From Clostridiales bacterium (GTDB lineage Bacteria; Bacillota; Clostridia; Lachnospirales; Lachnospiraceae), in NCBI GenBank assembly GCA_023663185.1, contig JAMPHY010000012.1, positions 1-64,000 on the forward strand: DNA of 64,000 nt, read 5' to 3'. The position numbers were made by a program, and so were the translations under genes. Of this stretch, positions 1-64,000 are shown piece after piece. The stretch's first letter is position 1. Each line of letters begins with the position of its first letter. The notes below the pieces were generated by a model that saw only the letters and a program-made list of their open reading frames with translations, was not told the origin of the DNA and searched no databases.

Positions 1-257
1 CAAGTGCAGGCGGTCTTGGTTTTAGAGGTTCAAGGAAATCTACTCCATATGCAGCGCAGATGGCGGCTGAGACAGCTACTAAAGCTGCTTTAGTTCATGG
101 TTTAAAGACAGTTGATGTTATGGTTAAGGGACCGGGTTCAGGTCGTGAAGCGGCTATCCGTGCTCTTCAGGCATGTGGACTTGAAGTAACAAGTATCCGC
201 GACGTAACAGCGGTGCCGCACAATGGCTGTCGTCCTCCTAAACGCCGTCGTGTATAA
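1..257 (+). CDS. rpsK: 30S ribosomal protein S11, 3' part only
   Basis: The reading frame is open from base 3, so the gene begins before the window and the Met at 60 is internal. S11 sits on the platform of the 30S subunit and contacts 16S rRNA near the mRNA exit. The visible C-terminal 84 residues contain the family signature [13 protein letters not shown] followed by [18 protein letters not shown], which is diagnostic for the S11 C-terminus. It is followed by rpsD, rpoA and rplQ, the usual end of the alpha ribosomal operon in Firmicutes. Only the 5' truncation by the window edge is odd. Confidence 0.97.
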
Positions 258-350
258 CAGACTGACGAGCAAAGTGGTTGGAAGAATGTGCCGCATTTTA
301 TATTGCGGTATTGTAAACAACGAATTTTACCCTAGTGGTAGAGTTTTATA

Positions 351-367
351 AAGAGGCAACCCCTCTT
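351..367 (+). promoter_or_regulatory. Small hairpin just before the rpsD ribosome-binding site
   Basis: AAGAGG (351-356) and CCTCTT (362-367) form a perfect 6-bp stem with a 5-nt loop, ending 3 nt before the AAAGGAG sequence of rpsD. A second short stem, CCGCA/TGCGG, lies near 293-308. The rpsK-rpsD gap is 125 bp, long for this operon. Control of rpsD translation is possible but is an inference; the stem is short. Confidence 0.35.
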
Positions 368-382
368 AGAAAGGAGCCAAAA

Positions 383-976
383 ATGGCAGTAAACAGAGTA
401 CCTGTATTAAAAAGATGTAGGTCCTTAGATTTGGACCCTACTTATTTAGGTTATGATAAGAAATCGAAAAGAACATCGGCAAGAGCCGGTAAGAAAGTAA
501 GCGAATATGGTCTTCAGCTTCGTGAAAAGCAGAAAGCTAAATTCATTTACGGCGTATTGGAGAAACCCTTCAGAAATTATTATGAGAAAGCCGACAGAAT
601 GAAAGGCATGACCGGTGAAAACCTGATGGTTATGCTTGAGAGCAGGCTTGACAGTGTTGTTTTCAGAATGGGTTTTGCAAGAACCAGAAGAGAAGCAAGA
701 CAGGTTGTAGGTCATAAGCATTTCCTTGTGAACGGAAAACCTGTTAATATACCGTCATATTTGATTAAGGCGGGAGATGTTATTGAAGTAAGGGAAAAAT
801 CCAGAAGCCTGCAAAGATACAAAGATATAATCGAGGTAACAGGCGGAAGACTGGTACCGGAATGGCTTGAGGTAGATCAGGACGCATTCAAGGGTACTGT
901 GAAGTATCTTCCTACGAGAGAGATGATAGATGTTCCCGTAAACGAGATGCTTATCGTCGAGTTGTATTCCAAATAA
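383..976 (+). CDS. rpsD: 30S ribosomal protein S4
   Basis: S4 is a primary 16S rRNA-binding protein that nucleates 30S assembly. The 197-residue product begins [19 protein letters not shown]. The S4 RNA-binding fold is visible at about residues 88-150 ([20 protein letters not shown], then [20 protein letters not shown]), and the C-terminus [12 protein letters not shown] is typical. The N-terminus lacks the zinc-binding cysteine set, so this is the C-minus form. I chose ATG 383 because GGAG lies just upstream at 373-376; an upstream in-frame extension from 335 has no such site and no family resemblance. Confidence 0.97.
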
Positions 977-1025
977 TACCATATAGATAAGTATTTTATA
1001 TTGTTCGTAAAGGAGGGTATTTGCG

Positions 1026-1985
1026 GTGTTTGATTTTGAAAGACCAAATATTGAGGTTGTAGAAATCTCTGAAGATAAAAAATACGGTAAATTTGTAGTG
1101 GAACCCCTTGAAAGAGGTTACGGTATAACCCTTGGTAACTCTTTAAGAAGAATCATGCTTTCTTCTTTGCCCGGAGCGGCTGTAAGTCAAGTGAAAATCG
1201 AAGGCGTTTTACATGAGTTCAGTTCAATTCAGGGCGTAAAGGAAGATGTTACGGAAATTATCATGAATATCAAGAGCCTTGCAATCAAGAATAACAGCGA
1301 GACGAATGAGCCTAAGACCGCTTATATCGAATATGAAGGCGAAGGCGTTGTACGTGCTGCTGACATTCAGGTTGATCAGGATATTGAGATTATGAATCCC
1401 GACCTTGTTATTGCTACTTTAAACGGTAAAGACACTAAGCTATATATGGAACTGACAATCACGAAAGGCAGAGGATATGTAAGTTCCGACAAAAATAAGA
1501 CAGAAGATTTACCTATTGGCGTTATTGCAATAGACTCAATCTATACACCCGTTGAAAGAGTTAATATGACTATTGACAATACGCGTGTAGGTCAGATTAC
1601 GGATTTCGATAAGCTGACATTAGATGTCTACACCAATGGCACACTTGCTCCGGACGAGGCTGTCAGCCTTGCGGCAAAGGTACTCAGCGAGCATTTGAGT
1701 CTTTTTATCGACCTCTCAGAGAATGCTAAGACAGCAGAAGTCATGGTAGAGAAAGAGGACGATGAAAAAGAAAAAGTCCTTGAAATGAGCATTGATGAAC
1801 TTGAACTTTCGGTTCGTTCTTATAACTGCTTGAAGAGAGCCGGAATCAATACCGTCGAAGAACTTACAAACAGAACTTCCGAGGATATGATGAAAGTACG
1901 TAACTTAGGACGTAAATCTTTAGAGGAAGTTTTAGCTAAATTAAAGGAATTAGGGCTTCAGCTTAATCCAAGCGACGAAGCATAA
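1026..1985 (+). CDS. rpoA: DNA-directed RNA polymerase subunit alpha
   Basis: Alpha dimerises to start RNA polymerase assembly, and its C-terminal domain contacts UP elements and activators. The product is 319 residues, the normal length. The N-terminal assembly domain is seen at 1-230 ([21 protein letters not shown]), followed by an acidic linker and a C-terminal domain at about 250-310 ([40 protein letters not shown]). It starts with GTG at 1026, ten bases after AGGAGG at 1011-1016. Position between rpsD and rplQ is standard. Confidence 0.97.
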
Positions 1986-1989
1986 ATAT

Positions 1990-2145
1990 CGGTACGCCAA
2001 ACAGAGCGGACCGGTGTACTTAGGCATATGGGGTAAGTCCAAAAGGCGCGCATGTGCCATTCATGAAACTGTTGACGTGTTCGGCAAGTAAGTCCAAAGG
2101 GCATAGCCGAATGTACCATATGAAGTCTAACATAATAGCAGACTT
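1990..2145 (+). ncRNA. Candidate structured leader RNA between rpoA and rplQ
   Basis: This 193-bp gap holds several inverted repeats. GTACGCC (1992-1998) pairs with GGTGTAC (2013-2019). An outer stem CATATGG (2025-2031)/CCATATG (2116-2122) encloses two hairpins: GGCGC/GTGCC (2045-2058) and TTCGGC (2080-2085)/GCCGAA (2106-2111). AAGTCT (2123-2128)/AGACTT (2140-2145) follows. GTAAGTCCAAA occurs twice, at 2033 and 2088, once before and once after the inner hairpins begin. The layout suggests a multi-branched mRNA element controlling rplQ. I know of no described motif at this position; no folding was computed. Confidence 0.5.
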
Positions 2146-2178
2146 TCTGTGGGAATATAGCCAGAATGGAGGATTATT

Positions 2179-2715
2179 ATGGCAAAATACAGAAAATTAG
2201 GCAGAACATCAAGCCAGAGAAAAGCATTACTTAGAAATCAGGTAACAAACCTTATCCGTTATGGAAAGATTGTTACAACAGAGGCGAGAGCAAAAGAAGT
2301 TCGTAAGTTTGCTGACGGGATTATTGCGATGGCTGTCAAAGAAAGAGATAATTATGAAACCGTTAAGGTAACTGCAAAAGTACCCAGAAAAGACAAAGAC
2401 GGTAAAAGAGTAAAAGAAGTGGTAGACGGCAAGAAGGTTACTGTATATGATACAGTGGAGAAGGAAATTAAGAAGGATATGCCTTCAAGACTTCATGCAA
2501 GACGTCAGATACTTAGAGTTTTGTATCCGGCAACCGAGGTTCCTACCACTGCAGCGGGAAGGAAGAGAGGCACTAAGGAAGTTGACCTTGTGGCAAAACT
2601 TTTCGACGAGTATGGACCGAAATATGCAAACCGTAACGGCGGTTATACAAGAATCATTAAAATCGGACCACGTAAGGGTGACGCAGCAATGCAGGTTGTG
2701 TTGGAGTTAGTGTAA
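2179..2715 (+). CDS. rplQ: 50S ribosomal protein L17, long form
   Basis: L17 lies near the peptide exit tunnel of the 50S subunit. The start MAKYRKLGRTSSQRKALLRN and the ending RIIKIGPRKGDAAMQVVLEL are diagnostic. At 178 residues it is longer than the roughly 115-130 of most bacteria because of a charged insertion at about residues 75-105 (KDKDGKRVKEVVDGKKVTVY), a form I associate with Lachnospiraceae-type L17. GGAGG at 2169-2173 precedes ATG 2179. It is the last gene of the operon and is followed by a clear terminator. Confidence 0.96.
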   Translation: MAKYRKLGRTSSQRKALLRNQVTNLIRYGKIVTTEARAKEVRKFADGIIAMAVKERDNYETVKVTAKVPRKDKDGKRVKEVVDGKKVTVYDTVEKEIKKDMPSRLHARRQILRVLYPATEVPTTAAGRKRGTKEVDLVAKLFDEYGPKYANRNGGYTRIIKIGPRKGDAAMQVVLELV

Positions 2716-2774
2716 GATAATTCAGTATAGATTTTATTTGTGGGAAATAATAATTAAATAAAAATCTGATTAAG

Positions 2775-2808
2775 AACAGAGTATGGAGTGTTTCATACTC
2801 TGTTTTTT
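2775..2808 (+). terminator. Rho-independent terminator of the rpsK-rplQ operon
   Basis: An 11-bp stem, AACAGAGTATG paired with CATACTCTGTT, with an 8-nt loop, runs straight into a T tract. It ends the ribosomal operon. Confidence 0.92.
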
Positions 2809-2855
2809 AGTAGAAATGTATAAAAAACGGAAACTGTTTTTGTTAAATTGGTTTC

Positions 2856-2884
2856 TTGATAGTCATATAGTACAGTGTTATAAT
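2856..2884 (+). promoter_or_regulatory. Sigma-A promoter of the TetR/galactoside operon
   Basis: TTGATA (2856-2861), a 17-bp spacer and TATAAT (2879-2884). It is the only strong promoter seen upstream of the TetR gene and its downstream glycosidase genes. Confidence 0.8.
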
Positions 2885-2888
2885 AATG

Positions 2889-2914
2889 GAAACTGAAAAA
2901 TAAAAAATAGTTTC
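2889..2914 (+). promoter_or_regulatory. Possible TetR operator just downstream of the -10 box
   Basis: GAAACT (2889-2894) and AGTTTC (2909-2914) are perfect inverted repeats with a 14-bp A-rich centre, covering the likely transcription start. The half site GGAAACTG also occurs upstream of the -35 box at 2829-2836, so the promoter is flanked on both sides. The location suggests autorepression by the next gene's product. Binding is an inference. Confidence 0.5.
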
Positions 2915-2927
2915 GCAGGGAGACAAC

Positions 2928-3488
2928 ATGGATTTACGGGAAGAAATTTTGAAGGGAACGCTTCATGCTTTTAATCAAAAAGGTCTTAAATTTACAATGG
3001 ACGATATCACTTTATTGCTTAAGATAAGTAAAAAGACGATTTATACGGTTTTCAAAGATAAAGAAGAATTGTTTCTGGCGATGGTTGATTATCTGTTCGA
3101 TTCGATTAAAGAGAGCGAGCGGGCGGTTTTGGAAAATGATGAATTGGATACTGTGGAGAAAGTGCGCAGGGTTTTAGGCGTGATGCCGGAAGGATATAGG
3201 GATGTGGACTTTAGAAAGCTGTACCTTCTGAAAGACAAATATCCGCGGATATATAAACAGGTGGAGTTTCGCTTAGAGACAGGCTGGGAAGCGACGATAG
3301 AGCTTATTGAGAAAGGAATTGCCGAAGGAAGTATCCGCCCGATTAAGATACCAATTTTGAAAACTATGATGGAGTCCGTGTTAGAGCAGTTTTTTCAAAG
3401 GGATATACTGGTGCAGAATAATATTTCATATCAAGAGGCGTTGGACGAGGTTGTGGATATTTTGATAGATGGAATTGTTATAGCTTAG
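2928..3488 (+). CDS. TetR/AcrR-family transcriptional regulator
   Basis: The 186-residue protein has the size and layout of TetR repressors: an N-terminal helix-turn-helix at about residues 8-50 (FTMDDITLLLKISKKTIYTV FKDKEELF) and a helical ligand-binding C-terminal half with no recognisable specificity. ATG 2928 follows AGGGAG at 2917-2922. Its stop is 7 bp before the GH2 gene, so it is the first gene of the galactoside operon and probably its regulator, acting at the inverted repeat over the promoter. The inducer is unknown; a galactoside or a metabolite of one would fit the neighbours. Confidence 0.85.
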   Translation: MDLREEILKGTLHAFNQKGLKFTMDDITLLLKISKKTIYTVFKDKEELFLAMVDYLFDSIKESERAVLENDELDTVEKVRRVLGVMPEGYRDVDFRKLYLLKDKYPRIYKQVEFRLETGWEATIELIEKGIAEGSIRPIKIPILKTMMESVLEQFFQRDILVQNNISYQEALDEVVDILIDGIVIA

Positions 3489-3495
3489 GGGGTAT

Positions 3496-5949
3496 ATGAT
3501 GGGTAAGCGAATTTTTCTCAATGATGATTGGAAGTTTACGGAAAGCTATAGCGACGAGCTGCTTAACGCAAGTTATGACGACAGCGGGCTTTGCAGCGTG
3601 CGTCTGCCGCATACCTGTAAGGAGACGCCGTTTCACTATTTTGACGAGCATATTTACCAGATGGTGAGCGGTTATCGTAAGACCTTTAATGCGCCGGAGG
3701 AATGGAGAGGGAAAAAGGCGCTTCTTACGATTGACGGTGCGGCGCATGAGAGCGAAGTCTTTGTAAACGGAAGCAAGGTCGGAGAACATCATTGCGGTTA
3801 TACAGCTTTTACTATGGACATTACGGATAAGCTTAGATACGGCGAAGATAATATCCTTGTAGTAAAAGTGGACAGTCGGGAAGACAGAAATATACCACCG
3901 TTTGGCTTTGTGGTCGATTATATGACATACGGCGGTATATATAGGGAAGTCTGGCTGGATATTAAAAATCCCATATATTTGCAGGACATATTTGTAAGAA
4001 CTGATATTTCAGTTGGAAAGACCGATGTTAATTCACAGACTACTATAAGTGAAAAATCCGAGGTCATTTCACAGATTACTTTAAGTGAAGCGGCTAAAGG
4101 AGAGATTAAGGGGTTGACAATACGCCAGTCGATAAAGAAGCACGGGGACGGCGAATTTAAAAGACTTGGCGAACAAGAAGCAGCCAAGACGCTTACGCTT
4201 ACATATCAGGTAGAAAATGCGGACCTTTGGGATATAGAACACCCGAATTTGTACGAGCTTAAGACAGAGCTTATAAAGGACGGCGAACTACTGGACGAAA
4301 AAATCAATACCTTTGGTTTTAGAAAAGCAGAGTTTCGCGCAGACGGTTTTTACCTGAATGATAAGAAGATAAAAATAAGAGGGCTGAACCGCCATCAAAG
4401 TTTTTCATATGTGGGCTATGCGATGCCGGAGTCTATGCAGAAATTGGACGCGGATATACTTAAGAATGAATTAGGCGTGAATGCGGTAAGGACTTCGCAT
4501 TATCCTCAATCGCACTATTTTCTTGATAGATGTGATGAAATAGGGCTTTTAGTATTTACGGAGATTCCGGGCTGGCAGCATATCGGAGATGATAAATGGA
4601 AGGCGCAGGCGGTAGAAAACGTAAAGGATATGGTTCTGCAATATAGAAACCATACTTCAATTATACTGTGGGGAGTACGGATTAATGAGTCTGCCGATGA
4701 TGATGAGTTTTATCTAAGGACTAACGCAGCGGCACATGAACTGGACAATTCCCGTGCGACCGGCGGCGTCAGAGCGCATAAGAAGAGCAGCTTGTTAGAG
4801 GACGTATATACATATAATGATTTTCTTCATGACGGCAAAGCGAAGGGCTGCGAGAGAAAGTCGGACGTAACGCCAGATATGAATAAAGCGTATCTGGTTA
4901 GCGAATACAACGGGCACATGTATCCGACTAAAGCTTATGATTGGGAAGAACACAGGCTGGAGCATGCAATGCGGCATGCTAATGTGTTGGACGCTGTGGC
5001 GGAGCAGGAGGATATCGCGGGGAGTTTCGGCTGGTGCATGTTTGACTACAATACCCATAAAGATTTCGGCAGCGGCGACAGAGTCTGCTATCATGGAGTT
5101 ATGGATATGTTTAGAAATCCTAAGCCTGCGGCTGACATATATGCCTGTGAACAGGAGAAAACGCCAGTGCTTGCCTTAAGTTCGTCGATGGATATAGGAG
5201 AGCATCCGGGCTGCAACCGTGGTAAAACCTATATCATGACAAACGCCGACAGCGTGCGTATGTATAAAAACGGCAGATTTATCAAAGAATATACGAGGAA
5301 AAATTCCCCCTATACCCATTTGAAACATGGACCGATTTTGATAGATGATTTTATCGGTGATGCGATTGAAAAAAATGAAAATTTTAAGCCGGCGCAGGCG
5401 GAAGCGGTCAAGAAAATATTAAATGCAACGGCAATGTATGGACTTTCCAATTTGCCCAAATCCGTATACCTTCTTGCCGCGAAGCTGATAGCGGTATATC
5501 ATATGAAACCGCAAGAAGCGGTGACGCTTTATAACCGTTATATAGGGGATTGGGGCGGCGAATCCACGTCATATAGATTTGAAGCGATTAAGGACGGGAA
5601 AGTAATAAAAGAGATTACCAAAGAGCCGACAGTTTCCGTGCATATCCATGCAGAAGCAGACCATTACGAACTGGCAGAGAAGAGTACATATGACGTGGCG
5701 GCAATAAGGATACGCATGTTAGATGAAAACGGAAACCAGATGTATTTTTACAACGAACCGATACTGCTTGAAGCGCAAGGACCAATCGAGATTATAGGAC
5801 CGAAAGTGACGTCGCTTCAGGGCGGCATGGGCGGAACCTATATAAAAACCATAGGAACCGCAGGAGAGGCGCGCATTACGATACGCACCACGCAGACGGA
5901 AGAAGTTATATTGAAATTTAATATCAATCAGATAATTGTGAAATATTAG
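3496..5949 (+). CDS. Glycoside hydrolase family 2, beta-galactosidase-like
   Basis: An 817-residue GH2 enzyme, retaining exo-glycosidase. The N-terminal sugar-binding jelly-roll domain is at about 1-160, an Ig-like domain at 160-285, and the TIM barrel from about 290 (IKIRGLNRHQSF). The acid/base is probably Glu398 in WGVRINES and the nucleophile Glu470 in LVSEYNGH. Both depart from LacZ (GNES, CEYAHAMGN), so the substrate is not necessarily lactose. A Ser/Thr/Glu-rich insertion lies near residues 172-200. It has no signal peptide and should be cytoplasmic. Two adjacent ATGs (3496, 3499) follow a GGGGG run. It is co-transcribed with a sugar symporter and an alpha-galactosidase. Confidence 0.88.
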   Translation: MMGKRIFLNDDWKFTESYSDELLNASYDDSGLCSVRLPHTCKETPFHYFDEHIYQMVSGYRKTFNAPEEWRGKKALLTIDGAAHESEVFVNGSKVGEHHCGYTAFTMDITDKLRYGEDNILVVKVDSREDRNIPPFGFVVDYMTYGGIYREVWLDIKNPIYLQDIFVRTDISVGKTDVNSQTTISEKSEVISQITLSEAAKGEIKGLTIRQSIKKHGDGEFKRLGEQEAAKTLTLTYQVENADLWDIEHPNLYELKTELIKDGELLDEKINTFGFRKAEFRADGFYLNDKKIKIRGLNRHQSFSYVGYAMPESMQKLDADILKNELGVNAVRTSHYPQSHYFLDRCDEIGLLVFTEIPGWQHIGDDKWKAQAVENVKDMVLQYRNHTSIILWGVRINESADDDEFYLRTNAAAHELDNSRATGGVRAHKKSSLLEDVYTYNDFLHDGKAKGCERKSDVTPDMNKAYLVSEYNGHMYPTKAYDWEEHRLEHAMRHANVLDAVAEQEDIAGSFGWCMFDYNTHKDFGSGDRVCYHGVMDMFRNPKPAADIYACEQEKTPVLALSSSMDIGEHPGCNRGKTYIMTNADSVRMYKNGRFIKEYTRKNSPYTHLKHGPILIDDFIGDAIEKNENFKPAQAEAVKKILNATAMYGLSNLPKSVYLLAAKLIAVYHMKPQEAVTLYNRYIGDWGGESTSYRFEAIKDGKVIKEITKEPTVSVHIHAEADHYELAEKSTYDVAAIRIRMLDENGNQMYFYNEPILLEAQGPIEIIGPKVTSLQGGMGGTYIKTIGTAGEARITIRTTQTEEVILKFNINQIIVKY

Positions 5950-5967
5950 GAGAGGAGAAGGTAAGAA

Positions 5968-7461
5968 ATGGACGAAAAATCTAAAGTAATTTTCGGCAAT
6001 CAAATGGCGGAAAAAGTCTACCGCAAAGCAGTAAATTCCAAGAAAAAATATGCGAAGAAGTTCGGGGACGATTCAAACGCCAGCTATCCCGTGACGACTG
6101 AAAAAAACGCGCATATAGGAGATTCTTTGGGCGTTATGAACGTGGTGTTAGGCAAGGCTGATTCCACGGCAACCGAAAGCACATCTTTTGACAGGGAGAA
6201 AGGAATTATCGTCGGCAATATCCGTATGGGATTTGGACATTACAGAATTTCTATGGCGATTGCTTCCGCGGCAAAATCTATGGGCTATGTGCCATACTGG
6301 ATGGACCTTAATTCCTATAAGCATACGACATGTACGAAGGTTATCAGCGCGCAGAACGATTTATACTCGCTGGGTTCGAGAATTTCAGGTAAAAGCAGGC
6401 TTTTCAATAAATTTGTATGGGAGCCCATGAATTATGAGGGGTTCCGTAAATTAAGCTATAATGCTTCCGACCAGAAAAACGCTGAATTGATGGCGGCGGT
6501 ATATAGAAATGTGCCGAAAGATATTCCCGTAGTAGCGACGCATGTATGGCCGGCGCAGGCTGCGATTCATGCAGGCATGAAACATGTTGTCAACGCTATT
6601 CCTGATAACTGGCCGATGGCGCTGCATTTATCGGAAGGGAGTCTGCACACGGTACAGACGCATTTTGCTTATCAGGGCTACCGCATTTTAAACGGAATGC
6701 AGGGCAAAGACGTATTGAAGCCGATGCCGGCTGAGTCGCTTGTTTATACAGGACACTATATCGACCATGAACTTGTATCCAATATTGAAAGCGACTGTGC
6801 GGCAAGAGTGAAACGTAAAGAAGAAGGAAAACCGCTGCGTTTTCTTCTGACTATCGGCGGCGCGGGCGCGCAGAAGGAGATTTTTGCCTCGATAATAAAA
6901 TTCCTCATGCCCTCAATCCGTGAGAATAGGGCGGCGCTCTACGTCAATGTAGGAGACTATAAAAATGTATGGGAAGAACTGTTAAAAGAAATACCTGAAT
7001 TAGCTAAAGAATCTACCGAGCATTTTAATAATTGGCAGGAAACGCAGGAGTTTGCGCAAAAAGCGCTTATGGATACAACGGAAGGCAATGTTCGCGGCGT
7101 CCACGCTTTCTGGCATGAAAATATTTTCGAGGCGGTTTATTGCACCAATCTGCTTATGAGAAGCTGTGACGTGTTGGTGACGAAGCCGAGCGAGCTTTCA
7201 TTTTATCCGGTGCCGAAGCTTTTTATAAAAAGAGTCGGCGGACACGAGAGATGGGGCGCTATTCATTCAGCAGAAATCGGCGACGGCACGCTGGAATGCA
7301 GCGATATACCGCATACGCTGCAAATGATTAAGATTTTTATGGAAGATAAAAATTTTCTAAAAGACATGTGTGAAAACATTGTAGCAAACAAAGCGGCTGG
7401 AATCTATGACGGCGCGTATAAAGTAGTGGAGATGGCGATGAAGAAAGGAGCATTATCATGA
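5968..7461 (+). CDS. GT-B-fold glycosyltransferase-like protein, function unknown
   Basis: A 497-residue protein I cannot name precisely. Its layout resembles the MurG/MGDG-synthase (GT28-like) GT-B fold: an N-terminal Rossmann start GIIVGNIRMGFGHYRISMAI at about residues 74-93, a mid-domain VATHVWPAQAAIHAG, a second Rossmann domain beginning FLLTIGGAGAQKEI at about residue 292, and CDVLVTKPSELSFYPVPKL, which matches the place of the sugar-nucleotide loop in such enzymes. No signal peptide or obvious membrane segment. The resemblance is by eye only. It sits 18 bp after the GH2 gene and overlaps the transporter by 4 bp (ATGA), so it belongs to the galactoside operon, where a biosynthetic GT fold is unexpected. 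Confidence 0.55.
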   Translation: MDEKSKVIFGNQMAEKVYRKAVNSKKKYAKKFGDDSNASYPVTTEKNAHIGDSLGVMNVVLGKADSTATESTSFDREKGIIVGNIRMGFGHYRISMAIASAAKSMGYVPYWMDLNSYKHTTCTKVISAQNDLYSLGSRISGKSRLFNKFVWEPMNYEGFRKLSYNASDQKNAELMAAVYRNVPKDIPVVATHVWPAQAAIHAGMKHVVNAIPDNWPMALHLSEGSLHTVQTHFAYQGYRILNGMQGKDVLKPMPAESLVYTGHYIDHELVSNIESDCAARVKRKEEGKPLRFLLTIGGAGAQKEIFASIIKFLMPSIRENRAALYVNVGDYKNVWEELLKEIPELAKESTEHFNNWQETQEFAQKALMDTTEGNVRGVHAFWHENIFEAVYCTNLLMRSCDVLVTKPSELSFYPVPKLFIKRVGGHERWGAIHSAEIGDGTLECSDIPHTLQMIKIFMEDKNFLKDMCENIVANKAAGIYDGAYKVVEMAMKKGALS

Positions 7462-8846
7462 AACTATCATTAAGAGAAAAAGTATCCTACGGATTAGGCG
7501 CGGTAGGCAAGGACATGGTCTACATGCTTTCCGCAAGTTATATCCTGTACTACTATCAGGATATCTTAGGGGTGAGCGCAATCGCGATGGGAATTATCCT
7601 CATGGCAGCGCGTGTATTCGACGCTTTTAACGATCCAATTATGGGAGTTCTGGTGGCTAAGACGAGGACGAAATGGGGTAAATTCCGCCCGTGGCTTCTG
7701 ATTGGTACAATACTTAATTCCGTTGTACTGTATTTTATGTTTGCGGCGCCGCCGTCGCTTGACGGAAGCGGACTGGTTGCTTACGCCGCTATTACTTACA
7801 TCGTATGGGGAGTTACCTATACTATGATGGATATTCCTTATTGGTCGATGATACCGGCGTTTACTGAAGGCGGTAAAGAGCGCGAGGGGCTTTCTACTTT
7901 GGCGCGTTCCTGCGCGGGCGTCGGTTCGGCGATTGTAACTATCGTCACGATGAAGTGCGTATACCTGTTAGGGCAGGAAGACGAGCGCGTCGGCTTCATG
8001 CGTTTTGCCTTTATTATAGCGGTGATTTTCACGGTATTCATCATATGCACCTGCATGAACATCAAGGAAAAATCCACGGTAAATGTAGATTCACCTTCGG
8101 TTGGACAGATGTTTAAGGCGCTCATACAGAATGATCAGGCGATGGCAGTGGTTATCACGATCGTACTTATCAACTGCGCTATTTATACCACATCAAATCT
8201 CGTCATCTATTTCTTTAAATATGACTTTGGCGGTGAGAAGTGGTATGACTCTTATACATTATTTAATACATTCGGCGGAGCGGTGCAGATTTTATCCATG
8301 ATGTTATTTTTCCCGCTGCTGCGCAAAGTTTTCAGCGCAATCAAAGTATTTTATATAAGTTTCGCTATGGCGATTGTAGGGTATGCGGCGTTGCTCATTC
8401 TTGCCTTTACGGATATGTCAAGCGTATATATGCTTTTTATCCCCGGCTTCTTTATCTTTGCGGCAAACGGAATGCTTACTGTGCTGGTAACGGTATTCCT
8501 TGCCAATACGGTCGATTATGGCGAGCTTAAAAATAACAGACGAGACGAGAGCGTAATTTTCTCCATGCAGACCTTTGTAGTCAAGCTGGCTTCTGGCGTG
8601 GCGGCATTAATAGCTTCCGCGTGTCTGACAATATTTAACTTAAGCGACGACACCGAAGCCGTTGTGGAAACGGCGCAGACGGCGGTTTCGTCCGTAGTGG
8701 GACTGCGTATGACTATGACTGTGATTCCGATTATCGGCTTACTTGTTGCGGTATTTGTATTCCATAAAAAATTCATTTTGACGGAAGACAAGGTGGAAGA
8801 AATCGCGGCGCAGATTAAAGAAAAGAGAGCAAAGGAAGAAGCATGA
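7458..8846 (+). CDS. GPH-family sugar:cation symporter (MelB-like)
   Basis: A 462-residue polytopic membrane protein of the glycoside-pentoside-hexuronide:cation symporter family. The N-terminus SLREKVSYGLGAVGKDMVYM and the cytoplasmic loop at about residue 50-75 (ARVFDAFNDPIMGVLVAKTR, TKWGKFRPWLL) are the family signature; about 12 hydrophobic segments follow. It should import a galactoside, probably with Na+ or H+. There is no PTS IIA extension. The start overlaps the stop of the preceding gene, indicating translational coupling. The neighbours suggest an alpha- or beta-galactoside such as melibiose or a related oligosaccharide, but the substrate is not readable from sequence. Confidence 0.9.
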   Translation: MKLSLREKVSYGLGAVGKDMVYMLSASYILYYYQDILGVSAIAMGIILMAARVFDAFNDPIMGVLVAKTRTKWGKFRPWLLIGTILNSVVLYFMFAAPPSLDGSGLVAYAAITYIVWGVTYTMMDIPYWSMIPAFTEGGKEREGLSTLARSCAGVGSAIVTIVTMKCVYLLGQEDERVGFMRFAFIIAVIFTVFIICTCMNIKEKSTVNVDSPSVGQMFKALIQNDQAMAVVITIVLINCAIYTTSNLVIYFFKYDFGGEKWYDSYTLFNTFGGAVQILSMMLFFPLLRKVFSAIKVFYISFAMAIVGYAALLILAFTDMSSVYMLFIPGFFIFAANGMLTVLVTVFLANTVDYGELKNNRRDESVIFSMQTFVVKLASGVAALIASACLTIFNLSDDTEAVVETAQTAVSSVVGLRMTMTVIPIIGLLVAVFVFHKKFILTEDKVEEIAAQIKEKRAKEEA

Positions 8847-8886
8847 AAGAAATAACATAAAAGAAACAGAGTGAAAAGGAAGGCTT

Positions 8887-11289
8887 ATGATTAGAGAAAA
8901 TAACCGTTGTTTTATATTGGAAACCAAAAATACGACCTACTGCTTTCGTGTGCTTGAGACAGGACATTTAGAACACCTTTATTATGGGAAAAAGATTACG
9001 CTTGCGTCGGAGAGAAACGTGGAGGCTTTGATTGAGAAGCACGCTTTTATGCCGGGCAATACCAATGCCTATAATGAGTCCTGCACGACATTTTCATTGG
9101 AAGATATCAGGCTGGAAATGTCGTCATACGGAAAAGGCGATATCAGGGAGCCGTTTATTGAAGTCGTGCATAGTGACGGCAGCTATACCTCGGATTTTCT
9201 TTTTGATAAGTTTGAGATTAATAAAGGAAAAGACGAATATGCCACGCTGCCGGGTTCTTATGATGAGAGCGGCGAAGTGGGACATTTGTGCATAACTTTA
9301 AAAGACAATCAGTATGGTCTTACTTTGGAATTGCACTACTATGTGTATGAAGACTGCGATGTGATTACCCGCAGCGCGAAGCTTATCAACGAGAGCGCGG
9401 AAACGGTGAAGCTGCTTAGAATAATGAGTATGCAGATAGATTTCGATACGGCGGATTTTGTCTTTACGACGTTTAACGGCGCATGGGCAAGGGAAATGAA
9501 AAGGACGGATACAAGAATGTCCTCAGGTAAGCATGTGAACGCTTCATATACTGGAACATCGTCAAACCGCGCCAATCCGTTTGTGATGTTAGGTAAGAAA
9601 GATACTACGGAGGATTGCGGAGACTGCTATGGTTTTAATCTTATTTACAGCGGCAATCATTATGAAGCGGTAGAAGTAAACGGCTATGGAAAAACCAGAA
9701 TCGTAAGCGGAATAAATCCGCAGTCTTTTGCCTTTATTATAGAAGCGGGGGAAAACTTTGAAGCGCCGGAGGCTGTTATGAGTTATTCCCACGAAGGCTA
9801 TAACGGCATGAGCGGACATATGCACAAGTTTGTAAGGGAGCATATAGTACGCGGCGAGTGGAAAAATAAATTAAGACCGGTTCTGCTCAATAGCTGGGAA
9901 GCGGCGTATTTTAATATCAACGAGAGGAAACTTTTAAACCTTGCCAAAGCGGGTAAAGACGTAGGTATTGAACTTTTCGTAATGGACGACGGCTGGTTCG
10001 GGACAAGGGACGATGATACGCAGTCGCTTGGCGATTGGGAAGTGAACCGTTCTAAACTGCCCGATGGTCTGGACGGACTTGTGAAAAAAATCAAAGCGCT
10101 GGGGTTAGACTTCGGAATCTGGGTTGAGCCAGAGATGGTAAATGTTAAAAGCAAACTTTATGTAAACCACCCTGACTGGACGCTGCAAATTCCCGATAAA
10201 CCACATTCGGAGGGCAGAAATCAGAGGATTTTGGACTTGACTAGAAAAGAAGTACAGGATTATATCATAGAAGAAATGAGCCGTGTATTTTCTTCAGCGG
10301 ATATTTCTTATGTCAAGTGGGATATGAACCGTACTTTCAGCGATTATTTTTCGGTAAACCTTCCTGCTATGCAGCAGACGGAAGTAGCGCACCGCTATGT
10401 TATGGGGCTGTACCGCTGTATGAAGGAATTGACTAAACGTTTCCCGAATATTTTGTTTGAAGGCTGCGCAGCGGGCGGCAACCGATTCGACTTAGGCATA
10501 TTATGCTATTTTCCGCAGATATGGGCGAGCGACGATACCGACGCGCTCTGCCGCACGGAGATACAGACGGGATATAGCTACGGATATCCTATGTCCGTTG
10601 TCAGCGCGCATGTTTCCGCCGCGCCTAATCATCAGACCTTGCGCATGACTCCTTTAGAAACTCGTTTTAATGTCGCGGCTTTTGGCATATGCGGATATGA
10701 ATGTAATTTCTGCGATATGAAGAAAGAAGAACTGGAAGCGGTTAAAGCGCAGATTGCATTGTATAAAGAATGGCGGGAAACGCTGCAGACAGGGGATTTC
10801 TACCGCGGAAGGACTTTTACGGGTTCTGCTAAAGAAACAGGCAGCGTATTAAGCGCATCAGACGGCAACGTGACTGAGTGGACCTGCGTATCGCGGGATA
10901 AGAAAAAAGCTGTGGGCTTACTTTTCCAGAAGCTTGTCGCGCCGAATACACAGTTTGGGTATTTTAAGGCAAAAGGGCTTGCGCCGGATTTGGAATACCA
11001 TTTCTATAACCGCGAGTTAAAATACAACGTGAAGGAATTTGGAGATTTGGTAAATACGGTTTCCCCTATTCATATTAAACAGGATTCGCTGGTGCATAAT
11101 GTGGTGGCAAAGTTTGTCAAGATGGACGGAGAAACGGAAGACTGCTGTGTATACGGCGACGCGCTGATGTATGGCGGAGTTAAGCTCAGGCAGTCCTTCG
11201 GGGGCACCGGCTATAGTGATGAAGTGCGGTACTTCCCCGATTTTGCCTCAAGATTGTATTTTATGGAAGCTGCCTTGCAAACGGATTAA
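8887..11289 (+). CDS. Alpha-galactosidase, glycoside hydrolase family 36
   Basis: An 800-residue cytoplasmic GH36 enzyme that releases terminal alpha-galactose from melibiose, raffinose-type sugars or similar substrates. The N-terminal beta-supersandwich covers about 1-330, the TIM barrel about 330-700, and a beta domain ends the protein. Key motifs are MDDGWFGTRDDD near residue 363, the nucleophile Asp479 in VKWDMNR, the loop CAAGGNRFDLG and the acid/base Asp549 in WASDDTDA. These positions match characterised family members within one residue. It lies 40 bp after the symporter and overlaps the convergent hslO gene by 4 bp at its stop. Confidence 0.95.
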   Translation: MIRENNRCFILETKNTTYCFRVLETGHLEHLYYGKKITLASERNVEALIEKHAFMPGNTNAYNESCTTFSLEDIRLEMSSYGKGDIREPFIEVVHSDGSYTSDFLFDKFEINKGKDEYATLPGSYDESGEVGHLCITLKDNQYGLTLELHYYVYEDCDVITRSAKLINESAETVKLLRIMSMQIDFDTADFVFTTFNGAWAREMKRTDTRMSSGKHVNASYTGTSSNRANPFVMLGKKDTTEDCGDCYGFNLIYSGNHYEAVEVNGYGKTRIVSGINPQSFAFIIEAGENFEAPEAVMSYSHEGYNGMSGHMHKFVREHIVRGEWKNKLRPVLLNSWEAAYFNINERKLLNLAKAGKDVGIELFVMDDGWFGTRDDDTQSLGDWEVNRSKLPDGLDGLVKKIKALGLDFGIWVEPEMVNVKSKLYVNHPDWTLQIPDKPHSEGRNQRILDLTRKEVQDYIIEEMSRVFSSADISYVKWDMNRTFSDYFSVNLPAMQQTEVAHRYVMGLYRCMKELTKRFPNILFEGCAAGGNRFDLGILCYFPQIWASDDTDALCRTEIQTGYSYGYPMSVVSAHVSAAPNHQTLRMTPLETRFNVAAFGICGYECNFCDMKKEELEAVKAQIALYKEWRETLQTGDFYRGRTFTGSAKETGSVLSASDGNVTEWTCVSRDKKKAVGLLFQKLVAPNTQFGYFKAKGLAPDLEYHFYNRELKYNVKEFGDLVNTVSPIHIKQDSLVHNVVAKFVKMDGETEDCCVYGDALMYGGVKLRQSFGGTGYSDEVRYFPDFASRLYFMEAALQTD

Positions 11290-12164
11290 CGTGCGGAGGT
11301 TAATAATTTTTTCAGCTCGTCTATGCTGAACACATAATGCTTATTGCAAAACTGACAGTTTATTTCGGCTTCGTGCCCATCGGCTATCATATCTTCGAGT
11401 TCTGCTTTGCCGAGGCTAATCAGAACCCGTTCGATTCTTTCCCTGCTGCAGTTGCAGGAAAAGCCGGTGGGCAGCCTGTCGGTTATTTTACATTCCAGTC
11501 CATCTAAAATCTGCTCTAATATTTGCTCCGGAGTATTCCCCGAATCAAGCATGGCGGTGACGGAGGTAAGTCTGCTTAGGTTTTGTTCAAGACGGCTGAT
11601 TACCGCTTCGTCTGCAAACGGCATTAGCTGAATGATAAACCCGCCGGACTGCTTTACCGTATTGTCTTTTGACATAAGGACTCCCAGACCTACGGAAGAC
11701 GGAACCTGTTCGGAGGTCGCAAAATAATATGTCAGGTCTTCCGCGATTTCGCTTGTCTGCAGCATGGTCTGTCCGATATAAGGCTCTTTTAAGCCCATGT
11801 CCTTAATAACCCGTAAAACTCCGTGCCCTACCGCTCCGGCGACGTCAAGCTTGCCGATGGAATTAGCGGGTAACAGGACGTCGGGGACATTAGCATAACC
11901 CTTGACATTACCTTTAGAATCCGCCGTTACAATAAGCTCCTGCACGGGACCGTCGCCTTTAATTTGAAGGGTGAGCAGGTCGTTATCGCCCTTAAGCATC
12001 GTACCCATCATGGCGCCGGCGCTTAAAAGGCGCCCCAGCGCAGCCGTGATTACAGGGCTTGTATTGTGAGCCTGCCTTGCCGTTTCAACCGTATCTTTAG
12101 TAGTGCATGCAAAAGCGCGAATCTGCGCGTTCGCCGCAGTAGCGCGTACAATGTAATCTGACAT
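11286..12164 (-). CDS. hslO: Redox-regulated chaperone Hsp33
   Basis: Hsp33 is a cytosolic holdase switched on by oxidation and unfolding of a C-terminal zinc site. The 292-residue length is normal. The N-terminal SDYIVRATAANAQIRAFACT and the central region SGGFIIQLMPFADE are typical, and the four switch cysteines are in CNCSRER and INCQFCNKHY near the C-terminus. On the minus strand AAGGAG precedes ATG 12164 by a normal distance. It is convergent with the alpha-galactosidase gene. It appears to be transcribed alone or with the minus-strand genes upstream. Confidence 0.95.
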   Translation of the reverse strand: MSDYIVRATAANAQIRAFACTTKDTVETARQAHNTSPVITAALGRLLSAGAMMGTMLKGDNDLLTLQIKGDGPVQELIVTADSKGNVKGYANVPDVLLPANSIGKLDVAGAVGHGVLRVIKDMGLKEPYIGQTMLQTSEIAEDLTYYFATSEQVPSSVGLGVLMSKDNTVKQSGGFIIQLMPFADEAVISRLEQNLSRLTSVTAMLDSGNTPEQILEQILDGLECKITDRLPTGFSCNCSRERIERVLISLGKAELEDMIADGHEAEINCQFCNKHYVFSIDELKKLLTSAR

Positions 12165-12211
12165 GTTAATACTCCTTTTTATTTATGATGACTTAATCTG
12201 CAAAGTTCGAT

Positions 12212-12982
12212 TTACCCTTTTCTTGCAATAACTAATCCATGTTCACTATATCCTAAATTGCTTTTTTTATCACATAATTTCAAGTGAATATCCATAAATG
12301 TATCAAAGTCCTTTTTATTCATCTGTTCAACTATATCCCTATATATAAATATAGGTCCGTCGGTTGCAACGTGGTGGAGTAATTTCAAATTATCTTTTTT
12401 TAAATCTTCCTCTATCATTTCAGGAGTTGATGAGTAAAATAATGTACTGTTTGGTATATGTCCATTTTGCATATAGTCTGCCAGAAAAGAGAAATTGTCT
12501 TTTAACTCTTCAAAATGCGCCATATAATTTGCGCAACGATTGACATATGCAATCATATAAATTCCATCAGCTTTTAACACCCGTAATGTTTCAGACAGCG
12601 ATTTTTCCCTGTCTGACTCTTCACATAAATGATAGTAAGAGCCTAGATTTAATACTACATCGAAACTATTGTCTTTAAATCTTGTTAAATCTAAAACATT
12701 TCCCTGATAAATTTCTTTTAACTTATGATTTTTTTCATTCTCTGATTTTATGTACGCCACATTTGTATCAATCAAATCGCCCGCCGTCACATTGCACCCT
12801 AAATCAGCAAGCGAAAACGAATAAATGCCGCCGCCCGCGCAAGCGTCAAGAACCGACATACCTTTTTGGCAATATTTTTTCAAATATTTCATAGTGGTTA
12901 TATACTCAATTTGTCCTGACTGACAATTCAGACGCTGGCTTTCGTTGCAATCTTCATGATAAAATTTCTGTATTTCTTCCAT
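12212..12982 (-). CDS. Class I SAM-dependent methyltransferase
   Basis: A 256-residue methyltransferase with the SAM-binding motif I VLDACAGGGIYSFSLADLG at about residues 42-60, motif II ending in AGDLIDTN, and motif IV-like FDVVLNLGSYYHL at about 108-120. The substrate cannot be told. The sequence MYMIAYVNRCANYM and an otherwise small C-terminal part suggest a small-molecule enzyme. Its start is 5 bp after the stop of the M15 peptidase gene, and its ribosome site lies in the end of that gene, so the two are coupled. Confidence 0.85.
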   Translation of the reverse strand: MEEIQKFYHEDCNESQRLNCQSGQIEYITTMKYLKKYCQKGMSVLDACAGGGIYSFSLADLGCNVTAGDLIDTNVAYIKSENEKNHKLKEIYQGNVLDLTRFKDNSFDVVLNLGSYYHLCEESDREKSLSETLRVLKADGIYMIAYVNRCANYMAHFEELKDNFSFLADYMQNGHIPNSTLFYSSTPEMIEEDLKKDNLKLLHHVATDGPIFIYRDIVEQMNKKDFDTFMDIHLKLCDKKSNLGYSEHGLVIARKG

Positions 12983-12987
12983 AAGCT

Positions 12988-13905
12988 TTACCTCAATATA
13001 TCTTTTTCAAAATGTTGATAATCCTTTTGGCTATTCCAGATACCGCCCCATTCAAAACCATGCTCTATGAAAAGCTTATAGCAAAGGTCGTCTTCATCAA
13101 TCTTGTGTTCAAAAGACACGGAGCGGTCGGCGTAAATCTCGCTGCCTGACGGAGAGATGTTTGTGGTTCCGTCTGTTTTGTTTGTCGTGACATACGGATT
13201 ATAAAATGGGTTGATATCAATAGCGCAGCCGTAGGCGTGGTTAGACAAAGACGAAGAGTTAGGAACTGTCCTATAGTTGAAGCAGGACGTGTTATTGTCC
13301 TGCATGGAAGCATCGTCGTCGCCCTGATATTCATCGATAAGCCTTATTTTTTCAATCTGGTATTCCTCAAGGTACAGCGCATAGAAGATTTTTACCAAAT
13401 CCTCGGCAATTTCTTTATTGCAGATAAGCTCGCCCATCTGTACTTCTCCATTAAAATCATAGTGCAGTACAGACAGATAACGTAAATCGTCATAAGAAAT
13501 ATCGGCGGCATTAGTTTCGCTGTCCGGATAGGAAATGCCTGTAATTTTGGCTTTGATTTCATCGGATAGCGGCTCATAGTAAAAGCCATCTTGATAAGTG
13601 ACGCGGTCGGCGGAAACTACGGCTTCTTCACTTTCGGAGTCCTGCTCAATATTCAAATCCTGAATTTCTTCGGGCAGCAGGTCGCTATATTCAGAGTCAT
13701 CACTATTGCTGATTTCAGTTTCATTTTCTGCGTTTGTAGGCGCAACTTCGGTATGCCCGTATGCCTGCTCCGGATTGTTCGCAGCGTAGTCCGAAAGCGT
13801 TTCCGAATCTGTCAGGGTACGTACCAGAAAACCGCAGACAATCGTAAGCGCTGTTAGAAAAAATATTGTTTTCACTAACTGTTTGATAAGTTTTTTCTTT
13901 TTCAT
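12988..13905 (-). CDS. M15-family D-Ala-D-Ala carboxypeptidase-like protein, membrane-anchored
   Basis: About 305 residues with an N-terminal signal anchor at about 5-28 (LVKTIFFLTALTIVCGFLV), an acidic low-complexity stretch (about 45-95), and a C-terminal zinc peptidase domain. The metal motifs are SNHAYGCAIDINPF (His and Asp) and EWGGIW followed by DYQHFE (His). These mark the M15/VanY-like group that trims peptidoglycan peptides outside the cell. I chose the ATG at 13905 because AAAGG lies about 10 nt before it; an ATG at 13914 is too close to that site. It is followed by a methyltransferase and preceded by a lipoprotein gene. Confidence 0.82.
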   Translation of the reverse strand: MKKKKLIKQLVKTIFFLTALTIVCGFLVRTLTDSETLSDYAANNPEQAYGHTEVAPTNAENETEISNSDDSEYSDLLPEEIQDLNIEQDSESEEAVVSADRVTYQDGFYYEPLSDEIKAKITGISYPDSETNAADISYDDLRYLSVLHYDFNGEVQMGELICNKEIAEDLVKIFYALYLEEYQIEKIRLIDEYQGDDDASMQDNNTSCFNYRTVPNSSSLSNHAYGCAIDINPFYNPYVTTNKTDGTTNISPSGSEIYADRSVSFEHKIDEDDLCYKLFIEHGFEWGGIWNSQKDYQHFEKDILR

Positions 13906-13933
13906 ATGATACATGCCTTTATAATTATTTTAA

Positions 13934-14470
13934 TTAATCAGTTTCATCTTTTAAATAATCCCAGAGCATAATATCAGGTTCTTGATTTGCTCCGTGCATA
14001 TAAAAACCATCAGAATAGCCGGTGGCTGGAAAGTCAAATAATTGTAGTGAGTACCAGCCAAGCTTCGACTCATCTTCGTCGGATTTTTTATAATAAATAA
14101 TGCGCAGGCAGTATGTTTTGTCGTCTACGGTAAAGTCATAAGACGGCGTCAGAATATTTGTTATTTTTCCATGGTTCGACCAGCGTTCAAATGTATCGCT
14201 TAACTCATAATCCTCATTCCAACCAGGGAATTCTTCTATTAAACGGTCTACTTTTTCCTCAAAATTATCGATTTTACTTACTGCATAAGGAGAAAACATG
14301 TCTTTAATTGCATCGGCGTCTTTTCTGTCTATTGCGTCAAGCAAAAACGCAATCGTATCCTGCGCGTCTGCATACACAGGGTTTACTGTTCTTTTTTCAG
14401 AAGCGCCGCACCCTGTTATTTCCAAAATCATAATAATACATATTAGAATAGCTGATATTTTTATGCTCAT
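13934..14470 (-). CDS. Putative lipoprotein, DUF5104-like
   Basis: A 178-residue exported protein. The first 22 residues form a lipoprotein signal with lipobox ITGC, so Cys21 or close to it would be lipidated. The rest (DTIAFLLDAIDRKDADAIKD, then WYSLQLFDFPATGYSDGFYM) resembles the small DUF5104 lipoproteins of Firmicutes, recalled by eye rather than searched. AGGAGA precedes ATG 14470. It is first in a minus-strand run with the M15 peptidase and methyltransferase genes, so a role at the cell envelope is likely, but no function is known. Confidence 0.7.
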   Translation of the reverse strand: MSIKISAILICIIMILEITGCGASEKRTVNPVYADAQDTIAFLLDAIDRKDADAIKDMFSPYAVSKIDNFEEKVDRLIEEFPGWNEDYELSDTFERWSNHGKITNILTPSYDFTVDDKTYCLRIIYYKKSDEDESKLGWYSLQLFDFPATGYSDGFYMHGANQEPDIMLWDYLKDETD

Positions 14471-14520
14471 AAGTATTCTCCTGTTTTGTAGCTGCTTGTT
14501 TTTCCATATAAATCATCTAA

Positions 14521-14638
14521 ACTCGCAAATTCGCGCTTTCAGCGCTTTACGTCCGATTTCATCGGACATTTGCTCGTTAATAACCACAGAAAAACAAATG
14601 TCTGCTTCACAGCCGCTTGTTTTTCTTTGTGGTTATTA
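14521..14638. repeat. Long palindromic intergenic element
   Basis: Outer arms TAATAACCACA (14578-14588) and TGTGGTTATTA (14628-14638) are perfect, with A5CAA/TTGT5 extending the stem inward. To the left lie two more hairpins, GCGC/GCGC at 14533-14545 and GTCCGAT/ATCGGAC at 14551-14567, bounded by ACTCGCAAA (14521) and TTTGCTCGT (14569). The same two 9-mers occur in reverse orientation in the element at 17399-17502. The block separates the lipoprotein promoter side from the island's left repeat. Confidence 0.6.
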
Positions 14639-14687
14639 TATCATGAATGGGAAGAATAAAACATAGGAAAATTAGCATAGGGAAACC

Positions 14688-14741
14688 GTCCTTACTTGTA
14701 ATTCTATCAAACATCTAGTACAATAAGCTAAGATTTCAAAA
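14688..14741 (+). repeat. Left copy of 54-bp direct repeat carrying a promoter
   Basis: This 54-bp stretch recurs at 19184-19237 with 52 identical positions. It contains TTGTAA (14696-14701), a 17-bp spacer and TACAAT (14719-14724), a good sigma-A promoter, which here faces a 56-codon ORF. The two copies bracket the accessory genes between them like attachment sites or a duplicated target. Confidence 0.85.
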
Positions 14742-14769
14742 ATCGGATAGTAGTATGGGGGAAGAAGCT

Positions 14770-14940
14770 ATGGATATAATGGACTTAATATGGGATAAGT
14801 TCTCACAGGACTGCACGATTGATACAGTCTTACATTTGATTATGGCGCATTTTAATCTATCTGAGGAAGAAGCGCAGGATAAAATCGATGAGTACTTTGA
14901 AATTGTGGAAGGATATAGCAAAGGAAAAGTTTTAGGCTAG
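14770..14940 (+). CDS. Small hypothetical protein (56 aa)
   Basis: A 56-residue acidic protein, MDIMDLIWDKFSQDCTIDTV followed by HLIMAHFNLSEEEAQDKIDEYF, predicted mainly helical with no membrane segment. I prefer ATG 14770 because GGGGGAAG lies 5-6 nt before it; ATG 14755 has no ribosome site. It is read from the promoter in the left 54-bp repeat. No family recognised. Helical small proteins at island edges are often antitoxin-like or regulatory, but nothing here shows that. Confidence 0.6.
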   Translation: MDIMDLIWDKFSQDCTIDTVLHLIMAHFNLSEEEAQDKIDEYFEIVEGYSKGKVLG

Positions 14941-14981
14941 TCGATAATTCTTCGAAAATGAAATTTCATTTGCATAATAGG

Positions 14982-15010
14982 TTGTTTTATAGCTAGGATT
15001 TGCATATAAT
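14982..15010 (+). promoter_or_regulatory. Promoter of the Phd/Doc module
   Basis: TTGTTT (14982-14987), 17 bp, TATAAT (15005-15010), 27 bp before the antitoxin start. Confidence 0.7.
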
Positions 15011-15036
15011 ATATTTGAAAGAGAGGTGTGTCTAAA

Positions 15037-15279
15037 ATGACAATAGATACTAATACGATGATTTCAATTACAGAAGCGAATCAAAATTTTTCAAAAGTAG
15101 CAAAAATGGTTGATGAACACGGAACAGCGGTTATACTAAAAAATAATGTACCCAGATATATTGTTATTGATTTTAGCAAAGCGGAAAAGGAAAAAGTTGC
15201 CAGTAATGAAGATGTATTTGCAATATCTGAACGGTTAATAAAACAAAATATGGAAGCATATGAGGTTCTTGCAAAATGA
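15037..15279 (+). CDS. Phd/YefM-family antitoxin
   Basis: An 80-residue protein with the Phd/YefM N-terminal DNA-binding fold: ISITEANQNFSKVAKMVDEH then AVILKNNVPRYIVIDF. This family represses its own operon and neutralises Doc or YoeB-type toxins through its C-terminal tail. ATG 15037 lies 10 nt after GAGAGG; a GTG at 15028 is too close to that site. Its stop overlaps the start of a Doc-type gene (ATGA), but that partner is broken, so this antitoxin is now an orphan unless it pairs with another toxin. Confidence 0.88.
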   Translation: MTIDTNTMISITEANQNFSKVAKMVDEHGTAVILKNNVPRYIVIDFSKAEKEKVASNEDVFAISERLIKQNMEAYEVLAK

Positions 15280-15528
15280 TTATTTTAAGCAAGGAACAGG
15301 TATTAAAATTACATGCAAGTTTAATCAAAGCCACTGGGGGGAGTCTTGGTATTCGTGATGAGGGAATGCTGGACATGGCGTTAAATAACCCTTTTCAATC
15401 GTTCGATGGAAAAGAGCTTTACCCAAGTATTCAGGCAAAAGCAGCAAAGTGACGAAATTCTTGCGTTAGTATCCGGTAGCATTGGTGAAAAGGAAATCTT
15501 ACAATGGATTATTGAACATCAAAGATAA
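15276..15528 (+). pseudogene. Doc-type toxin remnant, Fic core deleted
   Basis: The N-terminal 58 codons read as a Doc toxin (MIILSKEQVLKLHASLIKAT, GIRDEGMLDMALNNPFQ, ELYPSIQAKAAK) and then hit TGA at 15450. Shifting one base from 15451 gives a C-terminal Doc tail of 25 residues, DEILALVSGSIGEKEILQWI, ending at 15528. The middle, about 45 residues carrying the Fic motif HPFxxGNKR that binds nucleotide and modifies EF-Tu, is missing. This is an internal deletion plus frameshift; the toxin must be inactive. The preceding Phd gene is intact. Confidence 0.85.
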
Positions 15529-15571
15529 ATTTGAGATAAAAATATGGCAGAGAAATACAGGTAGAGAAAAT

Positions 15572-16357
15572 ATGTATAAACATCATGAAGAATCCATTGA
15601 AAATATGAAAGAGTTTTTTAGGAATCAAGGAGCTATTGCCTTGATTCTTATAGGCTCTGTTGCGAAGGGAACGGAGCGGGAAGATTCTGACCTTGATTGT
15701 GCGGTTATTTTATCGCAGGAAGAATATGCCAAAAAAGAGCAAGATAATATAACAAGCGAGACTGTGAATGGGCTATGCACATATGAAGGCGGGTATTTTG
15801 ACGTAAAATATATGACAAAGGAATACCTTAAGGAGTTGTCTGCGAAAGGTAGCGAACCTGCGCGAAGCACCTTCACAAAATTCAGAATATTATTTTGTAA
15901 TGATACAGAGATTGAATGCATACTACCACGGATTCCTGTATTTCAGACAAAGGAAAAAGAGAAAAAACTATTATCATTTTATGCGGATTTCTGGATGAAT
16001 TATTATTATTTTCTTAAATCCTGTCAGATTGATGGGTATATGAAAATGTATACTATAGCAGAAATAGTATACAGCGTATACCGAATGGTACTTCAAGAAA
16101 ATGAGATTTTATTTGATTGTAACAGACGGTTAGAAAAGCAAGTAGAATCTCTCTCTCCCCAAACTGTCGAATTGGTTAGATTAGGGAGACAACTTGAGGT
16201 TTCTCAAAGTATTGAGGACACAGACAGATTTGTAAATAAATATATTGAAGTCTCAACTTATGTCCCGCCTAAGAACATCGCGGTAGTTTTAACGCAGTAC
16301 GCCAAAGATTTCCAAGAATGGTGGATTGAGCCAAGACCAAATATACATGAATGGTAA
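15572..16357 (+). CDS. Nucleotidyltransferase-domain protein (antibiotic NT-like)
   Basis: A 261-residue protein with a Pol-beta-type nucleotidyltransferase active site near residues 28-43: LIGSVAKGTEREDSDLD, giving the GS...DxD metal motif. A helical C-terminal domain follows. The family includes aminoglycoside nucleotidyltransferases and many relatives of unknown substrate, so resistance should not be assumed. ATG 15572 follows AGGTAGAG; the longer frame from 15482 overlaps the Doc remnant and lacks similarity. It is followed by an APH-like kinase, a pairing common in accessory islands of Firmicutes. Confidence 0.78.
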   Translation: MYKHHEESIENMKEFFRNQGAIALILIGSVAKGTEREDSDLDCAVILSQEEYAKKEQDNITSETVNGLCTYEGGYFDVKYMTKEYLKELSAKGSEPARSTFTKFRILFCNDTEIECILPRIPVFQTKEKEKKLLSFYADFWMNYYYFLKSCQIDGYMKMYTIAEIVYSVYRMVLQENEILFDCNRRLEKQVESLSPQTVELVRLGRQLEVSQSIEDTDRFVNKYIEVSTYVPPKNIAVVLTQYAKDFQEWWIEPRPNIHEW

Positions 16358-16405
16358 AATGTAAGATAACAGGAACCCTTATTCAGATAAATGGAGATAA
16401 GTACC

Positions 16406-17359
16406 ATGGAGAGCGTAACAAAGAACAGGCAAGACAGGGATACAATAAGGAAAATGGTGAAAAAGTTTTTTGCACCACTGGAACTGAAAGATTACAAAGA
16501 ACTTACAGAAGGCTATTTCAATATTGCGTATGAAGTGGAGCTTACTAATGGTAAGAAAACAGTATTGAAAATTGCTCCGTCAAAAGAAGTCATGGTTATG
16601 ACTTATGAACAAAATATTATGTACAGTGAAGTACAGGCGATGAGGATTGTAAGGGAAAATTGTAACGTGCCTGTTGCAAAGATATACGGCTATGATGACA
16701 GTGGTACGATTTGTGAATCCCCATATTTTTTCATGGAAAAACTTAAGGGCGAAAGTTTGAGTTCAATTAAAGAAACCCTTACTTCCGAACAAATAGACCA
16801 TATCTACAGTGAGACCGGCAAAATGATTCGTTCCGTAAACAGCATTCCATGCCATTGCTTTGGTTATCCGGGGCTGCCGGAATATCAAGGGACAGAGTGG
16901 TATTCTGTGTTTTATAAAATGATGGAAGCCATGCTGGAAGATGGAAAGTGGGCGAATATGGATATAAAGATATCACCCGATGAACTGATTAGGAGATTAG
17001 AACGAGACAAGGCTGTTTTTGAGGAAGTATCAGTGCCTAACTTTGTTCATTGGGATTGTTGGGACGGGAATATTTTTGTTGAAAACGGTAATGTTGTAGG
17101 GATTATTGACTGGGAAAGAGTTTTGTGGGCAGATCCATTGATGGAGGTAGGATTTAGAACATATGCACCTAATCTCAAATTTCAAGAGGGCTATGGCATT
17201 GAATCATTAAATGAACATCAATGCAGAAGAGCATTATGGTACGATATTTATCTTATGCTTTCGATGACAATAGAGTGTGGATATAGAAAGTATGAAACTA
17301 TGGATCAATATAATTGGACAACGGAAGTATTAGTGAAACAATTTGAGAAATTGAATTAA
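16406..17359 (+). CDS. Aminoglycoside phosphotransferase-like kinase
   Basis: A 317-residue protein of the APH/choline-kinase fold. The nucleotide-binding Lys is in KTVLKIAPSKE (about residue 54), the catalytic loop is VHWDCWDGNIF (HxDxxxxN) near residue 220, and the metal Asp is in VGIIDWER near 238. The substrate is unknown; relatives phosphorylate aminoglycosides, macrolides or small metabolites. GGAG at 16393-16396 sets ATG 16406. It lies 48 bp after the nucleotidyltransferase and is probably in the same transcript. Confidence 0.82.
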   Translation: MESVTKNRQDRDTIRKMVKKFFAPLELKDYKELTEGYFNIAYEVELTNGKKTVLKIAPSKEVMVMTYEQNIMYSEVQAMRIVRENCNVPVAKIYGYDDSGTICESPYFFMEKLKGESLSSIKETLTSEQIDHIYSETGKMIRSVNSIPCHCFGYPGLPEYQGTEWYSVFYKMMEAMLEDGKWANMDIKISPDELIRRLERDKAVFEEVSVPNFVHWDCWDGNIFVENGNVVGIIDWERVLWADPLMEVGFRTYAPNLKFQEGYGIESLNEHQCRRALWYDIYLMLSMTIECGYRKYETMDQYNWTTEVLVKQFEKLN

Positions 17360-17398
17360 ATACTATGTTTTATCTTGTTTGCCAGTGAGAATAAAAAT

Positions 17399-17502
17399 CC
17401 AGTTTGGAGAATTGAATAAATAAGAATTGAGCCGCTGCATTTCAAGCGGCGATACGAGCAAAAAGCGAAGCGTTTGCGAGTCTGCATACTTCAACAAACT
17501 GG
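17399..17502. repeat. Palindromic intergenic element inside the island
   Basis: Outer arms CCAGTTTG (17399-17406) and CAAACTGG (17495-17502) enclose a perfect hairpin GCCGCT/AGCGGC (17431-17450) and a second region, ACGAGCAAA to TTTGCGAGT (about 17454-17481). Read on the minus strand, the latter shares ACTCGCAAA and TTTGCTCGT with the element at 14521-14638. The right outer arm ends 6 bp before the GGAGGAG ribosome site of the next gene. Confidence 0.55.
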
Positions 17503-17521
17503 AATTTGGAGGAGAAGTAAC

Positions 17522-18340
17522 GTGAGTATAAATTTAGCACAAAAATCAGATTTTGATGTTGTTAAGGAAATAACTCATACAACTATCAATGAAATATATC
17601 CACATTATTATTCAAATGGTGCAGTCGCGTTTTTTCTTAATCACCATAGTGATAAAAATATAGCAAAGGATATTTCAAGGAATTGTGTTTTTCTGTGCTA
17701 TGATTTAGAATTAAATGTAGTGGGAACAGTTACGATTAAGAAAAATGAGATATGCAGATTATTTGTTTTGCCCCAATATCAAGGTAATGGATATGGAAAA
17801 GAGCTAATGGACTTTGCAGAAACAGAAATTGCAAAATGTTATGATGAGATAATACTTGATGCTTCGCTTTCGGCAAAATCAATTTATCTAAAAAGAGGAT
17901 ATAAAGAGATTGAATATCATACAATTAGAACTGAAAATAATGATTATTTATGCTATGATATTATGAAAAAGTCATTGCCTAATGTATCGACCTCAATTTG
18001 TTATGACGGAAAATATTTTGTCCCACGAGAGAATACAGCAAATGGTGAAGTTGACGGGAACACATTATTTGCTTATCACCAAAAAAATAATATGCTATGG
18101 GCAGATTATTCAGGCGGTGAAATTATTAAAGGTCATTTAATTGGAGTTGTTGCCGAAAACGGAGAATTAGATTTCTATTATCATCATATGAATGAGCAAA
18201 GTCAAGTCCGAGTTGGAGTTTGCCATAGTGTGCCGAATATTTTGGAAGATGGAAAAATAGAACTTTCTGAAACATGGCAATGGCTGAATGGTGATAAGTC
18301 ACAGGGCATATCCATTATTTGTGAGAAATTGTTTCTATAA
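17522..18340 (+). CDS. GNAT acetyltransferase fused to an N-acetylglutamate-synthase-like C-terminal domain
   Basis: A 272-residue two-domain protein. Residues 1-155 form a GNAT domain; the acetyl-CoA loop is FVLPQYQGNGYGKELMD near residue 90 and the sheet ends EIILDASLSAKSIYLKRGYK. Residues 165-272 (YDGKYFVPRENTANGEVDGN, MLWADYSGGEIIKGHLIGVV, ELSETWQWLNGD) match a small barrel protein often annotated as n-acetylglutamate synthase, usually stand-alone. It starts with GTG 17522 after GGAGGAG at 17509-17515. The fusion order GNAT then barrel is unusual to me. Substrate unknown. Confidence 0.75.
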   Translation: MSINLAQKSDFDVVKEITHTTINEIYPHYYSNGAVAFFLNHHSDKNIAKDISRNCVFLCYDLELNVVGTVTIKKNEICRLFVLPQYQGNGYGKELMDFAETEIAKCYDEIILDASLSAKSIYLKRGYKEIEYHTIRTENNDYLCYDIMKKSLPNVSTSICYDGKYFVPRENTANGEVDGNTLFAYHQKNNMLWADYSGGEIIKGHLIGVVAENGELDFYYHHMNEQSQVRVGVCHSVPNILEDGKIELSETWQWLNGDKSQGISIICEKLFL

Positions 18341-18351
18341 TTAAATCTCAA

Positions 18352-18380
18352 TTGACGAATTTGTATATTCATAATATAAT
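18352..18380 (+). promoter_or_regulatory. Promoter of the second toxin-antitoxin-like pair
   Basis: TTGACG (18352-18357), 17 bp, TATAAT (18375-18380), 62 bp before the start of the 56-codon gene. Confidence 0.8.
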
Positions 18381-18442
18381 GTGAGTGAAGAAAAGAAAAT
18401 GTGCATACAATATTAGAGCATTAGAGAAATGGAGGTGTTAGC

Positions 18443-18613
18443 ATGGCTACTTCATCAATTACTAAAACTTTTACAATAAAAGACAATGAAGCATATGTTA
18501 GGTTTATGAAGCTTCAGGAAGAGCCTGCAGCAGAGCAACCTCGTCAAGCGACTAAACGATTGGAAGAAGGTATTGAGAAATTAAAACAATTCTCATTCCA
18601 CTCAAAAGACTGA
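18443..18613 (+). CDS. Small antitoxin-like protein (56 aa)
   Basis: A 56-residue protein, MATSSITKTFTIKDNEAYVR then a charged C-terminus KRLEEGIEKLKQFSFHS. The start MATSSITK is one I associate with short proteins encoded just before GNAT-like toxins or hydrolases in Firmicutes. GGAGGTG at 18431-18437 precedes ATG 18443. Its stop overlaps the next start by one base (TGATG), so the pair is translationally coupled. An antitoxin role is inferred from size, promoter and coupling, not shown. Confidence 0.68.
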   Translation: MATSSITKTFTIKDNEAYVRFMKLQEEPAAEQPRQATKRLEEGIEKLKQFSFHSKD

Positions 18614-19173
18614 TGCAAGAAGCTGTGGCACAACAAGCCAAAGAGCAGTTGTCCACAGCTTTAAAAATGTTTAAATGCGCTAAAGATGCAGATATAGAAA
18701 CTTTTCTTCATACAAAGGCAATAGAGTTTGAAAAGCGTGGATATTGTACAGTTTATCTTATACTGGACGAGGAAGCGTTTGAAAATGGTAAGTTATCTAT
18801 TCAGGCTTATTTCACATTATCTCATAAATCTATTGAAATTAATCCAGAAGTTAGCAGAACAGTAAGAAGTAAAATTGCATCCCGTAGAGAAGCGGAACTT
18901 GTCCACTTTGTATTAATAGGTCAGTTGGGAAAATATATTGAAAAAGACGATGTAGGTGAATATCATTCAACGGAAATATCTGCAACGGATATATTGAATG
19001 ATGCCTTTGATATTATACAAAAAGCAAGTGATATTATCGTTTGTAGAGGCGTATTGGTAGAGTGCAGTTCGGAAGAAAAGATACATACAGTTTATAAAAA
19101 CTATGGATTTTCTTATTTGCAGTATGATGAACCGCACTATCAGTTTTACAAGAGAGTTACCAATGGTATTTGA
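18613..19173 (+). CDS. GNAT-fold protein, probable toxin of a type II-like pair
   Basis: A 186-residue protein with a degenerate GNAT layout: N-terminal helix pairs (STALKMFKCAKDADIETFLH), LILDEEAFENGKLSIQAYFT as a core strand, FVLIGQLGK in the place of the acetyl-CoA strand, and the C-terminal RGVLVECSSEEKIHTVYKNY GFSYLQYDE typical of GNAT strands 6-7. The partner gene overlaps its start by one base. Acetyltransferase toxins such as TacT or AtaT modify aminoacyl-tRNA; similarity here is architectural only. It ends 10 bp before the right 54-bp repeat. Confidence 0.65.
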   Translation: MQEAVAQQAKEQLSTALKMFKCAKDADIETFLHTKAIEFEKRGYCTVYLILDEEAFENGKLSIQAYFTLSHKSIEINPEVSRTVRSKIASRREAELVHFVLIGQLGKYIEKDDVGEYHSTEISATDILNDAFDIIQKASDIIVCRGVLVECSSEEKIHTVYKNYGFSYLQYDEPHYQFYKRVTNGI

Positions 19174-19183
19174 AATTCTGCGT

Positions 19184-19237
19184 GTCCTTACTTGTAATTC
19201 TCCCAAACATCTAGTACAATAAGCTAAGATTTCAAAA
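19184..19237 (+). repeat. Right copy of 54-bp direct repeat, promoter of the ecf operon
   Basis: It differs from the left copy at only two adjacent positions (CC for AT at 19202-19203). Its TTGTAA (19192-19197)-17-TACAAT (19215-19220) promoter lies 37 bp before ecfA1 and is probably the native ecf promoter, which makes this copy the ancestral one. Confidence 0.85.
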
Positions 19238-19273
19238 TAACGGTATTAACCAAGAAGGAACATGATTATATAA

Positions 19274-20131
19274 ATGGGAATTATAAAAACAGATAAATTG
19301 GTATTTGAATATATCAGGCGCGACGACGAGGGCAATGTCGAAGGTATCACAAGAGCCGTTGACGAAGTGGACATTGATGTGGAACAGGGTGATTTTGTCG
19401 CCATACTTGGACATAACGGTTCAGGTAAATCGACGCTTGCTAAGCATATTAATGCGATTTTGTATCCGACGGAGGGTACTATCTGGGTGAACGGCATGGA
19501 TACCTCGCAGGAGAAAAACTTATGGGATATACGGCAGAGTGCCGGCATGGTTTTTCAGAATCCCGACAATCAGATTATCGGACAGGTGGTTGAAGAAGAT
19601 GTGGGGTTCGGACCTGAGAACATGGGAGTTCCGACGCAGGAGATATGGGAGCGTGTGGAAGAAAGCCTGAAAGCAGTCGGTATGTATGAATACCGTAAAC
19701 ATTCCCCTAATAAACTTTCGGGCGGACAGAAGCAGAGGGTTTCGATTGCGGGTGTTATAGCCATGCACCCTAAATGTATTGTCCTAGACGAACCAACGGC
19801 GATGCTTGATCCGAACGGACGCAAGGAAGTCATTCGCGCGGTCAGGGCGCTCAATGCGGCGGAAGACATTACTGTCATATTGATTACTCATTATATGGAA
19901 GAAATTATTAATGCAGATAAGGTCTTCGTTATGGATAAGGGCAGAATAGCTATGGAAGGGACGCCGAGAGAAATTTTTTCACAAGTGGAAAGGTTGAAAG
20001 AATTGCGTCTGGACGTACCGCAGGTGACACTACTGTCATATGAATTACAAAAGCACGGAATACATATACCAAACGGTATTCTCACGATAGATGAGCTGGT
20101 GGCTGCAATTACAGCCGCAGCGGGCAGATAA
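19274..20131 (+). CDS. ecfA1: Energy-coupling factor transporter ATPase 1
   Basis: ATP-hydrolysing subunit of the ECF module that powers several vitamin-specific S components. The 285-residue protein has Walker [10 protein letters not shown] near residue 42, a Q loop MVFQNPDNQ, signature LSGGQKQR, Walker [12 protein letters not shown] and switch His in LITHYMEE. The order ecfA1-ecfA2-ecfT is standard in Firmicutes. GAAGGAA lies upstream of ATG 19274 at a slightly long distance. Transcription should start in the repeat at 19184-19237. No S component is in this window. Confidence 0.95.
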
Positions 20132-20152
20132 AAGAATGGTAGGTGGCAGGCT

Positions 20153-21001
20153 ATGCCGTTGATTTTAAATCATGTAAATTATGTATATGGCGAGGATACG
20201 CCGCTGGCGGTTCATGCGTTGAATGACGTGAACCTGGTTATTCCAGACGGACAGTTTATCGGTCTTATTGGACATACGGGTTCGGGTAAGTCTACGTTGG
20301 TTCAGCATTTGAATGGCTTGCTTAAACCGACAAGCGGCGAGATTTATTTTAATGGGGAGGACATTCATGACGCCGATTATGATAAAAAAAAGCTGCGCAG
20401 CAAAGTAGGGCTGGTTTTTCAATATCCGGAACATCAGCTTTTTGAAGTAGACGCATTTAGCGACGTCTGCTTTGGACCGAAAAATCTCGGACTTGAGAGG
20501 AAGGAAGTCGAACTGCGCGCTTATGCGGCGCTTAAGCAGGTCGGGCTGGAGGACGAATATTTCTATCAGTCGCCGTTTGACCTTTCAGGCGGGCAGAAGC
20601 GGAGAGTGGCAATCGCGGGAGTGCTTGCCATGAAGCCCGATATACTGATTTTAGACGAACCGACGGCAGGACTTGATCCGAAGGGACGCGACGAAATTCT
20701 GGACCAGATTGCCAAGCTGCATAAAGAAATGGGTATTACGGTTATTTTGGTATCTCACAGCATGGAAGACGTTGCGAAATATGTAGAGCGCATTATCGTC
20801 ATGAATAAGGGAAGCGTATTGTATGACGACATTCCCAAAAATGTTTTTGCACACTATAAAGAGCTTGAGCAGGTAGGTCTGGCGGCGCCGCAGGTTACAT
20901 ATATTATGCAGGCGCTTAAAGCAAAAGGGCTGCCGGTAAACACCGATGCGACCACAATTCCGGAAGCGAGGAACGAAATTCTTAAGCTTTTGAAATCTTG
21001 A
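20153..21001 (+). CDS. ecfA2: Energy-coupling factor transporter ATPase 2
   Basis: Partner ATPase of ecfA1; the two form the heterodimer under EcfT. The 282-residue protein shows Walker A GHTGSGKST near residue 40, QYPEHQLFE, signature LSGGQKRR, Walker B LILDEPTAGLDPKG and LVSHSMED. It starts 21 bp after ecfA1 and is followed by ecfT after 27 bp, so the three are co-transcribed. Confidence 0.95.
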   Translation: MPLILNHVNYVYGEDTPLAVHALNDVNLVIPDGQFIGLIGHTGSGKSTLVQHLNGLLKPTSGEIYFNGEDIHDADYDKKKLRSKVGLVFQYPEHQLFEVDAFSDVCFGPKNLGLERKEVELRAYAALKQVGLEDEYFYQSPFDLSGGQKRRVAIAGVLAMKPDILILDEPTAGLDPKGRDEILDQIAKLHKEMGITVILVSHSMEDVAKYVERIIVMNKGSVLYDDIPKNVFAHYKELEQVGLAAPQVTYIMQALKAKGLPVNTDATTIPEARNEILKLLKS

Positions 21002-21028
21002 GCTTTACACTGAAAGGGGTAAAACCAT

Positions 21029-21844
21029 ATGTTACGCGATATTACATTGGGCCAGTATTATCAGGCGGACTCCGTCATTCATAAATTGGACCCACGAGTA
21101 AAACTTGTAGCGACGATTACATTTATAATTTCATTGTTTGTGGTGAAAAATATTATCGGCTACTGCATTGCAGCGGTATTTCTTGCCATTGCCGTAAAGC
21201 TGTCTAAAGTTCCGTTCCGCTTTATGATAAAAGGAATGAAGGCGATATTCTTTCTTTTGATGATTACAGTGGTGTTCAATATTTTTCTGACGCCGGGCGA
21301 GGCGCTTTTTACCGTATGGAAGTTGACGATAACAAAAGAGGGTTTAAGAAACGCCGCTTTTATGGCAATCAGGCTGGTTTTTCTTATAATAGGTTCTTCT
21401 GTGATGACGCTGACGACTACGCCGAACAATCTGACGGACGGCATGGAGAAGCTTATGGCGCCGCTTAAGTTTTTCAGGATTCCGGTGCATGAAGTGGCAA
21501 TGATGATGTCGATTGCGCTTAGGTTTATTCCGGTTTTGATGGAAGAGACCGATAAAATCATGAAGGCGCAGATTGCCAGAGGCGCGGATTTTGAAAGCGG
21601 AAATCTGATAAAAAAAGCCAAGAGTCTTGTTCCGTTGCTGGTTCCGCTTTTTATCTCGGCGTTCAGACGCGCTAACGATCTTGCGATGGCGATGGAGGCA
21701 AGATGTTATCGCGGGGGCGAGCATAGAACGAAAATGAAACCGCTGCGCTATAAGAGACGCGACGCGGCGGCATATACGATGATTGCCGTATATTTTGCGG
21801 CATGTATCGGGGTGAATTTCATTAAAATTCCCATATCGCTGTGA
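21029..21844 (+). CDS. ecfT: Energy-coupling factor transporter transmembrane protein EcfT
   Basis: A 271-residue membrane scaffold linking the ATPases to vitamin S components. The N-terminal DITLGQYYQADSVIHKLDPR VKL is the family start, followed by about five hydrophobic segments. The two coupling-helix motifs are MKAQIARGADFESG and AMAMEARCYRGG (A-R-G pattern), which dock onto EcfA1/A2. AAAGGGG precedes ATG 21029. truA follows with a short gap. Confidence 0.94.
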   Translation: MLRDITLGQYYQADSVIHKLDPRVKLVATITFIISLFVVKNIIGYCIAAVFLAIAVKLSKVPFRFMIKGMKAIFFLLMITVVFNIFLTPGEALFTVWKLTITKEGLRNAAFMAIRLVFLIIGSSVMTLTTTPNNLTDGMEKLMAPLKFFRIPVHEVAMMMSIALRFIPVLMEETDKIMKAQIARGADFESGNLIKKAKSLVPLLVPLFISAFRRANDLAMAMEARCYRGGEHRTKMKPLRYKRRDAAAYTMIAVYFAACIGVNFIKIPISL

Positions 21845-21878
21845 GTAGGGATTATGTTGAAGAATTGTGAGAAATTGT

Positions 21879-22646
21879 ATGAGAAGAATAATGCTGAAGG
21901 TAGCATATGACGGGACAAATTATCACGGCTGGCAGGTACAACCGAATGGAGAGACGATAGAGGGAGTCCTTAACAGATGTTTGTCTGAACTTATGAAAGA
22001 GAACATAGAAGTAATCGGGGCAAGCCGCACCGATTCGGGCGTACATGCAATGGGTAATATTGCGGTTTTTGATACTAATAGCCGCATGGACGCAGAAAAA
22101 GTCGCATATGCCCTGAATGCAAGACTCCCAGAAGATATCAGGATACAGGAGTCAAAAGAAGTTGACGCAGATTTTCACCCTAGACATTGCGATAGTAGAA
22201 AGACCTATGAATACAGAATATATAATGCGGAGTTTTCCATGCCGATTAAGCGCTTGTATTCATATTTCACATATGTAAAGTTAGACGTCGGGCGAATGCA
22301 GGAAGCAGCGGCGTACTTTGTGGGCGAACATGATTTTAAAAGCTTTTGCAGCGCGGACTCTCAGGCTGAAAATACTGTGCGCTTGATTGAAAATGTCGAA
22401 GTGTTTAAAGCAGATAATCAGATTGTGATACGCGTGACGGGTAGAGGCTTCCTTTATAATATGGTAAGGATAATGGCGGGGACGCTGATGGAGGCAGGCA
22501 GAGGCAGTATAGAGCCGCGCGACATAGAACATATTCTTGAAGCAAAAGACAGGGCGGCGGCAGGACCTACGGCTCCGGCGTGCGGACTTACGCTGATTAA
22601 ATACGAATTCTTAAAAAAATCTGTTGACACGCGTGGAAACGTATAA
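21879..22646 (+). CDS. truA: tRNA pseudouridine38-40 synthase
   Basis: TruA converts U38-U40 in tRNA anticodon arms to pseudouridine. The protein has LKVAYDGTNYHGWQVQPNG at the N-terminus, the catalytic Asp in ASRTDSGVHAMGN, and C-terminal FLYNMVRIMAGTL and APACGLTLIKYEF. I chose ATG 21879 (about 255 residues), which gives the usual MxxIML start; a GTG at 21867 and ATG 21891 are alternatives and ribosome sites are weak for all. The stop lies inside the rplM promoter. Confidence 0.93.
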   Translation: MRRIMLKVAYDGTNYHGWQVQPNGETIEGVLNRCLSELMKENIEVIGASRTDSGVHAMGNIAVFDTNSRMDAEKVAYALNARLPEDIRIQESKEVDADFHPRHCDSRKTYEYRIYNAEFSMPIKRLYSYFTYVKLDVGRMQEAAAYFVGEHDFKSFCSADSQAENTVRLIENVEVFKADNQIVIRVTGRGFLYNMVRIMAGTLMEAGRGSIEPRDIEHILEAKDRAAAGPTAPACGLTLIKYEFLKKSVDTRGNV

Positions 22647-22652
22647 TATAAT
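22624..22652 (+). promoter_or_regulatory. Consensus sigma-A promoter for rplM-rpsI
   Basis: TTGACA (22624-22629), 17 bp, TATAAT (22647-22652): a perfect match to the consensus, overlapping the end of truA. Confidence 0.93.
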
Positions 22653-22673
22653 GTTTCAATGTGACAATGTTAA

Positions 22674-22800
22674 AAAATGTCTTGCCACAGCCCCGGTAAA
22701 GACATTTTAAATAGAGCACTGTAAGAATTGTATGAAATTTCATGGTGTAGCCGGACATCTGCACCGGAAAGAGTAAGACAATTAGACGATTGGTTATTAC
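22674..22800 (+). ncRNA. Probable L13-type leader of rplM-rpsI
   Basis: The transcript would have a leader of about 155 nt. It contains a perfect 10-bp stem AAAATGTCTT (22674-22683)/AAGACATTTT (22699-22708) with a GC-rich 15-nt loop, and further on GGTGTAGCC...TGCACCGG near 22744-22769, which can pair as GGTG/CACC. Firmicutes rplM operons are known to carry an autoregulatory L13 leader at this place. I did not match the consensus in detail. Confidence 0.55.
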
Positions 22801-22813
22801 GGAGGTTATCAGA

Positions 22814-23272
22814 ATGAATAATACTTTTATGGCTAGCCCGGCTACAATCGAAAGAAAATGGTATGTAGTTGATGCTGAAAATATGACTCTCGGACGTCTT
22901 GCGTCTGAGGTCGCTAAGATTTTAAGAGGTAAAAACAAGCCGATTTTTACACCGCATATGGATACCGGCGACTATGTAATCGTTGTCAATGCGGCTAAGG
23001 TGAAAGTAACAGGCAAGAAATTGAGCCAGAAGATTTATTATCACCATTCAGAATATGTAGGCGGAATGAAAGAGACTACTTTAAAAGAGATGCTCAATAA
23101 GCACCCGGAAAGAGTTGTCGAATATGCCGTAAAGGGCATGCTTCCAAAAGGACCTTTGGGAAGACAAATGTATACAAAACTTCATGTGTATGCAGGACCT
23201 GAGCATCAGCATGCAGCTCAGAAACCGGAAGTATTGACATTTTCCGACAAAGGACTGAAAGGAGGAAACTAA
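22814..23272 (+). CDS. rplM: 50S ribosomal protein L13
   Basis: L13 is an early 50S assembly protein. The 152-residue product has [20 protein letters not shown], the core signature [18 protein letters not shown], and [23 protein letters not shown] 22814 follows GGAGG at 22801-22805; the frame from 22790 has no such site. A second Met five codons on (MASPATIE) could also serve. It is followed after one base by rpsI, the usual pair. Confidence 0.96.
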
Positions 23273-23273
23273 G

Positions 23274-23681
23274 ATGGCTAAAGCAGCAAAAACAGCAGCA
23301 AGATATTATGGAACCGGCAGAAGAAAAAAATCTGTTGCAAGAGTATATTTAGTGCCGGGAAAAGGTGAAATTAAAATAAACAAGAGACCGATTGATGAAT
23401 ATTTCGGTATGGAGACACTTAAAGTTATCGTGCGTCAGCCTTTGGCAGCTACCGATAACGTAGACAAATTCGATGCAATTATTACTGTAAGAGGCGGCGG
23501 CTATACAGGTCAGGCAGGTGCAGTAAGGCATGGCATAGCAAGGGCTTTGCTTCAGGCAGATCCTGAGTACAGACCTATTTTAAAGAAAGCCGGCTATCTG
23601 ACAAGAGACCCTCGTATGAAAGAGAGAAAGAAATACGGTCTCAAAGCGGCAAGAAGAGCGCCTCAGTTCTCGAAGAGATAA
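23274..23681 (+). CDS. rpsI: 30S ribosomal protein S9
   Basis: S9 contacts P-site tRNA through its C-terminal Lys-Arg tail. The 135-residue product has [40 protein letters not shown] and ends APQFSKR, all typical. AGGAGG lies at the end of rplM before ATG 23274. The last codons and stop are repeated in frame 21 nt downstream (23691-23702). Confidence 0.96.
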
Positions 23682-23731
23682 TTTTAATTTTCGAAGAGAT
23701 AAAATTAGAAATAAAACTTACAGATTTCAAC

Positions 23732-23765
23732 AAAAACTCCGCAGAAAAATGTGGAGTTTTTGTCA
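23732..23765 (+). terminator. Terminator after rpsI
   Basis: AAAAACTCC (23732-23740) pairs with GGAGTTTTT (23753-23761) around a 12-nt loop, followed by more Ts. Confidence 0.88.
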
Positions 23766-23827
23766 TAGCAGTCATATTGTGATATTATTTATAGTAATGG
23801 GTACTATAATTGATTAGAGGAGAGTTT

Positions 23828-24007
23828 ATGTGCGATGTAAAGAAATACGAAAAAATATATGAAGACATAAAAAGTCTGGAGCCAGAAGATACGTTACAGC
23901 TTGTTTTAGAAGCAGAAACAGAAGAACAAAGAAGTTTTTATGAGATGGTGGGTGATTTTCTGTTGCAAAGGAAGCAGCGCCAAGCGATAGAAAGGAATCT
24001 CTTCTAG
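23828..24007 (+). CDS. Small antitoxin-like protein preceding a zeta-type toxin
   Basis: A 59-residue acidic helical protein, MCDVKKYEKIYEDIKSLEPE then LQLVLEAETEEQRSFYEMVG, ending with a basic segment LLQRKQRQAIERN. AGAGGAG lies about 8 nt before ATG 23828. Its stop overlaps the GTG start of the next gene by one base (TAGTG). Size, charge and coupling fit the epsilon/PezA-like antitoxin of a zeta toxin, although it is not similar to either and has no HTH. Confidence 0.72.
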   Translation: MCDVKKYEKIYEDIKSLEPEDTLQLVLEAETEEQRSFYEMVGDFLLQRKQRQAIERNLF

Positions 24008-24570
24008 TGAAAAAATATATATTGATAGCGGGCGCTAACGGTGCAGGTAAATCAACCTTATATCAATCGCTGCCAAGTCTTAGGTATATGCCAAGAATAA
24101 ATGCAGATGAAATATTGAAGGGATTTGGAGATTGGAGAAATATTGTTGATGTTATGACTGCTGGAAAAATGGCAGTAAAGAGAATATCGCAATATCTTGA
24201 TGAAGAAATTACATTTAATCAAGAAACTACATTATGCGGAAAAACAATATTGAAGAATATTGAAAAGGCAAAGAAGAAAGGTTTTTTTATTGAATTGCAT
24301 TATGTTGGCGTGGACAGCGTCGATATTGCCAAAGAAAGAGTAGCAGAGCGCGTAAGGCAGGGTGGACATGGTATTTCTGAGCGTGATGTAGAAAGAAGAT
24401 ATGTAGAAACATTTCATGGTTTGAAAAATGTTTTACCAAATTGTGATTTAGCGGTATTTTATGATAATACAATACATTTTCGCAGATTTGCTATTTATGA
24501 GAATGGAATTTTAAAGAGGGTTTCTCTTAATGTACCGATTTGGTATAAAAGGTTTATATCAGATATATAA
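24007..24570 (+). CDS. Zeta-toxin-family P-loop kinase
   Basis: A 187-residue P-loop protein with GANGAGKST at residues 9-17, RINADEILKGFGDW (the zeta substrate region), ITFNQETTLCG, a lid AERVRQGGHGISERDVERRY and AVFYDN. These features match the short zeta-like proteins that phosphorylate UDP-N-acetylglucosamine or related nucleotide sugars. It starts with GTG overlapping the antitoxin-like gene. It has no N-terminal extension. Chromosomal copies of this group are common and may not be toxic. Confidence 0.8.
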   Translation: MKKYILIAGANGAGKSTLYQSLPSLRYMPRINADEILKGFGDWRNIVDVMTAGKMAVKRISQYLDEEITFNQETTLCGKTILKNIEKAKKKGFFIELHYVGVDSVDIAKERVAERVRQGGHGISERDVERRYVETFHGLKNVLPNCDLAVFYDNTIHFRRFAIYENGILKRVSLNVPIWYKRFISDI

Positions 24571-24651
24571 AGTAATATGATATTAGTATAATTATATGAG
24601 AATATTAATAGTTGATAGTATGTGATAGAAAATAGCAGATATTAATATCAG

Positions 24652-24684
24652 GACATTTCCATAAAAATCTGGAAATGTCTTTTC
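24652..24684 (+). terminator. Terminator after the zeta-type toxin pair
   Basis: GACATTTCC (24652-24660) and GGAAATGTC (24671-24679) form a 9-bp stem with a 10-nt loop followed by TTTTCT. Confidence 0.88.
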
Positions 24685-24701
24685 TGTATTATGAAAAATT
24701 T

Positions 24702-24729
24702 TTTGTAGCATTCGCTCTCAAAACCGTAG
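24702..24729 (+). promoter_or_regulatory. Possible ECF-type promoter of the sigma factor gene
   Basis: TTTGTAGC (24702-24709), 14 bp, CCGTAG (24724-24729). It mirrors TTTGTAAC-15-CCGATA in front of the other ECF sigma gene (minus strand, 46096-46068). Such sites commonly allow autoregulation. Inferred from two examples only. Confidence 0.4.
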
Positions 24730-24751
24730 TACATAAATGGAAGGAGGCTTT

Positions 24752-25306
24752 ATGGCAGAAGATGAAAAAATTATCGAACTGTTTTTCAACCGTTCGGAAC
24801 AGGCTATAAAAGAACTTGACATAAAATACGGAAAGTTATGCTATAAGCTTGCACATAATATTCTTAATAACATACAGGACGCAGAGGAGTGTGTGAATGA
24901 TGCGTATCTGGGAGCGTGGAATGCAATTCCGCCAGCCAGACCGAATCCCTTGCAATCATACATCTGTAAGATTGTCAGGAATATTTCTTTGAACCTTTAT
25001 TATAGAAAAACAGCGGAGAAGCGTAGCAGTTTTTATGAAGTTGCCATGCAAGAGCTTGAAACATGCTTATCAGCGCCGGACACGGTTGAAACAGAAATTG
25101 AAGCAAAGGAGTTAGCCGGAGTCATTGAAAATTTTTTAGATACATTAAGTGAGGAGAATTGCGTGATTTTTCTAAGGCGATATTGGTTCTGTGATTCATA
25201 TGCAGAGATAGCGGGGCGCACAGGACTCTCTGAAAAGAATGTGTCTGTCAGGCTTGTACGCATAAGGAAACAACTGAAAGATTATTTAATTAAAATGGGC
25301 TATTAG
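24752..25306 (+). CDS. RNA polymerase ECF-type sigma factor
   Basis: A 184-residue sigma-70 family protein with region 2 at about 20-80 (LCYKLAHNILNNIQDAEECV NDAYLGAWNAIPP) and region 4 at about 125-180 (FLRRYWFCDSYAEIAGRTGL SEKNVSVRLVRIRKQL). AAGGAGG sets ATG 24752; a short upstream in-frame ATG at 24737 overlaps that site. It is followed by a single-span membrane protein, the probable anti-sigma factor. The signal it answers to is unknown. Confidence 0.88.
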   Translation: MAEDEKIIELFFNRSEQAIKELDIKYGKLCYKLAHNILNNIQDAEECVNDAYLGAWNAIPPARPNPLQSYICKIVRNISLNLYYRKTAEKRSSFYEVAMQELETCLSAPDTVETEIEAKELAGVIENFLDTLSEENCVIFLRRYWFCDSYAEIAGRTGLSEKNVSVRLVRIRKQLKDYLIKMGY

Positions 25307-25332
25307 AATGAGGAAAGGAGAGCAATACAGAT

Positions 25333-25989
25333 ATGAACATAAAAGAATTTTCAGAAGCTATGAGCGAAATTGATTGCAGATATATTGATAAAGCTATAAA
25401 TTACCATTATAAAAGAAACAGATATATTTTGCCGTTAGCAGCGAGTTTGGCGATTTTTGTATTATGCGGATTTGCTTATTATGCTTATGTTTATTGGGGA
25501 GTAGGCGATGTAGGGAGAATTGGTTATAATGAACTTACGAAACCGTTTGGAACATTGTCAAGCGAGCAGCAGATAAATGAGAACGACAGCGGGATTTTTT
25601 TTGAAAAAAGTAATCTTATAACTGATTACGAAAATGTCTATGCAAGCAACTCGGTATGTGTCGCGGCGGATAATAATATAATTCCTTCGATATATTTCAG
25701 TCCGAATTATATGGTTATTTTTACAAAAGAAGGTGAAAATGGCTGGAGATTAAATGCGGAAGAAGAACTTGCAATTAATTTCTCCTTAAATCATGCGCAA
25801 TCACTTGAGCTGGAAATCGGCTATATTTTGAATGGCGAATATCATGAATTATCTTTAATAAAGGGATATGATTTCAACGAAATCTTGACTGCAACAGAAG
25901 AAGGAGAGTATTATTTTTGTGTTACCAATCATTCGAGTGAAAATGCTATAATAGAGGGTGGAGAGATTGAGACGGAAGCCAATGAATAA
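25333..25989 (+). CDS. Single-span membrane protein, probable anti-sigma partner
   Basis: A 218-residue protein with a cytoplasmic N-terminus of about 30 residues (MNIKEFSEAMSEIDCRYIDK), one membrane span at about 31-53 (ILPLAASLAIFVLCGFAYYA) and an extracellular domain of about 160 residues with no recognised fold. The N-terminus matches the short sigma-binding segment of similar Lachnospiraceae proteins found after ECF sigma genes. It lies 26 bp after the sigma gene behind AGGAGAGC. No zinc motif (HxxxCxxC) is present, unlike the anti-sigma factor at 44776. Confidence 0.65.
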   Translation: MNIKEFSEAMSEIDCRYIDKAINYHYKRNRYILPLAASLAIFVLCGFAYYAYVYWGVGDVGRIGYNELTKPFGTLSSEQQINENDSGIFFEKSNLITDYENVYASNSVCVAADNNIIPSIYFSPNYMVIFTKEGENGWRLNAEEELAINFSLNHAQSLELEIGYILNGEYHELSLIKGYDFNEILTATEEGEYYFCVTNHSSENAIIEGGEIETEANE

Positions 25990-26043
25990 GTTATTGCATG
26001 GAAACCGTTTGAGTATTGTATAAAGAGAAAGGGCAATATTTTG

Positions 26044-26826
26044 ATGGATTTACATTTTGATAAAACATTATGCGAAAGGTATAAAAGTAAAGCGCAAAAA
26101 ATAAGAGTAATGAGTGAAAACTGGATTGGAAAAAATATGTTTTGTCCATGTTGTGGTAATGCTCATATTTTGAGCTTGAAAAATAACGAACCCGTTGCAG
26201 ATTTGAAATGTGATAATTGCCATGAGATATTTGAATTGAAAAGCAAAGAAGGCAAAATGGGGAAGAAGATAAATGATGGCGCGTATTCAACGATGATTGA
26301 AAGAATAACAAGTATTACAAACCCTGAATTGTTTATTATGCAATATTCTTCAGATTACATTGTAACAGATTTGACTTTAATTCCTAAATTTTTCTTTGTT
26401 CCGCAAATAATAGAAAAAAGAAAACCGTTGGCAGATTCGTCGCGGCGCGCAGGGTGGACAGGGTGCAATATATTATATTCTAAAATTCCACAACAGGGTA
26501 AGATAGATATAATCAGAAACGGGGAAATAAAATCTGTAAATGAGATTGTAGAAAACTATAGTAGAATAAAAGGGTTAGAGACTCAAAATATCGATTCAAG
26601 GTCATGGCTGTTTGATGTACTTAATTGTGTTAATAATATAAAGTCAAATGAATTTTGCTTGCAGGATATATATGAATATGCTGATTTCCTTCAAAGCAGG
26701 CATATGAATAATCATAATATTGAGGCAAAAATCCGCCAGCAATTACAGTTTTTAAGGGATAAAGGGTTTATTGAGTTTTTAGCAAGAGGACGATATAGAA
26801 AAAATGATTTTTCAAGGAATAAATGA
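26044..26826 (+). CDS. dpnC: DpnI-type restriction endonuclease (cuts methylated GATC)
   Basis: A 260-residue homologue of DpnI, the type IIM enzyme that cleaves Gm6ATC. The match runs over the whole length: start MDLHFDKTLCERYKSKAQKI, zinc site CPCCGNAH with CDNCHEIFELKSK (the catalytic ELKSK block), INDGAYSTMIER, then KPLADSSRRAGWTGCNI and the C-terminal winged helix IEAKIRQQLQFLRDKGFIEF. ATG 26044 is preferred over a TTG three bases earlier. No dpnD or methylase gene is beside it, so it acts alone here. It implies that the host does not Dam-methylate GATC and excludes DNA from those that do. Confidence 0.93.
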   Translation: MDLHFDKTLCERYKSKAQKIRVMSENWIGKNMFCPCCGNAHILSLKNNEPVADLKCDNCHEIFELKSKEGKMGKKINDGAYSTMIERITSITNPELFIMQYSSDYIVTDLTLIPKFFFVPQIIEKRKPLADSSRRAGWTGCNILYSKIPQQGKIDIIRNGEIKSVNEIVENYSRIKGLETQNIDSRSWLFDVLNCVNNIKSNEFCLQDIYEYADFLQSRHMNNHNIEAKIRQQLQFLRDKGFIEFLARGRYRKNDFSRNK

Positions 26827-26895
26827 CGCGCACAAACCATGTATGCCTCTTCAACCCCCAGTTGAATTTCCCCTACAAACTCAAATATCCGGTTA

Positions 26896-26925
26896 TTGCC
26901 CTACGTTCGCGAAGAAAGCTATTAT
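26896..26925 (+). promoter_or_regulatory. Possible promoter of the HTH-PurM gene
   Basis: TTGCCC (26896-26901), 18 bp, TATTAT (26920-26925), 24 bp before the ATG. Moderate match. Confidence 0.4.
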
Positions 26926-26948
26926 AAAGTAAAAACGGAGGTATTCCA

Positions 26949-28199
26949 ATGCTTAACAATACTAAAGTCGGTAATTTTATAATGGAAAGGCGGAAGGCGG
27001 TCGGTCTTACACAGCAGCAGCTTGCGGATAAGCTGAAAGTTTCTTTTCAGGCAATATCCAAGTGGGAGAATGGAACTACATACCCGAATATCGAAATCTT
27101 AAGGGACTTGGCGATTGTATTGGAAGTATCCGTTGATGAGATTTTAGCGGGAAGTGAAAAAGAGGAGGAAGGTTTATCGTACAGTAAGGCAGGGATTGAC
27201 ATTGCCTATACCGATACGATTAAGAAAGAAATGTCGAAGCATCTGGAAACAGGCGATAGGCGCGTTTTAAACGGTTTGGGACCATTTGCATCATTATACG
27301 ATATTAAATATCCGGAGATTGAGAATCCTGTGCTAGTATTAAAGTCAGAGGAGCCGGGCTCAAAGCAGAAGCTTGCAATGGAGTATGGTTACACGGAATC
27401 GATTTGTCATGACATGATTAACCATTTGGTGAACGACATAGCGGTTATGGGCGCGAAGCCTTTAGCGGTGCTTGATACGATTGTGTGCGGTAATGCGGAA
27501 AAAGACACGATAAAAACGTTGGTAAAAGGGATTTCGGAGGCTTGCAAGGAAAATGAATGTTCACTGGTCGGTGGGGAAACTTCCATACAGCCGCTGGTCG
27601 TAGAGTCGGGAGTCTATGTCCTAACGTCCAGCATTGCCGGAATTGTGGAAAAAGCAAAAATAATTGACGGGGCGCAGATTAAAGAAGGAGACGCAGTTCT
27701 GGCAGTTGCGTCCAATGGTCTGCACACAAACGGTTACTCGCTAGTGCGGCTTTTGATAGATAAAATGCCGCAGATAAAACTAGATAAAATAGATGGGCTG
27801 ACATTCATAGAGCAGATTATGAAGCCGCATACTCCGTATTATAGGGCAATCAAAGAGCTATTGGCAAAAGACATTATACATGGAATGGCTCATATTACAG
27901 GCGGCGGAATAGAGGGCAATCTTGGCAGAGTCATTCCTGACGGCTTAAGCGCCATAATTGATTTATCCAAGCTTAAGATATTAAGTATATTCAAGTATAT
28001 CCGCAACAGCGGAAATATCAGTGATGAAGAAATGCTGCGGACGTTTAACTGCGGCGTAGGCTTCAATATTGTCACGGCGCAGAAGGATAAAGAGATAGTG
28101 ATGAAACATATTAATCGCTTCTATGACTGCTATGAAATCGGCAGAATAGAAAAAGGTGATAATAAAGTAATTTTTGAGAAGCGGCTGGATTGGCTGTAG
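26949..28199 (+). CDS. XRE-type HTH fused to a PurM/AIR-synthase-like domain
   Basis: A 416-residue fusion. Residues 8-65 are an XRE helix-turn-helix (MERRKAVGLTQQQLADKLKV SFQAISKWENG). Residues 78-416 follow PurM, the ATP-dependent aminoimidazole ribonucleotide synthase: YSKAGIDIAYTDTIKKEMSK, VNDIAVMGAKPLAVLDTIVC, SLVGGETSIQP, LAVASNGLHTNGYSLVR, HITGGGIEGNLGRVIP. The nucleotide loop, TDGVGTK in true PurM, reads SEEPGSK here, so normal catalysis is doubtful. It may be a purine-intermediate-sensing regulator or a specialised enzyme. It has its own promoter and no purine gene beside it. Confidence 0.8.
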   Translation: MLNNTKVGNFIMERRKAVGLTQQQLADKLKVSFQAISKWENGTTYPNIEILRDLAIVLEVSVDEILAGSEKEEEGLSYSKAGIDIAYTDTIKKEMSKHLETGDRRVLNGLGPFASLYDIKYPEIENPVLVLKSEEPGSKQKLAMEYGYTESICHDMINHLVNDIAVMGAKPLAVLDTIVCGNAEKDTIKTLVKGISEACKENECSLVGGETSIQPLVVESGVYVLTSSIAGIVEKAKIIDGAQIKEGDAVLAVASNGLHTNGYSLVRLLIDKMPQIKLDKIDGLTFIEQIMKPHTPYYRAIKELLAKDIIHGMAHITGGGIEGNLGRVIPDGLSAIIDLSKLKILSIFKYIRNSGNISDEEMLRTFNCGVGFNIVTAQKDKEIVMKHINRFYDCYEIGRIEKGDNKVIFEKRLDWL

Positions 28200-28240
28200 G
28201 CTGGATAAAAAGGCATAGTTTATAGCGTTTAGAACATTAA

Positions 28241-28318
28241 ACCGCTGATTAAAACCCCAAAACTTCATTTTATTCAGCGGTCAACTCACAAAAATAAAGG
28301 TTGACCGCTGAATAAAAC
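28241..28318. repeat. Three copies of a 15-bp motif, two forming an 18-bp-arm palindrome
   Basis: TTTTATTCAGCGGTCAAC (28268-28285) and its exact complement (28300-28317) flank a 14-bp loop. A third copy of the motif, ACCGCTGATTAAAAC, lies at 28241-28255 in the same orientation as the right arm (one mismatch). The block lies between the HTH-PurM gene and the ATPase gene, about 50 bp before the latter. It could be a terminator, an operator array, or both. Confidence 0.7.
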
Positions 28319-28364
28319 AAGGTTATTATGTATATAATAGCAAAGTGAGGGGGTATTAATAATT

Positions 28365-29795
28365 ATGATAGGCAGAGAAAAAGAACAGCGTGAGCTGAAT
28401 AATTTATATAATAGTAATAAACCCGAACTTGTGGCAATTTATGGGAGACGCCGAATAGGAAAGACATATTTGGTAGATGAAACTTTTAAAGGGCATATTA
28501 CATTTAGACACGCAGGACTTTCTCCAGCGGACGATAATAAGAACGGAATGTTAAAAGCCCAGCTTGAACATTTCTATTATTCCCTTCTGATTCAGGGTAT
28601 GGAAAAGAGTAAAAGACCTGCAAATTGGCTGGAAGCGTTTTATATGCTTGAACAATTTCTGGATAAAGTTAATGATGGAAGCAGGCAAGTAGTTTTTTTA
28701 GATGAGCTTCCGTGGCTTGATACGTCAAGATCGGGGTTTATGACTGCTTTTGAGGGCTTTTGGAACACATGGGGCTGTCATAGGCATAATTTAATGGTTG
28801 TAGTATGCGGAAGCGCAAATTCATGGATACTTGATAATTTAATTAATAATCACGGTGGTTTGTATAATAGGGTTACTTATGAAATTAAACTTGTTCCATT
28901 TACATTGAACGAATGCGAGCAGTTCTACAAGGATAATAACATCAGACTTTCAAGGTATGATATTGCACAGAGCTATATGATTCTTGGCGGAATCCCTTTC
29001 TATATGGGATATTTCCAGAGCGGAATGAGTTTGGCGCAAAATATAGATAATATATTTTTTTCAACGCAGGGAAAGCTGAAAGACGAATATAACAGGCTAT
29101 TCGCTTCGATTTTTAGTACGCCGGAGTTGATGAAGAAAATCGTTAGTCTGTTGTATACAAGAAATGCGGGCTACACCCGGAGCGAGATAGTAAATAAAAC
29201 CAAGATTAATGACGGCGGAACTTTATCTAAAAGCCTTAACGCGCTAATTGCCAGTGATTTTGTTGTTAAGTATATTCCGTTTGGTAAAGGGAAAAAAGAG
29301 CATTATAAGTTGGTTGATCCGTTTTGCATGTTTTATCTTCATTTTGTAGAGAAAAATGAGAGGATTGAGGATAATTTCTGGCAGCAGAATGTATCGTCAC
29401 AAAAGATTGCAAGCTGGCGGGGATACGCATATGAGCAGGTCTGTTTTAATCATATATTACAGATAAAGAAAGCGCTTGGAATAAGCGGCGTTATAACAAG
29501 GCACTCCGCATGGTCTAAAAGAAGCGATGATATGGAAGGGACGCAGATTGATTTAATAATATCCCGCGACGATAACGTTGTAAATATGTGTGAAATTAAG
29601 TATTATGGAACAGAGTTTGTTGTTGATAAAAATTATTATCAGGTATTATTGAACAGACAGAGCCTTTTGTCGCAGGAGATACCGCCTAAAGCTTCTATTC
29701 ATAATACATTGATAACTACATTTGGTCTGGCTTATAATGAATATAGTGGAATATTTTCAAATGTGCTGACATTAGACGATTTATTTGCAGATTAA
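28365..29795 (+). CDS. ATP-binding protein, archaeal-type ATPase with DUF234-like C-terminus
   Basis: A 476-residue STAND/AAA-type ATPase. The P-loop YGRRRIGKTYLVDE is at residues 26-39, Walker B VVFLDELPWLD near 105-115, followed by a sensor-like VVVCGSANSWI. A winged-helix segment (RSEIVNKTKINDGGTLSKSL) and a C-terminal nuclease-like/DUF234 domain with WRGYAYEQVCF and INLIISRDDNVVNMCEIKYY-like acidic residues (E and K in CEIKYY) complete it. The C-terminal D-ExK pattern resembles PD-(D/E)XK folds. The family is widespread, of unknown function. It is preceded by the palindromic array at 28241-28318. Confidence 0.78.
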   Translation: MIGREKEQRELNNLYNSNKPELVAIYGRRRIGKTYLVDETFKGHITFRHAGLSPADDNKNGMLKAQLEHFYYSLLIQGMEKSKRPANWLEAFYMLEQFLDKVNDGSRQVVFLDELPWLDTSRSGFMTAFEGFWNTWGCHRHNLMVVVCGSANSWILDNLINNHGGLYNRVTYEIKLVPFTLNECEQFYKDNNIRLSRYDIAQSYMILGGIPFYMGYFQSGMSLAQNIDNIFFSTQGKLKDEYNRLFASIFSTPELMKKIVSLLYTRNAGYTRSEIVNKTKINDGGTLSKSLNALIASDFVVKYIPFGKGKKEHYKLVDPFCMFYLHFVEKNERIEDNFWQQNVSSQKIASWRGYAYEQVCFNHILQIKKALGISGVITRHSAWSKRSDDMEGTQIDLIISRDDNVVNMCEIKYYGTEFVVDKNYYQVLLNRQSLLSQEIPPKASIHNTLITTFGLAYNEYSGIFSNVLTLDDLFAD

Positions 29796-29818
29796 ATTAT
29801 AAAAAGGAGCCCCCACAC

Positions 29819-30445
29819 ATGAAAATACTATACGGAACCGGAAATCCGGCTAAACTGGCGTCAATGAAGAAACGGCTTGAACAGCTTGATATAGAGTTAA
29901 TCGGGCTGAATGATATGCGGGAGAATGGCTTCGAGATACCGAATGTGTCTGAGAGCGGCAGCAGTCCGCTTGAAAATGCGAGGCAAAAAGCAAAGGCGTA
30001 TTATGCGGCGTTCCATATGCCCGTGTTTTCCTGCGACTCAGGACTATACTTTGACAATGTGCCTGACGAAATCCAGCCGGGAGTACATGTACGCAACGTG
30101 AATGGAAAATGTCTCTCGGACGAAGAAATGATGGAATACTATGCAGGTTTGGTGAAAAAGTACGGAAACCTTATGGCAAGGTATAAGAATGCAATCTGCT
30201 TCGTAGTAGACGATGAGCATATTTATGAGGCGATGGAGCCTTCAATGGAAAGTGAGAAGTTTATAATCACGGATATTCCGCACAGTGCGGTAAGGCAGAA
30301 GGGCTTTCCGCTCGATAGCATGTCCATTGATATAAAAACCAATAAATATTACTACGACTTGGAAGCTGAAAGGCTGGAGCAGGTCGCAGTTGAAGACGGA
30401 TTTTTGCTGTTTTTTCAAAAGATAGGCGATATACTGCATTGGTGA
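29819..30445 (+). CDS. Ham1/RdgB-type non-canonical purine NTP pyrophosphatase
   Basis: A 208-residue protein of the ITPase fold, which hydrolyses dITP/XTP to monophosphates to keep them out of DNA and RNA. Visible motifs: GTGNPAKLASMKKRL at the N-terminus, the nucleotide region SSPLENARQKAKAYY, catalytic Asp in FSCDSGLYFDN, and GVHVRNVNGK. The usual C-terminal SHR motif is replaced by SAVRQKGFPLDSMS, so it is a divergent member rather than the housekeeping RdgB. AAAAGGAG precedes ATG 29819. Convergent with the SDR gene. Confidence 0.8.
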   Translation: MKILYGTGNPAKLASMKKRLEQLDIELIGLNDMRENGFEIPNVSESGSSPLENARQKAKAYYAAFHMPVFSCDSGLYFDNVPDEIQPGVHVRNVNGKCLSDEEMMEYYAGLVKKYGNLMARYKNAICFVVDDEHIYEAMEPSMESEKFIITDIPHSAVRQKGFPLDSMSIDIKTNKYYYDLEAERLEQVAVEDGFLLFFQKIGDILHW

Positions 30446-30450
30446 GTGTT

Positions 30451-31170
30451 TTACGTCCAGCCGCCGTCCATCGTAATAACCTGACCTGTCAGATATTCGG
30501 GGGCATATAGGAGGCTTCGTACCATCTGTGCCGCTTCTGCGGGCTGCCCTATTCTGTCGCAGGGGATTTCCTGACGCAGAGCTTCCATTTCTTCGTCTGA
30601 AAAGCCGCGGTTCATGTCCGTATCTATAACTCCGCACGCAACCGCATTGACTTGTATCAGGCTTGGCGCAAGTTCTTTTGCCAATGCTTTAGTGAAGCTG
30701 TTTACCGCGCCTTTTGCGGCGGAATAGGCTACTTCCATCGACGCGCCGGTATTTCCCCATACGGAAGAAATATTTATAATCTTACCCTTATGTTTATGCA
30801 GCATAAGCGGAATGGCAAGGCGGCATGTATAAAAGATGGAATCCAGATTAGCAGACATAATTTTCTGCCAGTCTTTTGTGGACATTTCACTAAGGAGTCC
30901 TACATATGATACCCCCGCGTTATTTATCAGGACGTCAAGTTCATGTATCCCATCAAACATCTTCTGCACATCTTTCTCATTACCCATATCTCCGATAAAA
31001 GACGTGCATGAAACGCCGTATTTTCTCGAAAGTTCGTACGTCTGGGAGAAAAGCGCGTCCTTTGAATTAATACAGCTTAAATACAAATTATAACCTTCGG
31101 CAGCCATCATTTCGGCAATAGCTTTTCCTATTCCGCGGGAAGCGCCTGTGACTAAAGCATATTTAGACAT
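30451..31170 (-). CDS. SDR-family oxidoreductase (FabG-like)
   Basis: A 239-residue short-chain dehydrogenase. NAD(P) motif TGASRGIGKAIAEM at residues 8-21, NNAG at 82-85, catalytic Ser in INISSVWGN, Tyr/Lys in YSAAKGAV. The C-terminus GQVITMDGGWT is the FabG ending. It could be a 3-oxoacyl-ACP reductase or a relative with another keto substrate. On the minus strand AAGGAG precedes ATG 31170; an extended frame to 31260 has no ribosome site. It is divergent from trxB across a 136-bp gap. Confidence 0.88.
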   Translation of the reverse strand: MSKYALVTGASRGIGKAIAEMMAAEGYNLYLSCINSKDALFSQTYELSRKYGVSCTSFIGDMGNEKDVQKMFDGIHELDVLINNAGVSYVGLLSEMSTKDWQKIMSANLDSIFYTCRLAIPLMLHKHKGKIINISSVWGNTGASMEVAYSAAKGAVNSFTKALAKELAPSLIQVNAVACGVIDTDMNRGFSDEEMEALRQEIPCDRIGQPAEAAQMVRSLLYAPEYLTGQVITMDGGWT

Positions 31171-31204
31171 ATGATGGATATACTCCTTTCTAAGACAAAG
31201 CAAT

Positions 31205-31219
31205 ATTATGCAGCATAAT
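31205..31219. promoter_or_regulatory. Perfect 15-bp palindrome in the SDR-trxB divergent gap
   Basis: ATTATGC-A-GCATAAT is a perfect palindrome with a single central base. On the minus strand CATAAT within it could be the SDR -10 box. A site for a dimeric regulator is a fair inference. Confidence 0.45.
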
Positions 31220-31246
31220 TTGGGTTGAGAAATCACAACGTACATT

Positions 31247-31275
31247 TTGACAAAGTACATGTTAAGAATTATACT
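31247..31275 (+). promoter_or_regulatory. Sigma-A promoter of trxB
   Basis: TTGACA (31247-31252), 17 bp, TATACT (31270-31275). The -35 box lies between two GTAC half sites (31240, 31256). Confidence 0.85.
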
Positions 31276-31306
31276 ACAAGTATTCAGGAAAAGGAAGGAC
31301 TACTAT

Positions 31307-32227
31307 ATGTATGATGTAATTATTATCGGCTCCGGTCCGGCGGGGCTTTCGGCGGCTGTATACGGAAAAAGGGCAGGGCTTGACGTGCTTGTGTTAGAGC
31401 AGAATGCTATGAGCGGCGGTCAGGTTTTAAATACTTATGAAGTTGATAATTATCTCGGAATGCCAATGATGAACGGATTCGATATGGGAATGAAATTCAG
31501 ACAGCATGCAGATGACACAGGTGTCATATTTGAAAACGTACAAGTGGTTGGGATTGAAGAACATGACGATTATAAGACCGTTATTGCAAAGGACGGCGCT
31601 GTGGATAAGTCATATGAAGCAAAAACCGTAATCCTTGCTACCGGCGCTTCTCATGCGGAGTTAAATGTTGCAGGAGAAAAAGAACTGAAAGGTAAGGGCG
31701 TCTCATACTGCGCTACCTGCGATGGAGCTTTTTACAGGAATAAGACCGTGGCAGTTGTGGGTGGCGGTGATGTGGCTGTGGAAGATGCGATTTTCTTGGC
31801 AAGGCTTTGTGAAAAAGTGCTTTTAATACATCGGCGCGACAGTCTGCGGGCGGCTAAATCTTTGCAGAACAGGCTCTTTCAGTGTGAAAATGTGGAAATA
31901 ATCTGGGACAGCGTAGTGGAAGAAATCTGTGGACAGGAGCAGGTAGACGGTATAAAAGTACGTAATCTTAAGCCGGATACTACGGATAGGATAAGTGTAG
32001 ACGGCGTGTTTATTGCAGTCGGGCTTAATCCTAATACGGAAATATTTAGGAATATTGTACCTTGCGACGAGCGCGGATACTGTCTTGCGGGGGAGGACTG
32101 CACGACTAAGACGACCGGCATTTTTGCGGCGGGGGATATAAGAACCAAGAAGCTTAGACAGATTGTAACGGCGGTTGCGGACGGCGCCAACGCGATATCT
32201 AGTGTGGAGAAGTATTTACTATCATGA
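31307..32227 (+). CDS. trxB: Thioredoxin-disulfide reductase
   Basis: A 306-residue flavoprotein that passes electrons from NADPH to thioredoxin. FAD motif IIIGSGPAGLSAAVYGKRAG at residues 5-24, redox pair Cys135/Cys138 in CATCDGAFY, NAD(P) motif VVGGGDVAVEDAIFLA, and the FAD-binding end IFAAGDIRTKKLRQIVTAVA DGANA. ATG 31307 follows AAAGGAAGG; the longer frame from 31247 overlaps the promoter. No thioredoxin gene lies beside it. Confidence 0.95.
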   Translation: MYDVIIIGSGPAGLSAAVYGKRAGLDVLVLEQNAMSGGQVLNTYEVDNYLGMPMMNGFDMGMKFRQHADDTGVIFENVQVVGIEEHDDYKTVIAKDGAVDKSYEAKTVILATGASHAELNVAGEKELKGKGVSYCATCDGAFYRNKTVAVVGGGDVAVEDAIFLARLCEKVLLIHRRDSLRAAKSLQNRLFQCENVEIIWDSVVEEICGQEQVDGIKVRNLKPDTTDRISVDGVFIAVGLNPNTEIFRNIVPCDERGYCLAGEDCTTKTTGIFAAGDIRTKKLRQIVTAVADGANAISSVEKYLLS

Positions 32228-32247
32228 CGATGGCATTGCTTTTTGCA

Positions 32248-32306
32248 ACAGTTCAGCCCTGCCATATGCGTGCGTCTATGCTGTCGGACTGAACTGTGGC
32301 TTTTTT
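32248..32306 (+). terminator. Terminator after trxB
   Basis: ACAGTTCAG (32248-32256) pairs with CTGAACTGT (32289-32297); a T6 tract follows at 32301. The long loop has inner pairing. Confidence 0.82.
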
Positions 32307-32380
32307 GTAGTATTTCCGCGATTTATGTATTTTGCACAAGAAATAGTAAAATTTTAAGAAGTTTTAGTCATATGATGTAG

Positions 32381-32409
32381 TTGACACAGACCTCTATTGA
32401 TGGTAATAT
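32381..32409 (+). promoter_or_regulatory. Promoter of the NlpC/P60 hydrolase gene
   Basis: TTGACA (32381-32386), 17 bp, TAATAT (32404-32409). Confidence 0.75.
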
Positions 32410-32420
32410 TATTTCAAAGA

Positions 32421-32438
32421 TGTTACAACTTTGTAACA
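32421..32438 (+). promoter_or_regulatory. WalR(YycF)-like box, also an 18-bp palindrome
   Basis: TGTTAC-AACTT-TGTAAC fits the Bacillus WalR consensus TGTWAH-N5-TGTWAH at every position, and the 18 bp TGTTACAACTTTGTAACA are a perfect palindrome. It lies just after the -10 box of a cell-wall hydrolase gene, the class of gene WalRK controls. The position suggests repression. No walRK genes are in the window. Confidence 0.55.
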
Positions 32439-32472
32439 ATTTGAAATGAATTTGACCAATTTGGAGGTTTTT

Positions 32473-33819
32473 ATGATAATAAAAAGAACAAAAATTGCAG
32501 TCTGCGCAATGGCAGCAGTAGTTGCATTTTCAGGAATAAGCATAACGGTTGATGCGTCGGGAGACTTAAATTCCGTACTGCCCTCGGCAGGAATTAATTA
32601 TTATTTGGCGCCAGATGATAAATCGACTTCTCTTTCCGACATAAAGGAAGACGTCGAGCGTGCCAACAGCAGCAGTCTTACCGCATCTACGGCGGAAACG
32701 GGCGTTCAGGGACAGGAAGAAATTCCGGTTGATGGAAGCGCAAGCGAGGACTCGCAGCCGAAAATATCTAATAAAAAAATCGAAGACATAATTGTTTTCA
32801 GTGAAGGATATACAGAGGATTTGAAGGAAGCTTCCAATGCCAAGAAGTACAGCGACGAGGAAGAAGGCTTTAAAAATCTTGTTATTGCGCAGGTAAGCAG
32901 CTATGTTAATGTCAGGGATATACCCAGCGAGGAAGGTAACATAGTAGGTAAGCTTTATAATAAATCTGTAGGAACCTTTATCGAAGAGGTAGACGGCTGG
33001 TATAAAATAAGTTCAGGCTCCGTAGAAGGTTATGTTAAAGGAGAATACTGCGTAACAGGAGACGACGCCGTAAAATTGGCTAAAGAAGTCGGAACCCGAA
33101 TCGCAACGGTTACAACCACTACGCTGTATGTTCGTAAGGAACCGGGCATTGACGCAGCAAGACTCGGTATGGTGGGGATTGGCGACCAGCTTATTGTTAC
33201 GGAAGAATTAGACGGCTGGCTGGGAGTAGATATAGAGGAAGGCTACGGTTATGTATCAGGTGATTACGTAACTTTATCCACAGAATTTGTTAAGGCTGAA
33301 TCAATCGAAGAAGAGAAGGCAAGACTTGCAAAAGAAAAAGAAGCAAGAAAAGCGGCTCAGGAAGCGGCAGCTAAGAAAGCAGCTCAAGATGAAGCAAAAT
33401 CATCTTCATCGTCTTCATCATCGAGCAGCAGTTCTTCTCAGAGTCCGGTTACTTATGCGGTATCCGGCGGTAGCGAAGCAGGTCAGGCAGTTGCCAATTA
33501 TGCGCTTCAGTTTGTCGGCAACCCTTATGTTTACGGCGGAAGCAGTCTGACAAACGGTACTGACTGTTCAGGATTTGTTATGAGCGTATACAAGAACTTC
33601 GGCGTAAGTCTGCCTCATTCTTCATCGGCAGACAGAAGCGTGGGGGCGGCAGTAGACGGATTGGCAAATGCGCAGCCCGGCGATATTATATGTTATTCAG
33701 GACATGTGGCGCTTTATATAGGCAACGGACAGATTGTTCATGCCTCTACCAGCAAAACCGGTATAATAGTATCAAATGCTTCATATCGTTCCATTCTTTC
33801 TATAAGAAGAATTTTCTAA
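32473..33819 (+). CDS. Secreted NlpC/P60 endopeptidase with two SH3b domains
   Basis: A 448-residue cell-wall hydrolase. Signal peptide at 1-30 (ending near SITVDA), a disordered region to about 125, SH3b repeats at about 138-200 (YVNVRDIPSEEGNIVGKLYN) and 210-275 (TLYVRKEPGIDAARLGMVGI), an Ala/Lys/Glu-rich helix and a Ser-rich linker, then NlpC/P60 at 333-448. The catalytic Cys is in GTDCSGFVMS, His in GDIICYSGHVALYIG, third residue His in IVHAS. It cleaves D-Glu-diaminopimelate type bonds in peptidoglycan peptides. ATG 32473 follows TTGGAGG; an upstream ATG at 32446 overlaps that site. Confidence 0.93.
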   Translation: MIIKRTKIAVCAMAAVVAFSGISITVDASGDLNSVLPSAGINYYLAPDDKSTSLSDIKEDVERANSSSLTASTAETGVQGQEEIPVDGSASEDSQPKISNKKIEDIIVFSEGYTEDLKEASNAKKYSDEEEGFKNLVIAQVSSYVNVRDIPSEEGNIVGKLYNKSVGTFIEEVDGWYKISSGSVEGYVKGEYCVTGDDAVKLAKEVGTRIATVTTTTLYVRKEPGIDAARLGMVGIGDQLIVTEELDGWLGVDIEEGYGYVSGDYVTLSTEFVKAESIEEEKARLAKEKEARKAAQEAAAKKAAQDEAKSSSSSSSSSSSSSQSPVTYAVSGGSEAGQAVANYALQFVGNPYVYGGSSLTNGTDCSGFVMSVYKNFGVSLPHSSSADRSVGAAVDGLANAQPGDIICYSGHVALYIGNGQIVHASTSKTGIIVSNASYRSILSIRRIF

Positions 33820-33821
33820 CA

Positions 33822-33851
33822 TTGCAACATATAGGAAGAATATGGTATAAT
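33822..33851 (+). promoter_or_regulatory. Promoter of hpf
   Basis: TTGCAA (33822-33827), 18 bp, TATAAT (33846-33851), giving a leader of about 160 nt before hpf. Confidence 0.75.
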
Positions 33852-33875
33852 GTCCGTATAGCAATGAGCAGTGCC

Positions 33876-33973
33876 AAAATTGTAAATGACAAATTGACTG
33901 CTTGCAGGCAAATTGGTCATTTTCAATTTTGATAGGGCGAATGCCCGCGAATGAGAAAAACCGAAGGTTTTTC
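33876..33973 (+). promoter_or_regulatory. Long hairpin in the hpf leader
   Basis: A 20-bp stem with two mismatches (left arm AAAATTGTAAATGACAAATT, 33876-33895; right arm 33911-33930) encloses a 15-nt loop. A second hairpin GAAAAACC-GAA-GGTTTTTC follows at 33954-33973. No clear U tract follows the big stem, so it is not an ordinary terminator. An attenuator or mRNA-stability element is possible. Confidence 0.55.
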
Positions 33974-34017
33974 GAATATGCACTGCGGATATGACAAAAT
34001 GAAAGGAACGATTGACT

Positions 34018-34545
34018 ATGAAATTTGTGATTGTTGGAAAGAATATCGACGTAACAGAAGGGTTAAGAACAGCAGTAGAAGATAAAATCGGTAAGCTGGA
34101 GAAGTATTTTTCGGAAGAGGCGGAAGTCCATGTTACATTGAGCGTGGAGAAAGACAGACAGAAGATTGAAGTTACAATTCCTATGAAGGGCAACATTATT
34201 CGTTCGGAGCAGGTCAGCAGCGATATGTATGTTTCGATTGATTTGGTGGAAGAAATCATAGAAAGACAGTTGAAAAAATACAAGACTAAACTTACGGACA
34301 GGCAGCAGTCGGCAGGCTTCTTTAAGCAGGAATATATTGATAAAGATTTTATGGACGAAGAGGACGTGCAGATTATCCGTACCAAGAAATTCGACATCAA
34401 GCCGATGTATCCAGAAGACGCATGTGTGCAGATGGAGCTGCTTGGACATAACTTTTTCGTATTCTGTAATGCGGAGACGAATCAGGTCAATGTGGTATAT
34501 AAGAGAAAAGGAAATACTTATGGTCTGATTGAACCGGAAGAATAA
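34018..34545 (+). CDS. hpf: Long-form ribosome hibernation promoting factor
   Basis: Long HPF dimerises 70S ribosomes into 100S particles in stationary phase. The 175-residue product has the N-terminal YfiA-like domain (MKFVIVGKNIDVTEGLRTAV, VEVTIPMKGN, DMYVSIDLVEEIIERQLKKY) and the C-terminal dimerisation domain starting IIRTKKFDIKPMYPEDACVQ MELLGHNFFVF. ATG 34018 follows AAAGGAAC. It is monocistronic between a promoter and a terminator. Confidence 0.95.
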   Translation: MKFVIVGKNIDVTEGLRTAVEDKIGKLEKYFSEEAEVHVTLSVEKDRQKIEVTIPMKGNIIRSEQVSSDMYVSIDLVEEIIERQLKKYKTKLTDRQQSAGFFKQEYIDKDFMDEEDVQIIRTKKFDIKPMYPEDACVQMELLGHNFFVFCNAETNQVNVVYKRKGNTYGLIEPEE

Positions 34546-34551
34546 ATAGTG

Positions 34552-34585
34552 AACCTGTGGGTTGACATAACCCGCAGGTTTTTTT
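34552..34585 (+). terminator. Terminator after hpf
   Basis: AACCTGTGGGTT (34552-34563)/AACCCGCAGGTT (34569-34580), a 12-bp stem with one G-U pair and a 5-nt loop, ends in T7. Confidence 0.93.
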
Positions 34586-34622
34586 CATATTATAAATGGT
34601 AAGAAAGGAATGAGTTTATAAT

Positions 34623-35705
34623 ATGAAAAAAATAAGATGGGGTATTAGTCTTGAATTGGTTTTGCTTGCGGCTACAATGTGCATGATTATTGTCAAAGAC
34701 ATACGTTTAAACAGCAATGAAAAAACGCTGTCTGTGCAGGAAGAGGCGGGCGAAGATAAAGAAGCAATAGAAGTATCGTCGGACGGAAGCTATATAAAAT
34801 GGGTGGATTTTAATATCACCTGCGAGGCAATGAGTGAAGCCTATGAGCTTGACGTGGATACATATAATGATGAAATACATCTTAACTGGATAGAGCTGCT
34901 TGCGTATGTGGGAACATTAAACGGCGGTAAGTTTGATAAAAAAAGCGTCTCAAAAATACAAAAAACGGCTGAAAAACTTAAGTCCGGTGAGACAACGATA
35001 GAAGAGTTGACAAAAGATATGGAGTATTACGATTATTATAAAGAAGCATATGAAGCTGTACTTGGTGGAATGGTTGGAGAATTTTCCATAGAAGTGCCTA
35101 AGGGTGAAACAGGAGAAAAGGAGTGGAAAGAATACTATGGACTTAAGGCTTTTTCACCGATTGCCAAAGGCTTCGACTACAGCCACTATGACGATTTTGG
35201 CTCGTCCAGAAGTTATGGCTACGCCAGACAACATTTGGGGCATGACATGATGGGGCAGATAGGTACGCCGATTATTGCGATAGAATCAGGATATGTCGAA
35301 GCGCTTGGCTGGAATCAGTACGGCGGCTGGCGCATAGGTATACGCAGCTTCGATGGTAAACGCTACTATTATTATGCTCATTTGAGACAGAATTTTCCTT
35401 ATAATAAGGAGCTAAAAGAGGGGAGCATAGTGACGGCGGGAGACGTTATCGGCTATATGGGGCATACCGGATACAGCACTACGGAGAATGTGAATAATAT
35501 AGAAGTAGTGCATTTGCATTGGGGATTAGAGCTTATTTTTGATGAATCGCAGAAAGAGAGCGATAACGAAATCTGGATAGATTGCTATGAACTTACTAAG
35601 TTTCTTTATCGTAACCGCAGCGAGACGATGAAGGAGGCAGAGACGAAGGAGTGGAAAAGAATTTATAATATGAAAGATCCGGCAGTAGAAAAAGCGATAA
35701 AGTAA
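34623..35705 (+). CDS. Membrane-anchored M23 (LytM) peptidase
   Basis: A 360-residue exported protein with an N-terminal signal anchor (LELVLLAATMCMIIV), a helical region at 50-150, and a C-terminal M23 zinc endopeptidase domain at about 195-310. The metal ligands are in RQHLGHDMMG (HxxxD) and VVHLHWG (HxH), with GYVEALGWNQYGGWRIGIRS between. It would cleave peptidoglycan cross-bridges or regulate amidases. AAGGAATGAG precedes ATG 34623. A promoter was not clear in the 37-bp gap after the hpf terminator. Confidence 0.9.
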   Translation: MKKIRWGISLELVLLAATMCMIIVKDIRLNSNEKTLSVQEEAGEDKEAIEVSSDGSYIKWVDFNITCEAMSEAYELDVDTYNDEIHLNWIELLAYVGTLNGGKFDKKSVSKIQKTAEKLKSGETTIEELTKDMEYYDYYKEAYEAVLGGMVGEFSIEVPKGETGEKEWKEYYGLKAFSPIAKGFDYSHYDDFGSSRSYGYARQHLGHDMMGQIGTPIIAIESGYVEALGWNQYGGWRIGIRSFDGKRYYYYAHLRQNFPYNKELKEGSIVTAGDVIGYMGHTGYSTTENVNNIEVVHLHWGLELIFDESQKESDNEIWIDCYELTKFLYRNRSETMKEAETKEWKRIYNMKDPAVEKAIK

Positions 35706-35710
35706 AGTCA

Positions 35711-35739
35711 TTGCAAAAATCAAACCTCTATGCTACAAT
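35711..35739 (+). promoter_or_regulatory. Promoter of the butyrate operon
   Basis: TTGCAA (35711-35716), 17 bp, TACAAT (35734-35739). The 120-nt leader has a stem GTAACTGT (35768-35775)/ACGGTTAC (35787-35794). I found no Rex-type site (TTGTTAAN4TTAACAA). Confidence 0.8.
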
Positions 35740-35860
35740 AGGAACGATGGACAATGGTGGAATATAGGTAACTGTGAAGGGACTGAACGGTTACGAATAT
35801 AGTAGTCATTGCAGATACTAAACAATAGTTTTATTATTACACTAAATGGAGGAGAAGGAT

Positions 35861-37045
35861 ATGTCTAAAAAAGTAGTTTTGGCAGGCGCATGTCGTACTG
35901 CAATCGGAACAATGGGCGGTGCACTCAGTACAACTCCGGCACCAGTTCTTGGCTCTATTGTTATTAAGGAAGCATTAAGCAGGGCGGGCGTTCCCGCAGA
36001 AGCAGTAGACCATGTATATATGGGGTGTGTTATTCAGGCAGGTTTAGGACAGAACGTGGCGCGTCAGGCGTCTATTAAAGCAGGCTTACCGGTTACTACT
36101 CCGGCTGTTACTGTAAACGTTGTATGCGGTTCCGGACTTAACTGTGTCAACATGGCGGCACAGATGATTATTGCAGGAGATGCAGACATAGTGGTTGCAG
36201 GCGGTATGGAAAATATGTCTATGGCTCCTTATGCAGTTATGCAGGGACGTTACGGCTATAGAATGAATGATGGGAAGCTTGTTGATACCATGGTAAATGA
36301 TGCATTGTGGGACGCTTTTAACAATTATCATATGGGAATTACTGCTGAAAATGTGGCTGAGAAATATGGACTCACAAGAGAGCAGTTAGACGAATTTGCA
36401 GCATGGTCACAGCAGAAATGCGAGAAGGCTCAGGCGGAAGGCAAATTCAAAGACGAAATTGTGCCGGTAGAAGTAAAGAAGAAAAAAGAAACCGTTATCG
36501 TGGATACAGACGAAGGTCCTCGCGCAGGCGTGACAGTGGAGAGTATTTCCAAACTCCGCCCCGCATTTAAAGCAGAGGGTGGTATTGTTACTGCGGCTAA
36601 TGCTTCCGGTATTAACGACGGAGCAGCGGCAATCGTGGTTATGAGCGAAGAAAAAGCTAAGGAATTAGGCGTTAAACCTATGGCGACATTCGTAGCAGGC
36701 GCACTCGGCGGCGTAGATCCTTCCATCATGGGCGTAGGACCTGTTCCGGCGACCAAAAAGGCAATGGCTAAGGCTGGCATGAAGATTGACGACTTTGATT
36801 TGATTGAGGCTAATGAAGCGTTTGCAGCACAGTCGCTTGCGGTTCAGAAGGATTTAGGCTTCAGCAACGACGTACTGAATGTAAACGGCGGTGCAATCGC
36901 ACTCGGACACCCGGTAGGAGCATCAGGCTGCCGTATCCTTGTCACCCTGCTTCATGAGATGGAGAAGCGCGACGCGAAGAAAGGTCTGGCAACCTTATGT
37001 ATCGGCGGCGGTATGGGCTGCGCTACAATCGTAGAAAGAGATTAA
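35861..37045 (+). CDS. thl: Acetyl-CoA C-acetyltransferase (thiolase)
   Basis: Condenses two acetyl-CoA to acetoacetyl-CoA, the first step to butyrate. The 394-residue protein has the acyl-enzyme Cys89 in [11 protein letters not shown], the His in [24 protein letters not shown] and the second Cys in [12 protein letters not shown] 35861 follows GGAGAAGGAT; a frame extending to 35846 starts on top of that site. It leads the operon thl-crt-hbd-bcd-etfB-etfA. Confidence 0.96.
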
Positions 37046-37103
37046 GTTGAAAAATCAGAGATTTTCCAACTCGTTATTGATAATTATAGAAGGAGATAAT
37101 CAC

Positions 37104-37889
37104 ATGGAATTTGTATTATATGAAGTAAAAGGACAGGTGGGCGTTATCACCATCAGCCGTGAAAAAGCGCTGAATGCTTTAAATTCCACTGTTCTTGAAG
37201 AATTGGACAAGACATTAGATTCAGTTGATTTGGATAATGTCAGATGTCTGATTTTAACAGGAGCAGGCGAGAAGTCATTTGTAGCAGGCGCGGATATCGG
37301 AGAAATGAGCACGCTGACTAAGGCTGAGGGAGAAGCGTTTGGCAAGAAGGGAAATGATGTATTCCGTAAATTAGAAACTTTTCCTATTCCGGTTATCGCT
37401 GCGGTAAACGGCTTTGCGCTTGGCGGCGGCTGCGAGATTTCCATGAGCTGTGATATCAGAATTTGTTCAGAGAACGCAGTATTCGGACAGCCTGAGGTAG
37501 GTCTTGGCATTACCCCCGGCTTCGGCGGCACGCAGAGATTGGCAAGGCTGGTTGGACCGGGCATGGCAAAACAGATGATTTATACGGCAAGAAATATTAA
37601 GGCTGACGAGGCGTTAAGGATAGGTCTTGTAAATGCAGTATATCCTCAGGAAGAGCTGATGGCGGCGGCAGAGAAAATGGCGTCCGGCATTGCTAAGAAT
37701 GCGCCGATTGCCGTTCGTAACTGCAAGAAGGCAATTAACGATGGTCTTGAGGTTGATATGGATAAGGCGATTGTCGTTGAAGAGAAGCTTTTTGGCGACT
37801 GCTTCGAGACGCAAGACCAGAAATACGGCATGGCGTTCTTTTTAGACAAGAATAAAGAAAAAGTAAAAGAGCCTTTCAAGAACTGTTAA
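37104..37889 (+). CDS. crt: 3-Hydroxybutyryl-CoA dehydratase (crotonase)
   Basis: Removes water from 3-hydroxybutyryl-CoA to give crotonyl-CoA. The 261-residue enoyl-CoA hydratase has the oxyanion-hole motif FVAGADIGEMS, the catalytic Glu region GFALGGGCEISMSCDIRICS and GQPEVGLGITPGFGGTQRL. ATG 37104 follows GAAGGAGAT; the upstream frame is not conserved. Third-step enzyme encoded second in the operon. Confidence 0.95.
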   Translation: MEFVLYEVKGQVGVITISREKALNALNSTVLEELDKTLDSVDLDNVRCLILTGAGEKSFVAGADIGEMSTLTKAEGEAFGKKGNDVFRKLETFPIPVIAAVNGFALGGGCEISMSCDIRICSENAVFGQPEVGLGITPGFGGTQRLARLVGPGMAKQMIYTARNIKADEALRIGLVNAVYPQEELMAAAEKMASGIAKNAPIAVRNCKKAINDGLEVDMDKAIVVEEKLFGDCFETQDQKYGMAFFLDKNKEKVKEPFKNC

Positions 37890-37927
37890 GGCACAACATA
37901 TAAATATAAAATTTAGGAGGTTTTACG

Positions 37928-38767
37928 ATGAAAGTAGGTATTATCGGCGCCGGCACAATGGGTTCAGGTATTGCTCAGGCTTTTGCCCAGACGGAAGGGT
38001 ATGAAGTGTTCTTATGTGATATCAATGAAGAATTCGCTGCAAACGGTAAAAACAAAATTGCAAAAGGATTTGAGAAGCGTATTGCAAAAGGAAAAATGGC
38101 ACAGGAAGACGCAGACAAGGTTCTTGCCAAGATAACAACAGGCGTAAAGACTATCTGTACAGATTGTGACCTGATTGTAGAAGCGGCTTTGGAAGTAATG
38201 GATATTAAGAAACAGACCTTCAAAGAGCTTCAAGATATATGTAAGGCTGATTGTATTTTTGCAACCAACACATCATCTCTTTCCATTACGGAAATCGGCG
38301 CAGGAATTGACAGACCTGTCATTGGTATGCACTTCTTCAATCCTGCTCCGGTTATGAAGCTGGTTGAGATTATCCGCGGTGAGAACACCACAGACGAGGT
38401 ATTTAATAAAGTTAAAGCGATTGCAGAAGAAATCGGCAAGACTCCTGTTGAAGTAAATGAGGCAGCAGGCTTCGTTGTCAACAGAATACTTATCCCGATG
38501 ATTAACGAAGGTATATGCGTACTGGAAGCAGGCGTTGCAAGCGTTGAAGACATTGACGCGGCAATGAGACTCGGCGCTAATCACCCGATGGGACCGTTGC
38601 AGCTTGGCGACTATGTAGGTCTGGATATCGTGCTGGCGATTATGGAGGTCATCTATGCAGAGACAGGCGATTCCAAATACCGTCCTGCTCCGCTTCTTAG
38701 AAAGATGGTACGCGCGGGCAAGTTAGGCTGCAAGACCGGAAAAGGATTTTACGACTATAGTAAATAA
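37928..38767 (+). CDS. hbd: 3-Hydroxybutyryl-CoA dehydrogenase
   Basis: Reduces acetoacetyl-CoA to 3-hydroxybutyryl-CoA with NAD(P)H. The 279-residue protein has the Rossmann start [19 protein letters not shown], the catalytic His in [19 protein letters not shown] and the C-terminal [24 protein letters not shown] precedes ATG 37928. The gap from crt is 38 bp. Confidence 0.96.
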
Positions 38768-38787
38768 TAATGGAGGAATAGAAAATC

Positions 38788-39954
38788 ATGGATTTTACTT
38801 TAAGCAAAGAGCATGAAATGGCGAGAACTCTTTTTAAAGACTTCGCTGAAAATGAAGCAAAACCTCTCGCACAGGAGATTGATGAAAACCATCGTTTCCC
38901 AAGAGAGACTGTTGACAAGATGGCAAAATTAGGCTTTCTCGGAATCCCGATTCCGAAGGAGTACGGCGGACAGGGCTGCGATCCTTTAACATATGTAATG
39001 TGTGTTGAGGAGCTTTCTAAAGTCTGCGGTACGACAGGCGTTATCGTATCTGCGCACACTTCGCTTTGCTGCGATCCGATTCAGACATACGGAACGGAAG
39101 AGCAGAAGCAGAAATATTTGATTCCGCTTGCTAAAGGTGAGAAGTTGGGCGCATTCGGACTTACAGAGCCGGGAGCAGGCACTGACGCGCAGGGACAGCA
39201 GACTAAGGCTGTGCTTGACGGCGACGAGTGGGTATTAAACGGCTCTAAATGTTTCATTACCAATGGTAAGGAAGCTGACGTATACATTATAATCGCTATT
39301 ACAGGAACCGTTGAGAAGCGCGGCAAAACAAGTAAGGAAATATCTGCGTTTATCGTAGAGAAGGGAACGCCCGGCTTTACTTTCGGAACTAAAGAAAACA
39401 AGATGGGTATCTGCGGTTCTTCTACTTATGAATTGATTTTCACAGACTGCCGTATCCCGAAGGACAACTTATTAGGACAGAAGGGAAAAGGCTTCAACAT
39501 AGCAATGCACACGCTTGACGGCGGACGTATCGGTATCGCTGCACAGGCATTAGGTCTTGCTGAGGGCGCTCTTGAGACGACTATTTCATATGTGCAGGAG
39601 AGAAAGCAGTTCGGCAGGTCTATCAGCGCATTCCAGAATACACAGTTCCAGCTTGCAGATATGGCTACTAAGGTTGAGGCTGCTAAGATGCTTGTGTATA
39701 AGGCGGCAATGAAGAAGGGTGAATACGCAAAGAATCCTAAGCTTTCATATTCTGTAGAAGCAGCTATGGCTAAACTCTATGCGGCGGAGGTCGCTATGGA
39801 GGTAACTACCAAAGCTGTTCAGTTACACGGCGGTTACGGCTATATCAAGGAATATGATGTAGAGCGTATGATGCGTGACGCAAAGATTACGGAAATTTAT
39901 GAAGGAACCAGCGAAGTTCAGCGTATGGTTATTTCATCTAATCTTTTGAAATAA
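38788..39954 (+). CDS. bcd: Butyryl-CoA dehydrogenase
   Basis: FAD enzyme that reduces crotonyl-CoA to butyryl-CoA; with EtfAB it bifurcates electrons from NADH to ferredoxin in clostridia. The 388-residue acyl-CoA dehydrogenase shows LTEPGAGTDAQGQQTKAVLD, SYVQERKQFGRSISAFQNTQ and the catalytic base Glu372 in IYEGTSEVQRM. GGAGG precedes ATG 38788. It lies directly before etfB and etfA, the usual complex partners. Confidence 0.96.
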   Translation: MDFTLSKEHEMARTLFKDFAENEAKPLAQEIDENHRFPRETVDKMAKLGFLGIPIPKEYGGQGCDPLTYVMCVEELSKVCGTTGVIVSAHTSLCCDPIQTYGTEEQKQKYLIPLAKGEKLGAFGLTEPGAGTDAQGQQTKAVLDGDEWVLNGSKCFITNGKEADVYIIIAITGTVEKRGKTSKEISAFIVEKGTPGFTFGTKENKMGICGSSTYELIFTDCRIPKDNLLGQKGKGFNIAMHTLDGGRIGIAAQALGLAEGALETTISYVQERKQFGRSISAFQNTQFQLADMATKVEAAKMLVYKAAMKKGEYAKNPKLSYSVEAAMAKLYAAEVAMEVTTKAVQLHGGYGYIKEYDVERMMRDAKITEIYEGTSEVQRMVISSNLLK

Positions 39955-39979
39955 ATAATATGTAAAGGAGATAAAATCG

Positions 39980-40762
39980 ATGAAAATCGTTGTATGTATT
40001 AAGCAGGTACCCGATACAAAGGGCGGCGTAAAGTTCAACCCGGACGGTACATTAGACAGAGGCGCTATGCTTGCAATCATGAATCCCGATGATAAAGCCG
40101 GCTTAGAAGCGGCGCTTAGATTAAAAGACGAATATGGCGCAGAAGTTACGGTTGTAACAATGGGACTTCCCAAAGCGGAGGAAGTGCTGCGCGAGGCTAT
40201 GGCAATGGGCGCAGATAAAGGTATTCTGGTAACTGATAGAGTTCTGGGTGGTGCAGATACATGGGCTACTTCCACTACGATTGCGGGAGCAATCAGAAAC
40301 CTTGAATATGATTTGATTATCACGGGACGTCAGGCTATTGATGGAGATACCGCACAGGTAGGTCCGCAGATTTCAGAGCATCTTGACATTCCTGTCATTT
40401 CTTATGCACAGAACATTAAGATTGAGGGCGACAGCGTTGTTGTTGAGCGTCAGTATGAAGACAGATATCATGTCGTAAAGGCAAAGATGCCTTGTCTTAT
40501 AACGGCGCTTTCCGAATTAAACGAGCCCCGCTATATGACTCCAGGCGGAATCTTTGATGCGTATGCACAAGAGATTACCGTATGGGGCAGAGCGGACTTA
40601 AAAGATGTAGAAGATTGCAACTTAGGATTAAACGGTTCCCCGACCAAGATTGCTAAGGCGTCCGATAAAGTAAGAAAAGGCGCAGGCGAGAAGGTTACTC
40701 TTGATACGGAAGAGTCGGTTAGCTATATTGTCGGCAAATTAAAAGAGAAACATGTAATCTAA
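39980..40762 (+). CDS. etfB: Electron transfer flavoprotein subunit beta
   Basis: Small subunit of the Etf that partners Bcd. The 260-residue protein has the start MKIVVCIKQVPDTKGGVKFN, the nucleotide-binding VTMGLPKAEEVLREAMAMGA DKG and DLIITGRQAIDGDTAQVGPQ. In bifurcating Etf the beta subunit carries the bifurcating FAD. AAAGGAG precedes ATG 39980. Confidence 0.95.
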   Translation: MKIVVCIKQVPDTKGGVKFNPDGTLDRGAMLAIMNPDDKAGLEAALRLKDEYGAEVTVVTMGLPKAEEVLREAMAMGADKGILVTDRVLGGADTWATSTTIAGAIRNLEYDLIITGRQAIDGDTAQVGPQISEHLDIPVISYAQNIKIEGDSVVVERQYEDRYHVVKAKMPCLITALSELNEPRYMTPGGIFDAYAQEITVWGRADLKDVEDCNLGLNGSPTKIAKASDKVRKGAGEKVTLDTEESVSYIVGKLKEKHVI

Positions 40763-40788
40763 GGTGAAAGGGAAGAGAGGTGAGTGTG

Positions 40789-41832
40789 ATGAATTTAGAA
40801 GAATACAAGGGAGTATATGTCTTTGCGCAGCAGGTAGACAATGAAGTAAGCAGTATCGCATTTGAGCTGCTTGGTAAAGCCAAAGACCTCGCAAAAGATT
40901 TGAATACAGATGTAACGGCAGTACTTATAGGTTCAGAAGTTGGAAGCCTTGCAGATAAGCTTGCAGAGTACGGCGCAGATAAAGTTATAGTTGTAGATGA
41001 TCCGGAATTAAAGGTATATAGGACAGAACCTTATACACACGCTCTGGCGTCTGTAATTAATAAATATAAACCGGAAATTATGCTGGTTGGCGCAACCGCA
41101 ATCGGAAGGGATTTAGGACCGAGAGTTTCCGCAAGAGTCGGCACAGGCCTGACAGCAGACTGTACAGTTCTGGAAATCGGTGATTTTCCGCTTCAGGCTA
41201 TTCCGGGACAGGAGCAGAAGCACAATCAGTTATTGATGACTCGTCCTGCATTCGGCGGAAATACAATAGCTACAATCGCATGTCCTAATAACCGTCCTCA
41301 GATGGCTACGGTGCGTGCAGGCGTTATGCAGAAAATTGCGCCTGTTAAGGGAGCAAAAGCTGTAGTAGAGCAGTTCAATCCGGGCTTTACGCCTGATAAT
41401 AAATATGTTGAAATTCTCGACGTAGTAAAGGCAGTTACCGATACCGTAGATATTATGGACGCTAAGATTCTTGTATCAGGCGGACGTGGCGTAGGAAGCC
41501 CTGAGAACTTCAAGATTCTTGAGGACTTGGCGGAAGTGCTCGGCGGTACGGTAAGCTGTTCTCGTGCGGTAGTTGATTCAGGCTGGAAGCCGAAAGATTT
41601 ACAGGTTGGACAGACAGGTAAAACAGTACGTCCGAATGTATATTTTGCAATCGGTATCTCAGGAGCAATCCAGCACGTTGCAGGTATGGAAGAATCTGAC
41701 ATTATTGTCGCTATTAATAAAGATGCAGATGCGCCTATCTTTGATGTGGCTGACTACGGTATCGTAGGAGATTTGAATAAGATTGTTCCTAAGCTGACAG
41801 AAAGCATTAAGGCGGAGCTTGCGGCAAAATAA
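40789..41832 (+). CDS. etfA: Electron transfer flavoprotein subunit alpha
   Basis: Large subunit of the Etf. The 347-residue protein ends with the FAD-binding domain: LVSGGRGVGSPENFKILEDL, SRAVVDSGWKPKDLQVGQTG KTVRPNVYFAIGISGAIQHV and INKDADAPIFDVADYGIVGD. I chose ATG 40789, about 10 nt after GAGAGG; GTG 40780 directly abuts that site. It ends the butyrate operon and is followed by a terminator. No phosphotransbutyrylase, kinase or CoA-transferase follows, so the last step is encoded elsewhere. Confidence 0.95.
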   Translation: MNLEEYKGVYVFAQQVDNEVSSIAFELLGKAKDLAKDLNTDVTAVLIGSEVGSLADKLAEYGADKVIVVDDPELKVYRTEPYTHALASVINKYKPEIMLVGATAIGRDLGPRVSARVGTGLTADCTVLEIGDFPLQAIPGQEQKHNQLLMTRPAFGGNTIATIACPNNRPQMATVRAGVMQKIAPVKGAKAVVEQFNPGFTPDNKYVEILDVVKAVTDTVDIMDAKILVSGGRGVGSPENFKILEDLAEVLGGTVSCSRAVVDSGWKPKDLQVGQTGKTVRPNVYFAIGISGAIQHVAGMEESDIIVAINKDADAPIFDVADYGIVGDLNKIVPKLTESIKAELAAK

Positions 41833-41875
41833 TTATTAAGTTAAGGATTGGATAAAGTAGTAATAAAGCAAGGAT

Positions 41876-41927
41876 AAAGGAGTTGCAGCATTAGCGAGTA
41901 AAATCGTGAAGCGGCAGCTCCTTTTTG
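41876..41927 (+). terminator. Terminator of the butyrate operon
   Basis: AAAGGAGTTGC (41876-41886) pairs with GCAGCTCCTTT (41914-41924), 11 bp with one G-U pair, then a T tract. Confidence 0.85.
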
Positions 41928-41952
41928 TTTATGGTTTGTATATGACTGGACG

Positions 41953-42102
41953 CGGCATGAACTCATATGTTTCCCCTTGAGGCACGCTCTCGCTCCGTGT
42001 AAAATCGCAGCGGTACTAAGCTCGAAAGCTTGAAAAGCAGCTTTTTCACTAAGTACCGGCGTTTTACAAGGACCTCAATGGGAAACATATGAGTTCATGC
42101 CG
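41953..42102. repeat. Nested palindromic element, copy 1
   Basis: Perfect 23-bp outer arms (41953-41975 and 42080-42102), then TTGAGG/CCTCAA, TGTAAAA (41998-42004)/TTTTACA (42062-42068) and CGGTACT (42011-42017)/AGTACCG (42052-42058) around a variable tip. Blocks GGCACGCTCTCGCTCCG (41981-41997), AGCGGTACTAAG and CTAAGTACCGGCG recur in the element at 52179-52318 on the opposite strand, where the paired arms have different sequence. It fills the gap between the butyrate terminator and the XRE promoter. Confidence 0.8.
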
Positions 42103-42210
42103 TTATAGGCTGTGAATAGTGACGGGTTCATGTTACTTATATGCTTAATTAATCTTGACAATAGCTTTCATTATGAAACTCACAGTTGATTTTATGAAAA
42201 AATGCGTCTA

Positions 42211-42246
42211 TTGAATACAACCAATGCTTTTGTTATGATACAACCA
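42211..42246 (+). promoter_or_regulatory. Promoter with repeated ATACAACCA for the XRE/ABC operon
   Basis: TTGAAT (42211-42216), 17 bp, TATGAT (42234-42239). ATACAACCA occurs at 42215-42223 and 42238-42246, 23 bp apart, overlapping the -35 and -10 boxes; a site for the XRE protein is likely. Confidence 0.6.
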
Positions 42247-42278
42247 GAAAGCGAAAAAGAGAAAGGACGGTGTTTTTC

Positions 42279-43169
42279 ATGTCAAGTATATTAAGTGAAA
42301 GAATTGCTGCGCTGCGGAAAGAGCGGGGGCTGACTCAGGAGCAGTTGGGAAAATTGGTAGGCGTATCCTCGCAGGCTGTTGGTAAATGGGAAAAAGGCGG
42401 CGCGCCGGATATAGATTTGCTGCCTATTCTTTCTAAGCAGTTAGGAGTGAGTATTGATGCGCTCTTTGGCATGGAAGCGGGGGAGCAGGAGAAAGAAAGG
42501 GTAGATGCGGTAGTTGGACGCTGGCTTAGAGGCTTTCCCGATGAAGAGCGTATGAATCAGTTCTGCCATATGGTTTGGGCGGCGGTAAAATATTTTCTGC
42601 CCGCCGGATATGATTTGCCCGACTTGGGGTATTTGGAAAGCTGCCAGCCGGAAGTGTCCAAAGATTCATTAATGTATAGTAAGCTGCGGCATGGCGGCGG
42701 AATTTTGTTGGACGTACATGCGGAAGATATGAATTTTGTTACTCTTTGGCCAGAACCCAAAACAGGTTATGCCGCGTGGCTTGCTTCAAAAGAGGAGTAT
42801 CGGCAGTTGTTTTCATTATTGGCGAAGCCGGGCTGTCTTGAACTGTTAGAAGATTTATACAGTAGGAAAATCCGCTACTATGTGCCGGAGATGGTATCTA
42901 AGCAATCAGGGCTTCCCATAGGGCAGGTTCGGGAGCTGTTAGACGAGCTGACAGAATGTAATATCCTGCAGGTTTTAGAACTGGAATTGACCGAGGGAGA
43001 AGTCCGCGCCTATCAGCTTACTGAGCCTTTGGCGTTTGTGCCGTTTTTGTATATGGCGCGTGCCTTGATACAGGGCAAAATGAACTACCTTTTATTATAT
43101 GATGATGATGTGCCTATATTCAAGAAGAAAGCATGGAAGGAGAAGAAACAAAATGAGAAAGAATGTTAA
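42279..43169 (+). CDS. XRE-family regulator with unknown C-terminal domain
   Basis: A 296-residue protein. Residues 5-60 are an XRE helix-turn-helix (LSERIAALRKERGLTQEQLG KLVGVSSQAVGKWEKGG). The remaining 230 residues have no recognised domain; a winged-helix-like segment is seen near 210-255 (VPEMVSKQSGLPIGQVRELL DELTECNILQVLE). ATG 42279 follows AAAGGACGG. Its end overlaps the ABC exporter gene by 17 bp, so it probably regulates that exporter and itself. Confidence 0.82.
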   Translation: MSSILSERIAALRKERGLTQEQLGKLVGVSSQAVGKWEKGGAPDIDLLPILSKQLGVSIDALFGMEAGEQEKERVDAVVGRWLRGFPDEERMNQFCHMVWAAVKYFLPAGYDLPDLGYLESCQPEVSKDSLMYSKLRHGGGILLDVHAEDMNFVTLWPEPKTGYAAWLASKEEYRQLFSLLAKPGCLELLEDLYSRKIRYYVPEMVSKQSGLPIGQVRELLDELTECNILQVLELELTEGEVRAYQLTEPLAFVPFLYMARALIQGKMNYLLLYDDDVPIFKKKAWKEKKQNEKEC

Positions 43170-44802
43170 AAAGACTGCCACCATGATACATTATCTTAAT
43201 AAATTCAAAGCTCCCCTCATATTATCATTGCTGCCTCTCTTGATTGTCTGTGGAATGCAGGCAGCGGCGAGCTTGATTACGGCGGAAGTTTTTCAGCAGG
43301 TATTTGAGAAAGATATAGACGGGCTGGCTATCTGGATGCTTATCCTAGCTGGAGCATGGTTTTTGATTATGGTATTTAGTGCGCTAGAAGGACTGCTTCA
43401 AGGCTGGAGTATCCGTAAGCTTAACAATGCTGTACGGGCTGATATGACCGCAACTCTCTCTGTTATGGATTATAGTCACTATCATAGCGCTGATACCGGA
43501 GAATATCTTTCCCGTTTTACTAATGACGTCAATCAGATAGAAAATATGGCTTGGAAACCGTTTTTTCAGTTTGCGCAAGCTGCGGCAATGGCAGTATTCA
43601 GTGTGATTGCACTTTTGACAATCCATTGGTCGCTGCTATTAGCGGCGTTAGTAACTACTTTGGTGATGGTGTTTGTCCCGCAATTATTCAATAAAAAGAT
43701 GGAGCGGTTGGGTGATGTTTGTACTAAAGAACAGGCTGAGGCTACAGGTATATTCAAAGATTTGCTCTCCGGCTGGGACGTACTTAAATCTTTTGGGAAA
43801 AACAGAAGGTTTATCGATGGTTTTCATCATGCCAGCGAGCAGATTGAGCGGCCAAGATTCCGTCTTGCGTATACGAAGGGCTGCGTAGAGGCGGGGGTAG
43901 GCTGCGTCAACGTTCTTTGCCAGCTATTGATTACCGGTTTGGTAGGGCTGCTTGCCATCTGGGGCTATACTCAGGCAGGTTCAGTGGTGGCAGGCGGTAA
44001 TTTGTGCGGTATGTTATCAAATAGTTTGGGAAGTATGGCGGGACTATTGCTGGCATTTTCATCATCGAAGCCATATTTTGAGAAGATTACGGTCCATGCC
44101 GAAGACTTGCAAATTAGGAATGGTATAGAAATGGAAAAAATTAACAGTGAAATTTCCGTAGAAAATCTCAGTTTTGGGTATGGTGAGAAGTCCATTTTTC
44201 AAAACTTATCTCTTCAATTTAAAAAGGGCGGTAAATATGCGCTCACAGGTCCTTCCGGCTGTGGAAAGTCTACATTGCTGAAAATTTTGCTGGGCTGGAT
44301 TACAGAATATGGCGGAGAGATTTGCTTTGATGGTAAAAATGCTAAGGATTTCACCGCGGAACAGCTCCAACAGCATATGGGCTATATTGAGCAGAATGTG
44401 TTTTTATTCAATTCTACGATTAAAGATAATATTACCTTAGGGGAGACTTTTACAGATGAGAAGATAGAGAAGGCTTTACATGACAGTGCCCTTATAGGAG
44501 ACTTATCTTCAATGCCCGATGGAATCGAAACCGTTGTGGGCGAAGATGGCGCGAACCTTTCCGGCGGACAGAAGCAGCGGGTGGCGATTGCCCGCGCCCT
44601 AATCCATGACCGCTCCATTCTGCTTGTGGACGAGGGCACCAGCGCGCTTGATAAGGAGAATGCAGACATCGTGGAAAATAGCCTGCTTGCCAATCCGGAA
44701 CTGACACTGATTTTGGTAAGCCATCATCTTACTCCTGAGAGAAAGGAACAGTTTAATCATGTGTATGAGTTACAGTCAGAAGTGCTTGCGCCTGTAAATT
44801 AA
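43153..44802 (+). CDS. ABC exporter, fused permease and ATPase
   Basis: A 549-residue half-transporter, exporter type. Six membrane segments lie at about 15-300 and the ATPase at about 335-549: Walker A GPSGCGKSTLLK, signature [16 protein letters not shown], Walker B SILLVDEGTSALD, switch His in LVSHHL. It would act as a homodimer exporting a drug, lipid or peptide. ATG 43153, inside the end of the XRE gene, follows GGAGAAG; the frame from 43099 is not conserved. Its 3' end overlaps the convergent anti-sigma gene by 27 bp. Confidence 0.9.
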   Translation: MRKNVKKTATMIHYLNKFKAPLILSLLPLLIVCGMQAAASLITAEVFQQVFEKDIDGLAIWMLILAGAWFLIMVFSALEGLLQGWSIRKLNNAVRADMTATLSVMDYSHYHSADTGEYLSRFTNDVNQIENMAWKPFFQFAQAAAMAVFSVIALLTIHWSLLLAALVTTLVMVFVPQLFNKKMERLGDVCTKEQAEATGIFKDLLSGWDVLKSFGKNRRFIDGFHHASEQIERPRFRLAYTKGCVEAGVGCVNVLCQLLITGLVGLLAIWGYTQAGSVVAGGNLCGMLSNSLGSMAGLLLAFSSSKPYFEKITVHAEDLQIRNGIEMEKINSEISVENLSFGYGEKSIFQNLSLQFKKGGKYALTGPSGCGKSTLLKILLGWITEYGGEICFDGKNAKDFTAEQLQQHMGYIEQNVFLFNSTIKDNITLGETFTDEKIEKALHDSALIGDLSSMPDGIETVVGEDGANLSGGQKQRVAIARALIHDRSILLVDEGTSALDKENADIVENSLLANPELTLILVSHHLTPERKEQFNHVYELQSEVLAPVN

Positions 44803-45573
44803 CCCACTCGCCACAACCCCAACCGCGCCTATTACTATCGTTATAAACGCCACCCTTGAAAACCTTATCATGAAGCCTTCAAAGGTATCAAGATAGTATA
44901 GCCAGGAGGCGTACTGCTGGGCGAGGGAAAGTCCGGTTATATCAAGGCATAGCAGCCAGCCGCAGTTTTTGTTTTTCTTAACTATGCAGATAAAATGCCA
45001 GATTAGGAAAACAAACTGGATAATAAAAGCAATGATGAACTGCGCCTCCAGAAAATGCCCGCACTGTGATATGTCAAGTCCAAACGGAATCACTCCGGCT
45101 GAGATTTTGTGCATAAAATATAATAGCATTGACGTAATATATACGTCGGTTAGAAAAGAGACTGCGCCGGTAATGTATTCAGCCTTGCCGGGCGTCTTTT
45201 TATCCTTATAATCTATGCCGATAAGAAGCGTCATGAAGATGAATGTTATGAACAGCGCCAAATAAGCCGTGTGTGATAAAAAGACCGTATTTGTAAATGC
45301 GCAAAATCCGGTAACGGTCAAAAGTACCATGAGTAAGCCGCAAACCGCATTCTGATATTTCATTCTTCTTTTAAGTCTCTTTAAGCCGTCCAGTGATTTT
45401 TGCTCTAATTTTTCGCCGGTTAAGGCGTTCTCCTTATATAAGGCAAGCATTCGGCGGCATTCGCTGCAGCCTTCTATGTGCTCGTCTACGCAGAGCGTAG
45501 TCGCCTTAGAGCAGATTCCGTCGATATATGACGGAAGCAAATCTTTTATTATGTCACAATTAATCTTCTCCAT
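44776..45573 (-). CDS. Membrane anti-sigma factor with zinc-finger (zf-HC2) domain
   Basis: A 265-residue protein. The N-terminal anti-sigma domain has MEKINCDIIKDLLPSYIDGI and the metal motif HIEGCSECRRM (HxxxCxxC). About five to six hydrophobic segments follow (from residue 75 on). It should bind and hold the ECF sigma factor encoded just upstream, whose end overlaps its start by 14 bp. The signal is unknown. The convergent overlap with the ABC exporter is 27 bp. Confidence 0.85.
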   Translation of the reverse strand: MEKINCDIIKDLLPSYIDGICSKATTLCVDEHIEGCSECRRMLALYKENALTGEKLEQKSLDGLKRLKRRMKYQNAVCGLLMVLLTVTGFCAFTNTVFLSHTAYLALFITFIFMTLLIGIDYKDKKTPGKAEYITGAVSFLTDVYITSMLLYFMHKISAGVIPFGLDISQCGHFLEAQFIIAFIIQFVFLIWHFICIVKKNKNCGWLLCLDITGLSLAQQYASWLYYLDTFEGFMIRFSRVAFITIVIGAVGVVASGLIYRRKHF

Positions 45574-46039
45574 AATGAACCTCCTTGATTAATGTCATTT
45601 TTGCCCGGAAAAAAGTAACCCGCGCATTATTTTCGCTTATTTTAAGAATGTCTCCGATTTCTTTAAAAGAAAGTCCGCCAAGAACTCTTAACTCTACGAC
45701 TTTTCTTGTCTCTAAGGGCAGCTTATAAAGTACGCTCCATACATCTGCAAGCTCGATTTTGGCAATAGCCTGCTGTTCCGTGTTATCGCCGGATTCATAT
45801 TCAGCGTTTAGCACTTCCAGCGTCATGCGCTTATCTTTTGCCCAATGCTGATATAATAAATGTTTGGCAATCTGGCACAGCCAAGTAGACATTTTACAAC
45901 TGCCGTCATAAGAATCAATGGATTCGATAGCCTTTAAGAATGTCTCCTGCATTAAATCCTCCGACAGCAGCGCATCGCCGCATCTTTTATACAAAAAGAA
46001 AAAAACAATCTGAGAATATTCCCTGTATAGTTCGTCCAT
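45560..46039 (-). CDS. RNA polymerase ECF-type sigma factor
   Basis: A 159-residue sigma factor: MDELYREYSQIVFFFLYKRC then region 2 (SEDLMQETFLKAIESIDSYD, STWLCQIAKHLLYQHWAKDK) and region 4 (LPLETRKVVELRVLGGLSFK EIGDILKISENNARVTFFRA). The pair with a zf-HC2 membrane anti-sigma is very common in Lachnospiraceae. The upstream site TTTGTAAC-15-CCGATA suggests autoregulation. Confidence 0.92.
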   Translation of the reverse strand: MDELYREYSQIVFFFLYKRCGDALLSEDLMQETFLKAIESIDSYDGSCKMSTWLCQIAKHLLYQHWAKDKRMTLEVLNAEYESGDNTEQQAIAKIELADVWSVLYKLPLETRKVVELRVLGGLSFKEIGDILKISENNARVTFFRAKMTLIKEVHYGED

Positions 46040-46067
46040 TCGTAAGCAACCCCGTTTCTACTCTATA

Positions 46068-46096
46068 TATCGGATTTTTAGTGTATTCGTTACAAA
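46068..46096 (-). promoter_or_regulatory. Possible ECF-type promoter of the sigma/anti-sigma operon
   Basis: Read on the minus strand: TTTGTAAC (46096-46089), 15 bp, CCGATA (46073-46068). It matches the layout at 24702-24729. Confidence 0.45.
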
Positions 46097-46136
46097 TATT
46101 TTTATTTTGTGCTGGTAGTGGCTATTCAAAAAAGAT

Positions 46137-46164
46137 TGTTCTTATATATCGCATATGCTATACT
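46137..46164 (+). promoter_or_regulatory. Promoter of the Schlafen-type gene
   Basis: TTGTTC (46137-46142), 16 bp, TATACT (46159-46164). Confidence 0.6.
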
Positions 46165-46218
46165 AATATATGATAAAATGGTATTGTGTGAGCATTTTAA
46201 AAGACGGAGTGATTTTAT

Positions 46219-47574
46219 ATGGCAGAAAGCCAAAATGTAGAATGGAAACAATCGTGGCGAGATGAATATCTGAAATGGATATGCGGTTTTGCTAATGCAC
46301 AAGGTGGAAAAATATATATTGGAGCAAAAGACGATGGAACGATTGTAGGTCTTAAAGACAGCAAAAAGCTGTTAGAAGATATACCGAATAAAATTCAGAA
46401 TAAACTTGGTATTGTGGCAGATGTAAACCTATTAACAGAAGGCGGTTTGGAATATATTGAGATTGTTGTGAATCCTTGGGCATTTCCAGTAAATTGTGAT
46501 GGTGAATATCATTATCGCAGTGGTAGTACAAAACAACAGTTGAGAGGAAATGCACTAACGAATTTCCTTATGGCAAAGACAGGAATGAAATGGGATGCAG
46601 CAACCATATCTAATGTTTCGGTTTCAGATTTGGACAAAGAAAGTTTTGATATTTTTAAGCGAGAAGCGCTTCGTAGTGGACGTATGGCAAAAGAGGATTT
46701 GGACATTTCTAATGAAGAACTGTTGGAAAAATTAGAACTAATTGTAGATGGTAAATTGAAACGAGCTGGTGCATTATGCTTTTATAGAAATCCTGAAAAA
46801 GTCATCGGTGGTTGTTATGTAAAAATTGGAAAATTTGAAGGAAGTGAATTATTATATCAAGACGAAGTACATGGTTCGCTGCTCATTATTGCGGATAGGG
46901 TAATTGATTTAATTTACTTGAAATATTTAAGGGCATCAATTTCATATTACAAGGATACAAGAGTGGAGACCTATCCTTTTGCACGAGAAGCAGTGAGAGA
47001 AGCTGTGTTTAATGCGCTCATTCATTGTAACTGGGCAGATAACGTACCGATTCAGATTCGCATAGAAGAAGATGTTATGTTTGTCAGCAATTGCAGCATG
47101 CTTCCGTTTGGTTGGACTGTGGAGACTCTTTTGGAAGCCCATACATCAAAACCGTATAATCCGGATATAGCGAGAGTGTTTTACCGTGCAGGATATATTG
47201 AAAGTTGGGGGCGCGGCATACAAAAAATATGCGATGCCTGCAAAGAATTAGGAGCTGATGCACCGGAGTATATTGTTCATGGTGAAGATATTATGGTAAA
47301 GTTTAAGGCACTACAAGATGTCAAAGCGTCAGCCTTTAAAGCTTCAAAGCCTCAAAATGATGCTTTAAAAGATGCTTTGGAAGATAAATTAATGATGCTT
47401 TTGAAGGAAAATCCATATTTAACACAAAAGGAAATGGTTAAGAAATTATTTGTATCAAGGGCGACGGTTCAACGTCTTATCAAAAAATTAGATAGTGAAA
47501 AGAAATTGGAGCGTGCAGGTGGAAAACGATATGGTTATTGGGTGATTCATAATGAATATGATAGAACTAACTGA
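46219..47574 (+). CDS. Schlafen/AlbA_2-type ATP-binding putative transcriptional regulator
   Basis: A 451-residue protein. N-terminal AlbA_2 domain at about 1-115 (NVEWKQSWRDEYLKWICGFA NAQGGKIYIGAKDDGTIVGL), a middle region with an HATPase-like segment (REAVREAVFNALIHCNWADN VPIQIRI, GRGIQKICDACKELG), and a C-terminal winged helix (NPYLTQKEMVKKLFVSRATV QRLIKKLDS). Such proteins are widespread accessory genes, thought to bind DNA or RNA. Its base composition is more AT-rich than neighbours. It overlaps the next gene by 23 bp in another frame. Confidence 0.82.
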   Translation: MAESQNVEWKQSWRDEYLKWICGFANAQGGKIYIGAKDDGTIVGLKDSKKLLEDIPNKIQNKLGIVADVNLLTEGGLEYIEIVVNPWAFPVNCDGEYHYRSGSTKQQLRGNALTNFLMAKTGMKWDAATISNVSVSDLDKESFDIFKREALRSGRMAKEDLDISNEELLEKLELIVDGKLKRAGALCFYRNPEKVIGGCYVKIGKFEGSELLYQDEVHGSLLIIADRVIDLIYLKYLRASISYYKDTRVETYPFAREAVREAVFNALIHCNWADNVPIQIRIEEDVMFVSNCSMLPFGWTVETLLEAHTSKPYNPDIARVFYRAGYIESWGRGIQKICDACKELGADAPEYIVHGEDIMVKFKALQDVKASAFKASKPQNDALKDALEDKLMMLLKENPYLTQKEMVKKLFVSRATVQRLIKKLDSEKKLERAGGKRYGYWVIHNEYDRTN

Positions 47575-48226
47575 CATCACAAGTGCATATGGCAGAAAAA
47601 GAGTGCTAAACGGCGTTACACTGTGCGGCAGGCGTGGAGAGTGTATAGGCATAGTAGGATCTAACGGCTGCGGCAAATCCACGCTGCTTTCCATTATGGC
47701 GGGAGTTCTGACATCACTGTCAGGAAGTATAAGTTATTATGGCAAAGACGCCCTTAAAAACCGGAGCGTTTTTAAGAAAATGACAGGTTATGTACCGCAG
47801 GAAAATCCGCTTATGCCTGAACTCAGCGTATACGATAATCTGCGCTTGTGGTATACGGATAAGGCGGAGCTTAAAAAAGAATTAGAGCAGGGTTTTTTAC
47901 AGATATTAGGGATTCCTGAATTTATAAATACGCCTGTTTCTAAGCTCTCCGGCGGCATGAAAAAAAGAGTCAGTATAGGCATAGCGCTATCAGGTATGCC
48001 GCCCGTTTTGATATTAGACGAGCCGAGCGCAGCGCTGGATTTAGTATGTAAGGAAGATATCAGGCGGTATTTAAAGCTTTATTTGGAAAGAAAAGGAACT
48101 GTTGTGATTACGACGCATGAAGAAAGGGAGCTGGAACTATGCGACAGCCTGTATGTAATGAAGGACGGGCGGCTTAATGCGGTTGATAAGTCGCTGCGAG
48201 GCGAAGCGTTGACAGCGATGTTTTAA
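47552..48226 (+). CDS. ABC transporter ATP-binding protein
   Basis: A 224-residue stand-alone ATPase: Walker A GSNGCGKSTLL near residue 36, Q loop GYVPQENPLMP, signature LSGGMKKRVSIGIALS, Walker B VLILDEPSAALD, switch His in VITTHEERE. It should serve the two ABC-2 type permeases at 49676 and 50926. The start lies inside the preceding gene; ATG 47558 is an alternative. A 118-bp gap with a palindrome separates it from the next gene. Confidence 0.92.
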   Translation: MNMIELTDITSAYGRKRVLNGVTLCGRRGECIGIVGSNGCGKSTLLSIMAGVLTSLSGSISYYGKDALKNRSVFKKMTGYVPQENPLMPELSVYDNLRLWYTDKAELKKELEQGFLQILGIPEFINTPVSKLSGGMKKRVSIGIALSGMPPVLILDEPSAALDLVCKEDIRRYLKLYLERKGTVVITTHEERELELCDSLYVMKDGRLNAVDKSLRGEALTAMF

Positions 48227-48234
48227 ATATTGGT

Positions 48235-48319
48235 AAGTTCAGGCAAAGTGAATAAAAACGTAGCTCCATGCCTGAAAAGCGGTAAGTCGCTCCTTATTTT
48301 ATTCACTTTGCCTAAACTT
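48235..48319. repeat. Long palindrome inside the ABC-2 gene cluster
   Basis: Arms of 23 bp (48235-48257 and 48297-48319) are complementary at 22 positions, with a 39-nt loop containing AGCGGTAAG, close to the AGCGGTACTAAG block of the elements at 41953 and 52179. It lies directly after the ATPase gene and may shape the 3' end of that mRNA segment. Confidence 0.65.
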
Positions 48320-48343
48320 TAAATTATTTAAGGAGGTATTAAA

Positions 48344-49663
48344 ATGGAACAGTATGGAGAAATCAGGATTCCTGAGATTGAGGAAAAACATAACAGAAAT
48401 AAAAAGACTGTGATTGCGGCTATAATCGGCTGCATTGTTTCGGCGATAGTGTATATTACCGCGGGAGCATTAATTGTAAAGGCATATAATGTATATAATT
48501 CGGACGAAGCGGTGCTTTACAGGAGCTTGAGCAATCTGGTAAAAGAAATAAGCGAGCAGCAAAAGCTTCTGGTAGAGGCGGGTGTGGCTTCAGGTGCAGG
48601 CGGAGCAGGGGCGTCAAAAACGGAAATATCGCTTAACTTAAGCGGCGACGAGCTTCCGTTTACCATAGGCATAGACGAGACCAACCTAAGAGATGGGAGC
48701 GCACATAAACTGCAGTCTGAGATGGAACTCAGCATTATGAACTATACATTTATGGAATGCGATATATATGGTGATGATGAGCGGATTGTTGTTTCGCTGC
48801 CTGATATATTTGAGCAAAATCTGGAATTTTCACCGAAAAATGTAGACAAGCAGTATAATAAGTCGTTGTTTGCAGAAATGTATGGTACTATTGATGAAAC
48901 GGGACTTTCTTTTGATATGTTTGCGGAGCAGGAAAGTGACTTAATAAGTGTTGAGAAGTTTAAAGAACTATGGGAGGCTGAGAAACCTGAGGAGTCTATC
49001 CAAATCAGCAAGGTCAAAAGCACTGATAAACAGAGTGGATACAGTACATACCGTATTGTCATTCCTAAAGAGTGGATTATGTTTATGGAATCTGAAATTA
49101 GAGATTCCGTTATGGAAAAAAACGGTGTTACCGACTTTTATATTACGAATGACATTGCCCTGCTTATTGATATTGAGAAAAATAAGCGGATTACCATGAT
49201 TTCGTTGGAGGAACCAATGCAGTATTCTGTTGAGTATGAGGGTTATGTCGGAATTGCCAAACTTGACGGAAGTGTCAGTTTTTTAGGAGAAAATAGAAGT
49301 GTTGACGATATGGAACTAAATATTGAAACACAGATGCTGCTTAGTATGTTAGACAGCGATGGAGAAAGCTATGTATGGGAAGACATTCTTCCGGAAGAAG
49401 AACAAGTGAATATAGGTATTACACTAAAGTATGACTATAATGAAAATGACGGAAGTGTCACATATGATTTAGATAATATATTGATATCTATGGAAGAGCT
49501 TGGCGACATCAAGCTGACAGGAGAAATCAATGTAGAACCGCTTGACGAGAAAATTACGCAGCCCAAAGGCAAGACTATAAAGATATTTGAAATAACCGAA
49601 GAAGAATACGAGGATTTGGAAGAGCAGCTTATTGACAGCTTGCTTGGGATTATGGGTTATTAG
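48344..49663 (+). CDS. Membrane-anchored protein of unknown function, ABC-cluster partner
   Basis: A 439-residue protein with a short cytoplasmic N-terminus (about 20 residues), one membrane span at about 24-46 (TVIAAIIGCIVSAIVYITAG) and a large extracellular part. The latter starts with a helical segment and a Gly/Ala linker (VASGAGGAGASKTEI), then beta-rich sequence with many acidic residues. I do not recognise a family. It lies between the ATPase and the permease genes behind AAGGAGG, so it probably works with the exporter, for example as an accessory or substrate-handling protein. Confidence 0.7.
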   Translation: MEQYGEIRIPEIEEKHNRNKKTVIAAIIGCIVSAIVYITAGALIVKAYNVYNSDEAVLYRSLSNLVKEISEQQKLLVEAGVASGAGGAGASKTEISLNLSGDELPFTIGIDETNLRDGSAHKLQSEMELSIMNYTFMECDIYGDDERIVVSLPDIFEQNLEFSPKNVDKQYNKSLFAEMYGTIDETGLSFDMFAEQESDLISVEKFKELWEAEKPEESIQISKVKSTDKQSGYSTYRIVIPKEWIMFMESEIRDSVMEKNGVTDFYITNDIALLIDIEKNKRITMISLEEPMQYSVEYEGYVGIAKLDGSVSFLGENRSVDDMELNIETQMLLSMLDSDGESYVWEDILPEEEQVNIGITLKYDYNENDGSVTYDLDNILISMEELGDIKLTGEINVEPLDEKITQPKGKTIKIFEITEEEYEDLEEQLIDSLLGIMGY

Positions 49664-49675
49664 ATTGAAAGGGGC

Positions 49676-50929
49676 ATGGATATTGTAGTGAAAAGCACTT
49701 TCATCTTATGGAAATTGGAACTTAAGCGCATGATAAAACTTATGCCGTCCATGCTGTTTGAAGCGTGTATACTGCTGCTTATCCTAGCGGCAGTTGCTTT
49801 TGGTGCGGGTAAGCTTCTTTATCAGGACTCGCCTTTAATCCGTATAAACATTGCGGTTATTGAAGAAGAGGAAAATCCGCTTACGGATATGGCAGTTAAT
49901 TATATACAGGGTATGGAAAGCATTGCCGAGCATTGCAGCTTTAATATCGTAACGAAAGAGGAAGGCTTTAAGCTGCTTAATGAGGGAAATGCCGCTGCTG
50001 TCTTATATCTGCCCGCGGGTATGATAGAGGGGATTATGAACGGCAATAATGTGCCGGTACAGGTCTTTTTCCCTGAAAATGCAGGGATAGAGTCAGCGCT
50101 GCTCAAAGAGCTGACAGACGCAGGTCTTAAAATGCTGCGGGTGGCGCAGGCGGAAATATATGGTATTTATGATACTGCGAAAGAGTACGACACGCTGGAC
50201 ATGCTTTCTGTAATGGAAACCGATATAGATATGTATAATCTTGCTTTTGCGCTTGACAGATTGGCACTTTATGAGATACAGCAAGTATCTGCTACGGGGA
50301 GTCTTAACTTTGGACAGTATATGGCAGCATCGGGCGCAGTATTTTTTCTTATGCTTATGGGAATGACGTGTTATCCGATGATGCAGCCTTATCCTGCTGC
50401 GCTGCGCGCCCAGCTTAAGCGGAGTGAAATAGGTTTAGGAAAACAGTGCTTCGGCAAATGGTTGTGTGGACTTTGCAGCATTGCGATAAGCGCTGCGTTT
50501 TTTCTGCTGATTGTCAAATCTGTATTGAAAGCGTTTAACTACTCTGAATGGCTGCCGACAATGAGCTTAGGGCAGATAGGAACCGCAGTTGTTATTCTTA
50601 TATGTATTTCGACCTTTATATTTATGATATTTCAGATGGCGGCAAACGGGAGCGCGGCAATACTGGCGCTATTCTTTATTTCCATGATTATGCAATATTT
50701 TTCGGGCGGTATTCTGCCGTCGGCGTTCTTACCTGCGGCGGTCTGGAATGTCGGGAAGCTTCTGCCCACTAAATATCTGATTGAAGCTGCCGGAAGTATG
50801 TATACGGGCGCAGGCAGTTTTAGGGTTATAGGAATTTTACTTGGCTTTACGGCAGCATTCGGCATTGTGGCATATATCGCGGCGCATGGTACGGTGGCAT
50901 ATGCAGCGCGGGGAAGGAGCAGGGTATGA
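49676..50929 (+). CDS. ABC-2 type transporter permease
   Basis: A 417-residue membrane protein of the ABC-2 (YhgE/NodJ-like) layout: one span near the N-terminus (about 22-42), a large extracellular domain of about 150 residues (INIAVIEEEENPLTDMAVNY), then five spans from about residue 215 to the C-terminus. AAAGGGG lies right before ATG 49676, too close for it; GTG 49688 four codons on has a 13-nt spacing, so the start is uncertain. The next gene overlaps by 4 bp. Confidence 0.82.
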   Translation: MDIVVKSTFILWKLELKRMIKLMPSMLFEACILLLILAAVAFGAGKLLYQDSPLIRINIAVIEEEENPLTDMAVNYIQGMESIAEHCSFNIVTKEEGFKLLNEGNAAAVLYLPAGMIEGIMNGNNVPVQVFFPENAGIESALLKELTDAGLKMLRVAQAEIYGIYDTAKEYDTLDMLSVMETDIDMYNLAFALDRLALYEIQQVSATGSLNFGQYMAASGAVFFLMLMGMTCYPMMQPYPAALRAQLKRSEIGLGKQCFGKWLCGLCSIAISAAFFLLIVKSVLKAFNYSEWLPTMSLGQIGTAVVILICISTFIFMIFQMAANGSAAILALFFISMIMQYFSGGILPSAFLPAAVWNVGKLLPTKYLIEAAGSMYTGAGSFRVIGILLGFTAAFGIVAYIAAHGTVAYAARGRSRV

Positions 50930-52173
50930 GAAAATATGCGGTCTGCTTTTATCTGATGTTTAAACGCATATTGAAGACGCCCGCTTTTGTATTTATGCTG
51001 TTTGTCATGCTTGTTATTGCGGCAGCAGTTTCAATGACGGAACAGGGTGAAAAAGAAGGAACCGTCATTGGCATTGTGATAGAGCAGGCTGAAATAGCAG
51101 AGGTATCCGCGGTTTATGAAGAATGGAAACAGGATTTTACATCTCAGCTCAATTCTCAGGAAGGTATATTACAGTTCCGGTTTTATGAGAATAAAGACAG
51201 ACTTATTCGGGCTGTGGAGCGTAACGAGGCGGATTGCGGCTTCATAGTTCCTTACGATTTAAAAGATATGCTGACGTCGGAAACATGGCGCAGCGCAGTC
51301 ACGGTATATATTTCCTCTTCCTCAGCTCTAACGCAGATGGCTAAGGAGAAGATATCGGCGGCAGTTTTCACCTTGTACTCGGAAGAGAGTTATGTAAACT
51401 ATATTAAAAATTCGCAAGCCTTCGCGCCAGCGCAGACCGGCATGGACGATAATGTGAATAATGACAAGGATAATAATATAGAAGAGATAGTTGATTTTGC
51501 CAAAAACGCCTACGAGTCACATCTTATAGATGGAAGTACGTTTGATTTTGTATATAATGAAGAGAGTAATGCAAGTGAGATGGCGGAAGACGATAGTGGT
51601 AGTAATAAAGCTGATATATCAGTGAATGATAATGACAACAGTGTCATAAATAGCGCAGATGAGCCAAAATATGCAGGTATACAAAATAATGTAGACATAC
51701 AAAATATCCAGAACCCGACAGAGACTACTACATTCAGGCTTAGAGGCGTACTTGCCGTCTGCATATTCATAAGCGGCATGTGCGGACTTCTGACAGACTG
51801 GAAAGACAGGCACGAGAAACGCTTCTTACGAATTGCGCCGCCGTGGACAATCACGCTTGCTAATGTCTGGATACCGACGATTTATACGTCCGCCGTATCA
51901 TATGCAGTTTTACTTTTAACCGGACAAATATCCGGTGGCGGAAATTTGTTAAAGGAATTACTCAGACTTTTAATTTACCAATTCCTGATTGTGATATATT
52001 GTAGTATAATCAGATTAGCATTAAAAAAACAAGAGACAATAGCGGCGGCAATACCGATTTTAACACTCGCCTGCATAATATGCTGTCCCGTCTGGATAAG
52101 ACTTGCAACATACGTGCCGGTATTTAGAGTACTGGAGAAACTTTTCCCCGCCACTTACTACCTTATTCCATAG
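50926..52173 (+). CDS. ABC-2 type transporter permease, second subunit
   Basis: A 415-residue paralogue-like partner of the preceding permease, with the same layout: span at about 14-33, a long extracellular domain at 40-270 that includes an Asn/Asp-rich low-complexity stretch (DDNVNNDKDNNIEEIVDF and NDNDNSVIN), then spans from about 275 to the end. It overlaps the previous gene by 4 bp (ATGA). The two permeases plus the ATPase at 47552 make an exporter of unknown substrate. Confidence 0.8.
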   Translation: MRKYAVCFYLMFKRILKTPAFVFMLFVMLVIAAAVSMTEQGEKEGTVIGIVIEQAEIAEVSAVYEEWKQDFTSQLNSQEGILQFRFYENKDRLIRAVERNEADCGFIVPYDLKDMLTSETWRSAVTVYISSSSALTQMAKEKISAAVFTLYSEESYVNYIKNSQAFAPAQTGMDDNVNNDKDNNIEEIVDFAKNAYESHLIDGSTFDFVYNEESNASEMAEDDSGSNKADISVNDNDNSVINSADEPKYAGIQNNVDIQNIQNPTETTTFRLRGVLAVCIFISGMCGLLTDWKDRHEKRFLRIAPPWTITLANVWIPTIYTSAVSYAVLLLTGQISGGGNLLKELLRLLIYQFLIVIYCSIIRLALKKQETIAAAIPILTLACIICCPVWIRLATYVPVFRVLEKLFPATYYLIP

Positions 52174-52178
52174 CGTAA

Positions 52179-52318
52179 GTTGTACAATATATATAAAACA
52201 ACGCAGGGTACTATGCCGCCGTCGGTACTTAGGCGCTGTACTTTAGCGCCTTATGTACCGCTACTGGCGGCAACGTAGCGGAAGCGTGCCCTGCATTGTT
52301 TTATATATATTGTACAAC
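52179..52318. repeat. Nested palindromic element, copy 2 (inverted)
   Basis: Outer arms of 30 bp (52179-52208 and 52289-52318) pair at 29 positions. Inside, GCCGCC (52215-52220)/GGCGGC (52266-52271), CGGTAC (52223-52228)/GTACCG (52255-52260) and AGGCGC/GCGCCT follow. On the minus strand the blocks GGCACGCTTCCGCTACG, AGCGGTACATAAG and CTAAGTACCGACG align with the element at 41953-42102. It separates the ABC-2 cluster from mtnA. Confidence 0.82.
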
Positions 52319-52358
52319 GTAACTATTAAAGAATCTTATAAGCAAGAGGAGAACATAC

Positions 52359-53432
52359 ATGAAAAAAACCATACTGGACTATGAAACCGTAGCCCTCGAT
52401 GACGAAAACAACGCCCTAGTCATTATCGACCAAACCAAGCTGCCAGGCACAACAGAAATAATAAGCCTAAAGACAGGAGAAGAAATCTGGAACGCAATAT
52501 ATCTCCTTAAAGTGCGCGGCGCCCCGGCAATCGGAGTGTCAGCAGCATTTGGCATTTACCTTCTTACTAAAAGGGTTGAGACAAAAGACTTTGACACATT
52601 TTATCAAGAGTTCACCAAACAAAAAGAATACCTTAATTCTTCCAGACCTACGGCGGTCAACTTGTCATGGGCTCTAAACCGCATGGAAAAGGTATGTCTT
52701 GCGAACCGTGAGAAGCCCGTATCAGAAATCAAAGAGATTTTAAAGAACGAAGCTATTTCCATCAAAGAAGAAGATGTCAAGGTCTGCCGCGCAATCGGTG
52801 AATACGGCTTAAGTCTGGTAAAACCGGGCGACGGCATTCTGACACACTGTAATGCGGGGCAGCTTGCAACCTGTAAATACGGAACCGCTACTGCGCCGAT
52901 TTATTTAGGTCAGGAAAGGGGCTACAACTTTCATGTATATGCCGACGAGACCAGACCGCTGCTGCAAGGGGCAAGACTTACGGCGTATGAGCTTTACTCG
53001 TCAGGCGTAGATGTGACGTTGATTTGTGATAATATGTCGGCAACCGTTATGCGAAACGGCTGGGTAAACGCCGTATTTGTCGGCTGCGACAGAGTGGCGG
53101 CTAACGGCGATACTGCTAATAAAATAGGAACGTCCGTTGTGGCGACGGTGGCGAAGCGGTATAATATACCGGTATATATCTGCGCGCCAACCTCCACGAT
53201 TGATATGACGGCGCTAAGCGGCGCAGATATTAAAATAGAAGAAAGACCTGAACATGAAGTGACGGAAATGTGGTATAAAGAGCGTATGGCGCCTGTGGGA
53301 GTAAAAGTTTTTAATCCTGCGTTCGACATTACGGACAACGACCTGATTGCAGGCATAGTTACGGAATACGGAGTTGCGAGAGCGCCGTACACACAGTCGC
53401 TTAAGGAGATATTCAGCAAAGGGGTGCAGTAG
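52359..53432 (+). CDS. mtnA: S-methyl-5-thioribose-1-phosphate isomerase
   Basis: Converts methylthioribose-1-phosphate to methylthioribulose-1-phosphate in methionine salvage. The 357-residue protein has RGAPAIGVSAAFGIYL, the catalytic Cys in THCNAGQLATCKYGTATAPI, DETRPLLQGARLTAYEL and the catalytic Asp in VGCDRVAANGDTANKIGT. GAGGAG precedes ATG 52359. No other salvage gene (mtnK, mtnB) is in the window; related isomerases act on ribose-1,5-bisphosphate, but the motif set fits MtnA. Confidence 0.92.
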   Translation: MKKTILDYETVALDDENNALVIIDQTKLPGTTEIISLKTGEEIWNAIYLLKVRGAPAIGVSAAFGIYLLTKRVETKDFDTFYQEFTKQKEYLNSSRPTAVNLSWALNRMEKVCLANREKPVSEIKEILKNEAISIKEEDVKVCRAIGEYGLSLVKPGDGILTHCNAGQLATCKYGTATAPIYLGQERGYNFHVYADETRPLLQGARLTAYELYSSGVDVTLICDNMSATVMRNGWVNAVFVGCDRVAANGDTANKIGTSVVATVAKRYNIPVYICAPTSTIDMTALSGADIKIEERPEHEVTEMWYKERMAPVGVKVFNPAFDITDNDLIAGIVTEYGVARAPYTQSLKEIFSKGVQ

Positions 53433-53433
53433 A

Positions 53434-53655
53434 ATGAATGAAGATGCTATGATTGAGGAGATTATGAACCATCTGGATTCAGAGTCGGTAAACGGCGTGT
53501 ATCGTATGAGCGTGCTTATGGACGAAAATTCTAAGAAGGATAAGAAAGTCTCTAAGCAATGCTGTAATATGTACGGCAGACCGGCGGCGGAAACCGTGGG
53601 ACTCCTAGATATGTACACGGATATGAGCGCAGGAAAACCTGATAACGAGCGATAG
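53434..53655 (+). CDS. Small hypothetical protein after mtnA
   Basis: A 73-residue soluble protein, MNEDAMIEEIMNHLDSESVN then GVYRMSVLMDENSKKDKKVS, ending KPDNER. ATG 53434 comes one base after the mtnA stop, with AAAGGGG inside the end of mtnA, so the two are coupled. The pattern of alternating acidic and basic stretches suggests a small helical protein. Family not recognised. Confidence 0.72.
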   Translation: MNEDAMIEEIMNHLDSESVNGVYRMSVLMDENSKKDKKVSKQCCNMYGRPAAETVGLLDMYTDMSAGKPDNER

Positions 53656-53666
53656 TCGGATATTAT

Positions 53667-54335
53667 TCAGGTAAAGAATTTTTTATACTGCCATAGACGC
53701 AAGAACTTATATTTTCGTAATATCAGATAATCAATACCGGCGTTTATGGCAGCTTTTCCGTCTCTGTCCATTCTGTCGCCGATCATGATAACCTTGCTTT
53801 TATCCTGAATACCTAACTGTTTTAGAATAAAATCTATTCCCGCAGGGTTTGGCTTGAATGCTCCGATTTCCTTTTGAGCGCCATAGAAGCAGGGAATATT
53901 GCCGATACTAAGTGCTTTTTGTTTATCTTCCGGTGGATAATCGGAATAAATAGCTGATTTTATGCCGTATTTTGCAAGGAGTTGTATTAAGTACAGCATG
54001 TACGAATCCTGATATCGTTTAATATACTTTAATGGTTTATCGTATATCCATTTTTGAATAATTGTTATTATCTGTTCCTTTTCCATGCCGTATTTTGTAG
54101 CAAGAATATCATATAAGGACTCTTCATTGCTGTCGATTTGCGTTGTTTTTTCCTTTATTCGTCGAAAGTGAAGAATTATATTCAGTTCTTTTAAGCCGTC
54201 TTTTCTAAACAAAGCGTTGAATAACAGAAGAGAAGCCATCTTTATTTGCATGGCGCGCTGAAAATAAAGCGTACCGTCCATGTCAAAAATAATCAGGTGG
54301 TATTTACTGAAATAATTTATACTAAATTGCTTCAT
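53667..54335 (-). CDS. HAD-superfamily hydrolase
   Basis: A 222-residue phosphatase-like protein. Motif I IIFDMDGTLYFQ (nucleophile Asp), motif II AIYSDYPPEDKQKAL, motif III Lys in GAFKPNPAGIDF, motif IV VIMIGDRMDRDGKAAINAG. It is the last gene of a minus-strand group with a UbiA-type prenyltransferase. In mycobacteria a phosphatase works after such an enzyme to remove the 5-phosphate from decaprenyl-phosphoryl-ribose phosphate, though that phosphatase is of another family; the parallel is inference. AAGGAAAC precedes ATG 54335. Confidence 0.83.
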   Translation of the reverse strand: MKQFSINYFSKYHLIIFDMDGTLYFQRAMQIKMASLLLFNALFRKDGLKELNIILHFRRIKEKTTQIDSNEESLYDILATKYGMEKEQIITIIQKWIYDKPLKYIKRYQDSYMLYLIQLLAKYGIKSAIYSDYPPEDKQKALSIGNIPCFYGAQKEIGAFKPNPAGIDFILKQLGIQDKSKVIMIGDRMDRDGKAAINAGIDYLILRKYKFLRLWQYKKFFT

Positions 54336-54426
54336 TTATTAAAGTTTCCTTTCCACTCGTTACTATTCCTGCCGTATATGATTGTGGTTTCCACCCGCTT
54401 TCCCGTGCTGTAGCAGATGGCTTATG

Positions 54427-55356
54427 TTATGGTATATTTATCAGATACGGAGATATAAATTTATGCAGTATAGGGATTTCCACAACTGTCAAAATAACCA
54501 GTAAAACGGCAATAACGGCGATAATGGAAAGCAACCCCTTTTCCTTATAGAGTTTTTCAGGTTTTTGTACAGAAGAATCATCATTGTATGCAAGCGTAAT
54601 GTAGTAGGCAAAAAGTGCAAACAGAGCCGGCATTGCCAGCAGATATTCAATTCTGTATTTTACGAGAAAAATTCCAATAAAAAATGTGGCGCACAAGGCA
54701 TAAAAGAATGATGTTCCAAATAAAATCTTTTCATTATAATATATAAAAGACTTACGATACTGCCCGGCAAGTTTAGGATTGCCTATCATTTTGTATTCGG
54801 CAAGACGCTTTGTTCCCATGAGAAACGCTCCCGCCATCCAATAACCGAGAAGAATGCTCGCAGGCGGAAAAAATCTGTCTGTTATAAGAAACCAGCCAAG
54901 CAGAAGTCTAATCATATTGTTTACTGATTCCGTGATTACGTCAAGAAAGACGATATCTTTTGTCCTAAAGGGCTTGACGTTATAAATTATACCCATAACA
55001 AGAAGCCATATTTCAGCCATGATAAAGTAACGGTTTATAAAAAGCGCAAATGTAATACCCAAAGAGGCAAGTAAAAAATACTCCGCCAAAACATACTTTA
55101 GTTTCATATTGCCGGTAACTACCGGTCTGTTTTTCTTAGTGGGATGGAATTTGTCAAAATCAGCATCCAGCCATTCGTTAATCACATAATTAGCGGAAGC
55201 TATCATACATGTGGCACAAAAGCCTATAATGATGTTTAATAAATGGAATTGTCCACGGCTATCCTGAACAATCAACAGCGCAAGCATGACTCCGGGGAAA
55301 ATAAATATGTTTTTAACCCAATGGTCTGGTCTTGCAATTTTCACATAATTTAACAT
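54427..55356 (-). CDS. UbiA-family prenyltransferase, decaprenyl-phosphate phosphoribosyltransferase-like
   Basis: A 309-residue membrane protein with about eight spans. The start LNYVKIARPDHWVKNIFIFP and the metal-binding motif NEWLDADFDKFHPTKKNRPV match the subgroup that transfers 5-phosphoribose from PRPP to polyprenyl phosphate (DPPR synthase) rather than ubiquinone enzymes. The second Asp motif is about residue 185 (FLMGTKRLAEYK). On the minus strand AGGTGAG sets ATG 55356; a GTG at 55368 is too close to it. Upstream is a large membrane protein, downstream a HAD phosphatase. Confidence 0.82.
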   Translation of the reverse strand: MLNYVKIARPDHWVKNIFIFPGVMLALLIVQDSRGQFHLLNIIIGFCATCMIASANYVINEWLDADFDKFHPTKKNRPVVTGNMKLKYVLAEYFLLASLGITFALFINRYFIMAEIWLLVMGIIYNVKPFRTKDIVFLDVITESVNNMIRLLLGWFLITDRFFPPASILLGYWMAGAFLMGTKRLAEYKMIGNPKLAGQYRKSFIYYNEKILFGTSFFYALCATFFIGIFLVKYRIEYLLAMPALFALFAYYITLAYNDDSSVQKPEKLYKEKGLLSIIAVIAVLLVILTVVEIPILHKFISPYLINIP

Positions 55357-55394
55357 ATAATCTCTCACCTGCTTTCTTTTTTATTCCTATGATG

Positions 55395-57128
55395 TTATAG
55401 CTTCGGAGACAGACGCCATACCCAGATTGTGTATGGGGAAACATCATCCTCGTACTTTCCGATATATGTGAATCCAAGTTCTTCGGCATTATTTATTTCA
55501 ATTCTAGAAAATAGATATTCGCCGCCTAGTTCCCTAAAGGCGTCAGTATCAATAAGAAGTCTGTTATCTGTTACATTCATAGTTCTTACAGGCGTCCAGA
55601 CAGATTCGTCTGTACCTAAAAATATATAGGCTCTTGCGCCCCAGTTGTCAAAATAAGTACGGCTGACATCGGATTCATTTAACGCAGGAGCGATTATTTC
55701 CCGAAACTTTTCCTTATATGACTGGGGGTAATAGCTCAAGCAGCCGTCCAGAGTCGAAATGTCATTGTAGGAAAGTACGGCTGGATGAAACCCGTACGCT
55801 GCCGAATATTCGCCGTTGTAATCAATGTCTTTCTTTATTTTTTGAAACAGGTCTTCGGAAAAAAATTCCCTGTAAGATAAAGTCTCTGATTCTTTTTGTT
55901 TTACCAGTCGATATGCGTGTACATAGACCGTATTATAAAAATCGTTATATAAGGACTGTGTTCCAAGAGGAACCAGCATAGTTATGCACATAATCAAGAC
56001 AGCGCATTTTTTATATGATTTTTTAGTAAGACGGACTGCAATTATGACGATTTCCAAGTACCACAGGAAAGGGTTAAAAAATACTGTCCTATCAAACTGC
56101 CATCCCTTTAAAGGCGGAATAACAGTTTCGATGAAAGTTCTGAAACTTTCGCATGTGTATAGTCCGTTGATAATACAGTTGAAAATAATAAGCAGTAAAA
56201 TCAAATTGAAATAGTCTTTTATTATTTTGTGCCATTTCTTTTTTCTTATATAGTTTATATTAAGAAGAAGGGCGAACAGCAATACGGTGGGAAATACAAA
56301 AATGCGGTGTAAATCTTCCGCGTGGAAGACACTGTCCTTAAACACTGTAAAAATATTGCCGATAATGACCGTGGCATTATCGCTTCCCATTACCATTGTA
56401 TCTCGTATGGTAAATTCACCTGATATGAGAAATAGAAAGAACAGCCTATGCTCCGCCACAATATATCCGCATGATAAAACAATGAGAGCAATAAAAAGCC
56501 TTATTTGGATTTTTCTTTTTATGATAGAGCGTGTGATGGCATATACCAGCAGATATCCTGCCAGAAACATGCCAAAAAAGAAAAAATATGATACTAACGG
56601 ATATAGAAAAAGCAAAATAAAATTATAATTTCCGCATTTTTTCTCTATGCGCCTTATCAGATATATGAACAATGGAATAGAAGAAAAGGAGAAAGAAAAC
56701 GCAGGATATAGCGGAAGCAGTCCGTATGTGAAGCTGCCTAACACGATAATCCACTCATAGTTCTTATATTTTTCGTCCAGAATTTCCCTTCCAAGCAGGA
56801 TGCCTGAAAATAAAGCTATTATAATTTTAAGAAAATATCCGGCAACATAGGCAATACGCGTAGGAAACAGCATATACAGCAGGGAATAGAGCGAAAGTTC
56901 GGATAAGAAAAAATCCCTGCTTATTCCGCCCAGAAAAGGAAGCTCCTTATTATGCGACCAAAACGCATGGTTCAATTTTAAAATCTGATAGTCGGTGATA
57001 TGAATATCCAGATTGTCATGAATGCCTATATAAATATCCTCACCGGCAATGATAAAGATTAACGCTTCAAATGCGATAATCGCAAATACCAGATACCAAT
57101 GCCAATTTGCCCAAAATTTGTTTTTCAT
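55395..57128 (-). CDS. Large polytopic membrane protein, DUF6044-like
   Basis: A 577-residue protein with about a dozen membrane spans and a soluble C-terminal part of about 150 residues. The first extracellular loop has IYIGIHDNLDIHITDYQILK, an Asp-rich pattern typical of DUF6044-type proteins and reminiscent of the acidic loop of GT-C glycosyltransferases. I suggest it uses a lipid-linked sugar made by the neighbouring UbiA/HAD pair, by inference. ATG 57128 has GGGG 7 nt upstream; ATG 57218 with AAGGA is an alternative that adds a hydrophobic leader. Confidence 0.68.
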   Translation of the reverse strand: MKNKFWANWHWYLVFAIIAFEALIFIIAGEDIYIGIHDNLDIHITDYQILKLNHAFWSHNKELPFLGGISRDFFLSELSLYSLLYMLFPTRIAYVAGYFLKIIIALFSGILLGREILDEKYKNYEWIIVLGSFTYGLLPLYPAFSFSFSSIPLFIYLIRRIEKKCGNYNFILLFLYPLVSYFFFFGMFLAGYLLVYAITRSIIKRKIQIRLFIALIVLSCGYIVAEHRLFFLFLISGEFTIRDTMVMGSDNATVIIGNIFTVFKDSVFHAEDLHRIFVFPTVLLFALLLNINYIRKKKWHKIIKDYFNLILLLIIFNCIINGLYTCESFRTFIETVIPPLKGWQFDRTVFFNPFLWYLEIVIIAVRLTKKSYKKCAVLIMCITMLVPLGTQSLYNDFYNTVYVHAYRLVKQKESETLSYREFFSEDLFQKIKKDIDYNGEYSAAYGFHPAVLSYNDISTLDGCLSYYPQSYKEKFREIIAPALNESDVSRTYFDNWGARAYIFLGTDESVWTPVRTMNVTDNRLLIDTDAFRELGGEYLFSRIEINNAEELGFTYIGKYEDDVSPYTIWVWRLSPKL

Positions 57129-57233
57129 ATCAATTCCCCATTTCCTATTACAGACTGATAGGTTGCGGAAAGCTGAAAAACAAATAAAAAAACAGAATAC
57201 GGATGACAAAATAAGCATAAACTTATCCTTCAT

Positions 57234-57549
57234 CTATATTCTGCATTCATTGCAATTCTTTTCACAGAAGGCTCTACTATCATTAAGTCGGATAGTATTC
57301 ACCTACTTTAAAAGCTTTCACATCTCTGCTGCGTAAAAACAGAATTAACTGTACGGCACTCTTTTACCGTACAACCGCTACCAATCTGAATACATAATAA
57401 CACAATTCATTTTGGCAGTCAATACAATTTTTACCAGTAAAATTTACGCACAATTTACTGCACAATGTACCTAATGATTTGCTTATTAAAGTTTGGGATT
57501 ATTATTGAAAAAGCCATATAATCTGTTATAATTTAAACTAATTTAAGTT
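57234..57549. promoter_or_regulatory. Divergent gap before lacZ: hairpin and promoter
   Basis: TGTACGG (57351-57357) and CCGTACA (57368-57374) form a 7-bp hairpin. The lacZ promoter is TTGAAA (57505-57510), 16 bp, TATAAT (57527-57532). Otherwise the region is AT-rich with no gene. A promoter for the minus-strand membrane protein was not clear. Confidence 0.65.
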
Positions 57550-57576
57550 GTGCAGAGCAATGAAAGGAGCAGAGAA

Positions 57577-60500
57577 ATGTCGCAATTTGATTACGTTAAA
57601 ATAAAAAATCCACGTATATTTAAGGAAAATGTGCTTCCGGCACATTCCTCTCATATCGTCTATAAGAATAAGGACGAGCTTTTTGAAGGGGAAAGTTCGC
57701 TAAGGAAATCTCTGGACGGCGTCTGGAAGTTTTCTTATGCGGTAAATAAGGCTTCCGCAATAGAAGGATTTGAAAAGCCGGAATACGACTGTACTCCGTG
57801 GAATGATATAAGAGTGCCCGCGCATATTCAGATGGAAGGTTATGACGTTCCGCAGTATGCGAACGTTCAATATCCGTGGGACGGCAGGGAAGAGACCGAG
57901 CTTGGCGTCACGCCTGAGCGGTTTAATCCGACGGCAAGCTATGTAAAATATTTTGAAGTGCCTGATAATATGAAGGGACAGGAAATCCGCATCTCTTTTC
58001 AGGGCGTGGAGAGCGGAATGGCGCTCTGGCTAAATGGCAGTTATGTCGGTTACAGTGAGGACAGCTTTACTCCCTCGGATTTTGACCTTACGCCTTATTT
58101 AAAAGATGGAGAAAATAAACTTGCGGTTCAGGTATATAAATGGACTTCGTCAAGCTGGTGCGAGGACCAAGACTTTTTCCGCTTTTCAGGAATATACCGC
58201 AGCGTATATTTATATGCTGTGCCCTCAACATACTTAGAAGATATCAGGATTAAGACTTTATTTGACGGGGACGATTTTACGGTGTCAGAGCTTGAAATAC
58301 AGACTAAGACAGTCGGCGCCGGCAGCCTTAAGCTTAAATTAATAGACGACGAAGCGGTTTTGTTTGAGCGTGTAGTCGAACTTAAGGAAGCTAAGGAAGT
58401 TAAGGAAGTTAAGGGCGGCAAGGAAGCAGAACTTAAGACCATTAGTGAAAAAATCCAAAACCCTATGCTTTGGAGTGCGGAAACGCCGTACCTTTACAAG
58501 CTTGAAATCGAAATAACAGACGCGGACGGACAAAGCGCGGGATACACGGAGCAGTATATCGGCTTCCGTAAATTTGAAATTAAGAATAACCGCATGTTAA
58601 TCAATGGGAAAAGGATTGTCTTTAAAGGCGTCAACAGACATGAATTCAGCTCTATATCGGGACGTCATGTTTCCTATGAAGAGCTGGAACAGGACATCGT
58701 GACTATGAAAAAGAACAATATCAACGCCATACGCACTTGTCACTATCCCGATGATGTTAAAATCTACGAGCTTTGCGATAAGTACGGTATATATATGATA
58801 GCGGAGTGCAATATGGAGACGCACGGTACATGGGGCGCATACTTAAGCGGTTTTGCCGATGAGAACTACATTCTTCCCAATGATGATGAAAATTGGGAAG
58901 CAATGCTGCTTGACCGCGTTAATTCCTGCTACCAGAGGGATAAGAACCACCCTGCAATCCTTTTATGGTCCTGCGGAAACGAGTCCTACGGCGGAAAAGT
59001 CATCTACAGAATGTCAGAGCTTTTCAGAGAGCTTGACGATACCAGAGCCGTACACTATGAAGGTATATACAACGACAGAAGATATAACGATACTTCCGAT
59101 GTGGAGAGCCGTATGTATCCTAAGGTGTGGGAGATTGAGGAATATTTACAGGCTCCCGACGCTAAGCCCTATGTATGCTGCGAGTATTCACATGCGATGG
59201 GCAACTCCTGCGGCGCGCTGCACAAGTACACCAATTTGGCGGATAAGGAGAACTCCGGCTATCAGGGCGGCTTTATCTGGGATTATATTGACCAGTCCCT
59301 TTATAAAAAGGACAGATACGGCAAAGAATTTCAGGCATACGGCGGCGATTTTGCAGACCGTCCGTGCGATTATCAGTTCAGCGGCAACGGCATAGTTTAT
59401 GGCGGTGACAGAAAGCCTTCACCGAAGATGCAGGAGGTAAAATACGATTATCAGAATTTGACCGTATATATTAATGAGAAAAGTTTTGAAGTATGGAATA
59501 AGAATCTGTTTGTAAATGCAGATACTTTTGCGGCAAAAGCGATACTCTTAAGAAACGGCGTAAAGATTGCGGAAAAAGAACTTGCCTTAAGCGTAGAGCC
59601 TGAGAGCAGGAGAGAGTTCCCGATTCCGTTTGAAATTCCGCGCCATGCGGGAGAATATGCGCTTACGATATCTTTCCATTTAAAGAGCGACACGCTATGG
59701 GCGAAGGCGGGGCATGAGGTTGCTTTTGGACAGAGCGTTATTGACGTAGTTAAAGAAGAAAGCGCGCCGAATAATGCGCCGCTTACCATCATACACGGCA
59801 AGCATAACATCGGCGTCCGCGGCGCAGAGTTTGATGCGCTGTTTGCTAGAGGCAGCGGGCTTGTGTCCTATCGCTATGCGGGAAAAGAACTAATAGAGCG
59901 CATACCGCAGCCTAACTTCTGGCGTGCGCCGACCGATAACGACGAAGGCAACAATATGCCGGGCAGATATGCACAGTGGAAAATTGCCAGCCTCTATCTT
60001 AAGGTTAAAGGCGCGCCGACAGTTTCAGAAGAGGAAGCTTACGTTGAAATTACGTATCTTTATCAGTTACAGACGACGCCCGACGCCGAATGTCAGTTGA
60101 CATACCGCGTATACGGCGATGGTACGATTAAGACTACGCTCTCTTATGAGCCGGTAAAAGAGCTTGGAGATATGCCGGAATACGGCATGATGTTTATGTT
60201 TAACGCCGATTACGACCATCTGGAATGGTATGGAAACGGACCGGAAGAGACATATGCAGACCGCAAAGAAGGCGCTAAGCTGGGCGTTTATCGCAATATG
60301 GTAAAAGATAATATGGCGAAGTATCTTGTTCCTCAGGAATGCGGCAATAAAACCGGAGTCCGTTATGCCAAAATCACGGACAGAAAAGGAAGAGGCGTTA
60401 TTTTTGTAGGAAATGAAATGAATTTTTCCGCGCTTCCCTATACTCCGCACGAACTTGAAAACGCAAGGCACAGCTATGAACTTCCGGAAACGCATTATAC

Positions 60501-60630
60501 TGTTGTCAGAGTATCAAAAGGACAGATGGGAGTCGGCGGCGACGATAGCTGGGGCGCGCTTGTGCACCCGGAGTATTTGCTGGATATCTCGGAAAAAATG
60601 ATTTTTACTTTTACATTCAGGGGAATATGA
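57577..60630 (+). CDS. lacZ: Beta-galactosidase, LacZ type (GH2)
   Basis: A 1017-residue classical LacZ that hydrolyses lactose and related beta-galactosides in the cytoplasm. Five-domain layout: sugar-binding domain about 40-215, TIM barrel about 335-620 with acid/base Glu469 in LLWSCGNESYGG and nucleophile Glu536 in VCCEYSHAMGNSCG, and the C-terminal small-chain domain from about 745 (FWRAPTDNDEGNNMPGRYAQ W). A Lys/Glu-rich repeat (about residues 268-285, KEAKEVKEVKGGKEAE) is an odd insertion in the Ig-like domain. AAAGGAG sets ATG 57577. It has its own promoter and no adjacent transporter. Confidence 0.95.
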   Translation: MSQFDYVKIKNPRIFKENVLPAHSSHIVYKNKDELFEGESSLRKSLDGVWKFSYAVNKASAIEGFEKPEYDCTPWNDIRVPAHIQMEGYDVPQYANVQYPWDGREETELGVTPERFNPTASYVKYFEVPDNMKGQEIRISFQGVESGMALWLNGSYVGYSEDSFTPSDFDLTPYLKDGENKLAVQVYKWTSSSWCEDQDFFRFSGIYRSVYLYAVPSTYLEDIRIKTLFDGDDFTVSELEIQTKTVGAGSLKLKLIDDEAVLFERVVELKEAKEVKEVKGGKEAELKTISEKIQNPMLWSAETPYLYKLEIEITDADGQSAGYTEQYIGFRKFEIKNNRMLINGKRIVFKGVNRHEFSSISGRHVSYEELEQDIVTMKKNNINAIRTCHYPDDVKIYELCDKYGIYMIAECNMETHGTWGAYLSGFADENYILPNDDENWEAMLLDRVNSCYQRDKNHPAILLWSCGNESYGGKVIYRMSELFRELDDTRAVHYEGIYNDRRYNDTSDVESRMYPKVWEIEEYLQAPDAKPYVCCEYSHAMGNSCGALHKYTNLADKENSGYQGGFIWDYIDQSLYKKDRYGKEFQAYGGDFADRPCDYQFSGNGIVYGGDRKPSPKMQEVKYDYQNLTVYINEKSFEVWNKNLFVNADTFAAKAILLRNGVKIAEKELALSVEPESRREFPIPFEIPRHAGEYALTISFHLKSDTLWAKAGHEVAFGQSVIDVVKEESAPNNAPLTIIHGKHNIGVRGAEFDALFARGSGLVSYRYAGKELIERIPQPNFWRAPTDNDEGNNMPGRYAQWKIASLYLKVKGAPTVSEEEAYVEITYLYQLQTTPDAECQLTYRVYGDGTIKTTLSYEPVKELGDMPEYGMMFMFNADYDHLEWYGNGPEETYADRKEGAKLGVYRNMVKDNMAKYLVPQECGNKTGVRYAKITDRKGRGVIFVGNEMNFSALPYTPHELENARHSYELPETHYTVVRVSKGQMGVGGDDSWGALVHPEYLLDISEKMIFTFTFRGI

Positions 60631-60676
60631 AGTAATATATATTAAATACTATAATTCAAAATGAGGGAGAGGACAA

Positions 60677-61624
60677 ATGAGCAAAGTAGCAAAGAACTAT
60701 GAGCAGTTGGCGGCAGCGCTTGGATTTAGGCTGGACGCGGTAAGAGACGTAATTTATGGACACAGGGCGGAATTTGAATTTATGATATACGCCCCTAATC
60801 CGTCGTATCCGTATATGCTTTCTATTACGACCAGCGCAAAATTTCCGGCAGGGCAGTTATATAAAGACGATATCAAGCAGTATGTGAAAAGTGAGAAGGC
60901 TATTGCCAGCTTGGTTCAGAACGGCAACCTTCTGCAATTAGCGATAGCAAATACGCCTAATCAGAACAAATTGCGTGACAAGCTCAATATTGGAATTAAT
61001 TCATTGATTGGCTTTATGAAGAGCAGAGGATTTGTCCCCTGCTGTCAGTTCTGCGGGCAGCAGGCAGAGACAGCGGGATATGTGAGCGGAAGCAGCTATA
61101 TGCACTTATGTCCTGAATGTGCCGGCAAATTGCGTCGTGACGTTACAGTGGCAACGCAGAAAACTAAGGAGAAAAAGGAAAACATAGTCGGTGGCATTGT
61201 GGGGGCGATGATAGGAGCGGTCATCGGCGTTTTATGTATTCTCTTTTTCAGTCAGGTATTGCAAATAATAGCCTCAGTGTCAGGTATCATTATGGCGTTG
61301 TGTACAATCAAAGGATATGAGCTTATGGGCGGAAAGCTTACCAAAAAGGGTGCGGTAATCAGTGTAATAATGATGTTGATAATGACTTACGCGGCTAACC
61401 GCATGAATTGGGCAATAATTGTTGCGAGATATTTTAGCATAGATATATTTGATGCTTTTAATTCTATTTCGCTGTATATTGCTGTAGGGAGAATAGAATT
61501 TGATACATATATACTAGAGTTGGTGAAGTTATATATTTTTACCGCCATTGGCGCAGCTCCTACAATTATGGGGGCTATGCAGCAGTACAAAGAGGAAGGT
61601 CAGTTTTCACAGATTGGCATGTAG
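60677..61624 (+). CDS. Membrane protein with zinc-ribbon-like motif
   Basis: A 315-residue protein. The N-terminal 110 residues are soluble; a four-Cys site follows at about 115-155 (CCQFCGQQAE then LCPECAGKL). A Lys-rich linker leads to about four membrane spans (IVGGIVGAMIGAVIGVLCIL, IIMALCTIKGYE, VISVIMMLIMTYAA, LYIFTAIGAAPTIM). GAGGGAGAGG precedes ATG 60677. No family recognised. It lies 46 bp after lacZ and could be co-transcribed, but nothing links the functions. Confidence 0.7.
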   Translation: MSKVAKNYEQLAAALGFRLDAVRDVIYGHRAEFEFMIYAPNPSYPYMLSITTSAKFPAGQLYKDDIKQYVKSEKAIASLVQNGNLLQLAIANTPNQNKLRDKLNIGINSLIGFMKSRGFVPCCQFCGQQAETAGYVSGSSYMHLCPECAGKLRRDVTVATQKTKEKKENIVGGIVGAMIGAVIGVLCILFFSQVLQIIASVSGIIMALCTIKGYELMGGKLTKKGAVISVIMMLIMTYAANRMNWAIIVARYFSIDIFDAFNSISLYIAVGRIEFDTYILELVKLYIFTAIGAAPTIMGAMQQYKEEGQFSQIGM

Positions 61625-61714
61625 GGGCTTGAATTTTTGATGTTTTTGGAGTATAGTTTCAATGATAATAATAAGGATGCGCTAAAGCATCGGGAATAAA
61701 AAGGGGGAAGCTTT

Positions 61715-62143
61715 ATGGCAAAGCTCATTATAACGGTAGAGGGCGGAAAAATAACGCAGACTCTAAACTTTTTGGACAGGAACATCAAGGACAACAGGTA
61801 CATCTACGACAATGGGAACGAGTCGGGTATCATGGACGAACCGGAAGAAATTTATGCGGATATTCCGGGAAATCAGCGCATAGCTGAAAGCTATCACGAG
61901 ATTCTTGATGCGGTTAATTTAGGGAAGACGCAGATTACGGACATTATGCGCAGCTTAAACGAATTGGAAGCCGAGATGGATTCATATGTAATTCCTGCGG
62001 ATAATACGGAACAGGAGCATGTAATTACATTAAACGGCAGGGATATGAAAAAGCTTGCCGATATACGTAAGCCGCTTCCGCTTGAGAATGATAAGCACAT
62101 AGAAGAAACACTGAAAATGCTCATACATGGAATAAGAATATAG
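61715..62143 (+). CDS. Hypothetical protein (142 aa)
   Basis: A 142-residue soluble acidic protein, MAKLIITVEGGKITQTLNFL then DRNIKDNRYIYDNGNESG, with helical segments in the second half (HEILDAVNLGKTQITDIMRS LNELEAEMDS). AAAGGGGG precedes ATG 61715. The neighbours are a zinc-ribbon membrane protein and a convergent coiled-coil zinc-ribbon protein; no function can be assigned. Family not recognised. Confidence 0.7.
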   Translation: MAKLIITVEGGKITQTLNFLDRNIKDNRYIYDNGNESGIMDEPEEIYADIPGNQRIAESYHEILDAVNLGKTQITDIMRSLNELEAEMDSYVIPADNTEQEHVITLNGRDMKKLADIRKPLPLENDKHIEETLKMLIHGIRI

Positions 62144-62180
62144 AAGCGGTAATAATTACATAAATAACTACATATAAATA

Positions 62181-62247
62181 AAGAAGAGCGCCAAATGACT
62201 GAAAAAGAGAGAGAGTACAACACACACTTGTCATTTGACGCTTTCTT
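62181..62247. terminator. Bidirectional terminator between convergent genes
   Basis: A stem of about 17 bp, left arm 62181-62199 and right arm 62230-62247 (core CAAATGAC/GTCATTTG), with one mismatch and one bulge, between two convergent genes. Flanks are moderately T- and A-rich. Confidence 0.75.
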
Positions 62248-62282
62248 ATCTATATTATATGCCTATAATAGAAATAAATCAA

Positions 62283-64000
62283 TTAATTATTCATTTTACT
62301 TCCGCACTTAGGGCAGACGTCGCCCTCCGTGTAGACATGTCCGCAGCGGTAACAGCATTTTACATCATGCTTTTCCTTAGCCATATATTCAAGGCTTCTT
62401 GATTCGGGCTTCTCATGAATGTAATTGATAAAATCATTCAGAGCGTTTACAAATGCGTCCCACTGGTCGCGCGTAATATTATTAGGAAGCTTTTCTTTGT
62501 TACCGCCAAGATATTTCACATATATGCCCTTGCCAAAGAAACCTTTATTTGCCTTTATCTCCGTGATATCAGAGATATTGATTCTGCCGGAGTTAAGAAG
62601 CGAATGATAAAAAATATGGTCGGGCGTTAAGATAAAGCCGTCCTTACCGCTGTGGTTACGGGAAGCGTCGCAGACCATAAGAGGATATTCGTAATCGTCT
62701 CTTGGGCTGGCGTAGCTGTCTATGGCGCTCATCATTGCTTCGCGGTCCTCTTCGTCAAGCTCTTCATCTTCGGCGGCTTCCGTCTGAGACTGCAGTTTCC
62801 TAAGCTCTGCACGTGCATCGTAGAAATAGAGGCTGTCGCAGTCTGTCATATTTTCTTCAATGTCCTGCTTTAACTTGCGCATTAACTGTGAACTTTCGTC
62901 AGTCTTTAGCTTAGTAAGACGGCGCTTAACCATTTCTAAAGCGTCGGTTTTGATTTCCGGAAGGAACATTCCTTCTTCAATCTGCGCATATACTTTCTGA
63001 CCTTCTTCAAAAGAAAGACTCGTAATGCTTGGACAGATTTTATCAATCTGTTCTTCGTCTATTTCGCGAAGTTTATCATACAATTTTTCCAGATAAGGCG
63101 CTTTATTCTCTTCCTTATAGTCCCTTGCCTTTAATTCTTCATATAAATTCCACAAAGAAGCACGGTCTTTCTTGCCGCCGCGTTTCATCATGGCGGATAT
63201 TTCCTCTATCTCCGCCAAATTTTTCTTTTCTTCAAGCTGTTCGCTGTACGGAGTCAAATCAACGCCTTCGTACTTGTCGATTTTTTCCAGATATACGGCT
63301 AACTGCTTTCTATCCAGATGAAGAGGAATGTGCGCAATCAGGTCTTCAACTTCAACCGCAGCGCGCTCTAACCTAATCTGCTCTAGTTTATTAAGCGCGT
63401 CTTGCTTTATGTCATCAGGGCAGTTGCGTTTCGATACCTCGTCCATAATTCTTTCAATTTCTGCGTAGGTCTTATTTCTGCTTAGCTCTATCTTTTGCTC
63501 CAATATAACAGCCTGCGCCTTATTAAGATAGGTATCGATTTTTTCTAAGTATTCATCTCTTTCACTGGGATAAAGGACTTCTTCACCCTCAATTTGATTT
63601 CTTAAATCCGTAAGCTCTTTGAAGGATAGATTTCCCAATACTCCCATGCGCGCTGCATATTTAGCGTTTAACTTAGTACGCAGGGTTTCTTTAACTGCCG
63701 CCAGATAGCTTCTTTCTTCTTCGGTTTCTGGATTGCCCTCCGTGCGCGCCTCGTTCTTATGCTCCAAATTCTTTAGAATTAAGCGCAGCTCATCAGTAGT
63801 CTTGCCGGAAAGCAGCAGTATTTCCTGCCGTATCGCAAGCTTCTCCTGCTCCTTTCTGATTCGCTCTGCTTCTTCTCTTTCGGCACGTTCTTTTTCCGCC
63901 TTTTCCCGTTCGATTTTTTCGCGTTCAATTCTTTCTTTTTCGGCTTTTTCGCGCTCGATTCGTTCTTGCTCGCGCTTTTCGCGTTCGGCTTTCTCCTGCT
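62283..64000 (-). CDS. Coiled-coil protein with PH-like and C-terminal zinc-ribbon domains, 5' end missing
   Basis: The frame is open to the window edge, so the gene starts beyond 64000; a TTG at 63767 is internal. The visible 571 residues begin with an ER/K-rich helix of about 55 residues (repeats such as EREKAEKERIEREK), then several EE/KL-rich helical repeats, a GRAM/PH-like segment (GFILTPDHIFYHSLLNSGRI, INISDITEIKANKGFFGKGI), and a C-terminal zinc ribbon (CCYRCGHVYTEGDVCPKCGS). A long single alpha-helix followed by helical bundles and a PH-like fold suggests a scaffold or membrane-adaptor protein. Function unknown. Confidence 0.72.
   Translation of the reverse strand, partial: QEKAEREKREQERIEREKAEKERIEREKIEREKAEKERAEREEAERIRKEQEKLAIRQEILLLSGKTTDELRLILKNLEHKNEARTEGNPETEEERSYLAAVKETLRTKLNAKYAARMGVLGNLSFKELTDLRNQIEGEEVLYPSERDEYLEKIDTYLNKAQAVILEQKIELSRNKTYAEIERIMDEVSKRNCPDDIKQDALNKLEQIRLERAAVEVEDLIAHIPLHLDRKQLAVYLEKIDKYEGVDLTPYSEQLEEKKNLAEIEEISAMMKRGGKKDRASLWNLYEELKARDYKEENKAPYLEKLYDKLREIDEEQIDKICPSITSLSFEEGQKVYAQIEEGMFLPEIKTDALEMVKRRLTKLKTDESSQLMRKLKQDIEENMTDCDSLYFYDARAELRKLQSQTEAAEDEELDEEDREAMMSAIDSYASPRDDYEYPLMVCDASRNHSGKDGFILTPDHIFYHSLLNSGRINISDITEIKANKGFFGKGIYVKYLGGNKEKLPNNITRDQWDAFVNALNDFINYIHEKPESRSLEYMAKEKHDVKCCYRCGHVYTEGDVCPKCGSKMNN

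What the first reader, a model, noticed from the sequence alone, without database searches (positions are those of the whole stretch)
41953..52318. Two nested palindromes share conserved blocks while their paired arms co-vary
The elements at 41953-42102 and 52179-52318 lie in opposite orientation. Aligned on the same strand, both read outer arm, GGCACGCTnnCGCTnCG, a 7-bp arm, AGCGGTACnTAAG (allowing one base), a variable tip, CTAAGTACCGnCG, the matching 7-bp arm, outer arm. The 7-bp arms are TGTAAAA/TTTTACA in one and TGCCGCC/GGCGGCA in the other, at the same place. The outer arms (23 and 30 bp) are unrelated in sequence but each pairs with itself. Conserved unpaired blocks plus compensatory arms point to a selected fold (RNA or cruciform) or to a small mobile palindrome that rewrites its arms. 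I know of no described family like this.
Basis: partly seen in the sequence, partly recalled or inferred. Interest (0 to 1): 0.8.

Follow-up and report, generated by a model that had tools for sequence, protein, structure and literature searches.

The report
Gut-bacterial palindromes that rewrite themselves
The two palindromes are copies of an abundant DNA repeat of the gut-bacterial family Lachnospiraceae, for which I found no published description; it often sits just after genes, folds into a long hairpin with a conserved core, comes and goes between related genomes, and keeps its two arms matching while their sequence changes.

Summary
Both elements belong to one dispersed repeat family: 87 copies in this genome, matches in 58 of 60 genomes of the genus, own included, and in 98 of 250 sampled genomes of the family, but in none of about 328 sampled genomes outside the family. 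Arms differ between copies yet pair, with heavy covariation. Comparison with a related genome (G007, most flanks 87-94% identical) shows how: at orthologous sites both arms changed together (55 two-sided, 45 one-sided changes), the tip class differs in 9 of 18 and the core lies inverted between matching arms in 2 of 18. Copies are gained and lost, including a clean insertion at a stop codon with 42/42 identical arms. In this genome 44 of 78 intergenic copies start within 50 nt after a sense stop codon (14.5% expected). No Y1/RAYT-type transposase was found in this genome. Best reading: a non-autonomous MITE/REP-like palindromic repeat whose arm pairing is kept largely by DNA-level template switching and exchange between copies. 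Mobilising enzyme and function are unknown.

The parts
41953..42102 (+).
41953..41982 (+). E1 outer arm, 5' side (pairs with 42073-42102)
41981..41997 (+). E1 conserved block GGCACGCTCTCGCTCCG (mostly unpaired, two-pair mini-hairpin at the three-way junction)
41998..42004 (+). E1 variable inner arm TGTAAAA (pairs with 42062-42068)
42009..42020 (+). E1 conserved block AGCGGTACTAAG
42021..42048 (+). E1 variable tip (long type)
42049..42061 (+). E1 conserved block CTAAGTACCGGCG
42062..42068 (+). E1 variable inner arm TTTTACA
42073..42102 (+). E1 outer arm, 3' side
42110..42123 (+). motif CTGTGAATAGTGAC next to E1; a similar motif (up to 3 substitutions) lies to the right of 60 of 108 subfamily A copies of this genome and G007, and it is present in G007 where E1 is absent
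52176..52321 (-).
52274..52290 (-). E2 conserved block GGCACGCTTCCGCTACG
52266..52272 (-). E2 variable inner arm TGCCGCC (pairs with 52214-52220)
52223..52262 (-). E2 conserved blocks AGCGGTACATAAG and CTAAGTACCG around the variable tip stem
52214..52220 (-). E2 variable inner arm GGCGGCA

Best explanation
A Lachnospiraceae-specific family of small, dispersed palindromic repeats (about 150 bp, more where the arms are longer), REP/MITE-like. SHOWN: many copies, presence/absence differences between related genomes, one clean insertion, tail-to-tail order of close copies, a strong preference for the first 50 nt after stop codons in this genome, a core with conserved mostly unpaired blocks, and concerted change of both arms, tip exchange and core inversion at fixed sites. 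INFERRED: the element spreads as a non-autonomous unit recognised by its core hairpin (DNA cruciform or single strand) by a host or mobile enzyme not identified here. Once in place, its arms are kept complementary mainly by DNA processes: replication template switching between arms (which copies one arm onto the other and can flip what lies between) and exchange of core and tip with other copies. In sense position after a gene the transcript would end in or run through a very stable hairpin, so an effect on mRNA 3' ends is likely but untested.
For: 87 copies in this genome; 58 of 60 genus genomes, own included; 98 of 250 family genomes; in the class sample 9 of 13 same-family genomes and none of about 328 others; exact core pattern in 0 viral contigs. 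Covariation: 107 two-sided cells, score 0.349 against 0.05-0.10 slid (27 own copies); family-wide 1010 cells, 0.670 against at most 0.097 slid. Orthologous sites, 16 colinear loci, 877 pairs: 55 both sides changed Watson-Crick to Watson-Crick, 1 other two-sided, 45 one-sided (G-U 6, A-C 19, other 20). Core inverted between matching arms at L275/L327 and L265/L363; tip class differs in 9 of 18 shared loci. E1 absent at its locus in G007 and in 0 of 19 other genus loci examined is any copy found near that gene. Clean insertion in G007 at own L279:814-816 with 42/42 identical arms, at the stop codon. 44 of 78 intergenic own copies start within 50 nt after a sense stop codon, random 14.5%. Close pairs 27 of 29 tail-to-tail. 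Arm homogenisation plus spacer inversion is the published outcome of template switching (PMC8604942, abstract and passages; PMC8794818, passages).
Against: No mobilising protein was found: no recurrent transposase gene noticed beside the copies and no Y1 transposase in this genome. Only one clean insertion junction was seen (TTA on both sides, with four extra bases), so ends and target duplication are not settled. Family-wide, G-U exceeds A-C in outer arms (53:30 and 36:16) and more so in inner helices (101:21, 64:15; in G007 30:6, though its outer arms are 13:27); 82 of the 101 come from two pairs. This fits some selection on the + strand as RNA or single-stranded DNA. Tip exchange is not explained by template switching alone. 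Both genomes compared are fragmented assemblies (54 and about 180 contigs), in which repeats of this length can be misassembled. The orthologous sites were mostly reached from G007 copies, which favours shared sites.
Confidence: 0.7

Rival explanations
1. A selected RNA structure: a 3'-UTR hairpin bound by a protein or processed in mRNA, whose arms covary by ordinary compensatory mutation under selection for pairing.
For: Conserved blocks, AG bulge, TAA/TAA internal loop and AAARNAC-type apical loop across genera (by eye); sense position after stop codons, 44 of 78; same-strand excess 120 against 77, p 0.0027 over four sets that share some sites; G-U over A-C family-wide.
Against: Recent changes are two-sided with few G-U intermediates (55 two-sided; one-sided G-U 6, A-C 19); core inversions would break an RNA read in one orientation; E1's site is not conserved (0 of 19 other genus loci); one of the four sets shows no same-strand excess (18 against 24).
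Confidence: 0.15
2. A REPIN/BIME-type element mobilised by a RAYT (Y1 tyrosine transposase acting on a single-stranded hairpin).
For: High copy number, mostly extragenic position, hairpin with conserved bulged bases, inverted close pairs 27 of 29, as in REPINs and BIMEs.
Against: No PF01797 match at E <= 0.001 in this genome (94.8% complete, 87 copies) nor in G059 (100% complete, 51 copies); of 98 element-bearing genomes 47 have none, association not significant (51 of 98 against 92 of 152, p 0.19). Much longer than REPs.
Confidence: 0.05
3. A conserved core unit that inserts into the apex of pre-existing palindromes, so that the outer arms are target sequence.
For: Core-less palindromes with the same kind of outer arms and a single central CATATG exist (L375/L384, L382/L395, L397, L052:840); with the core present CATATG flanks it on both sides; in Coprococcus catus two copies have unrelated outer arms (L135, L162; by eye).
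Against: Some core-less copies keep pieces of the inner arm (L385, L377; by eye), as deletions would leave; the clean insertion difference comprises core and 42-bp arms together; in stretches not fetched for this motif only one core-less palindrome was seen (L052).
Confidence: 0.1

Closest known systems
ERIC/IRU (RU-1) of enterobacteria
   Same: Small (127 bp) interspersed repeat, transcripts fold into long stem-loops, co-transcribed with neighbours and tied to mRNA stability; how such repeats move is not experimentally known (PMC2229807, passages)
   Different: Different bacteria; ERIC terminal inverted repeat is given as 7 bp; no in-situ arm rewriting or core inversion is mentioned in the passages read
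RUP of pneumococcus and Correia/NEMIS of Neisseria (bacterial MITEs)
   Same: Small repeats (RUP 107 bp, 108 copies; Correia 107 and 155 bp) with terminal inverted repeats and long stem-loop transcripts (passages)
   Different: RUP terminal repeats resemble those of an IS (IS630-Spn1), its proposed mobiliser; here the arms vary between copies, the core is the constant part and no parent IS was found
REP / BIME / REPIN with RAYT
   Same: High-copy extragenic palindromes, inverted close pairs, bulged hairpins (partly recalled)
   Different: REPs are 20-40 bp (abstract of PMC3733652, listing), many with GTAG tags in the table passages of PMC2817692; here about 150 bp, and no Y1 transposase in the host
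Template-switch (quasipalindrome) mutation
   Same: Arm homogenisation and spacer inversion in inverted repeats (PMC8604942; PMC8794818)
   Different: The cases in the passages read are short inverted repeats in yeast genes and RNA-gene hairpins; here many changes on a dispersed repeat family with arms mostly 27-31 nt around about 90 nt

Membership tests
REP/REPIN-RAYT | Y1 (HUH) tyrosine transposase of RAYT type in the host genome | tested here: not met
   PF01797 search at E <= 0.001: G000 none, G059 none
REP/REPIN-RAYT | palindromic unit of 20-40 bp | tested here: not met
   arms alone 25-55 nt in all but the interrupted copies, element about 150 bp
REP/REPIN-RAYT | units in inverted close pairs | tested here: met
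   27 of 29 close pairs are (+,-), 0 are (-,+); some pairs are the same site in two genomes, e.g. L029 and L347
Bacterial MITE | small, dispersed, non-autonomous, mobile | tested here: met
   87 copies; presence/absence against G007; non-autonomy inferred from size and lack of a recurrent neighbour gene
Bacterial MITE | target-site duplication on insertion | tested here: inconclusive
   one clean junction: TTA on both sides plus four extra bases; L015/L324 shows AAATATT/AAATATC by eye
Bacterial MITE | terminal inverted repeats shared with an autonomous IS | tested here: inconclusive
   the one terminal motif tried (ACAGTTCAGCCCACAGG) gave 24 places: full elements, core-less palindromes, remnants and lone motifs by eye, no open-frame analysis made; other ends not tried
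Rfam structured RNA | match to a described family at gathering score | tested here: not met
   0 matches in the 64 kb window; only sub-threshold matches at E1
Structured RNA in general | covariation with G-U intermediates favoured over A-C on the transcribed strand | tested here: inconclusive
   6 against 19 in recent changes, 27 against 31 in own outer arms (my sums), but 53 against 30 family-wide
Template-switch homogenised inverted repeat | two-sided arm changes and inversion of the spacer at orthologous sites | tested here: met
   55 two-sided against 45 one-sided; 2 of 18 shared loci inverted
Integron attC site | integrase and folded attC features | not tested
   considered from memory only

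The most novel reading that the evidence does not exclude
The core is the recognised part of a dedicated recombination system: an enzyme acts on the folded core (cruciform or single strand), moves the unit to new sites after genes or beside existing copies in tail-to-tail order, flips the core, and exchanges cores and tips among copies, so that arms are rewritten at each event. That would be a mobile element defined by a structure with free arm sequence rather than by fixed terminal repeats.
Probability: 0.2. Interest if true: 0.85.

Novelty: new variant of a known kind. Interest (0 to 1): 0.62.

Why it matters
It is an abundant repeat of a major gut and rumen bacterial family for which I found no description (term and string searches in the held library only). 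It offers dozens of natural sites per genome at which palindrome arm rewriting can be measured, and it warns that strong covariation, usually read as proof of a selected RNA fold, can arise largely at the DNA level. Its place after stop codons (44 of 78 copies here) means it may shape mRNA ends of many genes, and inversions and exchanges of this kind could disturb short-read assembly and strain comparison.

Tried and rejected
Rfam: nothing at gathering score. Neighbour genes: clustering of open frames in loci L064 to L236 showed, among the 25 largest clusters printed, no transposase that I could recognise from its sequence; the largest cluster, in 20 loci, reads like an ABC ATPase (my reading, no search). 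RAYT/IS200-type mobilisation: rejected as a requirement. Phage carriage: exact core pattern in 0 viral contigs (other pattern forms not tried). A parent IS with the ends ACAGTTCAGCCCACAGG: 24 places, none noticed to bracket a gene, not tested further. Whether the CTGTGAATAGTAAC flank is target or part of the element: left open; it is present at the E1 empty site in G007 but missing with the element at another empty site; 60 of 108 subfamily A copies have it on the right, 27 of 105 on the left. A possible TTTCGC end motif in other genera was weak (18 of 210 right, 5 of 210 left). A palindrome scan of own stretches was too strict and returned 4 items. Rows dropped: one search used 86 distinct rows of 89 (one weak hit and two duplicates left out); one search used 16 of 19 loci (two inverted, one empty); searches dropped duplicates and copies near locus ends. 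The random placement used own stretches with their elements left in. E2 could not be compared with G007: its flanks are not in the fetched stretches. Paper searches gave no description of this family in the rows listed; PMC12306157 and PMC3733652 were searched for terms only.
Full report
OBSERVATION. Each folds far better than shuffles (z -11.6 and -12.3) into one long hairpin with a small side hairpin in the block GGCACGCTnnCGCT, a variable inner stem, a two-base AG bulge, a stem CGGTAC/GTACCG, a TAA/TAA-type internal loop and a variable tip. No Rfam family reaches its gathering score in the window.

THE FAMILY. A pattern search found three exact cores of one tip form (E2 and two more) and 41 exact GGCACGCTNNCGCTNCG blocks in the genome, with many near matches. 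A covariance model from 27 copies finds 87 copies in this 3.83 Mb genome. E1 belongs to the large subfamily A (outer arm GGCATGAACTCATATG...), E2 to subfamily B (TTGTACAATATATAC...); L021 combines a B body with a short A-type tip. Matches at E <= 0.001 occur in 58 of 60 genomes of the genus, own included, and 98 of 250 of the family (stricter filters and a limit of 16 scored places per genome, so a lower bound). In a class-wide sample of 341 with a broader model R2, 9 genomes match, all of the same family; 13 same-family genomes are listed, and I take the 312 unlisted rows, which come after the same-order rows, to be outside the family, which gives 0 of 328. G007 has contig lengths (266488, 105079, 87333) equal to those of Butyrivibrio sp. 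NALB_7823_4 records, so the window is most likely from a close Butyrivibrio relative; this is inference.

CONSTANT AND VARIABLE PARTS. Across genera the blocks CACGCTnnCGCT, (C)GTA/GCA-GCGGTAC(n)TAAG and CTAAGTACCG(A/G)CG stay (the last two partly by choice of the search pattern), and an apical loop of AAARNAC type recurs, while outer, inner and tip stems differ (by eye). On 27 own copies 95.9% of cells pair, with 107 two-sided changes; on 113 distinct family-wide rows 91.3% pair, with 1010 two-sided changes and a covariation score of 0.670 against at most 0.097 for slid partners. That alignment was fitted to the model, which leans towards the structure.

HOW THE ARMS CHANGE. The same sites were compared in G007. 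Of 87 distinct own matches given to the comparison (one a weak hit), 19 had both flanks in the G007 stretches I had fetched, mostly chosen around G007 copies, which favours shared sites. Eighteen have an element in both genomes; E1 is absent in G007. [quoted passage not shown] By my arithmetic the per-side change rate is about 9%, so about 7 two-sided changes would be expected if sides were independent. One-sided changes are G-U 6, A-C 19 and other 20; as the fold was made on our own sequence, A-C mismatches there cannot be counted, so the test leans towards G-U and still shows no preference for the pair that RNA would tolerate. The tip class differs in 9 of 18 shared loci (my reading), yet in six colinear loci with the tip class unchanged (L044, L032, L030, L028, L241, L062) there are still 16 two-sided against 8 one-sided changes. 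In two of 18 (L275/L327, L265/L363) the core is inverted between matching arms. Arm homogenisation together with spacer inversion is the reported outcome of polymerase template switching between inverted repeats (PMC8604942, abstract and passages), and template switching has been proposed to create and maintain RNA stems in single mutation events (PMC8794818, passages). Tip exchange needs something else, most simply exchange with other copies.

RESULTS AGAINST A PURELY DNA-LEVEL VIEW. In all own copies G-U is 79 and A-C 43, but 26 of the 79 lie in tip-side columns 90-96, largely from a third tip type, and the outer arm is 27 against 31 (my sums). Family-wide outer arms give 53 against 30 and 36 against 16, inner helices 101 against 21 and 64 against 15; in G007 the outer arm is 13 against 27 and the inner helices 30 against 6. 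Of the 101, 82 are two pairs (70 at columns 48/210 and 12 at 74/188). So over long times the + strand seems preferred as a folded strand, RNA or single-stranded DNA.

MOBILITY. At one site our genome is empty and G007 carries the whole element with 42 of 42 identical outer arm bases, placed at the stop codon (TAA in ours, TAG in G007, after the same ten codons); TTA stands on both sides, with four extra bases at one. G007 has a further extra copy beside L015 and a B copy beside L044; at L045 our genome has only what reads as a remnant of the B copy of G007. Another own copy (L277:3810) is missing in G007 with its surroundings. Near the gene that precedes E1, none of 19 other genus loci, up to about 1.5 kb to either side of the match, holds a copy (contigs cut some of these short). 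Halves and an internal deletion exist (L272, L273, L274), and core-less palindromes, some of which look like deletion products. Among copies less than 450 bp apart 27 of 29 pairs are (+,-), none (-,+) (a few are one site in two genomes, and a few of the second matches are weak or partial). Three pairs (L324, L316, L329) are polymorphic between the two genomes and join copies of different subfamilies or arm types, so pairs can arise by separate insertions.

POSITION. Of 83 own copies examined, 5 lie inside predicted open frames; of 78 intergenic ones 44 begin within 50 nt after the stop of a sense gene, against 14.5% for random intergenic placement in 129 kb of own sequence with its elements left in (p about 1e-17), and 21 end within 50 nt of the stop of an antisense gene (14.5% expected, p 0.0036) (genes are longest open frames, not curated). 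Same-strand (+E+) against opposite-strand (-E-) contexts: 36:16, 31:17, 35:20 and 18:24 in four sets, together 120:77, p 0.0027; the own and G007 sets share sites, so this p is too small. E1 follows an ETF-alpha gene on the same strand; E2 lies antisense between two + strand genes.

WHO MOVES IT. No recurrent transposase was noticed beside copies. The Y1 transposase family PF01797 has no match in this genome nor in G059, which has 51 copies and 100% completeness, and is not associated with the element over 250 genomes (51 of 98 against 92 of 152, p 0.19). The exact core pattern is absent from the viral collection.

VERDICT. A real, abundant, family-wide repeat of the ERIC/MITE/REP kind, for which I found no description in the held library (term and string searches only). 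What sets it apart is that the arms are free to change and do so together, that core and tip are exchanged and flipped in place, and that neighbouring copies stand tail to tail. Shown: distribution, anatomy, covariation, concerted change, presence/absence, position. Inferred: template switching and exchange between copies as the cause. Unknown: the enzyme that moves it and any function. Main caveat: both compared genomes are fragmented assemblies, so the swaps and flips need long reads.

Noticed in passing
L260:1437-1538, L261:1477-1609, L269:1420-1552: Three copies have the right arm cut by another short hairpin repeat, TGCTATGCGCCAGTGGCGCATG, at nearly the same point of the arm.
   Followed up: no
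L003:1418-1593 and L316: B copies with an extra hairpin (TTTACGAAGTAAA) inside the inner arm.
   Followed up: no
L018, L026, L030, L366: A third tip type carries an additional hairpin (..ACCACTT..GTGGTCT) in place of the CTAAGTACCG side.
   Followed up: partly
L062:1453-1864: Our genome has a tandem-looking repeat tract beside this copy that is shorter in G007.
   Followed up: no
G007 C11, C37, C121, C124, C131 ends: Several contigs of G007 end in or near an element, as expected if the repeat breaks assembly.
   Followed up: no
L124, L151: Exact core matches in contigs titled Selenomonadaceae and Gastranaerophilales MAGs; binning errors or transfer not examined.
   Followed up: no
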